DNA from: a virus
Virus record (IMG/VR): IMGVR_UViG_3300031651_000010
Coordinates: 1-34,536 of that record
Reading direction: 5' to 3' (one strand)
Length of the DNA: 34,536 bases
In this document: positions 1-34,536 of the stretch, one piece after another
How positions within the stretch are numbered: the stretch's first letter is position 1
How the letters are laid out: each line of letters starts with the position of its first letter
The notes under the pieces: generated by a model
What the model saw: only the letters and a program-made list of their open reading frames with translations
Told to the model about the DNA's origin: nothing
Database searches by the model: none
Made by a program: the position numbers and the translations under genes

Positions 1-50
1 TAGCCCACCTCACTTACCAGTAAAAATGAAGGGGTAAGGGAGGTGGGCTA
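1..50 (+). promoter_or_regulatory. 18-bp inverted repeat covering the RBS of the first plus-strand gene
   Basis: Positions 1-18 and 33-50 are reverse complements with one mismatch, separated by a 14-nt spacer. The right arm contains the GGGAGGTGG Shine-Dalgarno of the gene starting at 53, so an RNA hairpin here would hide that ribosome binding site. There is no T-run after the arm, so it does not look like a simple terminator. The left arm begins at the first base of the window, so it could be longer. It could instead be a DNA operator. What is seen is the repeat; the regulatory role is inferred. Confidence 0.6.
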
Positions 51-52
51 AG

Positions 53-259
53 ATGGCATGGAGCCAATGTGACTACTTAGGAAATTTTATAGGCAAAACC
101 ATAAAGGACATAGAAATGGATTATGGAGAGGGCAGGTTATTAATTACTTTTGATGATGGTGAAATATTTATACAAGCCATTGAAGAAGGAGAACCTAACC
201 ATATACCGCAATTAGACATTTCCTATGAGAACCATATAAAAAATAAAATAATATTGTAA
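53..259 (+). CDS. Small hypothetical protein, 68 aa
   Basis: I do not recognise the family. The ATG at 53 lies behind a good Shine-Dalgarno (GGGAGGTGG) that forms part of an 18-bp inverted repeat. The protein is acidic, with alternating short hydrophobic strands (for example LLITFDDGEIFIQAI around residues 29-43) that suggest a compact beta-rich fold. No membrane segment or cysteine cluster is visible. The stop is followed immediately by a terminator-like hairpin, so it looks like the last gene of an upstream transcript or a one-gene unit. Confidence 0.6.
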   Translation: MAWSQCDYLGNFIGKTIKDIEMDYGEGRLLITFDDGEIFIQAIEEGEPNHIPQLDISYENHIKNKIIL

Positions 260-287
260 AAGGCCCCATTTGAGGGTTTTTTCTTTT
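258..287 (+). terminator. Rho-independent terminator-like hairpin
   Basis: AAAAGGCCC (258-266) can pair with GGGTTTTTT (274-282) through nine pairs, two of them G-U, around a 7-nt loop, and runs into TTTTTTCTTTT. It begins at the stop codon of the 68-aa gene. The T-rich tail is good; the stem is only moderately stable. Confidence 0.5.
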
Positions 288-297
288 GTGCTATAAT
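270..297 (+). promoter_or_regulatory. Possible promoter with perfect -10 TATAAT
   Basis: TATAAT lies at 292-297. The best -35 is TTGAGG at 270-275 (4 of 6 matches, 16-nt spacer), which overlaps the terminator hairpin. Transcription would start near 304, leaving a very short leader before the ATG at 321. The -10 is convincing by sequence; the promoter as a whole is uncertain. Confidence 0.25.
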
Positions 298-320
298 TGA
301 ATAAAAAGGAGTGTTTATCT

Positions 321-590
321 ATGAACAATTTAAGAGCCAATAAGGTAGCAAGCTTTGGCGGTTACGGCTTTCAACATATAACTACCACTTCGGCTTACAC
401 ACCTGCAACCGGGTATTCATTCGTATGCATACATATGTTAACCGAGGGCGCTATAACAACAGCCGGCAATCCAACAGGGAATCTAACCGCTATTACATTG
501 CCAGCTAATTTCCCTCTGTATGGCATGTTTGACAGCATTACAACAGCGACTACAGCCGCTACAGCTATAGCTTACTTAGGTAAGAAGTGA
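321..590 (+). CDS. Small virion-associated-type protein, 89 aa
   Basis: The chosen start is the ATG at 321, nine bases after GGAG; an upstream in-frame TTG at 297 has no ribosome binding site. The protein is rich in Gly, Thr and Ala. Its FGGYGFQHITTTSAYTP segment near the N-terminus and IAYLG near the C-terminus resemble a small beta-rich protein that recurs in phage structural modules, where it is usually left unnamed. A decoration or minor structural role is my inference. It sits just upstream of a carbohydrate-binding-like gene on the same strand. Confidence 0.7.
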   Translation: MNNLRANKVASFGGYGFQHITTTSAYTPATGYSFVCIHMLTEGAITTAGNPTGNLTAITLPANFPLYGMFDSITTATTAATAIAYLGKK

Positions 591-606
591 GGGAGGGGGG
601 TAAAAT

Positions 607-1137
607 ATGCCGGGATTAAGTATTGTTAAGTCTTTAAATAATAATAATATAGTTAATCAAAGTTTAAATTTAATTAAAAATTGGAGGTTAAACATAGATA
701 GTAATTCTAATGGTCTTACCGATGATTGGGAAAACTCTTGGCTGCAAGGTGGTACTACAGCAGCATTTTCAATTGATGGTGTTCAAAAAATTGAAATAAC
801 AGCAAGCCCCGCAGCAGGTATTGCTTTAACAGCTTTTATGCCTGCCAATTATATTTCAGTACAATCAGGACAGAAATATATTTTAGAACTATATACGAAG
901 GTATCAGGTAATGTTACAAGTTTTATAGGGGCAGATTATTTTGATAGCGGTAAAAATTATGTAGACTCTATTGTAGGCATTTCTATAAGTAGTGCAGCTT
1001 ATACTAGGTCTTATGTAGCATTCACAATACCTGCTGCTGCAGCTTATATTACACCTAAGTTAATAATTGTACCAGACGCTGTAGATAATTTGGGTTCTGG
1101 TTGGTATAAAAATGCAGTTCTTAGAAGAACTGCATAA
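607..1137 (+). CDS. Carbohydrate-binding-module-like protein, 176 aa
   Basis: The ATG at 607 follows a strong GGGAGGGGGG ribosome binding site. Residues about 25-170 read like a jelly-roll carbohydrate-binding domain of the CBM4/9 type: an opening NWRLNIDSNSNGLTDDWE segment, then alternating beta-strands (QKIEITAS, QKYILELYTKV, YVAFTIPA, PKLIIV) and a final GSGWYKNAVL strand. Such domains occur in phage receptor-binding and tail-associated proteins. No catalytic domain or signal peptide is present. It may bind a host glycan or be an accessory to the tail fibre. The fold assignment comes from pattern only. Confidence 0.65.
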   Translation: MPGLSIVKSLNNNNIVNQSLNLIKNWRLNIDSNSNGLTDDWENSWLQGGTTAAFSIDGVQKIEITASPAAGIALTAFMPANYISVQSGQKYILELYTKVSGNVTSFIGADYFDSGKNYVDSIVGISISSAAYTRSYVAFTIPAAAAYITPKLIIVPDAVDNLGSGWYKNAVLRRTA

Positions 1138-1168
1138 AGATAAAAACCTATTAAAGACTTTTATCTTT
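1112..1168 (+). repeat. Two consecutive perfect inverted repeats at the 3' end of the CBM-like gene
   Basis: ATGCAGTTCTT (1112-1122) and AAGAACTGCAT (1125-1135) are perfect 11-bp arms with a 2-nt centre and overlap the last codons of the 176-aa gene. Directly after, AAAGATAAAA (1136-1145) and TTTTATCTTT (1159-1168) form a second perfect 10-bp hairpin. A run of eight T follows near 1186-1193 after GC-containing sequence. Together they may be a terminator or an RNA-stabilising element for the plus-strand transcript. Confidence 0.5.
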
Positions 1169-1318
1169 ACAATGCCGCTTCTTTTTTTTATGTGTGTGAA
1201 TCGTTTAGGGGCAGATTGGGAAAAAGATCTAGATTTAGACATTGAAGAAGATCTAGATTTAGACATTGAAGAAGATTTTGACAAAGATATTTGTATATTA
1301 GAAGAAGAGATACAATAA
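1112..1318 (+). CDS. Doubtful ORF with acidic tandem repeat, 68 aa
   Basis: This frame opens inside the end of the preceding gene with no Shine-Dalgarno, and neither internal ATG has one. Residues about 15-31 are hydrophobic (TFIFTMPLLFFMCV), followed by a DLDLDIEED repeat encoded by a 24-bp DNA tandem duplication (1226-1273). The stop codon sits inside the bidirectional terminator stem, which is where a real gene would end. The opposite strand of the same repeat encodes a Ser/Lys/Met repeat with no start signal. It may be noncoding. Confidence 0.25.
   Translation: MQFLEELHKDKNLLKTFIFTMPLLFFMCVNRLGADWEKDLDLDIEEDLDLDIEEDFDKDICILEEEIQ
1226..1273. repeat. 24-bp direct tandem repeat, two copies
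   Basis: The unit starts GATCTAGATTTAGACATTGA and occupies 1226-1249 and 1250-1273 without mismatch. A third degenerate partial copy follows (GATTTTGACAAAGATATT). In the plus frame it encodes DLDLDIEE. Confidence 0.9.
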
Positions 1319-1337
1319 GGACCTTCTAAAGGTCCTT
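1317..1337. terminator. Bidirectional terminator between convergent transcripts
   Basis: AAGGACCTT (1317-1325) and AAGGTCCTT (1329-1337) are perfect 9-bp arms with a 3-nt centre, lying between the plus-strand ORF ending at 1318 and the minus-strand gene ending at 1340. The flanks are A/T-rich on both sides but lack a long T-run. The position between convergent genes supports a terminator in both directions. Confidence 0.65.
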
Positions 1338-1339
1338 AT

Positions 1340-1627
1340 TTACTTACTGGCCACCCCATATATAAGAGTGCCTAATCCACCTAGAAGTAAAAGTATAATC
1401 GTACCCATTGCTGCTGTGATTCTATTATTCATTTTTCTAATTTCAGTTTCTAATTTTTCACCTAATTCATGAATAGCACTTCTAAGATCTGAAAAACTTA
1501 CCTCCATATTTTCATATTTAACCCTATTTTCTGTACTTTCTAGTTCTAATTTATGAAGTCTATTTTCTTGTCTGCAGTAGTGTACTTGTCGTACATTTCG
1601 ACGTTCGAGATATTCTTCGATACCCAT
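1340..1627 (-). CDS. XhlA-like holin-associated membrane protein, 95 aa
   Basis: Residues about 1-70 are charged and helical, predicted coiled coil (RLHKLELESTENRV, LGEKLETEIRKMNNR). Residues about 72-92 form one hydrophobic segment (AMGTIILLLLGGLGTLIYGV) with a short C-terminal tail. This layout is that of the haemolysin XhlA family, which works with holins and endolysins in Gram-positive phages at the cell membrane. The ATG overlaps the stop of the upstream 1589-residue gene as TAATG, behind GAGGAAG, suggesting translational coupling. It is the last gene of the long minus-strand transcript. A small structural coiled-coil membrane protein is the alternative. Confidence 0.65.
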   Translation of the reverse strand: MGIEEYLERRNVRQVHYCRQENRLHKLELESTENRVKYENMEVSFSDLRSAIHELGEKLETEIRKMNNRITAAMGTIILLLLGGLGTLIYGVASK

Positions 1628-4600
1628 TATTCTTCCTCAACGCCATAGCCGAAGCTCTTTAACGCTTTCTTTTTGGATTCTTTAAGGGCTGTAGTATATA
1701 TGCCTTTAATTGCTTTAAATTTATTGGCATTAGTTAAACTTCTATACTCAGAACTTAATATAGTCTGGTTAAGGCCGCTAGCTACTTCCTTACCGTAAAT
1801 CTTCTTGAACTTAGCTGCCTGCACAGATGTTAACTCAAAATCTTCATTTTTATACCTTATAGTATTGGAAATACTAGAAGGCAGGATGTTTGTAGCTTTT
1901 TCTCTAGGATTGGCCTTAATCAATCTGTCTAATTCATCAGTAATCCGAGTCCGTTTTTCAGTGCCGATGTTGGCCGGCATAACAAAAGTATTAAAGAAAT
2001 CCAGTCCCCTATTTTCGGTTCCAGTTTTTAGTTCTTCCCCGAAAATATCGGCTTTTGGATCTAATTTCTGCCTTAATCCTGGTATTCCTTTCACGGCACG
2101 TTTTTTAATTTTCTCGCCCTGAGAAGTCCCGGAAGCGTCTCTATCGAGAGGGTCCGTAAACGTAGCTATTTGTCGGGTAAGTGTACTTAATGGCACGGCC
2201 TGAGATAATGACCCGCCCACACCTTTTATAAGTCCTTCTGATATAGTCTGTTCACTAAATAGTGCGAAAACCCCGGATAAGAAGGATTGATTCGCTACCG
2301 TATTAATAGGTGAGCCGATCATTACTTCCAGGGCTTTTGAGCCGCTTTCACTCTTTTGAGTGCCGACCCAATCAGCCACGGCTGAAAACACCCCGCCAAC
2401 AGGAGTTAACCAGTCATAAGTATAGTATTTATTGCCTATTTTTAAGGCATAACTCTTTTTACCTTTGGCTAATTCAAATTCTCTCTTTTTCTTACTGGGT
2501 TCGGCGTATAGGTTTCCAGTGATTAGCCCTTTCTTTGCCAGGGCATAGGCCATAACCGCTATGCCTGCCCCCGATAACATTCTAGACATTCTATCTACCG
2601 CAAGCTTAGTATCAAAGCCTTTTTCTCCTTTAGTCCCGAATTGATGGAGTAATTTCCCCAAAGAAACTGGAGTATAGTCTAATAATTTATCTAATACATT
2701 TCCTGGTGTTTGAGTAAAAGGCATTATGATATCACCCAAATAAGGAGCCTTCTTCCTAAAAGCGGTCATAGTCCGTGCTATGTAAGAATCATTTTGAAAA
2801 ACTTTGTCAACCGCGTAAAGGGCCGCGGCGTCTTCCATCTCTGGGGTAATAGTACTGGTTTTTCCAATCTTCTTTAACTGCGATATTCTAGCTTCCTTAG
2901 CAGCTTCATAGAAAGGCCTATCGGTTACAATTGTTTTTACGATATTGTCCATTTTATTAAGGGTTCTGCTTACTACATTTTTACCTTTAAAAGTTTTACC
3001 CCTCACCGATTCAAAAGGACCCCTAGTATTAGAAGTATTTATGTGTTCATGATAGACTTTTAAAGAATCATAAACGTCATCATATACAGCCTTCATGCCT
3101 TTTCCCAGGCCTTCTACATACGCTTTTGGCATCTGGATTGGCGAAAATACTGTAGTTCGCCCAGAGGCTAAAGGTCTTGTTATAGGTTTAACCACTGACT
3201 TAGTACGGGCCGCGGCTGCAAGATAGTCGATAGCCGCACCAAACGTCTGTTCTCTTGTTACTTCTACCAGGCCGAATACACTATTAGAAACATTATTACG
3301 AATCATTGTTTTGGCATTGGTAAGTAAGTTGATTCTCTGTAAGGCCCTTAACCTATCTCTGTTAGTAGTTGGTTCTAGCTCTGATATTTTAGTTAGCGCT
3401 CTTTTAAGTTCTATATTCTGTTTCCTGGTTGCATATTCAGAAGCCTTAAATTGCTGTTTCTCAGAAGCGGGACTGCCTTTTGTCAATTCTTGAAGTTTTT
3501 CATCATAATATTTCTGTCTGAAAGCCTCTGATTTATAGTTTTTCATCCTATCTGTTATATACTTAGAATCTTCCTCACTTAAATCCAGCTTAGATATTTT
3601 CTTTTCTAATTTGGCAAGTTTATCTTCAATTTCTGCCAAATTTCTAGAGTGTAAATTAATATCATCTTCTATACCCTTAATTTCTTTATTTGAGGCATTA
3701 TTTTTTTTGCCTTCTAATTCTTTAATAGTATTTTTTAAAGTCTTTATTTGCCCTTTTAATTGGTCCCGGGCCGGGAACTTTTTCGCCATGCCTTTATTAG
3801 CTTTATATTTTGCATATTTTAGCATTCCTTCTGGGGTCCTTCTATTCCAAATTGAAAGAGCCTGGATGAACTGACCCGCTTCGGTTGCCTTTTCGGTTAG
3901 GTGTTCCAATACTTCGTTAGCACCATCATAGTTCTTATTATGTTCATGCATCTCAATTAATGCCATCATTTCTGTGGAATCCGCTGCATTATATCCTTTT
4001 TGGGTTCTATTTTTAATAGCTGTCCAGGTATTTTCGGGATTTTTAAATACCTTATCGACCGCATTATCCCAATCCTGCTGGTTGCTTCTTATGTCGTACT
4101 CGACAGGAGGCCTTCTTTTAAGGTTTTTCTTAAAGGCTTCTGTAGTTGCCTGGCTTTCTGGCACTGTTGTGCCTCTAAATCTTGAAATACCTTTAATCCC
4201 GGTGGTACTTACCCCTCCGACCGGTGGTATACTTCCTGGCGGCACCCCCTCAGCCCTAACCGGTTTGTAGTTTTCCAAGCTTAATTCCTTAATAATATCG
4301 GGCGGGACAGTTTCACCAGCATTCAAAGCATTTTTTACGTCCTGGCGTCTAACATATTCCGGCTCAAAAAACTCATAAAATTTATGGTGAGTCTTAGAGG
4401 CATACTGCTCATAGACATTTTTAGCAGCCTTATTAATAGTTCTATCTACGCCTTTAAATCCTTTCTTAACGTCTAGTACGTGTTCTATACCATGGCGGAT
4501 AGACCCGGCTGCAATATCTGGACTTTTCTTAGGGTTATATTTAATTATAATGTCTCCATTCTTCGCCCTGGAGACTTTTTCATATACTCCTTCGGCTTTA

Positions 4601-6396
4601 AGGGCAGCCTGTAATTTTACGTTTTCCAGCTCTTTTTTATATTTATTCTTATAATGCTTAAAAATCTCTTTTGGATTATCTGAACCCACTTTTTCTTTAA
4701 CTTTTCGGCCTGTATCACTTATTACTTTTTCAACTCTTTCTTTAGAAACTTTTGCTTTTTCCTCCTTGGTTCCTTTCAATTCTTCATCTAGTTTATATTT
4801 TTTCTTATATTCCTCCTTACCATACTTGGAGGATTCTATTTTTTTCTTTTTTTCCTCCGCTTTTTCCACTATTTTCTTAACTTTTTCCCCAGTTTTCCCG
4901 GTAAGTGGTCCAGTTTCTTTGGTCCGTGCCTTAAGCGTTTTAGCCTCTGCCCTCTGGGCTAACTTACCACCTATACCACCTAAAACGGCACCTCCGGCGC
5001 CTCCAATCGCAGCTTCTAAAACTCCTTTTTTCAGAGCTTCGCCAGGTCCCAATTCCTGGGCGGCTGTTTCATAAGCCGTTACTAAGGGTGCGCCCGCAGC
5101 CCCTTTTAGGGCTTCTCTCCCGGCGCTCTGGGCAATTGGGCTTTCTAGAACTTTATAGGCATTTGGAGATTTAAAATATTTTTGGACCGCACTTCCTAAT
5201 TTCGCCCCAATCTTAGGTCCTGCTTTAACTGTAGCCTTTTCACCTAATGAATAAGCCGCGCTGCCTATTGACTGCGTCCCACCACCTGTTGGCATAGCAA
5301 GCCCTGTACCATAGCCTACCATGTCCGATAGAAAATTCATAACCGGATTTATATCGGGCTGTTCTTCTGGTAGTCCTAAACCAGAGGCTGCCTGGGGTAT
5401 AGCTTCACTGACTCTTTGTGAAAACTTACCTGACATAGGAGAGGTAAGTTCGCTAAGGGTTTCCCCAAAGCCTTCGGCCTCTCCAATTCTTTGAAGCCAG
5501 GGTCTTTCTTTTTCCCTTTCAACATCTGCGGTTTTTCTTATACCTGCCAGGGATAAGCCATCATAATTTATGCCATTCTTTTCAAGGATAGCGATATCTT
5601 CTTCTATATGTCCATTTCCATAAACTTTTAATTCTTCTTCCAAAGCCCTTTCGTCGGCTGCGGTTGTACCCCGTACCGTACCTATGATATCACTTATAGA
5701 CTGTTTCCAAAGGGCCTCTAACTCTTGAGAGTCGGGCTTTTTTTCGCTTACATCTATTTTTCCTAAACTAACTAATACCCCATCTTTCATGTAGTAATAG
5801 TTGTCTTTATTTTCACCTATAATGTTATATTCTCTAGGGGTTGTTATAATGCTATACCCACCGACGTCACCACCAGAACTGCAGCGCTTTTGGCTGTCTG
5901 TGGTTTTGTACTGGTATACTTTCTTTTTAACATCCACTATTCCAAGTTTCAAAAATAACGGATTTAAAGTATCAACCATTTCTTTCCCGTCTGTAGTCTT
6001 GACCTGTACCATTAAGTTTAAAGGCTTGTCCTCGGTATTCATGGGTATGGTCTTTGTGAAATCAGGCATACCATACCGGCTAAGTGCTTCTTTATAAAAA
6101 GGATGTTTTTGATTAGTTAAAAAATCTTCATTTACCTGTTTGTAATATTCTGACATAGTAGGCGGACCTACGACTTGTCCTATGGGTTCACCCGCTGGAT
6201 CGGGTTCGTCTTTTCCTGCTTTAAAATAATCATATTTTTCATTTAACTTAGAAATTCCAGCTTTTAGACTTTCATCCTTACTGTCTCTCATTTTTAGGCC
6301 TTCACTTCTTATATTTTCATCCTGGAATCTTTTTTTTGTTTCATCATCTAGATAATTTTTAAGCCAGGTCTTAGATTTATATTTTGTTTTTGCCAT
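1627..6396 (-). CDS. Large polyvalent virion (internal/ejection) protein, 1589 aa
   Basis: Very large multidomain protein at the end of the virion gene block. Visible regions: a charged N-terminus; a Gly/Ala-rich stretch about residues 350-485 (GGAGGAVLGGIGGKLAQ) that could insert in or cross a membrane; a Lys/Glu-rich helical part about 490-620; RHGIEHVLD near 632, which recalls the HxxxH zinc sites of polyvalent-protein domains but is not canonical; a coiled coil about 878-932; and a C-terminal domain about 1020-1400 with MIRNNVSN, MPFTQTPGNV and GAGIAVMAYALA. The last type of segment is typical of large polyvalent internal or ejected proteins of phages. Start ATG follows GGGGGGTAAGTAATT. 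Role in DNA ejection is inferred from size, position and composition. Confidence 0.7.
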   Translation of the reverse strand: MAKTKYKSKTWLKNYLDDETKKRFQDENIRSEGLKMRDSKDESLKAGISKLNEKYDYFKAGKDEPDPAGEPIGQVVGPPTMSEYYKQVNEDFLTNQKHPFYKEALSRYGMPDFTKTIPMNTEDKPLNLMVQVKTTDGKEMVDTLNPLFLKLGIVDVKKKVYQYKTTDSQKRCSSGGDVGGYSIITTPREYNIIGENKDNYYYMKDGVLVSLGKIDVSEKKPDSQELEALWKQSISDIIGTVRGTTAADERALEEELKVYGNGHIEEDIAILEKNGINYDGLSLAGIRKTADVEREKERPWLQRIGEAEGFGETLSELTSPMSGKFSQRVSEAIPQAASGLGLPEEQPDINPVMNFLSDMVGYGTGLAMPTGGGTQSIGSAAYSLGEKATVKAGPKIGAKLGSAVQKYFKSPNAYKVLESPIAQSAGREALKGAAGAPLVTAYETAAQELGPGEALKKGVLEAAIGGAGGAVLGGIGGKLAQRAEAKTLKARTKETGPLTGKTGEKVKKIVEKAEEKKKKIESSKYGKEEYKKKYKLDEELKGTKEEKAKVSKERVEKVISDTGRKVKEKVGSDNPKEIFKHYKNKYKKELENVKLQAALKAEGVYEKVSRAKNGDIIIKYNPKKSPDIAAGSIRHGIEHVLDVKKGFKGVDRTINKAAKNVYEQYASKTHHKFYEFFEPEYVRRQDVKNALNAGETVPPDIIKELSLENYKPVRAEGVPPGSIPPVGGVSTTGIKGISRFRGTTVPESQATTEAFKKNLKRRPPVEYDIRSNQQDWDNAVDKVFKNPENTWTAIKNRTQKGYNAADSTEMMALIEMHEHNKNYDGANEVLEHLTEKATEAGQFIQALSIWNRRTPEGMLKYAKYKANKGMAKKFPARDQLKGQIKTLKNTIKELEGKKNNASNKEIKGIEDDINLHSRNLAEIEDKLAKLEKKISKLDLSEEDSKYITDRMKNYKSEAFRQKYYDEKLQELTKGSPASEKQQFKASEYATRKQNIELKRALTKISELEPTTNRDRLRALQRINLLTNAKTMIRNNVSNSVFGLVEVTREQTFGAAIDYLAAAARTKSVVKPITRPLASGRTTVFSPIQMPKAYVEGLGKGMKAVYDDVYDSLKVYHEHINTSNTRGPFESVRGKTFKGKNVVSRTLNKMDNIVKTIVTDRPFYEAAKEARISQLKKIGKTSTITPEMEDAAALYAVDKVFQNDSYIARTMTAFRKKAPYLGDIIMPFTQTPGNVLDKLLDYTPVSLGKLLHQFGTKGEKGFDTKLAVDRMSRMLSGAGIAVMAYALAKKGLITGNLYAEPSKKKREFELAKGKKSYALKIGNKYYTYDWLTPVGGVFSAVADWVGTQKSESGSKALEVMIGSPINTVANQSFLSGVFALFSEQTISEGLIKGVGGSLSQAVPLSTLTRQIATFTDPLDRDASGTSQGEKIKKRAVKGIPGLRQKLDPKADIFGEELKTGTENRGLDFFNTFVMPANIGTEKRTRITDELDRLIKANPREKATNILPSSISNTIRYKNEDFELTSVQAAKFKKIYGKEVASGLNQTILSSEYRSLTNANKFKAIKGIYTTALKESKKKALKSFGYGVEEE

Positions 6397-6398
6397 AA

Positions 6399-8300
6399 TT
6401 ACTTACCCCCCGCTGCTTTATAAGCGTAATAATCCGCTGTTGTCCAGGTTTTAGGGTCTTTGGTTTTGTATGAACTGCTGGAAGCCTTTTTACTGGTATT
6501 TAAAGCCGCCCAGGTATTTTTGCCTATTATGCCATCTGCGGTTAACCCTCTAGACTTCTGGAACGCTATAACAGCAGCCTTAGTTTTAGGCCCAAAAGCG
6601 CCATCCGCCGATATTTTATAGCCCGCAGCTATTAATTTCTGTTGAGCTAATTTAACACTGGACCCCTTACTTCCCGACTTTAATGTTGGTGTCGAACTGC
6701 TCGAACCACTACTACTACTACTTGAGCTACTGGAAGTACTTCCGGGTGTCATTCTTCTACCTACTGTAAATTTATCTTTCCAGTAATTAGTGTTAATATT
6801 GGCAGTAATAACTTTACCCTGGCCGCTGCTGGCATGCAGCATTTGTCCATTGCCTAAATAGATCCCTACGTGATCAACATTTTTACCATTTCCAGCTACG
6901 GTATCGAAAAATACCAGGTCGCCAGGTTGTAAAGAACTCCAACTTTGCTTAGCGCCTACTTTTGATTGCTCATAAGCTGTACGCGGTAAGTTCACACCGT
7001 TTTGCTTCATTGCCCATTGGGTAAGTCCGCTGCAGTCCATACCTTTTGAGGTAGACGTACCACCCCATACATACTTGAGCCCTAACATCTTTTGAGCTGA
7101 GCCAATAACTCCGCTTGTAAAAGATTGGCTGCTTGACCCTGCTGCTAAGGCTTGCTGCTTATTGGCAAGGGCGGCATTATATTCATATTCTTTTTTAGCT
7201 ACTTTAAGGGCTGCAGCTTCATCCAATTTATTCTTGTAGTTAGCCAAAGATTTGTCAACGGCCTGCTGTTTTATAGCCAAGGCCTTTTGATTTTCGTATT
7301 CTTTAGCTTGCAGCGCTAATTGGTTCTTTTTATCGGCCTCCATTTGTTGAACCCATTGGGCTTTTGTTCCAACCTTCACGCCTAACACAATACTTGCCTG
7401 GTTATCTACATAGCCTAAAGAATCTACACGCGCCCATTGAGTTTCTATTTGCTGTTGTTTTTGAGCTAGAGTTAAAGCTGCTCTGTCAATTTCCAATTGC
7501 TTTTCAAAATTTCTCTGTTCCAACATTAATTGGAATTTTTGAAATTCCTGCTGGTCCAAATTAAGCATAAAATCAAATTTGGTCTGTATTAGTTGTAATT
7601 GGTCTTGGTTTCTATCATACTGTATCTGGTCCCACTCCATTATGGTTGTAGCCATTTGTATTTCACGGTTTCTTTCATCAATAAACCTACTGTAGGCCTG
7701 CTGTTCGTACTGAGGAATTAAGGCTCCCTGGCCTCTAGCTATATTGGCAATTGTGCCGCCAGAATATAAAGTTCCTTTAGAGGCCGCTTGAGAAAGTCCC
7801 TGGTCTGCGACATCCTGCATGGCAGCCGCTAAACTGGCATCCTGGGAAGCATCATAACTAAATGACTGTGCAGCTGACTGCAATAGGCTGCTTAAATACT
7901 GCTGCGTCTCCTCTGGTGTTTGGTAAGGAGTATAAGCCTCTAATTCTTGATACAATTTATCCATTTCTCCAGCATAGGGGCTTATATACTGACCCTCTCC
8001 AGCATCTAAATTATATTGATTCAGGATTTGGGCATATTGGTCTTCGGTGCCATATAATTTATTTTGAGTTTTATTAAGACCGGTTAGTAAATTTTGGTTT
8101 ACCTGCTGACCGTTAATACTGTAATTACCTGTATTAGAATCATAACTTACATCCTGATAGCCTTTAGCTTTTGCGTATTCGGCCAAACTATAAGGAGATT
8201 GCGCGGGCGTCGTCGGCTGGGTCTGTACACTGTTAGCTGCTTGCGCATCTTCTAGTATTTGGACAATTTGATCCATTTTATTATTTAATAAAGCAGCCAT
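6399..8300 (-). CDS. Internal virion protein fused to NlpC/P60 peptidase and peptidoglycan-binding domain, 633 aa
   Basis: Three parts are visible. Residues about 35-385 are glutamine-rich, helical and homologous to the next upstream gene (shared YSGGT, WDQIQY and LGYVDN motifs). Residues about 393-517 are an NlpC/P60 cysteine peptidase with Cys423 in DCSG, His477 in DHVGIY and His489 in MLHASS, the usual catalytic set for cleaving peptidoglycan stem peptides. After a polyserine linker (about 522-536), residues about 540-600 form a PG_binding_1 domain (DGAFGPKTKAAVIAFQ, DGIIGKNTW). It likely travels in the virion and opens the cell wall at DNA entry. Start ATG follows GGGGAGGTAAGT. Confidence 0.88.
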   Translation of the reverse strand: MAALLNNKMDQIVQILEDAQAANSVQTQPTTPAQSPYSLAEYAKAKGYQDVSYDSNTGNYSINGQQVNQNLLTGLNKTQNKLYGTEDQYAQILNQYNLDAGEGQYISPYAGEMDKLYQELEAYTPYQTPEETQQYLSSLLQSAAQSFSYDASQDASLAAAMQDVADQGLSQAASKGTLYSGGTIANIARGQGALIPQYEQQAYSRFIDERNREIQMATTIMEWDQIQYDRNQDQLQLIQTKFDFMLNLDQQEFQKFQLMLEQRNFEKQLEIDRAALTLAQKQQQIETQWARVDSLGYVDNQASIVLGVKVGTKAQWVQQMEADKKNQLALQAKEYENQKALAIKQQAVDKSLANYKNKLDEAAALKVAKKEYEYNAALANKQQALAAGSSSQSFTSGVIGSAQKMLGLKYVWGGTSTSKGMDCSGLTQWAMKQNGVNLPRTAYEQSKVGAKQSWSSLQPGDLVFFDTVAGNGKNVDHVGIYLGNGQMLHASSGQGKVITANINTNYWKDKFTVGRRMTPGSTSSSSSSSSSGSSSSTPTLKSGSKGSSVKLAQQKLIAAGYKISADGAFGPKTKAAVIAFQKSRGLTADGIIGKNTWAALNTSKKASSSSYKTKDPKTWTTADYYAYKAAGGK

Positions 8301-8302
8301 AC

Positions 8303-9733
8303 TTACCTCCCCATCTGCTTAGGCACAACCGCGCCTGCTTTTTTCTTAAATCCTGTGCTGTAAGTTGTTATAGGCTTTTTAGGTGCTAACTTCTGGTATT
8401 CTGGTATATCAAAGGTAAAGATTAATTGATCCAGCATTTTTTCGGAAACACCCTTACCGACCTGCTCCATTATCCATTGCGACGCACCATAACCCATATC
8501 AGCGTCTAAATAGCCATCTTTATCTTTATCAAATTTAGTTGTAAATTGTTTTTTAAGGTCTGACCAACTTATAGTCGGTCCTGTTTCGGCTTCGGCTGCT
8601 GCTTTTTCTTTCGCTTCGGCAGCTTCGGCTGCTGCCTTTTCGGCTGCGGCTATTGCGTCAAGTTCTTTTTGATGAACATATTTTAAATCAGCTAAAGAAG
8701 ATTGATACGAAAACTCTCTCTCCATAAGTTTTAGTTTTGCAGCCACACCTATCTCCTCTTTATAAGCCATTAATTCTTTCTCAAATTTGGCTTGCTGTTC
8801 TGCAAATTTCAAATTATACTCATTTTCCTTAGCCATTATGTCGACTTTATTTTTATATTCCATTTCTAACTGCTGTACCCACCTAGCTTTTGTACCTACA
8901 GGGACACCGAGTGCGCTTGCTGCCTTATTGTCAACATAGCCTAGCTGATTCACTCTATTGAAGGCATTTTCAGTATCTTGTTGAAGCCTCTGTAATTCAA
9001 ACTTCTCTTTTGAAAGCTCTATTTCTTGCTGGCTTCTATGCTGTTCCAACATCAATTTAAAATTCCTATATTCCATTTCTCCCAGAGATAAAATATAATT
9101 GGATTTCATCTTAATTAATCCTAATTTATCTAGAGACCTTTCATATTGTATTTGGTCCCACTTGGTAAGTGTGTTTAAAAAGTTTAACTGCTGGTCTAAA
9201 TCTGCTTTATACCTATTATACGCGGCTTGCTCAAACTGTGGAGTCAATGACTTTAATTGAGCTTCTATGATATTTTGGGTACCGCCTGAGTACATAAAGC
9301 CATGGACAGCCGCTAACCCTGAAATGCTTCTAGAAAGCTCTTCCCTTGCGGCTGCCACACCCGGGTCCTCGTCAAAATCATATTGATACTTTTGGTTGGA
9401 CCTGGCTATTAATTGCAGCATTAAGTTTCTGTATTCTTCTGGGGTTTCATAAGCCTGGTACTCTTCCATTTCCCTATATACATCGACGGTCTTAGCTCCG
9501 GCATTCGTAAACGGGGACAGTAGAGCGTCGTAACTTTCTTGGGTTCCTGTAAGTTGCCCACCTTGGTAAGTTAATCCAGCCGTGTTGATATCTACCGGTA
9601 AGCCATTAACAGTTAATCTGCCAAGGTCTGGATTAAAAGAAGCATTTACATTAGCCTGACTTGCATAACTTAAAAAGTCATTTGTTGGTGTTGCTGGTAC
9701 TGCAGATGTTGCTGGTACTGCTGGTATTGTCAT
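8303..9733 (-). CDS. Internal virion protein, paralogue lacking the lysin domain, 476 aa
   Basis: Residues about 20-355 align along their length with residues 35-385 of the neighbouring NlpC/P60 protein: MYSGGT at 147-152, WDQIQY at 192-197, LGYVDN at 264-269 followed by an LGV-VGTKA-WVQQ block. The C-terminus differs: an Ala/Glu-rich helix (about 358-384), then DKDKDGYLD at 402-410, a calcium-loop-like EF-hand/dockerin pattern whose twelfth position is Met. The start has a repeated PAVPAT segment. Strong RBS GGAGGTAAGTAATTATG. Likely a virion component made together with its lysin-bearing sister; neither function nor assembly site can be read from sequence. Confidence 0.8.
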   Translation of the reverse strand: MTIPAVPATSAVPATPTNDFLSYASQANVNASFNPDLGRLTVNGLPVDINTAGLTYQGGQLTGTQESYDALLSPFTNAGAKTVDVYREMEEYQAYETPEEYRNLMLQLIARSNQKYQYDFDEDPGVAAAREELSRSISGLAAVHGFMYSGGTQNIIEAQLKSLTPQFEQAAYNRYKADLDQQLNFLNTLTKWDQIQYERSLDKLGLIKMKSNYILSLGEMEYRNFKLMLEQHRSQQEIELSKEKFELQRLQQDTENAFNRVNQLGYVDNKAASALGVPVGTKARWVQQLEMEYKNKVDIMAKENEYNLKFAEQQAKFEKELMAYKEEIGVAAKLKLMEREFSYQSSLADLKYVHQKELDAIAAAEKAAAEAAEAKEKAAAEAETGPTISWSDLKKQFTTKFDKDKDGYLDADMGYGASQWIMEQVGKGVSEKMLDQLIFTFDIPEYQKLAPKKPITTYSTGFKKKAGAVVPKQMGR

Positions 9734-9956
9734 AATTACTTACCTCCTTCCCTGGGCTGCTTACTGAACCTTTTATACTGGGCCTTTTATCCTTTATTTT
9801 TAAATTTCCTAAAGGATGCAGCCGGTCGGTTATTCCATATAAAAATTTTATTTCATCTACTGTCCACTTAGGGAACCTTTTTTTTCTTTTAGAAGCAATA
9901 AGCTCTTTTCTACGAGCTATAAGGCTTTCTCTTTCTTTTGCATTTTTACTTATCAT
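9678..9956 (-). CDS. Small basic hypothetical protein, 92 aa
   Basis: I do not recognise the family. The ATG at 9956 follows GAGGTGAAG and overlaps the end of the tail-fibre gene by 11 bp. Its 3' end overlaps the 476-aa gene by 56 bp, including that gene's start. The N-terminal half is basic and helical (RESLIARRKELIASKRKKR), followed by PKWTVDEIKFLYGITDRLHPLGN, which could be a small folded motif. The C-terminal Ser/Thr/Asn tail is encoded by the overlap and may be unstructured. The good RBS supports translation. Confidence 0.6.
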   Translation of the reverse strand: MISKNAKERESLIARRKELIASKRKKRFPKWTVDEIKFLYGITDRLHPLGNLKIKDKRPSIKGSVSSPGKEVSNYDNTSSTSNICSTSNTNK

Positions 9957-11922
9957 AAGACTTCACCTCAAAATCTCTGATTGTATAGTCTTGTATAACT
10001 GTCGATTGATGGCCTATAACTATATTTTCAGGCTTATAATACCAGGCAGCCGGTAGATAACCTTCTATAGTTCCGTAAAGCCCTGTACTTGTTTTGAAAT
10101 TAACATCGACAAAACCTTCTATAGATCGAGTAACCCATAAGTCGCATTCCCCATAAACTCCAGGTAAATCTGTTAAGGCTTTACTAATTACGCTATAATT
10201 TGAGCTGTTATAATATGAATAGAAAGTTAAATAAGCACTTGATATACCTGCCCACCAAAAATTATTAGCATCCCAAAATTGTCCTATAATCGGACTGTTT
10301 CTTTTCGTAGATAAAGCTATAAATTTTGTATGAGCTGAAAAATTATCTCTATGCTGCTGATTAGGGTAAGTTAAACTTACTTCATTGTAAGGAAGCATAT
10401 TGCTCAAAGCTAAATATTTGAAGTCTGTATCATAGAATACTATTTCATTATCTGTACGTGAATAACCGACAGTTTCCCAGGACATACTTTCGCTATTGTA
10501 TTTTTGCAATACTGAGGGACTAGTTGAATTATACGGGTGTTTTCGAATAACCCCTAAAAAATTATGAGCTAATCTAGTGCCTAAAACTGTTCCCGTTCCC
10601 CTATAATAAAAGCCTACCCGCATATAAGCAGCCGCATTTAAATTAGGGGTCCCCTCTGTTCCTGTGCCATACCCATCGAATTTAAAATAAAATACATTCC
10701 ATCCCTCACTTACAGCTTTTGAGGAACAGCGATAAATATAATTATCATCAGAGCTATCCCCAATCCTGATAAAGGTATCGGTAGAGCGCATTCCTGTTGT
10801 ATTAAATGCATAAAAACTCCATACTAGATAATCATTTGTAGTCGCAATGGTATTATCATTAAAGGATAAAGCATCGAAGGCTGTAAGCCCTTCGGCCGCT
10901 GTTAGAACTGCGTATACGTACCCCGCCGATGTTGAATTATTTCTAATTACAGGCCTTCTATTAGCAAAAGCAGTATAGTACTGAGAAAAATATATATTTA
11001 CATTTGTAGATATGACTACCCAATCAGTACTATGCCCTTCATCGTACTGCCTTATGTTTCTTTGATAATAATATATTAAATCATCTTCCAGAGTATAATG
11101 GCGCTGTGTACCCTCACAGGCTGCCCTATTGGATGAGTTTTTTGTATTTCCAAAATAAATTTCTCGGTATGAAGACCCAATAATAGTTGCTCTTAATGTA
11201 GTACTGTCTGTTTGGGAAGATAGATTATAAGTATTTATGAAAGCTAATCCAGAAAAACTTATAATCTGAGCTGAATCTGTACTTTTTCCTGTTGTATGCA
11301 AAGTTGAAAAAATCTCTGCTCTTGCTAGCATTTGATTCCAGGAAAAAGAAGCCAAGCTTAGTACTCCAGAAGAATGGATTGTTAATGAATGACTATAAGG
11401 AAATACGGTAGACCCTGTAGTTTTTCCTGCTAGAATATGCCCTATCATATACCTTTCTCCCGATACAGGAAAATCACTTGAAGGGGTTCTTAGAAAAAGT
11501 CCTCCTTGATAAGGGAAGCCAGTTGTATAAATATTATCGACTTTCTGGGTACTGTCCCAATCGATAAAAATTCTTCGACCTACATAAATCTCCTGGGAAG
11601 TATGCAAAGTATAAACTCGGGCATCCCCGGTATCCGATAAGTCGATGGTTACATTCCCGGCCTGGTTATATAAACTAAATAAAAATTCGCCGCCATCTGT
11701 ATCATACCCAGCTCTTAATCTCAGATTACCTCCTGTATCGTACATATTAAGAAGGGGTCCGACTATTTCCGTCAATCCATTTTCGGATTGCACTTCTGTT
11801 ATATTTGTATGGATGTAATCTACATTCTTACTATCTATATGCCTCATAGCATGATTGAGGTCTTTTTGAAGCCTTATAAATCCATCTTCATCAAAATTAT
11901 AGTCATTAGCATTAAAATTCAT
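9946..11922 (-). CDS. Tail fibre / receptor-binding-type protein, 658 aa
   Basis: Beta-rich protein full of Ser, Thr, Tyr and Asn and nearly free of Cys, the composition of phage fibres and spikes. The first 35 residues contain a helical QKDLNHAMRHIDSKNV segment, perhaps the virion-attachment part. Residues about 60-120 look like repeated short strands (GNLRLRAGYDTDGGEFLFSL, GNVTIDLSDTG). The last 150 residues resemble a concanavalin/LamG-like sandwich (FWWAGISSAYLTFYSYY, LWVTRSIEGFVDVNFKT), which would suit glycan binding. RBS AAAGGAGGGG. The assignment rests on composition, size and position after the neck genes; no named family was identified. Confidence 0.65.
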   Translation of the reverse strand: MNFNANDYNFDEDGFIRLQKDLNHAMRHIDSKNVDYIHTNITEVQSENGLTEIVGPLLNMYDTGGNLRLRAGYDTDGGEFLFSLYNQAGNVTIDLSDTGDARVYTLHTSQEIYVGRRIFIDWDSTQKVDNIYTTGFPYQGGLFLRTPSSDFPVSGERYMIGHILAGKTTGSTVFPYSHSLTIHSSGVLSLASFSWNQMLARAEIFSTLHTTGKSTDSAQIISFSGLAFINTYNLSSQTDSTTLRATIIGSSYREIYFGNTKNSSNRAACEGTQRHYTLEDDLIYYYQRNIRQYDEGHSTDWVVISTNVNIYFSQYYTAFANRRPVIRNNSTSAGYVYAVLTAAEGLTAFDALSFNDNTIATTNDYLVWSFYAFNTTGMRSTDTFIRIGDSSDDNYIYRCSSKAVSEGWNVFYFKFDGYGTGTEGTPNLNAAAYMRVGFYYRGTGTVLGTRLAHNFLGVIRKHPYNSTSPSVLQKYNSESMSWETVGYSRTDNEIVFYDTDFKYLALSNMLPYNEVSLTYPNQQHRDNFSAHTKFIALSTKRNSPIIGQFWDANNFWWAGISSAYLTFYSYYNSSNYSVISKALTDLPGVYGECDLWVTRSIEGFVDVNFKTSTGLYGTIEGYLPAAWYYKPENIVIGHQSTVIQDYTIRDFEVKSYDK

Positions 11923-11937
11923 GTAGGCCCCTCCTTT

Positions 11938-13458
11938 CTATTGTATATCTCCATAGCTTAAAATATTTGCTTGAAGGCCATATATTTTTTTATATCCAGT
12001 TCCCGCAAATTGGAATTTTACATGGGTAATGCCCTGTAATTCAGTACTCGAAGTTAAAAACCTATCTCTCACTATATTAGTTGAAGATGTAGTAAAGTCT
12101 GCTGCTGCCATAAAGGTACTAAAAGTAGTACTATGGCTGTTAGTGCTATATCTTAGAGTCATTGAGGCTTTCGTACTACCTTGATGTTCTACCCATACAT
12201 CTCTTATACCTGAGTTAACATTCAAAGACTCTTCCGACAAAGGCTGAGTTTCAAAGCTCCAGGAAATAGCTGTTGAATTATCGTACCCCGTTTTAAGGGT
12301 AGAACACATATTCCATACAGCACCGCTATTATTAAGCCCATAAAGCTTATCAGCTATACTTACGAAGCTCTGTATATTAGCATCATCTTCTATACTTACC
12401 AGCTCTAATCCGTTTTCTAATCCGCCTATGTCTATAACTATTAAGCGGTTATTGGCTGTAGATTTGTATGGTAGAGCGATGTAGATTTTTGTATCAAAGC
12501 TTCCCATACAAATTAATTTTCTAAAAGTCCAATTAATGCCTTCCAGGTATTTTTTAGCTTTTTCTCCAATTAACCTGGGCTTTCCTCCTGTATACACATA
12601 AACCCCGTTGTAATCTAGCCAGAAGAGGTATCCGTTACATTCCGTATACGCATACTTTCCCACACAACCTATAGTGTTGGAGACATTTACAAACTCAAAA
12701 TTGTATACAGATTCCCCGTAAAGCTCATGCATAGAGTGCTCGCCCCATGCTATAACATGGTCCGCATAGGTTACTATTGCCTGAGAGGCTCCCCGCATCT
12801 CTGTAACGTCCAAATAATTAGCTGCTTTAAACCATACAGGGTTTCCAAGTTCGGAATAACGTATAGTTCTATAATCTTTATCAAACCCATACACTCTATA
12901 CTTGTGTATAGTTAAAAGGTTACTTTGTGGCGGATAATTTGTATACGTTGAGCCTGTAGATGGTTCAGTGTATGAAGTTGTAAAGTACTCAAAAGTTGAA
13001 TCTTCGGACCAATATCCGTTGTGCATATTAGAACTATTGGCACAAGCACATATACTATACTTAAGTCCTGCACCGGTGGTGTTATCCGTAGTTAGCCCAT
13101 AAGTATTAAACTCATGAAAACTTACCTGCGTAGAAGCTGTTGTAAGGCCAGCTGTTATGGCCGTCCAACCTGTAGAGGCAAGTAAGCGGCAGCTCCATGT
13201 TCCATTATCAAAAGCGTGCATCTGTGAAGAACCCCGGGCCCCGATACCTTTAGGCAATGTTAAAGTGTCGCAATCTTCTAATACCCTATCATTACGAGTA
13301 CGTATAACCGGGTAATCGTCGCAAGTAATATTTTTACAATCCGTTAATTCTTCGGTATCTATTCTGGCCTCGTCTACATCGGTATTGAGTCCTTTACCAA
13401 AATTCTTCAAAAGCATAGTCCTTGCTCTTGACATGTTATTCCACAGCATTTGCCTCAC
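11938..13458 (-). CDS. P22 gp10-like tail stabilisation/hub protein, about 507 aa
   Basis: The protein opens with a KGLNTDVD...LTDCKNIT...DYPVIRTRNDRV pattern seen in podovirus tail hub or stabilisation proteins, which set each neck position before a repeated beta-strand body. The rest is beta-rich (YRVYGFDKDYRTIRYSELGNP, YLFWLDYNGVYVYTGGKPRLI) and would fit a propeller. It follows the adaptor gene, matching the P22 gp4-gp10 order. The start is uncertain: I choose the GTG at 13458, which overlaps the upstream TGA stop as GTGA with AAGGA seven bases before; ATG at 13449 and TTG at 13464 are alternatives. Family assignment is by pattern and order. Confidence 0.65.
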   Translation of the reverse strand: MRQMLWNNMSRARTMLLKNFGKGLNTDVDEARIDTEELTDCKNITCDDYPVIRTRNDRVLEDCDTLTLPKGIGARGSSQMHAFDNGTWSCRLLASTGWTAITAGLTTASTQVSFHEFNTYGLTTDNTTGAGLKYSICACANSSNMHNGYWSEDSTFEYFTTSYTEPSTGSTYTNYPPQSNLLTIHKYRVYGFDKDYRTIRYSELGNPVWFKAANYLDVTEMRGASQAIVTYADHVIAWGEHSMHELYGESVYNFEFVNVSNTIGCVGKYAYTECNGYLFWLDYNGVYVYTGGKPRLIGEKAKKYLEGINWTFRKLICMGSFDTKIYIALPYKSTANNRLIVIDIGGLENGLELVSIEDDANIQSFVSIADKLYGLNNSGAVWNMCSTLKTGYDNSTAISWSFETQPLSEESLNVNSGIRDVWVEHQGSTKASMTLRYSTNSHSTTFSTFMAAADFTTSSTNIVRDRFLTSSTELQGITHVKFQFAGTGYKKIYGLQANILSYGDIQ

Positions 13459-14105
13459 CACCAATCCTTATAGCCCTTACGGGTAGGGCTTAAACGTGCA
13501 ACAACTTTCTCTCTTTCCCGTTTTAAGTCATTTAATATATCCCCGGCTTCTATTTCGTAATTATTAGATAAATCTATTCTAGGGTGATTACCCACCCTCG
13601 CTACTTTGGAAAGCACTTTATTAGTTAAATACGCTACTACATAATCATTACTGATTATGGTAGTAGAGCCGTTGCTGGTTTGTGGGTAATCCCAATACAG
13701 AGCTTTTAAATATGTAATATCTGTAGGAATAGGGTTTAGACATATTATATCAGCATAGTTAGCCGTACCGGTAGAGGCCTTGAAGTAAGAACCCCCTTTA
13801 TGTCTGTCCTCATAACCTACAAAATCATACTTATTCCAGTCTAAAGTCGAGGTAACAACAGCAGCCGCATTATAAGTTGTACCTGATACATGAAAAGATA
13901 TAACATCGTCCGCCTTTATATTATTAGGCAGTGTATAATTTTGTGTGTTAGCCGCTGTTTCAGTACTCCAGACATTATAATCAGGGGTGAAATGTCTTAT
14001 TAATTTAAATTCATCATCAATGAAAGTAACTAGGGTTGTGCTATTCACCCTATTAGGTAGCATTTCATTGATATAATCTGAGATTTCCGTAATTGTTTTT
14101 GGCAT
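13455..14105 (-). CDS. Head-tail adaptor-like protein (P22 gp4 type), 216 aa
   Basis: Start ATG lies behind GGAGGGTAAGTC. The N-terminus (TITEISDYINEMLPNRV...LVTFIDDEFKLI) is helical, as in head-tail adaptor proteins that dock on the portal. A beta-rich centre with NYTLPNNIKADDVISFHVSG and DRHKGGSYF follows, and then a long C-terminal helical part (LNDLKREREKVVARLSPTR) ending in a Trp-Trp tail. Size (about 166-220 residues in known adaptors) and position between capsid genes and the gp10-like gene support the call. The exact family cannot be fixed by eye. Confidence 0.6.
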   Translation of the reverse strand: MPKTITEISDYINEMLPNRVNSTTLVTFIDDEFKLIRHFTPDYNVWSTETAANTQNYTLPNNIKADDVISFHVSGTTYNAAAVVTSTLDWNKYDFVGYEDRHKGGSYFKASTGTANYADIICLNPIPTDITYLKALYWDYPQTSNGSTTIISNDYVVAYLTNKVLSKVARVGNHPRIDLSNNYEIEAGDILNDLKREREKVVARLSPTRKGYKDWW

Positions 14106-14117
14106 GACTTACCCTCC

Positions 14118-14435
14118 TTAATCAGCCCATACGATAGCATCTATTTTACAGGCTGTGGACTCAGCTAAAAGCCTAACACCCACTGCATACTTAGCCTCAA
14201 GCGGTATAGCTGTTGAAAGTCTGAAACTGTCGGTGGTTGGGTCTACTGCCGATTCGATACTCGCCCTAACTACACCGCCTCTAGCTAATATAGAAGCACT
14301 GAAATTTTCACCTATTGCTATTCCTGATACAGAGCCGATAGCACCTGGCACTAAAGTAGTAGAGTCCACGGCTGTGGATTTTACCACAACAGATACTACA
14401 TGCTTAATTTTTCTGAATAAAACTCTTGAATACAT
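14118..14435 (-). CDS. Small virion-type protein, 105 aa
   Basis: Unrecognised. ATG at 14435 follows GGGAGGTTTTTTC. A short basic start (FRKIKHVVSVVVKS) is followed by Ala/Ser/Thr/Gly-rich beta-strand sequence with no long helix and one Cys near the C-terminus. It sits in the head-neck cluster between two other small structural-type genes. A decoration or minor capsid protein is the likeliest role, by position only. Confidence 0.55.
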   Translation of the reverse strand: MYSRVLFRKIKHVVSVVVKSTAVDSTTLVPGAIGSVSGIAIGENFSASILARGGVVRASIESAVDPTTDSFRLSTAIPLEAKYAVGVRLLAESTACKIDAIVWAD

Positions 14436-14458
14436 GAAAAAACCTCCCTATTTAATAA

Positions 14459-14483
14459 GGGCAGGCAAGTATTTTGCCCACCC
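14459..14483 (-). promoter_or_regulatory. Stem-loop in the leader of the 105-aa gene
   Basis: On the minus transcript GGGTGGGCAA pairs with TTGCCTGCCC (ten pairs, two of them G-U) around a 5-nt loop, followed by TTATTAAAT rather than a T-run. A TATAAT on the minus strand lies just upstream (14494-14489) without a convincing -35. It may be an attenuator, a processing site or a promoter-linked hairpin. Confidence 0.45.
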
Positions 14484-14510
14484 TTTCTATTATAAAGCCC
14501 ATTAAGTAAA

Positions 14511-15011
14511 TTAATTGGAACTTGCTGTTGTAGTTCGTCTTATGCCCCCCGCAGCATTAAAGCCGCCTACGGTAGAATCAATACATTTTACTGCCCAAAG
14601 GCTTGTACTTAAGCCTATTAGTGTAATAGCTTGATAGGCTGTACCTAAAGAACTAAATTGGATATAGTCTCTATCAGAACTACCACCAAGTCTTATTCCT
14701 GCTGAGGATGGGTCAATATCTATAGCGACAAAATTACTTGAAGCCGCTGTCGACCTATATATAAATGTCTTTTCGCATCCTATTACGGGGGCAGCTAAGC
14801 TTAGTGTACCGTTAGTTGAGTTACCCGCTGGGACTATATCAGTAATGCCGTAGCGGCTAGCTGTCGAAGTCCCTAATCCATCTGATGTCAAGGCTACTTG
14901 TTCATATACGTGTCTTTGATATTGTCTACCGGAAGGATGGATTATAGGGTCCTGGTTCTTATCACCGGCATAAGTCGTAGAGTTTGAACTACCTAATACG
15001 TTTTTACCCAT
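14511..15011 (-). CDS. Ser/Thr-rich virion-type protein, 166 aa
   Basis: Unrecognised. ATG at 15011 follows AGAGGTGATTAAACGAAA. The sequence is a string of short beta-strands rich in Gly, Ser, Thr and Ala (TLSLAAPVIG, DYIQFSSLG, AITLIGLSTSLWAVKCI). Composition resembles decoration or head-fibre proteins. It would sit directly after the major capsid gene were it not for the HNH endonuclease gene inserted between them. Its role as a head decoration protein is inferred from this place. Confidence 0.55.
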   Translation of the reverse strand: MGKNVLGSSNSTTYAGDKNQDPIIHPSGRQYQRHVYEQVALTSDGLGTSTASRYGITDIVPAGNSTNGTLSLAAPVIGCEKTFIYRSTAASSNFVAIDIDPSSAGIRLGGSSDRDYIQFSSLGTAYQAITLIGLSTSLWAVKCIDSTVGGFNAAGGIRRTTTASSN

Positions 15012-15017
15012 TTTCGT

Positions 15018-15656
15018 TTAATCACCTCTCTTTAAAAGGTCTTTACCTACCCAGCCATTATTTAATCCTGCTGCAAAAGTACTTCTATTAATTTTATATT
15101 TAGAACACCATTCTATAACTGTCATAGTAATAAGACCTATAGTAACTAATCTATTAGTGCTTTTGTTTAACTGCTGGGCTTTATTGCTTATAAATCTACA
15201 ATTTGAAGGCTCATAATTCCCATTATTATCTATTCTATCAATTATTAAATCTTCTGAATATCCGTTTTCCACAGCCCAATTATAAAAATTATTAAAATCA
15301 TCCCATTCTTTACAAACTTTAATTCCCTTAGCGCCATAATTTTCATAACGGCTGCTCTTCGGATTACTACATCTTTGCCTCATGGCTGTCCATCTTTTAT
15401 GTATTTTTGTTTCACACATCCCATGTTTAAAAGCCCTTTTTTTAACAGCCTCTTTTTTATGACATCCACAAGATTTAGATTTTAATGATCTTAATTGGTC
15501 TGCTCTTACACTTCTTACTTCACCGCATTTACATTCACAAAACCAATAGCTGTGCCTATTAATGCTTTTAGAATCATCATAGCCTATTACGCTCCAATAA
15601 TGAAAGCTTTCACCTATCAAATTTTTTAAATCTTTTCTTCGCTTTATATTTTGCAT
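15018..15656 (-). CDS. Free-standing HNH-type homing endonuclease, 212 aa
   Basis: The N-terminal third has a zinc-finger-like pair of cysteine motifs (CECKCG and SCGCH). Residues about 85-165 carry the phage HNH-family pattern: RWTAMRQRCSNP, YENYGAKGIKVCKEW, F-NWA-NGY, then IDRIDNNGNYEPSNCRF. A C-terminal helix-turn-helix-like segment (EWCSKYKINRSTFAAGL) may bind DNA. It cuts DNA to spread its own gene. The start is ATG 15656 behind GGAGGTGTAGCACT; the upstream in-frame codons lack an RBS. Start and RBS lie in a perfect hairpin. It is placed between the major capsid gene and a small structural gene, with no intron core around it. Confidence 0.88.
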   Translation of the reverse strand: MQNIKRRKDLKNLIGESFHYWSVIGYDDSKSINRHSYWFCECKCGEVRSVRADQLRSLKSKSCGCHKKEAVKKRAFKHGMCETKIHKRWTAMRQRCSNPKSSRYENYGAKGIKVCKEWDDFNNFYNWAVENGYSEDLIIDRIDNNGNYEPSNCRFISNKAQQLNKSTNRLVTIGLITMTVIEWCSKYKINRSTFAAGLNNGWVGKDLLKRGD

Positions 15657-15690
15657 AGTGCTACACCTCCATATTAAGTATAGCACTATG
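15654..15690 (-). promoter_or_regulatory. Start-codon-sequestering hairpin of the HNH gene
   Basis: On the transcript CATAGTGCTA (15690-15681) is the exact reverse complement of TAGCACTATG (15663-15654). The second arm contains the ATG of the HNH gene and the 17-nt loop contains its GGAGGTG Shine-Dalgarno. Such a hairpin would block ribosome access. Phage T4 homing endonucleases such as I-TevI are controlled by RBS-masking hairpins of this kind (established knowledge); here the role is inferred. Confidence 0.75.
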
Positions 15691-15701
15691 CCCCATCATT
15701 G

Positions 15702-16598
15702 TCAAGCACCGTCATTTACAATTATTCCTACGTTCGGTAGACAACCCGAATTGTACATTCCTATACTGTTGAAATACATATTTTTAGTCCAAATCTTGTC
15801 TTTGTCATTTTCAAATTCATTTTTCATGAACCACTGCATTAAAATGTGTTCATATCTTCTATCCCACATGCCCCACTGCGTAGTGCTTGAAGCATATGTA
15901 CTATAATGCCAGCTAAGTCCTGGAAGTACATTTTTAGTGTTTGAAAATTCTTTTGCTTGGTTTACACTATTATAAAGCTGTTCTACAGTAAACTGATTTT
16001 TATAGTGAGTGAAGCCATCTGAAGGTTTACACTTCATAAACCCGCCCGCATGATTCTTAAAATCGTAAAACATATTCATCATTGTATAATGATTATCCGG
16101 GTCTGTTATTGTTGAAGCTGCAGCATAAGTATCATTTAAAGCCGCTGAATTAACTAGTGGATGGCTATTAGAAGCCAAAGGCACGCCATCAGCTAAATTT
16201 ACAGCTGCAGCATTATCCCACCAGTAAACCGCAACATCTTCTTCAAATTCTACCATAGTTCTAGCCAATTCCTTAGCTTTTATACTGTTAACTACGCCAT
16301 ATAAGTCATACTTAATAGCCTCCATAGAATGTGAAAAACCGTTCGCTATAGTTTGGTTAGTAATCTCAGTCTGGTAGGCCTGGATTACTTTACCATAGTT
16401 GATAGGTCCGCCTTCTGGTTTAACTTCGGCAGCCTTCAAGTTTCCCATACTATCATAAGTTTCGGTCCTCTTACTTGCTTTCTTGAAAGCAGTGTAAGCC
16501 GGCCATTCTTTTGGATAGGCATTAAAATTCATCGTAAAAACTTCTTTTTGGCCCATTTCTAGCATTCTTAAAATATCGGTTGTTACATTAAAAGCCAT
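15702..16598 (-). CDS. Major capsid protein, 298 aa
   Basis: Signals of an HK97-fold capsid protein of the gpT-like kind: an N-terminal helix-rich segment (ILRMLEMGQKEVF), a middle long helix (GVVNSIKAKELARTMVEFEEDVAVYWWDNAA), then GVPLASNSHPLVNSAALND, the A/SxxHP block seen in many such capsids. The C-terminal strands (FTHYKNQFTVEQLYN, MWDRRYEHILMQWFM) follow. It lies three genes after the portal and one small gene after an acidic scaffold-like gene, the expected order. The ATG at 16598 follows AAAGGAGTGTAATGTA. Length is normal for the family. No protease gene is recognised nearby. Confidence 0.85.
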   Translation of the reverse strand: MAFNVTTDILRMLEMGQKEVFTMNFNAYPKEWPAYTAFKKASKRTETYDSMGNLKAAEVKPEGGPINYGKVIQAYQTEITNQTIANGFSHSMEAIKYDLYGVVNSIKAKELARTMVEFEEDVAVYWWDNAAAVNLADGVPLASNSHPLVNSAALNDTYAAASTITDPDNHYTMMNMFYDFKNHAGGFMKCKPSDGFTHYKNQFTVEQLYNSVNQAKEFSNTKNVLPGLSWHYSTYASSTTQWGMWDRRYEHILMQWFMKNEFENDKDKIWTKNMYFNSIGMYNSGCLPNVGIIVNDGA

Positions 16599-16614
16599 TA
16601 CATTACACTCCTTT

Positions 16615-17124
16615 CTACCAGTCTATACAGCTAGAATTTCTAACTGGAAGACCATATATTTTTCGTCTTGCTGTACTAAATCCTGTTATTTGAAACCACA
16701 CTCTAGCCGAAGCTGTAGAAGAATGGGGGTCATTATTTATTGAATCCATGTCTAATCTACCACCATACTGAGTTGCAAGGGAAGAGCATCCGATAAAATT
16801 GCCTATATCGCTTGTTCCAGGATGTACAGTGCTCATAACAGTACTATACTCGATTTCATACTCATTATCTGGTGTGAATTTTCGCATATAAAACCAGTTT
16901 GAACTACCGCCAGAGCAATGAGTTGTTCCTTCCCTAAAGCCTACTACGTACCCAGTGATTAGAGTTGCGGCTGCTGTTGTGCCGCCGATCATTATTAAAT
17001 GCTTATTACTAGACTGCTTTAAAATACAATGAATATCGGATGTATTCAAAGTATTTGAAGAACCTAAATAAGCTTTAACTAGTGGTCCTGTATGATAATT
17101 TCTTTCCATACAAATTTGACCCAT
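16615..17124 (-). CDS. Small virion-type protein between scaffold and capsid genes, 169 aa
   Basis: Unrecognised. ATG 17124 lies behind AAAGGAGGTTTAATTC. Sequence is Ser/Gly/Thr-rich with a central FYMRKFTPDNEYEIEYS and a C-terminal ARVWFQITGFSTARRKIYG, suggesting beta-sheets; several Cys and His residues are scattered without a clear metal site. The gene order (scaffold, this gene, capsid) suggests a head decoration or auxiliary head protein. Confidence that it is coding is high; function is unknown. Confidence 0.65.
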   Translation of the reverse strand: MGQICMERNYHTGPLVKAYLGSSNTLNTSDIHCILKQSSNKHLIMIGGTTAAATLITGYVVGFREGTTHCSGGSSNWFYMRKFTPDNEYEIEYSTVMSTVHPGTSDIGNFIGCSSLATQYGGRLDMDSINNDPHSSTASARVWFQITGFSTARRKIYGLPVRNSSCIDW

Positions 17125-17141
17125 AATGAATTAAACCTCCT

Positions 17142-18080
17142 TTAATCGGAATTTTTCATTTTGTAATACTTCGCTTTTGTCCATCCCGCAAAAGGTTGTG
17201 CTTTCTGCAATCCCTGCAAAGCCTTCATATCATCAGAGTCTAACTTATACTGACTTTTTGGCCCGCTGGAATCACCCGCCGCGACCTTTTTATATTGTGA
17301 ACGCCCCGAACGTTTATTCTCCAACTGCTTAGCAGCCGCCTTTTTACGCTCCCGGACTTTAGTTTTACCTTTTAATTTATCCGCCCCTACAACCGTTAGA
17401 TATGCTTCTTCTGCTGAAATAGTAATACCTTTTTTCCTATAATCCCTCATTTTCTTAATGATGGGGATTTTATAGTCCAAGGCATCAGCAAAATAGTCAT
17501 CCTCTGACAGGTCCGTAAGTTCATCAGTTATGCTGCTCTCGTAAGAATCTGTCTTTCGATTCTTAGCGGCTAATCTAACTGTATGCACAGCCAACTTTTT
17601 AGCCATGCCTTCGTCCATACCTTCGTCCACTAAATCTTGATAAATAGTGTTCTGGGATTCAATATCCTCCTGGTCAAGGACTTTTTCTTCGAGTTTAGCA
17701 AGCCTGCGCTTAAGTTCACGTGTTTTTGCCTTCTCATTGATTAAACTTTTAACAGGCACATAGTCATTTTTATTTTTGGGCTCTTCCTCTTCGGGTTCCT
17801 CCAGGGAATCTTCGCCCTCTTCTAGTTCCTCTTCGCCTTCTTCCTCTGACTCGGATTCTTCGTTGTCTTCTCCTTCTAGCTCAATATCCTCGTCTTTAAG
17901 CTCAGATTTTTTATACTTAGGCTGTGCCTCTTTTGGGTTACCATCTTCAATTTTTAGTTCCTCTAAGGGATTCTCACTTGAGACAGGTTTACCTACTTGT
18001 TTTGGGTCTATACCCATAAATTCATAAACTTCTTTATAATTATCATCTGCTGTTGGCGTTTCACCATATTTTTTAGACAT
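17142..18080 (-). CDS. Capsid scaffolding protein, 312 aa
   Basis: An extremely acidic N-terminal half (runs of Glu at about residues 65-100), a central predicted coiled coil (KTRELKRRLAKLEEKVLDQE), and a basic C-terminal third (KVRERKKAAAKQLENKRSGR) that ends in a short basic helical tail. This charge pattern plus the place between the portal and capsid genes is characteristic of phage scaffolding proteins, which guide capsid shell assembly and leave before DNA packaging. No protease catalytic motif is evident, so it is not obviously a fused protease-scaffold. Start ATG follows AGGGGGAAAACTA. A structured leader lies just upstream. Confidence 0.78.
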   Translation of the reverse strand: MSKKYGETPTADDNYKEVYEFMGIDPKQVGKPVSSENPLEELKIEDGNPKEAQPKYKKSELKDEDIELEGEDNEESESEEEGEEELEEGEDSLEEPEEEEPKNKNDYVPVKSLINEKAKTRELKRRLAKLEEKVLDQEDIESQNTIYQDLVDEGMDEGMAKKLAVHTVRLAAKNRKTDSYESSITDELTDLSEDDYFADALDYKIPIIKKMRDYRKKGITISAEEAYLTVVGADKLKGKTKVRERKKAAAKQLENKRSGRSQYKKVAAGDSSGPKSQYKLDSDDMKALQGLQKAQPFAGWTKAKYYKMKNSD

Positions 18081-18112
18081 TAGTTTTCCCCCTTTTTACC
18101 GTAGAGGCAGCG

Positions 18113-18150
18113 TAAAGAGGTTTACTCTCTCCAGAGGGGAGGCCTCTTTA
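18113..18150 (-). promoter_or_regulatory. Imperfect stem-loop in the scaffold-capsid leader
   Basis: TAAAGAGG (18113-18120) and CCTCTTTA (18143-18150) are perfect 8-bp arms; the loop contains a smaller imperfect CTC/GAG hairpin. An alternative pairing on the minus strand joins GGAGGC with GCCTCC just upstream. It lies in the 102-nt gap upstream of the scaffold gene, downstream of a promoter-like site. Confidence 0.45.
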
Positions 18151-18168
18151 AGCCTCCTAAGTACTTTA

Positions 18169-18197
18169 AGCTTACCATGGCTCTACATATTTGTCAA
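18169..18197 (-). promoter_or_regulatory. Possible promoter for the scaffold-capsid genes
   Basis: On the minus strand TTGACA (18197-18192, perfect -35) is followed after 17 nt by TAAGCT (18174-18169), a poor -10 preceded by TGG as in extended -10 promoters. The -35 lies inside the last codons of the upstream gene. The site precedes a 100-nt noncoding leader before the scaffold gene. Confidence 0.35.
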
Positions 18198-18623
18198 TAA
18201 TTCGACTAGTTCTTCTTTCTTATTTTGTCTTGATACTTTAAAACCCTGTCTTTTAGCTATACCTACCAGCTCATTGCTATTTAGCTTTATTAAAGTTTCT
18301 TTTTTCTTTGGAAGATAAAGACCTATAGTCTGGTTGGCACTGTTTAGAATAGCAATATAAGGACTATCTTTAACCAGTGCACACCTTTTACACTGTCCCC
18401 CAAAGAAATTCTGATTTAAACCTATTTCTTGAGGGTCTAATACCATTTTCTCTACTTTCAAAGTAGGAAATGCGTATTTTTCCAACATATCATTATGTAC
18501 TATTATTATTTTTCTATCTTCCTTTTTCCTTCTCGCTCTTATAATAGCATCATCCGCCGCGTCTTCATCTCGAAATAAGCCTATACCTGTTTTCATATCT
18601 CCTGGTCCTGCATAATCACTCAT
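18183..18623 (-). CDS. Hypothetical protein with C-terminal SAP/HeH-like motif, 146 aa
   Basis: Residues about 1-55 are charged (RARRKKEDRKIIIVHND), residues about 78-95 include GGQCKRCALVKDSP with a CxxC pair, and the last 33 residues read like a small helix-extended-helix (SAP/HeH/Rho-N-like) motif: LNSNELVGIAKRQGF...KKEELVELL. Such motifs bind nucleic acid or protein. It follows the portal and a zinc-ribbon protein and precedes the scaffold gene; a minor head role is possible. RBS GGGGGTAAGTAAC. Function unknown. Confidence 0.6.
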   Translation of the reverse strand: MSDYAGPGDMKTGIGLFRDEDAADDAIIRARRKKEDRKIIIVHNDMLEKYAFPTLKVEKMVLDPQEIGLNQNFFGGQCKRCALVKDSPYIAILNSANQTIGLYLPKKKETLIKLNSNELVGIAKRQGFKVSRQNKKEELVELLTNM

Positions 18624-18628
18624 GTTAC

Positions 18629-18999
18629 TTACCCCCTCATTTTATAATTTGGTAAAATTAATTTAGTATTTTCCCTAAAGTCTTTATCAGTTTGAGCCAT
18701 TTTCCTAAAATTTTCTCCAGTTTTATCAACATCATACCCCTTGGCAAGGTATTCGCTGTAAGTCATTGGCCTGCGGGTTATCGACCCGCAAGCTAGACAA
18801 ATACCTACAGCCTCATTATTAGCATCATGGGACCACATCCCCAGTTTTTCGCAATGCGAACATACTGGAAGCCTGGTGAGCGGGAACCGCCCTTCTATCA
18901 TGGACATTTTATTTATATCCTCAACAGTTAAAACATGCTTCAAATGCGGATTCCCTTCATAGCACTTGGCTATGAGGTTATTATGTTCTTTAGTATTCA

Positions 19000-19000
<1 letters not shown>
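18629..19000 (-). CDS. Zinc-ribbon-like hypothetical protein, 123 aa
   Basis: Two cysteine pairs, CSHC (about residues 47-50) and CLAC (about 68-71), separated by about 17 residues, form a likely zinc ribbon. The rest is helical and polar with no membrane segment. ATG overlaps the portal stop as TAATG, with GGAGGTG inside the portal's last codons, so the two genes are translationally coupled. Small zinc-ribbon proteins next to portal genes are common in phages but rarely assigned. Confidence 0.6.
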
Positions 19001-21094
<2,094 letters not shown>

Positions 21095-21102
<8 letters not shown>

Positions 21103-21310
21103 TACTTACCCTCCCTTTTTCGACTTCCCAGGCGTAAATACTAGCTAAAGTTTTACAATATTTACATTTATGCTCTAGTATATAAGGTGGAAACGCTGAA
21201 TAATCTTCTATATCTCTTACTAAATTAGATGAATAATCCACTTCGAAATTATTAGTCACGTCCACTATTAGCAAACGTTGACAGCCTGGACACCTGATTT
21301 GATTACTCAT
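21095..21310 (-). CDS. Com-like zinc-finger protein, 71 aa
   Basis: Pattern IRCPGCQRLLIVDV, then HKCKYCKTLA about 40 residues later: two CxxC knuckles spaced as in the Com family of small phage zinc-finger proteins (Mu Com activates mom translation; other members are unassigned). The start is ATG 21310 behind GGGAGGTG; a GTG three codons upstream overlaps the RBS and is unlikely. The 3' end overlaps the portal start by 8 bp. Com membership is by pattern and not certain; a generic zinc ribbon is the alternative. Confidence 0.6.
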
Positions 21311-21326
21311 ATAAAGCACACCTCCC

Positions 21327-21989
21327 TTAATTATAACACTTAATCGCCAAGGCTTTCAATATAAGCTCGGCGTGTACGAAATCGGCTTCTGTATCAATAT
21401 CTATCGACTTGTATTTTTCCATTTCAAATATTACAGGTTCTTTTTCAAAAATACTATTAGTATCTAAAAATAGACCTACTTTAAATATATAAATACTAGA
21501 ATTTCTATAAAAATAATAATTATCTTGACTTAGCCCTATATTTATTCCCCCGGCATTATATAACTTAGCTAAAAAATCAAGTTTATAAACAGAAACTAAA
21601 GAGTCCTTTTCGCTCTGCTTAAATTTAGCCAGGGCATTATTTATATCTTTAGTCTCACGCAGCGGGCAAGTGGGCTGCAGCAAACAAATAACATCATCTT
21701 TACCTAAATCTTTTAGGTCAATGATATGTTTTATATATTTATTTGCTGCAGCCTCACTTGTACATAAAGGCAGAGGCCTTTTAATATACTCAACTTTAGA
21801 ATTTAATAAATGTTCCACTTGAACTCTTTTATAATCAGTACTAAGTATTATTTTTTTTAAGTGACTCGCACTTGCCGCATCAATAGTGTATTTTATTAAT
21901 TCCTTACTTGCTATTTCTCGAATATTTTTATTCGGGATTCTTACACTCCCTATTCTTGCAGGTATTAGTCCCACTATCACATTAACCAC
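21327..21989 (-). CDS. neuA: CMP-nonulosonate (sialic-acid-type) cytidylyltransferase, 220 aa
   Basis: Activates a nonulosonic acid with CTP to give the CMP-sugar donor. The N-terminal signature IPARIGSVRIPNKN (residues 9-22) keeps the R-x-x-S-x-R-x-P-x-K pattern of the CMP-sugar synthetase family, although the usual ARGGSK reads ARIGSV. LLQPTCPLR (103-111), the NSSIYI strand (163-168) and DIDTEADF (197-204, with the metal-binding aspartates) are also in place. IPNKN is closer to PseF/LegF/NeuA-type enzymes than to KdsB. Length is normal. The GTG start follows the previous stop by a base. NeuC-like and NeuB-like genes lie in the same cassette. Substrate (Neu, Leg or Pse type) cannot be told. 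Confidence 0.85.
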   Translation of the reverse strand: MVNVIVGLIPARIGSVRIPNKNIREIASKELIKYTIDAASASHLKKIILSTDYKRVQVEHLLNSKVEYIKRPLPLCTSEAAANKYIKHIIDLKDLGKDDVICLLQPTCPLRETKDINNALAKFKQSEKDSLVSVYKLDFLAKLYNAGGINIGLSQDNYYFYRNSSIYIFKVGLFLDTNSIFEKEPVIFEMEKYKSIDIDTEADFVHAELILKALAIKCYN

Positions 21990-22289
21990 CTACTTATATT
22001 TTAAATAAGCCTTATTTATAATTTCACTTATTTCAATATTTCTAATAGTTCCTCTTATCATGTTTTCAGTCATATTAGGCTCAATCACAAACAACTTTTT
22101 GCTATTAAGAATTTTTGTTAAACAAAAAGCGTATGCGTCATCTTGGTCTATTTCATTAAGTTTATCAATCATAGTTATGAATATTCTGTATTCCGCATTA
22201 GTTAGCTGAGGTATATTAGCCGACCCTTCCAATAGATCCTTTTCAGAATCATCAAAGCTTCTTTCAATTTCAGCATAAATGTCTTTCAT
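21990..22289 (-). CDS. Small hypothetical protein, 99 aa
   Basis: Unrecognised. I choose ATG 22289 (MKDIYAEIERSF) behind AGGGGG; the open frame extends upstream over the preceding gene without a better RBS. The sequence is helical and charged (NAEYRIFITMIDKLNEID, EISEIINKAYLKYK), with no Cys pairs or membrane segment. It ends one base before the CMP-sugar synthetase start, so the two are likely co-translated. Function unknown. Confidence 0.55.
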   Translation of the reverse strand: MKDIYAEIERSFDDSEKDLLEGSANIPQLTNAEYRIFITMIDKLNEIDQDDAYAFCLTKILNSKKLFVIEPNMTENMIRGTIRNIEISEIINKAYLKYK

Positions 22290-22308
22290 TATCTTTATTT
22301 CCCCCTTT

Positions 22309-22542
22309 TTATATATCGCCGATATCTCCAAAATCAGACCTTTCATATTGATACTTTAAATCACGTTCCAACACATCTATCCGTGCTTTATTAAGCTGCA
22401 TTTGAGTTTCTAAGGCCTGCAGCCTGTTAGTCAATTTTATTATATGGGCGGTTAGCTTAACCACTAAGTACCCACCACCCACAAAAAATACTGGAGTTCC
22501 GTACTTGCCCGCTAATTGCAATATAGCCGTTAATTCCTCCAT
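22309..22542 (-). CDS. BhlA/holin-like small membrane protein, 77 aa
   Basis: Residues about 12-34 (KYGTPVFFVGGGYLVVKLTAHI) are one probable membrane segment, followed by a coiled coil (LTNRLQALETQMQLNKARIDVLERDL). This one-TM plus coiled-coil layout matches BhlA/UviB-type holin-like proteins and other phage small membrane proteins. Start ATG 22542 follows GAGGTGGTAAGT. It is the second candidate lysis membrane protein, distant from the endolysin at 29-30 kb. Role inferred. Confidence 0.55.
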   Translation of the reverse strand: MEELTAILQLAGKYGTPVFFVGGGYLVVKLTAHIIKLTNRLQALETQMQLNKARIDVLERDLKYQYERSDFGDIGDI

Positions 22543-22553
22543 ACTTACCACCT

Positions 22554-22865
22554 CTATAAAATATTGCTGCCAGGAAACTGCTGTTTGTACTTTTCAGATA
22601 TTGCAGCCATCTGGAGTAATTCACTAAAACATTTTGCTATAAGATTACCTAAGTCTATATTGTAGTTAGCCGCCCCCTCAAAATTATCATTTTTTATATA
22701 ATCCCAGATATCTTCCAGGCAGCTTTCTATATTTTCTAATTCTTCCTGAGCTTCTTCGAACTCTTCTTTGAATACCGCATAAAATTCGTGATTACTTGCA
22801 AAAGCTTTCCCATACTTTTCATTATTTTTCTCTAAGATTTCAAGTACTATCTCTCTAATTTCCAT
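22554..22865 (-). CDS. Small acidic helical protein, possible MazG-like relative, 103 aa
   Basis: All-alpha, strongly acidic protein. The central FYAVFKEEFEEAQEELENIE recalls the ExxE helices of the all-alpha NTP pyrophosphohydrolase (MazG-like) superfamily, and the C-terminal CFSELLQMAAISEKY resembles its last helix. Similar small proteins occur in Gram-positive phages. Key metal residues cannot be confirmed, so the function is tentative. ATG follows AAGGAGAATTACT and overlaps the NeuC-like gene's end by 11 bp. Confidence 0.5.
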   Translation of the reverse strand: MEIREIVLEILEKNNEKYGKAFASNHEFYAVFKEEFEEAQEELENIESCLEDIWDYIKNDNFEGAANYNIDLGNLIAKCFSELLQMAAISEKYKQQFPGSNIL

Positions 22866-23892
22866 AGTAATTCTCCTTTATCTTTTTTAGTATTTTTTCA
22901 CTGGCTAGACCATTTCCAAAAGTCCCATCATAAGTGATTTTTGTCTGCTCAAAACCTATAAACTTTTCGCATTCATCCATTATAGCTTTATAGTCCATAG
23001 GCACTCGATATACATTACTTGCCGCCTCTCGACCTTCTTGCCTATTCCCTACGAGTACATAAGGAATACCTATAGCAGCCCCTTCTTTAATACCCGAACT
23101 GGTATTACCTAATAACAGGTGGGCACCGTCTAGTAATTTAATATATTCATCCGGCTTTACATCCTTTATGAATTTTATCCCATTAGCCTTAAGCTTATAA
23201 ATAAGGTCTTTACTTCCCGGGTCGACATTGGGGTTAACCCATATTATATCTATTCCTGTACTCAAAGTTTTTATTACTCTTATTAAATCCATATAGGCTT
23301 CACCAAGTAAAGGGTTATAAAGCACTACCATATAGGGATTTAGTGTAGGTGGTTTCCTTCTTTCTAAAACTATGTACACGTAATCGACGGTCGGTGAACC
23401 TACCTGATATACATTACTATGTACAAAAGCTAATCTCTCATAAGCCAATCTAGTTGTGGCAAAATGTATACTAGCTATTTCTGATATTATATATCTCACC
23501 TTATTATCAAATCCACCCGACCATTCGCCACCTTCCGTATGCAGTATATGCACACCGTTAAAAAAGCAAGCCTGGGCCATACCCAGGCATTCATACCGGT
23601 CACCGTGAATAAGACAAAAATCGTATTTACTATTGCTTAAATAATTACTAGCATGGTCCATTACTATACTAGTAGTAACCCCCATATTAGCTGGCGTGTC
23701 CTTATACATTAAGCCGTCTACCTTATAGTCAACATAAGTTTCAAAACCACCTAAGTCGATATATGTACCCGAAGAGGCTAGAAATATTTTGAAATCCAGC
23801 CAGTCTTCGTTTTTCTGCATTTCCTTAAGGACCGTTATTAATCTACCAAAATTAGCTCTAGAACCAATAAATACTAATCCTTTTACTCTCAT
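22855..23892 (-). CDS. neuC: Hydrolysing UDP-N-acetylglucosamine 2-epimerase-like protein, 345 aa
   Basis: Enzymes of this family convert UDP-GlcNAc to ManNAc plus UDP, the first step of sialic acid synthesis (bacterial NeuC/SiaA). Seen here: GSRANFGRL (10-18), HGDRYE (96-101), TEGGE (119-123), a conserved aspartate at 129 in GGFDN, GNTSSGIKE (262-270) and GNRQEGRE (282-289), all in family order over the two Rossmann domains. Odd points: the usual HP of the uridine/sugar-binding loop reads YNP (Asn193), and the usual RHAIT segment reads RYIIS. Activity is therefore likely but unproven. RBS AGGAGGTAAGTA just after the split gene's stop codon. Confidence 0.85.
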   Translation of the reverse strand: MRVKGLVFIGSRANFGRLITVLKEMQKNEDWLDFKIFLASSGTYIDLGGFETYVDYKVDGLMYKDTPANMGVTTSIVMDHASNYLSNSKYDFCLIHGDRYECLGMAQACFFNGVHILHTEGGEWSGGFDNKVRYIISEIASIHFATTRLAYERLAFVHSNVYQVGSPTVDYVYIVLERRKPPTLNPYMVVLYNPLLGEAYMDLIRVIKTLSTGIDIIWVNPNVDPGSKDLIYKLKANGIKFIKDVKPDEYIKLLDGAHLLLGNTSSGIKEGAAIGIPYVLVGNRQEGREAASNVYRVPMDYKAIMDECEKFIGFEQTKITYDGTFGNGLASEKILKKIKENYYGN

Positions 23893-23902
23893 TACTTACC
23901 TC

Positions 23903-24892
23903 CTATATAAGGTTATTATTTAAATTATGAGAGCATTCGCCTATAGTTCCTTGTATACTGGCAAAATTCTTATGGATAAAGCTAACTTCATCATTAAGTA
24001 ATTTTATATTCATAAATACTCTTTTTTCTTCCTGCTCTCTTTTAATTATCTGGTTATTTAGCTCTTTGCCTATATTGTCTAGTACTTCCTTATTGCTCAT
24101 TTCCACTTCATTGACTTGTTTAATTATACCTTCTCTGGCTTTTAAATAGTCTTCCAATTTATCAGGGGCTTTTGATAAGAAGGCAAGTAAACCTGTATTA
24201 GCTTCGGCTATAGCCTCTACCTTAGCCCTTTCCTGCTTTAACTCAGTTATTGTATTGTTGATTACGGCAGCCTGGGTTGCTAGTTCTCTAGTTAGCTTAT
24301 CTTTAAAAAATTCAATTTCCGCTAATCTTTTTTCCATATCCTGTTGTCTAGCCTTTAAATCTTTAATACGATCCTTCGCTCTGAATCTTGGCGCATTATC
24401 TGTATCAAAGCCATAATCCTTATAGTGTTTACACAATTCAGAAGAATTAGGAATTAATAATTTTATACCTAATCCGGCAGCCAGACCGATAAAGAATTGA
24501 CAACTCGCCCGCTGAAAGTTATATTCTGTATTGGCCGCCATGTCCACACCGTATATGTGAATTTCCTCATAGCCCATGTATATAGCCAAAGCTATCATCC
24601 AGGAAATTTGATTGGAATAATCAGTATACTTACCACCTATATCATCGATAATGAAGCTTTCATCTATCTTATTCTTTATTTGCGCCCTAGGAAAACCAAG
24701 TGAAGTCGGGTATTCATCCCAATGCTGCTGAGTCACCAGGGGTAACTTCATTGTTTTTAAAAATTCCTGGTGGGTCTTATTCTGCTTCGATGGGGAATCT
24801 TTTATGTTGTGTATTTCAAACCATACATCGTAACGGGGTTTGACTTTATGCTCGGCCGCTTCTTTTCCGCTATATTTGTACAATTCGTTAAT
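23903..24892 (-). CDS. 3' exon of an intron-split Rossmann-type gene (DUF115/GT42-like), residues 87-415
   Basis: Predicted second exon: 990 nt starting at ATT (24892), giving INELYKYS and continuing with RYDVWFEIHN, TQQHWDEYP and SNQISWMIALAIYMGYEEIHIYGVDMA. That last block matches in layout the core of DUF115/Maf flagellin glycosyltransferases and GT42 sialyltransferases (A-x-A-x-x-x-G-Y-K/E-E-I-x-L-x-G-x-D). Phage members without known function also have it. Residues past about 270 are a long coiled coil ending in a polar tail. The ATG at 24895 has no RBS and belongs to the intron end. With a NeuA/B/C set around it, a nonulosonate transferase role is a hypothesis. Confidence 0.75.
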   Translation of the reverse strand: MNELYKYSGKEAAEHKVKPRYDVWFEIHNIKDSPSKQNKTHQEFLKTMKLPLVTQQHWDEYPTSLGFPRAQIKNKIDESFIIDDIGGKYTDYSNQISWMIALAIYMGYEEIHIYGVDMAANTEYNFQRASCQFFIGLAAGLGIKLLIPNSSELCKHYKDYGFDTDNAPRFRAKDRIKDLKARQQDMEKRLAEIEFFKDKLTRELATQAAVINNTITELKQERAKVEAIAEANTGLLAFLSKAPDKLEDYLKAREGIIKQVNEVEMSNKEVLDNIGKELNNQIIKREQEEKRVFMNIKLLNDEVSFIHKNFASIQGTIGECSHNLNNNLI

Positions 24893-24962
24893 CATTTATA
24901 TTCGATACAAAGCGCTAATTTGTATCCGTTCTCTTGTGAACTGCTATATATTACTATATAGA

Positions 24963-25577
24963 TTAGACCATATCTTCATCCTTTCGGATGCTCTCCGTTT
25001 CCATCTGCTTAGATGTACTCCCTTTCGGGATGGTCGTTGAAGTTTCATATTTCCATACAAAGGACCTTAAAGTTTTTCTTTCTTTCCTACAGCAGGAAGC
25101 TATCATACCTTGAGAAAAGCCTGTCTTTCTTGATGCTTCATGTGTAGAAGGGTATATTTTTATTAAATCACCTTTCAAGTCATACTGTCCTACTTTTTTT
25201 GATTTAGCATTATTTCTATTATCACATTTTAAAACTTTAAATTTATGTTTAATATTCTCACTAGCAGTAACCCATTCTAAATTTTTACAGTTATCATTAT
25301 CTTTATCCCCATCTTTATGATTAATTTGTTTTAATTTAGAATGTCCTTTTACAAATGCCAAACCAACTAACCTGCAAACCCTTAAATTCGAATAAATTCC
25401 ATTTTTACTTAATCTTATTAAGTTATACCTATTCTTATCTTTATATATATTCAATAACTTAGGCAGTCTAAATCTATTTAAATGACATTTTTTTTCATAG
25501 CATATCCTTCTAACTTCACCCTCATTTGAAACTTCATAAAGTCCTTCATAATTTTTTATAGATTTCCATATAGTCAT
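24963..25577 (-). CDS. Intron-encoded NUMOD4-HNH homing endonuclease, 204 aa
   Basis: Domain order: NUMOD4 at residues 1-25 (IWKSIKNYEGLYEVSNEGEV), HNH core about 65-115 (RLVGLAFVKG, then NHKDGDKDNDNCKNLEWVT), and a NUMOD1-like DNA-binding tail about 128-178 (KVGQYDLKGDLIKIY, THEASRKTGFSQGMIASCC). It cuts intronless alleles of the host gene so that the intron spreads. It starts at ATG 25577 behind AAAGGAGGAATAGAT, inside a hairpin. The last 24 codons overlap the P7-P8 core of the group I ribozyme, and the stop comes right after the P7 3' strand. One copy only of the intron is visible. Confidence 0.92.
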   Translation of the reverse strand: MTIWKSIKNYEGLYEVSNEGEVRRICYEKKCHLNRFRLPKLLNIYKDKNRYNLIRLSKNGIYSNLRVCRLVGLAFVKGHSKLKQINHKDGDKDNDNCKNLEWVTASENIKHKFKVLKCDNRNNAKSKKVGQYDLKGDLIKIYPSTHEASRKTGFSQGMIASCCRKERKTLRSFVWKYETSTTIPKGSTSKQMETESIRKDEDMV

Positions 25578-25600
25578 ATCTATTCCTCCTTTTAGATATA
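25575..25600 (-). promoter_or_regulatory. Start-codon-sequestering hairpin of the intron HNH gene
   Basis: On the transcript ATATCTA (25599-25593) pairs exactly with TAGATAT (25582-25576), with one further U-G pair; the second arm contains the ATG. The 10-nt loop AAAGGAGGAA exposes the Shine-Dalgarno. Same design as the hairpin of the other HNH gene at 15654-15690. Confidence 0.65.
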
Positions 25601-25728
25601 TGTTATACTAAATGAACTATAAAGTCAATATGCTTACTTGCTGATTGTCCTCAACATTACTTGGTAGGAGTTCCCAGCAGTTAAAAGAGTTTTTAACTCG
25701 CCATTTCTGACAAGTGGAGCATACCTTT

Positions 25729-25986
25729 ACCCCATATATCAAATTCTGTATTCTGCCATGGCGCTTGGTACCAACTAGGTGCAAAGCCCACTATAGCACA
25801 CTTATTCTTTTTTCTAAGCTTCATTATTTCTTTTGGCAAAGGTATCCGGGAAAGCTGTACTGGGCCTTCTTTTACGGTATTTAAATCCACTTTCTTTACC
25901 GGCTGTATAGCAGTTTTAAGCTGCTCTTGTATCGGCTTAGCCTTCTGTTGTTCATTATAAGTATCTGCAATATTTTCTTTATTCAT
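25729..25986 (-). CDS. 5' exon of the intron-split Rossmann-type gene, residues 1-86
   Basis: Predicted first exon: ATG 25986 (MNKENIAD) behind AAGGAG, ten bases upstream; upstream in-frame ATGs overlap the RBS. The exon is 258 nt (86 codons) and ends in GGT at 25729. The first 60 residues are polar and probably unstructured. Then KKNKCAIVGFAPSWYQAPW-FDIWG gives the first Rossmann strand and loop, continued by the 3' exon. Reading on past the splice site gives only eleven codons and a stop, the mark of intron sequence. The start overlaps the upstream 56-aa gene by 8 bp. Confidence 0.75.
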
Positions 25987-26149
25987 TGATATCATTCTCC
26001 TTGTTCTCAAGTTGTTCTATACGTTCTAGCAGCTTATTTATTTCAGTCCTATTATCACCGATATCATTCATAAGGTGACTTAGCATTTGGCTTTGGGTAT
26101 CCAGCCTTTTTCTAATCTCCTCTATATCCACTATTAGTTTATCAATCAT
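25979..26149 (-). CDS. Small coiled-coil protein, 56 aa
   Basis: Short gene starting MIDKLIVDIEEIRKRLDTQS and ending IEQLENKENDINE, strongly heptad-patterned with Leu/Ile/Met repeats, so probably an oligomeric coiled coil. ATG 26149 overlaps the end of the upstream 71-aa gene by 8 bp, and its own stop overlaps the start of the split gene by 8 bp. The chain of overlaps, together with the coding content, supports translation by coupling; the RBS itself is weak. Function unknown. Confidence 0.6.
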   Translation of the reverse strand: MIDKLIVDIEEIRKRLDTQSQMLSHLMNDIGDNRTEINKLLERIEQLENKENDINE

Positions 26150-26357
26150 TTTTATCTTTACCTTCTTTATCTTTTTTCTTTATAATTTCTTGTAATCTTT
26201 CCATTTCCTTTTTATCTGTGTTTGCGTCCTCCTGTTTCTTTCTCCATAAAACATCTTTATCAGCCATAGCTTCAAGCCTCCTTAGCCCTGCGTCTATTTT
26301 CTTGTGCGTTTTTAGCATTGTCTCAAATATCTCGACAGCATGTTCCCAATTATCCAT
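26142..26357 (-). CDS. Small charged helical protein, 71 aa
   Basis: Starts at ATG 26357 (MDNWEHAVEIFETMLKTH), overlapping the NeuB-like stop as TAATG with GAGGTG in front. Lys/Glu/Asp-rich with a predicted coiled coil over most of its length (MERLQEIIKKKDKEG). No cysteines and no membrane segment. It lies between the NeuB-like gene and the 56-aa coiled-coil gene in an overlapping string. Function unknown. Confidence 0.6.
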   Translation of the reverse strand: MDNWEHAVEIFETMLKTHKKIDAGLRRLEAMADKDVLWRKKQEDANTDKKEMERLQEIIKKKDKEGKDKND

Positions 26358-27088
26358 TACTCCACCCACCTCTTTTTATAGATTTCAATAGAGTTTTTGT
26401 ATTTTACCCAAATCATTAGCTTTTCTAATTCATCCGGAGTCATTGACATATGGTGGTCCCTGCCAGGTAAGTATTTAGATAAAGTAAAATGCTTTTCGAC
26501 AAATTGCACCCCTTTGATAAAAGCTTTTTGAGCTGCTATAATGCCTAAAGTATGGTCCGAGAAGCCATCAAAAGTAAGCATTTCGCTATAATTTATATCG
26601 CTCTCTTCTGTAGGGTACCTGGAGATACAATACATAAACTTAGCCTGCTTCTTATACCTATCTATGGTTTTAGTTATTTCAATCTTAGTATGCATTCCGG
26701 TACTTATCCACACTTTACTCTTACTTTTTACAACCGCATCAATAAGTTTATAATTTAGCATGTCTGGAGAAGCGATTTTTAATGAGTACAAGGCATTAAA
26801 ATTTTTAAGGTTAATTAATACATCCGGGGTAAAAATAGTGAAAATAGGGTGTATTGCGTACGTGTTACACTTATCTTCAATAAGCTTTAAGAAGTATTCA
26901 GTAATTTTACATTTTTCCAAATATCTTTTATAATCTTGACAGCCTGGATAATCGGGATTTAGTTTTTCTGGGTTATATAGTTGGAATTTTACAAAGTTAA
27001 CCTGATTATCATAGGCAGTCTTTAGCATTTGTAGTAAAATGTCCTCATTTCCACAATGATTATTGCAAAAATCCAATATTAATTCCAA
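26357..27088 (-). CDS. neuB: N-acetylneuraminate synthase-like protein (NeuB TIM barrel only), 243 aa
   Basis: NeuB-family enzymes condense ManNAc (or a related hexose) with phosphoenolpyruvate to a nonulosonic acid. Seen motifs in order: NNHCGN (9-14), VKFQ (33-36), KIASPD (104-109), STGM (129-132), GFSDHT (175-180), EKHFTL (198-203) and PGRDH (208-212), covering the whole barrel active site. Family members are about 335-350 residues with a C-terminal SAF domain that completes the active site in the dimer; this protein stops right after the barrel. It also lacks the usual short N-terminal extension. TTG start behind GGGGGTAAGTAAA. It could be a minimal enzyme or need a partner. Confidence 0.88.
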   Translation of the reverse strand: MELILDFCNNHCGNEDILLQMLKTAYDNQVNFVKFQLYNPEKLNPDYPGCQDYKRYLEKCKITEYFLKLIEDKCNTYAIHPIFTIFTPDVLINLKNFNALYSLKIASPDMLNYKLIDAVVKSKSKVWISTGMHTKIEITKTIDRYKKQAKFMYCISRYPTEESDINYSEMLTFDGFSDHTLGIIAAQKAFIKGVQFVEKHFTLSKYLPGRDHHMSMTPDELEKLMIWVKYKNSIEIYKKRWVE

Positions 27089-27104
27089 TTTACTTACCCC
27101 CTTC

Positions 27105-27335
27105 TTATTCTTTAAGTTTTTCGTAATAGCCCATCATTGGCTCTAATTGTCTTATAACATCCTCATAGGCATATTGTTCCCCTAAGCCCTCACTAAATTC
27201 TTTAGTATCTAGACAAAAAGAAGTACCCACAATATAATAGCCTGAACATGTAATCGCTATGCATATTGTTACTCTGTTATCTCTATGTATATACTCAGTT
27301 TCTTTAATTTCAGCTCTTATAATTGCATTATCCAA
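27105..27335 (-). CDS. N4 gp49 / Sf6 gp66 family protein, 76 aa
   Basis: The block VTICIAITCSGYYIVGTSFCLD-KEFSEGLGEQYAYEDVIRQLEPMMGYY (residues about 22-71) matches the small phage family typified by N4 gp49/Sf6 gp66 (usual pattern T-C-x-L-x-x-x-x-G-x-x-V-x-G-x-S-A-C, then G-x-x-x-A-x-x-x-A, W-P-L-x-G-Y). The family is widespread in phages and has no known function. TTG start in the context GGAGGTAAGTAAATTGG, shared with two other genes. Confidence 0.75.
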   Translation of the reverse strand: MDNAIIRAEIKETEYIHRDNRVTICIAITCSGYYIVGTSFCLDTKEFSEGLGEQYAYEDVIRQLEPMMGYYEKLKE

Positions 27336-27336
27336 T

Positions 27337-27564
27337 TTACTTACCTCCTTCTTTATCGCCGTACTTTATTTTTTCATATGTTATGCTAAAAGGGCAGCAG
27401 GGGCAAAAATAGGCTTCCATCTGCACATCTTTTAGTAAGTAAGTCCCGCAATCAGGACAGTATTTTACTTTTTTAACTGTCCTGACTGCGCTTTTTATAT
27501 CTAAAATTTCCTCATGTTTGGGCTCTAAATCTACTTTTTTATTCTTTTTAAAAAAATTAAACAC
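27337..27564 (-). CDS. Zinc-ribbon protein, 75 aa
   Basis: A basic start (FNFFKKNKKVDLEPKHEE) is followed by CPDCG and CPCC separated by about 18 residues, a likely zinc ribbon. The chosen start is GTG 27564, which overlaps the dehydrogenase stop as TAGTG and has GGAGGTT eight bases upstream; an earlier in-frame TTG would overlap the RBS. Function unknown; it is one of four small zinc-binding-type proteins in this window. Confidence 0.6.
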   Translation of the reverse strand: MFNFFKKNKKVDLEPKHEEILDIKSAVRTVKKVKYCPDCGTYLLKDVQMEAYFCPCCPFSITYEKIKYGDKEGGK

Positions 27565-28772
27565 TATTTTAACCTCCAATACTTATAATCTAAAGGATAG
27601 TCATTTACTATACCAGGCAAATCAATCAAGACTCTTTTATTGTCTGGTAAGTCTTTTTTGTATAAGTCACATAGCCCTTTATCCTCTATAAATTCTTGAA
27701 CCCATTTACTGGCTGTACCTATAATAACTACATCGCACTTGCCCGACTCCATCTGGCGCCATCTGCCTTTTGGTTCCCAGATATCAACCTTTGTGCCCCA
27801 CTTTATAAGCTCGCTTTGTAAATCGAAAAGTCTTGAACCTTTGCAGGAGTCCGCATTATCTTTATAGGTTACACCCATAATCAATATATCTTTTCCCTTA
27901 AAGGACTCATTCATTAAGCTGTGTATGACCCTAACTATATGATTAGGCATCCACTCATTAACTCTTCTTGCCATTGTTAATATATCAGTGCTGGGCTCTT
28001 CATATTCACTAAAGCCAGAAGCCCACAAATAATAAGGGTTAACCGGTATACACTGACCGCCCACAAGACCTGGCTTAAAATTCAGCCAGTTCCATTTAGT
28101 TCTGCATAATTTGAATACTTTATTGTGGTCGATTCTATCAAGCCCTAAAGTCATTACACACTCATTCATGAAGGCAATGTTAACATCTCTTTGGCAATTT
28201 TCAATAAGCTTTGCTGCTTCGGCCTCCTGGGTAGTATCCGCTTTTACTACCTTATCGCAAAGGAAACAATAAAGATTTGATATCTTCAAGTAAGATACCC
28301 GGCCGCACCCAGCCACGATTTTTGGTGTATTTTGAAAAGTATTCAATTTATCACCCGGGTTTATCCGTTCTGGTGAAAAGCCCATATAAAAATCTTCTCC
28401 ACAGGTAAATCTTGTTTGGTTTTCTAAATAGTCCTTATATTTTTCAGTAGTTCCCGGACCTACCGAAGATTCAATTATTATCGTTTTTCCTGTTAAAATA
28501 GTAGAAATTTCTCTAAAAATATCATCAAAAGCTGAATAATTCGGGGTTTTATCCTCATTTAAGAGGGTAGGTAAGCATATAAATATATACTCACAATCCC
28601 TTAATTCCTGGATACTTTCTCTTCTTATGGCTATAATAGGCAGGGCCCCTATACAAAGCCGGGCATCTATAAAAGGATCATAATATTCTATACTAAAGTG
28701 TAATTCATTATCTTGCATAGCCTTTGCCAGTTCTTGTCCTACATAGCCCATTCCTATAATACCTATTTTCAT
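27564..28772 (-). CDS. UDP-N-acetyl-hexosamine dehydrogenase (UDP-ManNAcA/GalNAcA type), 402 aa
   Basis: UDP-sugar dehydrogenases oxidise the C6 hydroxyl of a nucleotide sugar to a uronic acid with NAD. Seen: Rossmann GMGYVG (7-12), ESSVGPGTTE (101-110), SPERINPGD (133-141, the WecC/TviB/WbpA kind of motif), Lys188 and Asn192 in AAKLIEN, catalytic Cys241 in GGQCIPVNPYYL, and TYKDNADS in the C-terminal domain. The usual GGHC reads GGQC. Length is close to the family's 400-430. SPERINPGD favours a HexNAc substrate over UDP-glucose. ATG overlaps the upstream stop as TAATG behind GGGAGGTAAAC. In this cassette it would make a UDP-HexNAcA. Confidence 0.88.
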   Translation of the reverse strand: MKIGIIGMGYVGQELAKAMQDNELHFSIEYYDPFIDARLCIGALPIIAIRRESIQELRDCEYIFICLPTLLNEDKTPNYSAFDDIFREISTILTGKTIIIESSVGPGTTEKYKDYLENQTRFTCGEDFYMGFSPERINPGDKLNTFQNTPKIVAGCGRVSYLKISNLYCFLCDKVVKADTTQEAEAAKLIENCQRDVNIAFMNECVMTLGLDRIDHNKVFKLCRTKWNWLNFKPGLVGGQCIPVNPYYLWASGFSEYEEPSTDILTMARRVNEWMPNHIVRVIHSLMNESFKGKDILIMGVTYKDNADSCKGSRLFDLQSELIKWGTKVDIWEPKGRWRQMESGKCDVVIIGTASKWVQEFIEDKGLCDLYKKDLPDNKRVLIDLPGIVNDYPLDYKYWRLK

Positions 28773-29134
28773 TAGTTTACCTCCCTTTTCTTCACATTTC
28801 TAAAGAAATACTCTAATTTATCCTCATGGTACATGATATCGTAAAGTTCTGGAGGCTGACCCTCTTTCATTTTCTCAAAGCTAGGGTGCACAGCCGTTAT
28901 GTTGAAAACGCCCATATGATAGAGATACTCACAACGAGTAATGAAACATTCTTGTAAAAGTTTCAATAATTCTTCGTAGTTATCCGTTACACTGTCTAAG
29001 TTTACATGGAATATGCCAAACTTACCCTCTGTAAAAGGGTTACTTTTAATTGTTCTGAGTGGTCCCCCACACTCAGAACATATGAAAAGTACTTCATTTT
29101 CCTCTTTTGCCCCACACTTTCTACATATTTTCAT
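28772..29134 (-). CDS. Zinc-ribbon protein with unknown C-terminal domain, 120 aa
   Basis: The first 27 residues hold CRKCGAKE-(about 9)-CSECGGPL, a classic zinc ribbon. The rest (GIFHVNLDSVTDNYEELLKLL, TRCEYLYHMGVFNITAVHP) is a small alpha/beta domain I do not recognise. Start ATG overlaps the amidase stop as ATGA, with AAAGGAGAAAA upstream. The stop overlaps the UDP-sugar dehydrogenase start. Function unknown. Confidence 0.6.
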   Translation of the reverse strand: MKICRKCGAKEENEVLFICSECGGPLRTIKSNPFTEGKFGIFHVNLDSVTDNYEELLKLLQECFITRCEYLYHMGVFNITAVHPSFEKMKEGQPPELYDIMYHEDKLEYFFRNVKKREVN

Positions 29135-30057
29135 GTGTTTTCTCCTTTCATATCCTCTAATTTATCATGTAATTCATCAAGTCCTTTATAAAGGTCTATG
29201 TACGACTCTCTATAAGCCATTAGTGCCCCCCAGGTCTCCGGGCCGATTATGCCATCTACAACTAATTCCTCTTGTTTTTGAAACTCTTTAATTTCAGGAA
29301 TTATACTGGATGTTACAGGATTACTATCGCCATAAGGCTTAGAGCTATATTGCATACCGAAATAATCACAAATACCCATACATATAGCTCTAGCGCAGGC
29401 CTTTGGGAACCAATCATCTTTACTTTTATATATAAGTGCATAAGAGACTTTATTGTCCTCGAATTCGCATTCCACAATGATTGCGGGCATCTTTGTTGCT
29501 TCTAATATAGTCCAATTGTGGCTTGACGCATCTTTAAAGCCCCTATTCTTTGTTTTAAGCTCTTGTATAAGCATTTGTTGTACTTTCTTGGCAAGTAACT
29601 TACCCTCGCTGCTGGTATACCATGCTTCTGTGCCACTAGTGGTAGACTGCCATTTAGGGGTTTTGCTCATGGCATTGTGATGTACTGATATATGAACATC
29701 CGAACCCCAAGCATTAGCCCTTTTAGCCCTGGTGATTAAGGGCACATCCTTTATGTTTTCACCTTCTGTAACGTCATAGCCCTGTATTCCATTATTCTTT
29801 AGCTCTATAGCTAGATAGTCGCATACCTTTCTATTTGCTTTCCATTCTGGTGTACCGTTTGGCGCCACTTTATATGAAGTTCCAGGTCCGTGACCCGGGT
29901 CATAAGATACTTTTTTCATACTAGTAGAGCTCCTTTCCTCTGAATATATTTTTTGACCTGCCAAATTAGGTAATTCATCTTTGTACTCTTTATAATTACT
30001 ATAAGCCCCAGGGCTTATAAGGGCTAAACATGTTAGCCCTATAATTATTTTTTTCAT
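29131..30057 (-). CDS. N-acetylmuramoyl-L-alanine amidase endolysin, 308 aa
   Basis: Amidase_3-type zinc amidase that cuts the bond between muramic acid and the peptide. Ligands and catalytic residues: His56 in DPGHGPG, Glu71 in TPEWKAN, His126 in ISVHHN and Glu196 in IIVECEF. C-terminal residues about 252-280 form a short PG_binding_1 (IKEFQKQ-VDGIIGPETWGAL). The N-terminal 20 residues (MKKIIIGLTCLALISPG) form a signal or signal-anchor segment. A second ATG at codon 47 (29919) has a strong AAAGGAG RBS and opens exactly at the catalytic domain, so a cytoplasmic short form may also be made. It cooperates with the membrane proteins at host lysis. Confidence 0.92.
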   Translation of the reverse strand: MKKIIIGLTCLALISPGAYSNYKEYKDELPNLAGQKIYSEERSSTSMKKVSYDPGHGPGTSYKVAPNGTPEWKANRKVCDYLAIELKNNGIQGYDVTEGENIKDVPLITRAKRANAWGSDVHISVHHNAMSKTPKWQSTTSGTEAWYTSSEGKLLAKKVQQMLIQELKTKNRGFKDASSHNWTILEATKMPAIIVECEFEDNKVSYALIYKSKDDWFPKACARAICMGICDYFGMQYSSKPYGDSNPVTSSIIPEIKEFQKQEELVVDGIIGPETWGALMAYRESYIDLYKGLDELHDKLEDMKGENT

Positions 30058-30102
30058 TAGTAATCATCCTTTTTCATTTAGTTTTTATTCCCATGCTCCT
30101 AT

Positions 30103-30969
30103 TTACTCTACCTTCAATTTTTTTAATAATCTATTAATTAAATATAAATCCGTTAACTCTCTTGATTCTACACAAGAACCCGCTTTATGTTTTGTTACTA
30201 TGTAATTATCACTTCTAGCTAATGTCAATAACTCATTTTTTGTTTCTACATCGTAAGAGTCCATAACATCAATATAGAAGCCTCTTATTTGGTTAGACCT
30301 GGCTGCCTGGATAAGCGCTTTTCCGTCTACTACTGACCCCCTACTAGTATTTATAAACCAGGGTCTTAAAACCATATTTTTAAATTCTTTATCACCTATA
30401 AGATTTTCTGTCAATTCATTAGCAGCGGCATGTACTGAGATAATATGGGACCTATAAAGAAGTTCGTCCATATCTCTACACCTATTACTTTCAGGCCATA
30501 CATTATCGAATATAGTGTATTGAACATCATAGAGTAATATATTAGCCCCTAAGCCAGATAGCTTTAAGGCTAGTTGCTGACCTACCCGGCCCGCACCAAT
30601 AATCCCAACCGTTTTGCCCCTCACTTCATAACTCTTATGCAAAAGTGATCCTTCAAGACCTATTTTTAATAACTTTAAAATACCCCATAACGAAGTTTCC
30701 GCAGTAGAGTGCACATTATCGTACAGCCACCTTGGGGAATCAAGATATAATATATCAGGTTTATGGAATACACTTTTTTTAAGATGATTTATATTAGTGC
30801 AGGGACACACTATATATTTTAGGCTTGGAAAATTATCAATATTGAAGTGTTCGAAATGGACATATAAAATATCGGTATCTTTTGTACTAGTCGTTGTGCT
30901 TATACCCTTTAAATCCAACAGCGCTTTAGCTTTTACCGATAAACTTTCATTTAATAGATACAATTTCAT
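30103..30969 (-). CDS. D-isomer-specific 2-hydroxyacid dehydrogenase family protein, 288 aa
   Basis: NAD-binding GAGRVG at 125-130 and the INTSRGSVVDGKAL block (206-219, with catalytic-type Arg210) identify the family, which interconverts 2-keto and 2-hydroxy acids. HKAG (His261) takes the position of the usual PHIAG. The expected Glu in the DV-EP segment is not clear (here DVMDSYD), so the catalytic triad may be incomplete. The N-terminal catalytic half is diverged and short. It opens the transcript after two promoters and is followed by the amidase. ATG lies twelve bases after AAAGGAGG. The substrate is unknown. Confidence 0.8.
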   Translation of the reverse strand: MKLYLLNESLSVKAKALLDLKGISTTTSTKDTDILYVHFEHFNIDNFPSLKYIVCPCTNINHLKKSVFHKPDILYLDSPRWLYDNVHSTAETSLWGILKLLKIGLEGSLLHKSYEVRGKTVGIIGAGRVGQQLALKLSGLGANILLYDVQYTIFDNVWPESNRCRDMDELLYRSHIISVHAAANELTENLIGDKEFKNMVLRPWFINTSRGSVVDGKALIQAARSNQIRGFYIDVMDSYDVETKNELLTLARSDNYIVTKHKAGSCVESRELTDLYLINRLLKKLKVE

Positions 30970-30997
30970 GGGCGTCCGGCACCTCCTTTAGATCAAT

Positions 30998-31035
30998 GAA
31001 GCCCTCTAGTTATTGAGCACTTTATAGAGGACTTC
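30998..31035 (-). promoter_or_regulatory. Leader stem-loop upstream of the hydroxyacid dehydrogenase gene
   Basis: GAAGTCCTCTA (31035-31025 on the minus strand) pairs with TAGAGGGCTTC (31008-30998), eleven pairs with one U-G, around a 16-nt loop. No T-run follows. It lies between the downstream promoter and the RBS, about 20 nt before the latter. Confidence 0.5.
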
Positions 31036-31080
31036 GCTGATTAATGATTCGATACTAAATATATTATATCTGTTATGACT

Positions 31081-31110
31081 ATTATACATTAAAATAGGCC
31101 TATAAGTCAA
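31081..31110 (-). promoter_or_regulatory. Promoter P2 (TTGACT, 18 nt, TATAAT)
   Basis: On the minus strand TTGACT (31110-31105) and TATAAT (31086-31081) are spaced by 18 nt, with A/T-rich surroundings. Ten of twelve-plus hexamer bases match the sigma-A consensus. It lies in a 248-nt noncoding gap between terminase and the hydroxyacid dehydrogenase gene and would read through that gene and the amidase toward the sugar cassette. Confidence 0.65.
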
Positions 31111-31111
31111 T

Positions 31112-31157
31112 ATAGTTATATCCCGGCGGCACCTTTTTTTCGCCAGGATATAACTAT
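31112..31157. repeat. 17-bp inverted repeat between two promoters
   Basis: ATAGTTATATCCCGGCG (31112-31128) and CGCCAGGATATAACTAT (31141-31157) are reverse complements with one mismatch, around a 12-nt loop containing seven T (seven A on the minus strand). The element starts about 35 nt after the expected start of the upstream promoter and directly touches the -35 of the downstream one. It may act as an RNA hairpin in the leader or as a DNA operator for P2. There is no T-run outside the stem, so a terminator is less likely. Confidence 0.7.
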
Positions 31158-31198
31158 GCTCTACGCCCCGATAAATAGTCAAGATTAGAATTAATTAT

Positions 31199-31228
31199 AG
31201 TATAATATATAATACTATTATTTGTCAA
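31199..31228 (-). promoter_or_regulatory. Promoter P1 (TTGACA, 18 nt, TATACT)
   Basis: On the minus strand TTGACA (31228-31223) lies in the last codons of the terminase gene; TATACT (31204-31199) follows after 18 nt. The spacing is one longer than optimal but the hexamers are good. The expected start is near 31192, and the transcript would run through the 17-bp hairpin. Confidence 0.6.
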
Positions 31229-32744
31229 TTGATATTTCTGGAGGCCCAAAAAAACTACCCACCTTGACAAGTCCCTCCTCAATCATTCTGTTAATCTGTG
31301 CTGGATTATAGCCCATCATAATAAGCTCTTTCTCATGATACATAGTTCCTTTTTTAAGACTTTTAGCTTTTCGAGATGGACCCTTATACCATCTAACGCT
31401 AAAATACCTAAAGGCGTCTAATATATGAGTTATCTCGTGGGGTTCCGCTGCTATGTCTTCTGGCTTTTTATCGTCTCTCTGCGCCAATGGCAAGTGCTTA
31501 ATAAGGAATTTACAGGTATTGAATATCTGGACTATAGGCCTCATTTTAAGACCTTTATCTATATCCTTTCTATCTTCATATTCAAAATACAATAACTCTT
31601 TACATGCATACCAACCATTGACCCGGTGGTTAGCTGATACATCAAAAGTCAAGCCGCTTTCGTGAAATAACTGTAAAGCCGTTTTTCCTGTATCATATTT
31701 CCTAGACCCTAAGTCTGGCGGCGCATACATACCACGTATGTTTTGCCTAAAGCCCGGTATACTAGCTATCAATGTATTTAGCAATTTTGCAGCTTGAGAG
31801 ACTATAAGGTCTGATACATGTATCTCATGAGTAACATAGACATTCTTTTCAAAATCAACGGCATAGAACAATACAGCAAACTTATCCAGTCCATAATCGA
31901 TAGAAATATACCTAAACCAATGATTAGGAATTTTAAAGGGTTCTATCACATGGACAGACCGCCTAAACTCACTGAAATACTGGCCTGCTAATGCATCCCA
32001 ATCCCCGTCCCTGTGCGCTCTGCGTAAATCTTCGGGTAAGTTATTCAATATCTGCACATAGTTTTTATCGTTTTTCATTATTATTTCATTATCATATACC
32101 AAAGATTTTACAAAAGAATATTCGGAAAGGTTTTCTAAATCTTCATACTCGCAATCTATGAAGAGCCTTTTTATATACGCGTGCCCGGGACCTCCGGGAT
32201 TACATGTATAATATATTCTTGACTCAAAGTCCGGTCTTGGTGACCTTAAGCATGTACTGATAAAGGTCAATTGTGACTCGGTAAAGCGCGTAGCTTCTTC
32301 AAAGCATATAACATCATACTCGTGGCCTTGGTACTGGTCGGCGTCGGCCTCATACTGGCAATACCCGAGCTTAAGTATTGAGCCATTAGCAAACTCAAAG
32401 GCCTTTTCGGCTGCTTTGTAGTTAGCCACCTTTACAAGAACCTTTTGTCCATTCTTCAAAGTATGAGCTTTAGCCTTTAAAGCTTTTTTTAAGGGCATAA
32501 GGTGATTTGCTTCGAGCTCTGGAAAGGTCCTTCTAAGTAATAAGGTTTTAAGCCCTGAATACTTCATGCATAAGTATACAGCTTTCCACCTCATAGCCCA
32601 TGACTTACCGCCACCGCGAGCGCCGCCGTAAGCAATATGTTTATTTTTCACATTAAAAAAATCGACCTGTTTTTCTTGAGGTTTCGGAAATTCAAAGGCC
32701 GCTTGACTTAAATCCGGTTCTTTATATAGCGCTGATGTTTTCAA
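31218..32744 (-). CDS. terL: Terminase large subunit, 508 aa
   Basis: ATP-driven DNA packaging motor and nuclease. The ATPase half has Walker A GGARGGGKS (40-48), Walker B YDVICFEEA (143-151) and coupling motif YYTCNPGGPGH (178-188). The RNase H-like nuclease half shows acidic residues Asp283 (SIDYG), Asp344 (PPDLGS) and Asp443 (HILDAFRYF). Length is normal. Start TTG lies behind AAGGATTGATATAA and overlaps closely with the end of the 54-aa gene. No small terminase subunit is recognisable upstream in the window; it may be diverged or outside. Confidence 0.96.
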   Translation of the reverse strand: MKTSALYKEPDLSQAAFEFPKPQEKQVDFFNVKNKHIAYGGARGGGKSWAMRWKAVYLCMKYSGLKTLLLRRTFPELEANHLMPLKKALKAKAHTLKNGQKVLVKVANYKAAEKAFEFANGSILKLGYCQYEADADQYQGHEYDVICFEEATRFTESQLTFISTCLRSPRPDFESRIYYTCNPGGPGHAYIKRLFIDCEYEDLENLSEYSFVKSLVYDNEIIMKNDKNYVQILNNLPEDLRRAHRDGDWDALAGQYFSEFRRSVHVIEPFKIPNHWFRYISIDYGLDKFAVLFYAVDFEKNVYVTHEIHVSDLIVSQAAKLLNTLIASIPGFRQNIRGMYAPPDLGSRKYDTGKTALQLFHESGLTFDVSANHRVNGWYACKELLYFEYEDRKDIDKGLKMRPIVQIFNTCKFLIKHLPLAQRDDKKPEDIAAEPHEITHILDAFRYFSVRWYKGPSRKAKSLKKGTMYHEKELIMMGYNPAQINRMIEEGLVKVGSFFGPPEISIDK

Positions 32745-32749
32745 TTATA

Positions 32750-32914
32750 TCAATCCTTACGAACTGCCTTTATCAGGTAAGTTTGTTGCTTTTGGGTAAA
32801 CTCTGTCATTTCATCAAAATAAATTATAATTTTTTTATCCTGCTGTTTAAAGGCTTTATGTCTCTTTTTAGTATTCATTATTAGTCGTCTCCTGTCTTGT
32901 CCACCACTAATCAT
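32750..32914 (-). CDS. Small basic protein, 54 aa
   Basis: Short gene with a strong GGGGGTAAGTATC RBS, starting MISGGQDRRRLIMNTKK and ending YLIKAVRKD. An internal ATG (MNTKKRHKAF) with AGGAG in front is an alternative start. It ends 6 bp before the terminase start codon, so the pair is probably coupled. The size is small for a terminase small subunit. Function unknown. Confidence 0.6.
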   Translation of the reverse strand: MISGGQDRRRLIMNTKKRHKAFKQQDKKIIIYFDEMTEFTQKQQTYLIKAVRKD

Positions 32915-32926
32915 GATACTTACCCC

Positions 32927-33322
32927 CTATTTAGTCGCGCGTTTCTTTCTCCTTGCTGCCCAATCTGCTTTGGCTGTGTAAGCCCCTAGCTTACCTGCTT
33001 TAGACTTAACGCCTGCTTTCTTAAGTGCGCTCATGGCGGTACTCATACCCTTATTGTCCGCGTTCCATGTCTTTACAGCCTTTGCCGCTGCTGTTTTAAC
33101 TTTAGGACTTGCAGCTCTAGACTTTAAGGCTTTTCTTGATGTTGGCATCTTCACGCCTGTTAGCCCTGAAACCCTGTCCATTGCTGACTTCATGCCTTTA
33201 GACGTTGATGTTTTCATCTTAGAATTAATCTTAGACTTTATATCTGCTATTCCCTTAGCTGCTGCCGCTGCTGCTTTAGTTCTTACAGCCTTTGATGTAG
33301 GAGTTTTCATTTTATAAGCCAA
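32927..33322 (-). CDS. Lys/Ala-rich histone-H1-like basic protein, 131 aa
   Basis: Almost wholly Lys, Ala, Ser, Thr, Gly and Met, with repeating short motifs such as KTPTSKA, KTSTSKGM and VKMPTSRKAL, ending in WAARRKKRATK. Very basic and low in hydrophobic residues, similar in style to histone-H1-like and other nucleic-acid-binding tails. It may bind packaged DNA or the packaging machinery; its place right before terminase is suggestive. TTG start behind GGAGGTAAGTAAA. An ATG at 33310 is the alternative. Confidence 0.7.
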   Translation of the reverse strand: MAYKMKTPTSKAVRTKAAAAAAKGIADIKSKINSKMKTSTSKGMKSAMDRVSGLTGVKMPTSRKALKSRAASPKVKTAAAKAVKTWNADNKGMSTAMSALKKAGVKSKAGKLGAYTAKADWAARRKKRATK

Positions 33323-33327
33323 TTTAC

Positions 33328-33522
33328 TTACCTCCTTTTATACCGATTTTTCAAGTATAATCTTTTTAAAAAGTGATCTATTGCTGTACTGGCATAAGTG
33401 CTAGGTGTCTCATAATTAGCGGTCCAATCTGATGATTGCCAGCTGGGATTTGGTCTCTCTGTAGTTAGCCATGTATCGCTCGAAGGCTTTCTGTTGTTTA
33501 TCCTATAGTAATGAGCCCCCAC
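33328..33522 (-). CDS. Small hypothetical protein, 64 aa
   Basis: GTG start at 33522 eight bases after GGAGG; three upstream codons in frame would overlap the RBS. Polar, with several Trp, Tyr and Ser (TWLTTERPNPSWQSSDW) and a basic C-terminus (FLKRLYLKNRYKRR). No recognised family. It is the first gene after a promoter and leader hairpin. Confidence 0.55.
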   Translation of the reverse strand: MGAHYYRINNRKPSSDTWLTTERPNPSWQSSDWTANYETPSTYASTAIDHFLKRLYLKNRYKRR

Positions 33523-33552
33523 AATAAGCACCTCCAGTATAAAAAAGTAGGG

Positions 33553-33585
33553 GAATAATGGCTATTATCCAGTTAGCCATTATTC
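33553..33585 (-). promoter_or_regulatory. Perfect 11-bp leader hairpin
   Basis: GAATAATGGCT (33553-33563) and AGCCATTATTC (33575-33585) are exact reverse complements around 11 nt. On the minus transcript CCCCTACTTTTTT follows, so it may be a weak terminator or an attenuator. It begins about 29 nt after the expected start of the adjacent promoter. Confidence 0.65.
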
Positions 33586-33620
33586 ACTAACTTTTTGAAT
33601 TCTAAATGTATAATACTTTA

Positions 33621-33649
33621 AGTATAGGATATATCAGTCATTTTGTAAA
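33621..33649 (-). promoter_or_regulatory. Promoter (TTTACA, 17 nt, TATACT)
   Basis: On the minus strand TTTACA (33649-33644) and TATACT (33626-33621) are spaced by 17 nt, each five of six to the sigma-A consensus. The -35 lies in the last codons of the upstream membrane-protein gene. It would drive the 64-aa, histone-like, 54-aa and terminase genes. Confidence 0.55.
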
Positions 33650-34074
33650 GAATTTAGATAACTAGCTGCTGATTGGTATCTTTGTTCTTTAATACTTTTT
33701 ATAGTATTTTCATCAAAGTCACAAGTTTCATCAAAAGCCCTTTTGTTTGATGGCCTAATGTTTATTTCTGTAGTATTGGGAACATTATAATCATTAGGTC
33801 TTAAAGGCTTAATATAATACTTTTCTGCCTGCTCTTCTATACTGGAGAAAAGTTTTCTATTTTTAGGCATGTATACTATTTTTTCTTTTGTTTTTGATCC
33901 CGGCATAGACGATTGGGTAAGTATGATTATAACTAGTATACAATTATAAATATGAGTTATAAGTGGTATATTGTTATTAAGAAACTGACCCGTGTATAGG
34001 GCTATAAGTTCGCCTACAACAGATAAAACCAAAAGTATACTTAGTGCAGCTGTAATAAATATTTTATTGTCCAT
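33634..34074 (-). CDS. Two-TM membrane protein, 146 aa
   Basis: Residues about 5-28 (IFITAALSILLVLSVVGELIALY) and about 36-54 (IPLITHIYNCILVIIILT) are hydrophobic segments, followed by a polar cytoplasmic-type domain of 90 residues (MPKNRKLFSSIEEQAEKYY). No known holin family is evident, and the large soluble tail is unlike most holins. ATG overlaps the upstream gene by 11 bp behind AAAGGAGG. Function unknown. Confidence 0.6.
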   Translation of the reverse strand: MDNKIFITAALSILLVLSVVGELIALYTGQFLNNNIPLITHIYNCILVIIILTQSSMPGSKTKEKIVYMPKNRKLFSSIEEQAEKYYIKPLRPNDYNVPNTTEINIRPSNKRAFDETCDFDENTIKSIKEQRYQSAASYLNSLQND

Positions 34075-34285
34075 AAATTTCCTCCTTTATACCTTCTATT
34101 ATAAACTCAATAAGTTCTTTGAAATTGATTATTCTATCTTTATATGCCTGTACTTCTTCATTAAAGCATATAGGCTTTAAGTCTTTCTTACTTTTAGTCG
34201 AAAATATATCCAAAGAAGGATAATAAGCTAAATAACTATTATTACTTACCAATCTTTTAATTATCCACAACCTGTTATTAAACAT
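34064..34285 (-). CDS. Small hypothetical protein, 73 aa
   Basis: ATG 34285 lies behind AAAGGGGGTTTACCG, inside the end of the 54-aa membrane-protein gene (25-bp overlap). The mixed alpha/beta sequence (RLWIIKRLVSN, YLAYYPSLDIF, FKELIEFIIEGIKEE) has no recognised motif and no clear membrane segment. Function unknown. Confidence 0.55.
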   Translation of the reverse strand: MFNNRLWIIKRLVSNNSYLAYYPSLDIFSTKSKKDLKPICFNEEVQAYKDRIINFKELIEFIIEGIKEEIYGQ

Positions 34286-34425
34286 CGGTAAACCCCCTTT
34301 ATTGCCTTAACTATCATAACTGGACCTCTACCAATTATATAAGTCACTAAACCTAATAGCCCCAAAGCTGCTGCCCCTATCAAAGGGAAGGCAGCTAAAT
34401 ATAAAAGCCTTGTTAAAATCTCCAT
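34261..34425 (-). CDS. Small membrane protein, 54 aa
   Basis: Starts MEILTRLLYLAAFPLIGAA at ATG 34425 behind GGGAGGT, overlapping the upstream stop as TAATG. Residues about 7-32 form one or two hydrophobic segments (LAAFPLIGAAALGLLGLVTYII) with a basic tail (VKAIKGVYR), the pattern of a small phage membrane protein. Function unknown. Confidence 0.6.
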   Translation of the reverse strand: MEILTRLLYLAAFPLIGAAALGLLGLVTYIIGRGPVMIVKAIKGVYRCLITGCG

Positions 34426-34536
34426 TATCTTTTTACCTCCCTTAATTTATCATCAGCTGTAAAGTTATTAACTTCATTGTGGATTCTTACCAGCTCAAAT
34501 TTTACGTTTTCTAGCTGCTTATTTAAGTTTAATGTA
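34425..34536 (-). CDS. C-terminal part of a coiled-coil protein (cut by window end)
   Basis: The last 36 codons of a minus-strand gene are present (ending VNNFTADDKLREVKR) and the frame stays open to the window edge. Heptad-like LNKQLENVKFELV suggests a coiled coil. Its stop overlaps the next start as TAATG. Start and function lie outside the window. Confidence 0.55.
   Translation of the reverse strand, partial: TLNLNKQLENVKFELVRIHNEVNNFTADDKLREVKR

Follow-up and report, generated by a model that had tools for sequence, protein, structure and literature searches.

A putative phage module for the synthesis and transfer of a CMP-activated nonulosonate, encoded between the terminase and portal genes of an uncultured virus

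The window, meaning the whole stretch of DNA analysed here, is the complete IMG/VR virus record IMGVR_UViG_3300031651_000010 (34,536 nt, linear), which derives from an uncultured virus of bacteria and is probably a fragment of a larger genome. NeuC-, NeuB-, and NeuA-like genes and an NDP-sugar dehydrogenase gene lie on the minus strand in the interval from the terminase gene to the portal gene, at the coordinates that an earlier note on this DNA had assigned to them. From TerL to the portal gene, the features are as follows.

31218..32744, minus strand, terminase large subunit TerL (PF04466; PHROG terminase, 2.5e-42), one edge of the block
30103..30969, minus strand, D-2-hydroxyacid dehydrogenase (PF02826, 1.7e-35)
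27564..28772, minus strand, NDP-sugar dehydrogenase (TIGR03026, 236.5 bits, above the cut-off of 190)
26357..27088, minus strand, NeuB-like nonulosonate synthase, barrel only, 243 aa (PF03102, 9.4e-38)
25729..25986, minus strand, exon 1 of the IWG gene, 86 aa, MNKEN...FDIWG
24893..25728, minus strand, group I intron of 836 nt within the IWG gene
24963..25577, minus strand, HNH/NUMOD homing endonuclease ORF carried by the intron (PF07463, PF13392, and PF07453, above their cut-offs; PHROG HNH, 2.3e-34)
23903..24892, minus strand, exon 2 of the IWG gene, predicted GT42-sialyltransferase-like protein with a C-terminal coiled coil
22855..23892, minus strand, NeuC-like hydrolysing UDP-HexNAc 2-epimerase, 345 aa (PF02350, 2.3e-44)
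21327..21989, minus strand, NeuA-like CMP-nonulosonate cytidylyltransferase, 220 aa (PF02348, 8.6e-18)
19000..21102, minus strand, portal protein (PHROG portal, 4.4e-15), the other edge of the block

An Rfam match to MIR6450 at 5044-5144 was judged to be a chance match.

The NeuA-like protein matched the N. meningitidis CMP-Neu5Ac synthetase (1eyr, 2e-16), and the KN..R, LLQPT.PLR, and SIDIDTE motifs, corresponding to the R/S/K, Q.T.P.R, and D.D signatures of the family, are retained; the score against the PseF model was 98.8 bits, below the cut-off of 205.7. For the NeuC-like protein, TIGR03568 (NeuC_NnaA) matched at 2.3e-56 with 191 bits, compared to 42 bits for WecB and an equivalog cut-off of 235.9. 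Its PDB matches included 5xvs (8e-28) and human GNE (4zht, 1e-26), and the active-site motifs HGDR, EGGE, and GN.SSG/RQ..R are kept, whereas the His of the YHP motif of other NeuC proteins, retained for example in L122, is Asn in the clade of the window.

For the NeuB-like protein, residues K34, K104, H179, H200, and D211 are aligned with, and conserved in, cellular NeuB, and the best solved match was 6ncs (2.3e-21), also a short chain (290 aa). The match to TIGR03569 (5.3e-35, 121 bits) lies under the curated cut-off of 399.65, so that specificity for Neu5Ac is not established by the profile. The C-terminal SAF/antifreeze-like domain, which supplies a substrate-binding Arg in N. meningitidis NeuB, is absent from the window protein, which ends at 243 aa, and we therefore name the gene a NeuB catalytic-domain homologue. 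The domain is likewise absent from the NeuB proteins of LR756508 and of the related loci L034, L247, L248, L122, L026, and L054, and is present elsewhere, for example in L086.

The profile searches thus bear out the earlier placement of the three genes in the named families. Since the Pfam cut-offs were passed and the NCBIfam equivalog cut-offs were missed for NeuA, NeuB, and NeuC, these results establish the family of each enzyme but not its exact substrate. Genes for a dehydratase, aminotransferase, or acetyltransferase of legionaminic or pseudaminic acid synthesis were not recognised, which is why the sugar is predicted to be Neu5Ac-like.

The NDP-sugar dehydrogenase, which the earlier note had listed alongside the three Neu genes, is specific to the window. 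Neither the 120 related loci nor L247-L249 contain a homologue, and this lack of conservation led to its rejection as a module member; its reaction also lies outside the NeuA/B/C chemistry. Conversely, the 2-hydroxyacid dehydrogenase, located outside the span 21327-28772, is part of the conserved block and also follows TerL in L247 and L248, in two copies each.

The IWG gene, located between NeuB and NeuC, escaped the first reading, and it is interrupted. The interrupting element matches the group I intron model RF00028 at 24944-25114 (E=2.3e-8; 39.2 bits, under the gathering score of 50) and carries the homing endonuclease ORF. The splice junction was set by comparison with the intact IWG genes of relatives; the spliced gene forms one open frame (...DIWG|INELY...), whose product is 41-43% identical to the intact relatives. 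These results indicate that the element is a group I intron, on the splicing of which the frame is predicted to be restored.

IWG is a widespread family that PHROG and Pfam leave unassigned, in which the motifs KxxIVGxA and EIWG are kept across 70-84 members. The protein is predicted to be soluble, with a coiled coil. The member of the relative L122 was chosen for folding as a short one, a search with the coiled-coil-bearing member of L106 being dominated by coiled coils, with CstII as its top globular match. For the modelled L122 protein, all 15 of the PDB matches at E<=1e-3 were GT42 enzymes (CstI, CstII, or the P. multocida GT42 sialyltransferase; 1.8e-5 to 6e-4, probability 1.00), with moderate TM-scores of 0.42-0.47. 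In sequence, the IWG profile scored 36 against a CstII fragment, compared to 22 or less for 60 shuffles and 24 or less for eight unrelated window proteins, and CstII was found in a PDB sequence search at an E of 0.08, insignificant alone.

The alignment of IWG with CstII is collinear over the N-terminal 120-160 residues, in which the Asn of the CstII motif RCNQFYF aligns with that of the IWG motif WGxN and the G(I/V)D motif is also aligned. The His and Tyr of GT42 catalysis, which we take to be the general base H188 and Y156 of CstII, are not evidently kept; no conserved His was found in the region where the alignment would place it, and H54 and the EY..QR motif, E143 to R148 in L122 numbering, are conserved instead. 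PF06002 (GT42) matched weakly in 3 of the 84 IWG members (best 0.00049), none above the cut-off, for which reason we label IWG as GT42-like and not as GT42. A search for GT42 sequences in Bacteroidota returned a single match below the cut-off. These comparisons suggest, with moderate confidence, that IWG is a GT42-like protein in fold.

The block recurs in related phages. In L247 and L248, the order is TerL-HacidDH-(HacidDH-IWG')-NeuB-IWG-NeuC-NeuA-portal, as in the window, so that the same gene set was found at the same place, and L034 has the order NeuB-IWG-NeuC-NeuA. In L122, NeuB-NeuC-NeuA adjoin the portal gene and IWG follows the capsid gene, and in L026 and L054, NeuB-NeuC-NeuA lie between the prohead protease and capsid genes with IWG behind them. 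Two of the outcomes that the earlier note had named as refuting the pathway, a placement in other families and a lack of any relative with the set, were therefore not observed. Single-sequence scans of viral contigs with the NeuB and NeuC of the window gave no relatives, and an alignment of divergent NeuB proteins yielded no usable search pattern. FPLJ01000048, a candidate phage match, proved to be a polysaccharide locus of Moritella and served only as a cellular reference.

The portal protein of the window is 42% identical to those of L247 and L248, the divergence of the module among phages is similar to that of the portal, and the block genes of L247 and L248 give dN/dS values of 0.15-0.29, reflecting purifying selection. 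The recurring order and position, portal-like divergence, and purifying selection together reject a recent bacterial insertion, in agreement with the earlier note. It is likewise hardly credible that the genes are recent cellular cargo or an assembly chimera with no function in the phage: a study of cellular contamination does list NeuB and NeuA among virome matches (PMC3877843), but several distinct phages share this arrangement, and the Neu genes are interleaved with phage genes and broken by a phage-type intron.

IWG is also linked to the Neu genes statistically. NeuB was found in 23 of 120 IWG loci, no pair of these NeuB proteins being more than 70% identical, NeuA was found in 21, and at least one of NeuA, NeuB, and NeuC was nearby in 29. 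None of the three genes was seen in 120 TerL control loci matched to the IWG loci in total length (Fisher 7e-8 for NeuB), nor in the 115 loci of a second control, IWG-free loci with a TerL motif of IWG phages; both sets were drawn from partly different metagenomes than the IWG loci. For 73 of the 114 IWG genes, a gene with a head, connector, or packaging function is no more than three genes away. The cultured Microcystis phage Mvi-Yong1342-1 encodes an IWG homologue (XAN61349.1) adjacent to its terminase gene.

This linkage bears on the explanation that host metabolism is diverted, by a drain of UDP-GlcNAc or PEP or by CMP-sugar supplied to a host pathway, with IWG being a fold relative in another role, such as a nucleotide-binding or MptE-like protein. 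MptE-like (DUF115) matches occur in 6 of the 84 IWG members, the best at 0.0024, and the L106 protein scored 18.1 bits against PF01973, below the cut-off of 34.6; the catalytic residues of GT42 have no clear counterparts in IWG, and 91 of the 120 IWG loci have no NeuA/B/C on the fetched stretch. Against this, IWG is strongly linked in genomes to NeuA/B/C, and its top fold matches are CMP-sialic-acid enzymes throughout. We consider this explanation improbable.

On balance, we favour the interpretation that the block is a phage module for the synthesis of a CMP-nonulosonate and its transfer to an acceptor that is left open. NeuC would hydrolyse and epimerise UDP-GlcNAc to ManNAc, NeuB would form the nonulosonate from ManNAc and PEP, and NeuA would activate it with CTP. 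It is probable that the enzymes of the block make the CMP-nonulosonate. Self-splicing of the group I intron would restore the IWG gene, the GT42-like product of which likely moves the nonulosonate onto the acceptor. A phage structural protein, modified in the cytosol, is the likeliest acceptor, since the genes lie among packaging and head genes both here and in unrelated phages and all steps are predicted to be cytosolic; we give a virion protein nearly an even chance. From gene position only, we infer expression late in infection.

The same enzymes may instead place the sugar on host surface glycans, which would block superinfection or change phage receptors, as in Gtr-type seroconversion. 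The characterised GT42 enzymes have lipooligosaccharide as their substrate, in line with PDB molecule names, and prophage enzymes that alter host nonulosonates are known (PMC12053666). Conversely, we recognised neither a flippase nor a transferase with a membrane anchor or a polyprenyl link, the IWG protein is predicted to be soluble, its gene belongs to the head block, and the window showed no integrase. Bacterial genomes contain almost no IWG genes (two contigs among 84,980 genomes, one or both of phage origin), giving little sign of lysogenic conversion. Transfer to the host surface is thus rather unlikely.

Returning to the phage module, we tentatively extend it to IWG as a whole, which may be a large family of phage sialyltransferases, found almost only in uncultured phages, that transfer nonulosonates onto the phages' own head proteins. 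About one quarter would synthesise their own donor (Neu5Ac-like here; pseudaminic acid in, for example, L012 and L087), and the rest would use that of the host. If so, phages, several unrelated uncultured ones among them, would recurrently sialylate either their virions or the surface of the infected host, with a bearing on receptor binding or avoidance and on interaction with the surroundings, and the widespread IWG family would have a suggested function.

In the open-access literature searched, no description was found of such a module or of phages that synthesise sialic-acid-like sugars themselves. The closest systems are the bacterial NeuC-NeuB-NeuA cluster for CMP-Neu5Ac and related nonulosonate clusters, which comprise the same three families and share most motifs. 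The window set differs from these in its position in a phage head block, an identity of ~23-31% to the cellular sequences compared, the lack of SAF in NeuB, the His-to-Asn change in NeuC, and a transferase of a new family. The GT42 enzymes (C. jejuni CstI/CstII and P. multocida 9c08) resemble IWG in fold and N-terminal collinearity, whereas IWG falls under the Pfam cut-off, has EY..QR in place of a recognisable catalytic His region, and ends in a coiled coil. The Maf flagellin nonulosonate transferases (DUF115/MptE-like), which glycosylate flagellin in the cytosol (PMC4065374) ahead of its export, are alike in that a nonulosonate is predicted to be added in the cytosol to a protein that self-assembles, and in the weak MptE-like matches, but IWG has no significant sequence match to them and belongs to phages, not flagella.

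Phage genes that modify host nonulosonates include epaA/epaB of A. baumannii and O-acetyltransferases (PMC12053666, PMC6586298); unlike the window block, these alter a capsule sugar made by the host and neither make nor activate one. The 484-kb phage LR756508, in which NeuC and NeuA were not recognised among the nearby ORFs read, differs from the window in genome context and transferase family, carrying its NeuB gene beside four GT29 sialyltransferase genes.

The window, which is linear, covers an entire IMG/VR virus record (34,536 bases). Its listed minus-strand order begins with the following gene.

31218-32744, minus strand: TerL

TerL is followed by genes for a 2-hydroxyacid dehydrogenase (HacidDH), an amidase endolysin, a 120-aa protein and an NDP-sugar dehydrogenase. 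Two genes for small proteins, of which one is Phage_gp49_66, separate the latter from NeuB. A gene for a 75-aa protein comes next, then IWG, whose two exons are split by an HNH-bearing intron, then NeuC, a further three genes for small proteins, NeuA and lastly, beyond a gene for a 74-aa protein, the portal. This order bears out the earlier note, which had placed NeuC-, NeuB- and NeuA-like genes and a UDP-HexNAc dehydrogenase between terminase and portal on one strand. The family assignments are based on Pfam scores far above cut-off, and the profile searches keep the three Neu proteins in the families named there. NeuA, NeuB and NeuC score under the NCBIfam equivalog cut-offs, so they are assigned to families and not to one exact sugar. 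Elsewhere in the window, the portal (19000-21102) has about 18 consecutive glutamines at its C-terminus, a free-standing HNH endonuclease (15018-15686; PHROG 2.1e-64) directly adjoins the major capsid gene, and a Lys/Ala/Ser-rich, histone-like 131-aa ORF (32927-33322) lies just upstream of terminase.

The ORFs at 25693-26010 and 23903-24895 are two halves of a single gene, IWG (named after the protein's motif), which regains a single reading frame once 25728-24893 is removed. The intron matches the Rfam group I intron model (E=2.3e-8), and intact IWG homologues continue uninterrupted across the splice junction.

Confident AlphaFold2 models of IWG were obtained for the relatives L122 (pLDDT 92) and L106 (core about 95), using alignments with 70-84 relatives; the window IWG is 41-43% identical to that of L247 and L248. 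When modelled IWG was compared by fold with 350,542 PDB chains, 15 matches reached E<=1e-3, every one a GT42 sialyltransferase. Independently of the fold, the C. jejuni GT42 enzymes CstI and CstII were also the top PDB chains for the sequence profile, but with E values of only 0.08-0.9. Pfam CST-I gave at best 5e-4 against single members, and hhalign against a CstII fragment scored 36.0 (maxima of 22.1 for 60 shuffles and 23.7 for eight unrelated proteins). Because TM-scores to GT42 structures were 0.42-0.47 and the GT42 catalytic His was not recognised in IWG, the modelled protein is "GT42-like", short of GT42 proper.

NeuA, NeuB and NeuC were sought, with hidden Markov models made from the IWG-locus hits, in 120 IWG loci (1.09 Mb), 120 control loci picked by a TerL motif (1.06 Mb) and 115 IWG-free loci picked by a second TerL motif from IWG phages, each among the matches listed. 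Among the IWG loci listed, NeuB was found at 23, NeuA at 21 (three weak and SpsF-like), NeuC at 6 and any of the three at 29, whereas the same models detected none in the first (0/120; Fisher 7e-8 for NeuB) or second (0/115) control, the IWG and control sets being drawn from partly different metagenomes. The sensitivity of models seeded from IWG loci could be lower in the controls, yet the unrelated NeuB of LR756508 was detected. The IWG-locus NeuBs are diverse (no pair >70% identical), two exceed the pseudaminic acid synthase cut-off of 340 (L012, 425 bits; L087, 370), and neighbouring Neu genes share the strand of IWG in 20/21, 19/19 and 6/6 cases.

The gene set is present in the related loci L106/L248/L249 (a single phage type), L056/L247, L034 and L122. 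The search for the same set in the same place, which the earlier note had proposed, found NeuB-IWG-NeuC-NeuA between TerL and portal in L247 and L248 (TerL-HacidDH-HacidDH-IWG'-NeuB-IWG-NeuC-NeuA-portal). Of the four enzymes originally grouped together, NeuA, NeuB and NeuC are kept in these relatives; the sugar dehydrogenase is window-specific within the sample compared, as are the intron and the endolysin at its present place. The position of the 2-hydroxyacid dehydrogenases is conserved. The second IWG-like paralogue upstream of NeuB (L106 132-986; L056 1505-2356) differs in its N-terminal motif and has no Pfam match.

Relative to the window, L247/L248 identities are 55-57% for TerL, 42% for portal, 41-43% for IWG, 44-46% for NeuB, 40-44% for NeuC, 37-39% for NeuA and 32-35% for HacidDH; the module is therefore about as diverged as the portal. 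Between L247 and L248 the module has dN/dS values of 0.15-0.29, against 0.07 for both portal and TerL; all are rough because dS is near saturation.

NeuC, NeuB and NeuA convert UDP-GlcNAc, PEP and CTP into CMP-nonulosonate, and the phage enzymes would do the same. Since no genes for legionaminic or pseudaminic acid pre-steps were recognised in the window, a partial record, Neu5Ac or a close relative would be the economical guess for the product; other precursors could come from host enzymes. In the window clade, NeuB lacks the C-terminal SAF domain and a conserved His of NeuC is replaced by Asn, which could point to a different substrate or to a loss of activity. Conservation across the clade, together with purifying selection, speaks for a changed enzyme and against a dead one. 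A head, connector or packaging gene lies within three genes of 73 of 114 IWG genes (capsid and portal types differ among the phages), and this position supports the virion as a candidate acceptor. Maf flagellin glycosylation (PMC4065374) is a precedent for cytosolic sugar transfer onto a self-assembling protein, as proposed here for IWG.

In the open-access PubMed Central literature, no description of phage-encoded nonulosonate synthesis was found; virome hits to NeuB (126) and NeuA (11) appear in a paper on cellular contamination (PMC3877843), and prophage genes modifying host nonulosonates are known (PMC12053666, PMC6586298). On this basis, the module is rated a variation on two known themes, bacterial nonulosonate synthesis and phage-encoded glycosylation, and the IWG transferase-like family appears to be undescribed so far.

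A DNA pattern for the IWG motif GVDMA....EY..QR matched at least 120 IMG/VR stretches. In 84,980 GTDB genomes it hit only two contigs, of which one is clearly phage and has structural genes on either side of the match. No PHROG was found for the two members checked. Among 50,697 phage records there was one distant relative, directly upstream of the terminase genes of the cultured Microcystis phage Mvi-Yong1342-1 (PP496355.1 34781-35584; L387 5914-6717); its label, "type 11 methyltransferase", is probably a misannotation.

Further nonulosonate genes were seen in other phages. In the 484-kb phage LR756508.1 (L004 11226-16047), a SAF-less NeuB lies between four PF00777 GT29 sialyltransferase-domain genes (1e-26 to 1e-32), behind GDP-mannose dehydratase-like and GDP-fucose synthase-like genes. 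The IWG phage contig L123 (1330-4234) has an apparent NeuA-SpsG/PseG-like fusion, judged by eye, then a full-length NeuB, apparently another nonulosonate route. A HisF-like gene (PF00977 2.9e-54), perhaps for an acetamidino-modified sugar, occurs in two phages with NeuB (L072 4982-5743 and L046). Among IWG phages, a transketolase-like gene follows NeuA in L086 (2489-3751), and a short-chain dehydrogenase lies between NeuB and NeuA in L078 (7910-8641) and likewise in L081, L086 and L092.

Follow-up and report, generated by a model that had tools for sequence, protein, structure and literature searches.

On the minus strand of the bacterial virus record IMGVR_UViG_3300031651_000010 (IMG/VR), which was analyzed over its whole length of 34,536 nt and is referred to here as the window, a gene whose relatives have a predicted sialyltransferase-like fold is split by a group I intron within a small gene cassette for a sialic-acid-type sugar (Table 1). 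The order on this strand is dehydrogenase, NeuB, split gene, NeuC-type epimerase, NeuA/PseF-type cytidylyltransferase and portal, with other ORFs between some of them. The split gene is termed GT in the following, a name that is itself the hypothesis.

Table 1. Features of the GT locus and other genes of the window mentioned in the text.
Position	Strand	Feature	Support
15018-15686	-	HNH-like ORF (by eye) directly after the major head gene	Pfam gave only a weak DUF5358 match
15702-16598		Capsid gene
19000-21102	-	Portal gene, with a run of about 20 glutamines near its end
21327-21989	-	NeuA/PseF-type CMP-nonulosonate cytidylyltransferase	CTP_transf_3 E 8.6e-18; PseF 98.8 bits (cut-off 205.7); KdsB-type models 47.5 bits or less
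22855-23892	-	NeuC-type UDP-GlcNAc 2-epimerase	Epimerase_2 E 2.3e-44; NeuC_NnaA 191 bits (cut-off 235.9)
23903-24892	-	GT exon 2: rest of the transferase domain (to about residue 247) and a C-terminal helical region	Alignment with relatives; helices in the models of relatives
24893-25728	-	Group I intron, 836 nt, inserted in the WGxN motif	Rfam RF00028; junction agrees with relatives
24944-25114	-	Intron_gpI match within the intron	39.2 bits, E 2.5e-8 in a 951-base search
24963-25577	-	Intron-borne HNH homing-endonuclease-type ORF, 204 aa	NUMOD4, HNH_3 and NUMOD1 above cut-off
25716-25733	-	P1-like helix spanning the 5' splice site, exon GGGGU with intron GCUCC, U.G at the cut	Sequence and fold
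25729-25986	-	GT exon 1 (86 codons, ends in WG)	ATG at 25986, AAGGAG about 10 nt upstream; residues 62-86 align with relatives
26142-26369		Small ORF between GT and NeuB
26357-27088	-	NeuB-type nonulosonate synthase, short (243 aa)	NeuB E 9.4e-38; NeuB_NnaB 121 bits (cut-off 399.65)
27564-28772	-	NDP-sugar dehydrogenase	TIGR03026 over cut-off
30103-30969	-	2-hydroxyacid dehydrogenase	2-Hacid_dh_C E 1.7e-35; also upstream of neuB in four related contigs

The joined reading frame is open for 415 aa plus stop, whereas without splicing exon 1 stops after 11 more codons (...WGKGMLHLSEMAS, then stop). The splice sites were assigned by us on the basis of the U.G pair at the 5' cut and the terminal G of the intron, both of which are group I hallmarks, and the resulting junction WG|INELY agrees with the uninterrupted relatives L043 (FDIWGINELYLQ) and L025 (FEIWGLNELYKL; relatives and their contigs carry L numbers, virus records G numbers). 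The Rfam match lies below the gathering score of 50, and a search of the whole window at the gathering score found nothing, although the ORF insertion may lower the score; P1, the 3' catalytic core (AGGAUGAAGAUAUGGUC) and the HNH ORF are present. The joined protein carries CAIVGFAPS at residues 63-71, WGINELY at 85-91 and IALAIYMGYEEIHIYGVDMA at 186-205. The observation made in the preliminary description, namely an intron-split gene for a 415-aa protein with these motifs lying between neuC-like and neuB-like genes, was thus confirmed, with one small ORF between GT and NeuB. All three biosynthetic genes of the cassette score above their Pfam cut-offs, but below those of the corresponding NCBIfam equivalogs. 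The NDP-sugar dehydrogenase next to the cassette was not found in the syntenic contigs and may act on a sugar of its own.

Relatives of the Spliced Protein

Direct searches of deposited phages gave little: tblastn of the joined protein, its core and an exon-2 stretch against 50,697 phage records returned no match, and searches for related loci with the joined protein and with the NeuC returned none, while the terminase as query gave one distant contig and the NeuB of the window found two phage records. In contrast, a DNA pattern for the 12-residue core motif G[FY]xEIx[LIM]YG[VI]DM retrieved 41 stretches from 2.9 million virus contigs, 40 of which encode a protein matching the joined protein by phmmer (E 1e-80 to 6e-15), so that the joined frame is not a chance product. 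An alignment found 189 relatives, of which 80 were kept. The invariance of the search motif is by construction, but this does not hold for the residues conserved elsewhere, which the window protein keeps: G67, W85, N88, H114, P154, N180, S183, E209, Y210, Q213, R214, S216, G228, P234 and Y246.

None of 31 members examined matches a PHROGs family at E <= 0.01. A relative (L005) used as query found one phage record, and a single named phage, Microcystis phage Mvi-Yong1342-1, has a distant relative next to the terminase (L289:19905-20708; XAN61349.1). This protein is annotated as type 11 methyltransferase, but its ORF matches the GT profile at E 1.8e-52, and a misannotation is therefore probable. 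Among 84,980 prokaryotic genomes, searched with a slightly stricter pattern, one hit was found, on a 3.9-kb contig that carries a capsid gene. The family is hence essentially viral as far as these searches reach. Literature searches, which did not cover preprints and most subscription journals, returned no paper whose title or opening abstract lines describe a phage nonulosonate transferase; three apparent leads contained the terms only in reference lists or author names (PMC6292376; PMC8451122; PMC7003362).

The intron interrupts WGxN next to N88, and relatives L006 (4314-5636), L014 (3735-5291) and L033 (6474-8000) carry intein-like insertions right after the YGVDM motif, supported by matches to intein models and, for L014, to a DnaB intein structure, with LAGLIDADG in L033; L026, which is identical to L014, was not scanned. 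Inteins in a glycosyltransferase-type gene look unusual. Two kinds of self-splicing element thus sit in two highly conserved motifs, as is usual for elements that target indispensable sequence, suggesting that the enzyme matters to these phages.

Predicted Fold and Profile Similarity

Structure models were computed with AlphaFold for two uninterrupted relatives, L043 (phmmer E 1.1e-80 to the window protein; pLDDT 80, domain about 95) and L025 (2.8e-76; pLDDT 89, pTM 0.77), and not for the spliced window protein. In the Foldseek search with L043 the first 15 rows are CstI/CstII chains (E 2.3e-6 to 2.7e-4), and with L025 only CstI/CstII are found at E <= 1e-3. VIA-align of L025 ranks Maf (5mu5) at Z 11.2 (158 aligned, 3.3 A), Cst-I at 11.1 (165, 3.6 A) and CstII at 11.0 (159, 3.6 A), followed by HPPK at 9.8 (143, 3.1 A), whereas for L043 the values are Cst-I 11.1 (165, 3.7 A), CstII 10.8 (160, 3.8 A), HPPK 10.7 (149, 2.9 A) and Maf 10.4 (159, 3.2 A); overall, CstI/CstII align at Z about 11 over 150-169 residues. 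SteA also appears in the fold lists and was set aside as a more distant match. A fold unrelated to GT-A, GT42 or MptE-like proteins had been named in advance as a result that would speak against a transferase, and the models instead show the anticipated fold. At the sequence level, hhalign of a family profile against a 158-residue CstII fragment gave a probability of 89.5% (P 2e-6, 27% identity), as opposed to 0.1-0.7% for four other window proteins (2-hydroxyacid dehydrogenase, NeuC, NeuA and NDP-sugar dehydrogenase).

No curated Pfam or NCBIfam model reaches its cut-off. The MptE-like model (PF01973) is matched by 12 of 31 members at E <= 1 (best 0.0081) and by the window protein at 13.2 bits against a cut-off of 34.6, while the CST-I model (PF06002) is matched by 2 of 31 (best 0.0021) and not by the window protein. 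Coiled-coil hits of Pfam, NCBIfam and PHROGs to residues 258-400 were taken as low-complexity matches. The active site of CstII comprises Asn31, Tyr156, Tyr162 and His188. Asn31 aligns with the N of WGxN, but the region of Tyr156-His188 was aligned only by hand, where it is seemingly replaced by A205, Y210, Q213 and R214, with Ala205 in place of Tyr156 and Tyr210 in place of the catalytic His188; whether the CstII active site is conserved is left undecided by this comparison. The family is therefore considered a new phage family on the GT42/Maf fold and not a member of GT42 or Maf by strict criteria.

With Cst-I and CstII of Campylobacter jejuni, the GT family shares the predicted fold, a KKVxIxGxxPS start, FDxxxxNxxY, a MxAxAIxxGYxEIxxxGxD core and the CMP-nonulosonate context. 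It differs in being a phage gene with an added helical C-terminus and a conserved EYxxQR-S where CstII has its His region by the hand alignment, and no acceptor has been shown. With the Maf flagellin glycosyltransferases (PF01973/Maf_flag10, DUF115), which use CMP-Neu5Ac and CMP-Kdo and modify Ser/Thr of a protein (PMC11339370), it shares the predicted central-domain fold, but there is no room for the N-terminal Rossmann-like domain of the three-domain Maf architecture, as only about 60 residues precede the domain in the window protein and the first strand of L025 is at residue 16; nor is the gene linked to flagellin. In mycobacteriophages, sugars are reported on capsid and tail-tube proteins (Freeman 2023, cited in PMC12691614 and PMC12619734), while here a CMP-nonulosonate pathway sits with the transferase and a virion target is unproven. 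Finally, the intron resembles phage group I introns with HNH endonucleases in its RF00028 core and NUMOD/HNH ORF, but interrupts a glycosyltransferase-type gene.

Gene Neighborhood

The five closest relatives all have NeuB, CTP_transf_3 and Epimerase_2. In four of them (L025, L058/L043, L059/L009 and L060/L039) the order dehydrogenase-neuB-GT-neuC-neuA-portal is that of the window, whereas in the fifth (L017/L061) the GT follows the capsid gene and the neu genes lie elsewhere. In two sets of GT-bearing records, NeuB (PF03102) was found in 10 of 41 and 13 of 47 and CTP_transf_3 (PF02348) in 14 of 41 and 21 of 47; Epimerase_2 was found in 8 of 41 and was not sought in the second set. After exclusion of G010, whose protein (L012) failed phmmer, from the 88 records, NeuB is present in 23 of 87, the cytidylyltransferase in 35 and either in 38, and among the 22 records of 30 kb or more the counts are 16, 19 and 20. 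Of 32 control records picked by a random 15-mer, used because a dUTPase motif proved too strict (one hit), none carries NeuB, CTP_transf_3 or the GT, 11 of these being 30 kb or more. The GT-bearing records are related and partly near-duplicates, so that the Fisher values calculated for these counts overstate independence. The frequent presence of the gene in phages that never carry NeuA, NeuB or NeuC, which had been set out beforehand as counter-evidence, was not observed in the main among records of 30 kb or more, 20 of 22 of which have NeuB and/or a cytidylyltransferase.

Exceptions nevertheless exist: the complete Microcystis phage Mvi-Yong1342-1 has no NeuB profile hit and no annotated neu gene, and G057 (33 kb) carries neither NeuB nor cytidylyltransferase. 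Conversely, of 80 virus records picked by a classical NeuB motif only 4 have the family (4 of a first 50, one of them weak at 2e-6 and one already in the GT set, and 0 of a further 30). Phage NeuB therefore mostly works with other partners, while long records with this GT mostly carry parts of a nonulosonate pathway. All 15 GT records with a cytidylyltransferase but no NeuB (about eight distinct groups by eye) have it within 1,045 bp of the GT, in a distance table that covers 34 of 35 cytidylyltransferase records, since the place of the GT in G034 was not known. Six of these enzymes match PseF best (69-139 bits, below cut-off), which points to a CMP-activated donor. Kdo as an alternative product found no support, as the KdsA family (PF00793) occurs in 0 of 50 GT-set records without NeuB.

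Of 105 immediate neighbor ORFs, 87 were scanned, leaving out six neighbors of L025, L059 and L060 already recognized as NeuB/NeuC and 12 doubtful, mostly opposite-strand ORFs; L098 and L130 contributed no ORF. The commonest Pfam families are head-tail connectors (Phage_connect_1, 7), cytidylyltransferase (6), scaffold DUF4355 (5) and capsid (3), and a few neighbors are tail-spike or pectate-lyase-like proteins. In six contigs that were inspected, with at least three capsid families and without a systematic count, a capsid gene lies zero or one small gene upstream of the GT (L104, L015, L083, L068 and L291) or close upstream (L061).

Proposed Function and Acceptor

Taken together, predicted fold, profile similarity and gene neighborhood indicate that the gene most likely encodes a phage-specific CMP-nonulosonate transferase built on the GT42/Maf fold and followed by a helical region, to which we assign a probability of roughly 0.78. 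The suggestion in the preliminary description that the gene is a candidate nonulosonate transferase (GT42/DUF115-like) and that the cassette would then be a complete make-and-attach system is therefore supported. The computations themselves establish the predicted fold of two relatives, the conserved residues and the conserved gene order, whereas the biochemical route is inferred from them: NeuC would turn UDP-GlcNAc into ManNAc, NeuB would condense it with PEP to a nonulosonate (most simply Neu5Ac, because no genes for legionaminic or pseudaminic precursors were seen among the cassette genes), NeuA would activate it with CTP, and the GT would move it from CMP to an acceptor. CMP-Neu5Ac transfer was not assayed, and no activity data exist. 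In this view, the group I intron must be spliced out before active enzyme can be made.

The leading candidate for the acceptor is a hydroxyl on a virion head protein, modified in the cytoplasm during late infection as Maf does to flagellin. This step remains tentative and by itself is rated somewhat less likely than not, since no acceptor was identified and a place in the head operon may only mean late expression. It is favored by the repeated position among head genes together with the scarcity of the family in prokaryotic genomes. If correct, a virus-specific family would sialylate the phage's own head, making a CMP-nonulosonate from host UDP-GlcNAc and placing it directly on capsid proteins, a Maf-like system for capsids instead of flagellin. 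The assignment gives a specific, testable function to a phage protein family without PHROGs match and predicts phages with sialic-acid-type sugars. On the virion, the sugar would bear on adsorption, phage clearance and immune recognition, and on the host, on superinfection exclusion; the enzymes would be small cytoplasmic tools for attaching nonulosonates.

Alternatively, the same enzyme class could act on a host-surface glycan (LPS, capsule or wall polymer), cloaking the infected cell to block attachment of rival phages or re-adsorption of progeny. Known GT42 enzymes act on LOS, as named in PDB entries, phage LPS/capsule genes including NeuA have been interpreted in this way (PMC5332604), and the few tail-spike or pectate-lyase-like neighbors would be compatible with it. 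This reading is nevertheless considered less likely, as the genes sit in the head operon between terminase and portal or next to the capsid gene, the near absence from prokaryotic genomes makes lysogenic conversion unlikely, and the closest fold matches include Maf, a protein O-glycosyltransferase. Phage DNA as acceptor, with the nonulosonate decorating a hypermodified base, appears very unlikely: although phage glycosyltransferases hypermodify DNA (cited in PMC12619734), no nucleotide-hypermodification gene was recognized among the cassette genes searched, and we know of no CMP-sugar DNA transferase.

The fold alone would not separate a transferase from a pyrophosphokinase, but the neighborhood does. 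An MptE/thiamine-pyrophosphokinase-like enzyme, or one that modifies the CMP-sugar, could share it, given the HPPK (8sd5, the pterin pyrophosphokinase of M. jannaschii) values, Z 9.6 for TPK and the MptE-like name of the weak Pfam hits. However, Foldseek ranks CstI/CstII first in both models, aligned identity is 21-24% to CstII but 12% to HPPK, and the gene is adjacent to a CMP-sugar synthetase, so that this alternative is regarded as improbable. It is likewise very unlikely that the split gene is dead and the cassette decaying, as the low Rfam score might suggest, because both exons are open and keep the conserved residues of the family, P1 and the 3' core are present and the neighboring neu genes are open.

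Some records carry more than one member of the family. Two GT-family genes occur in one record in L113, L122, L117 and L109, and in L113 and L109 (G069) one of them lies beside the cytidylyltransferase, possibly representing transferases for two acceptors. In L090, L091 and L092, two consecutive GT-family ORFs are found, the first of which is a short form.
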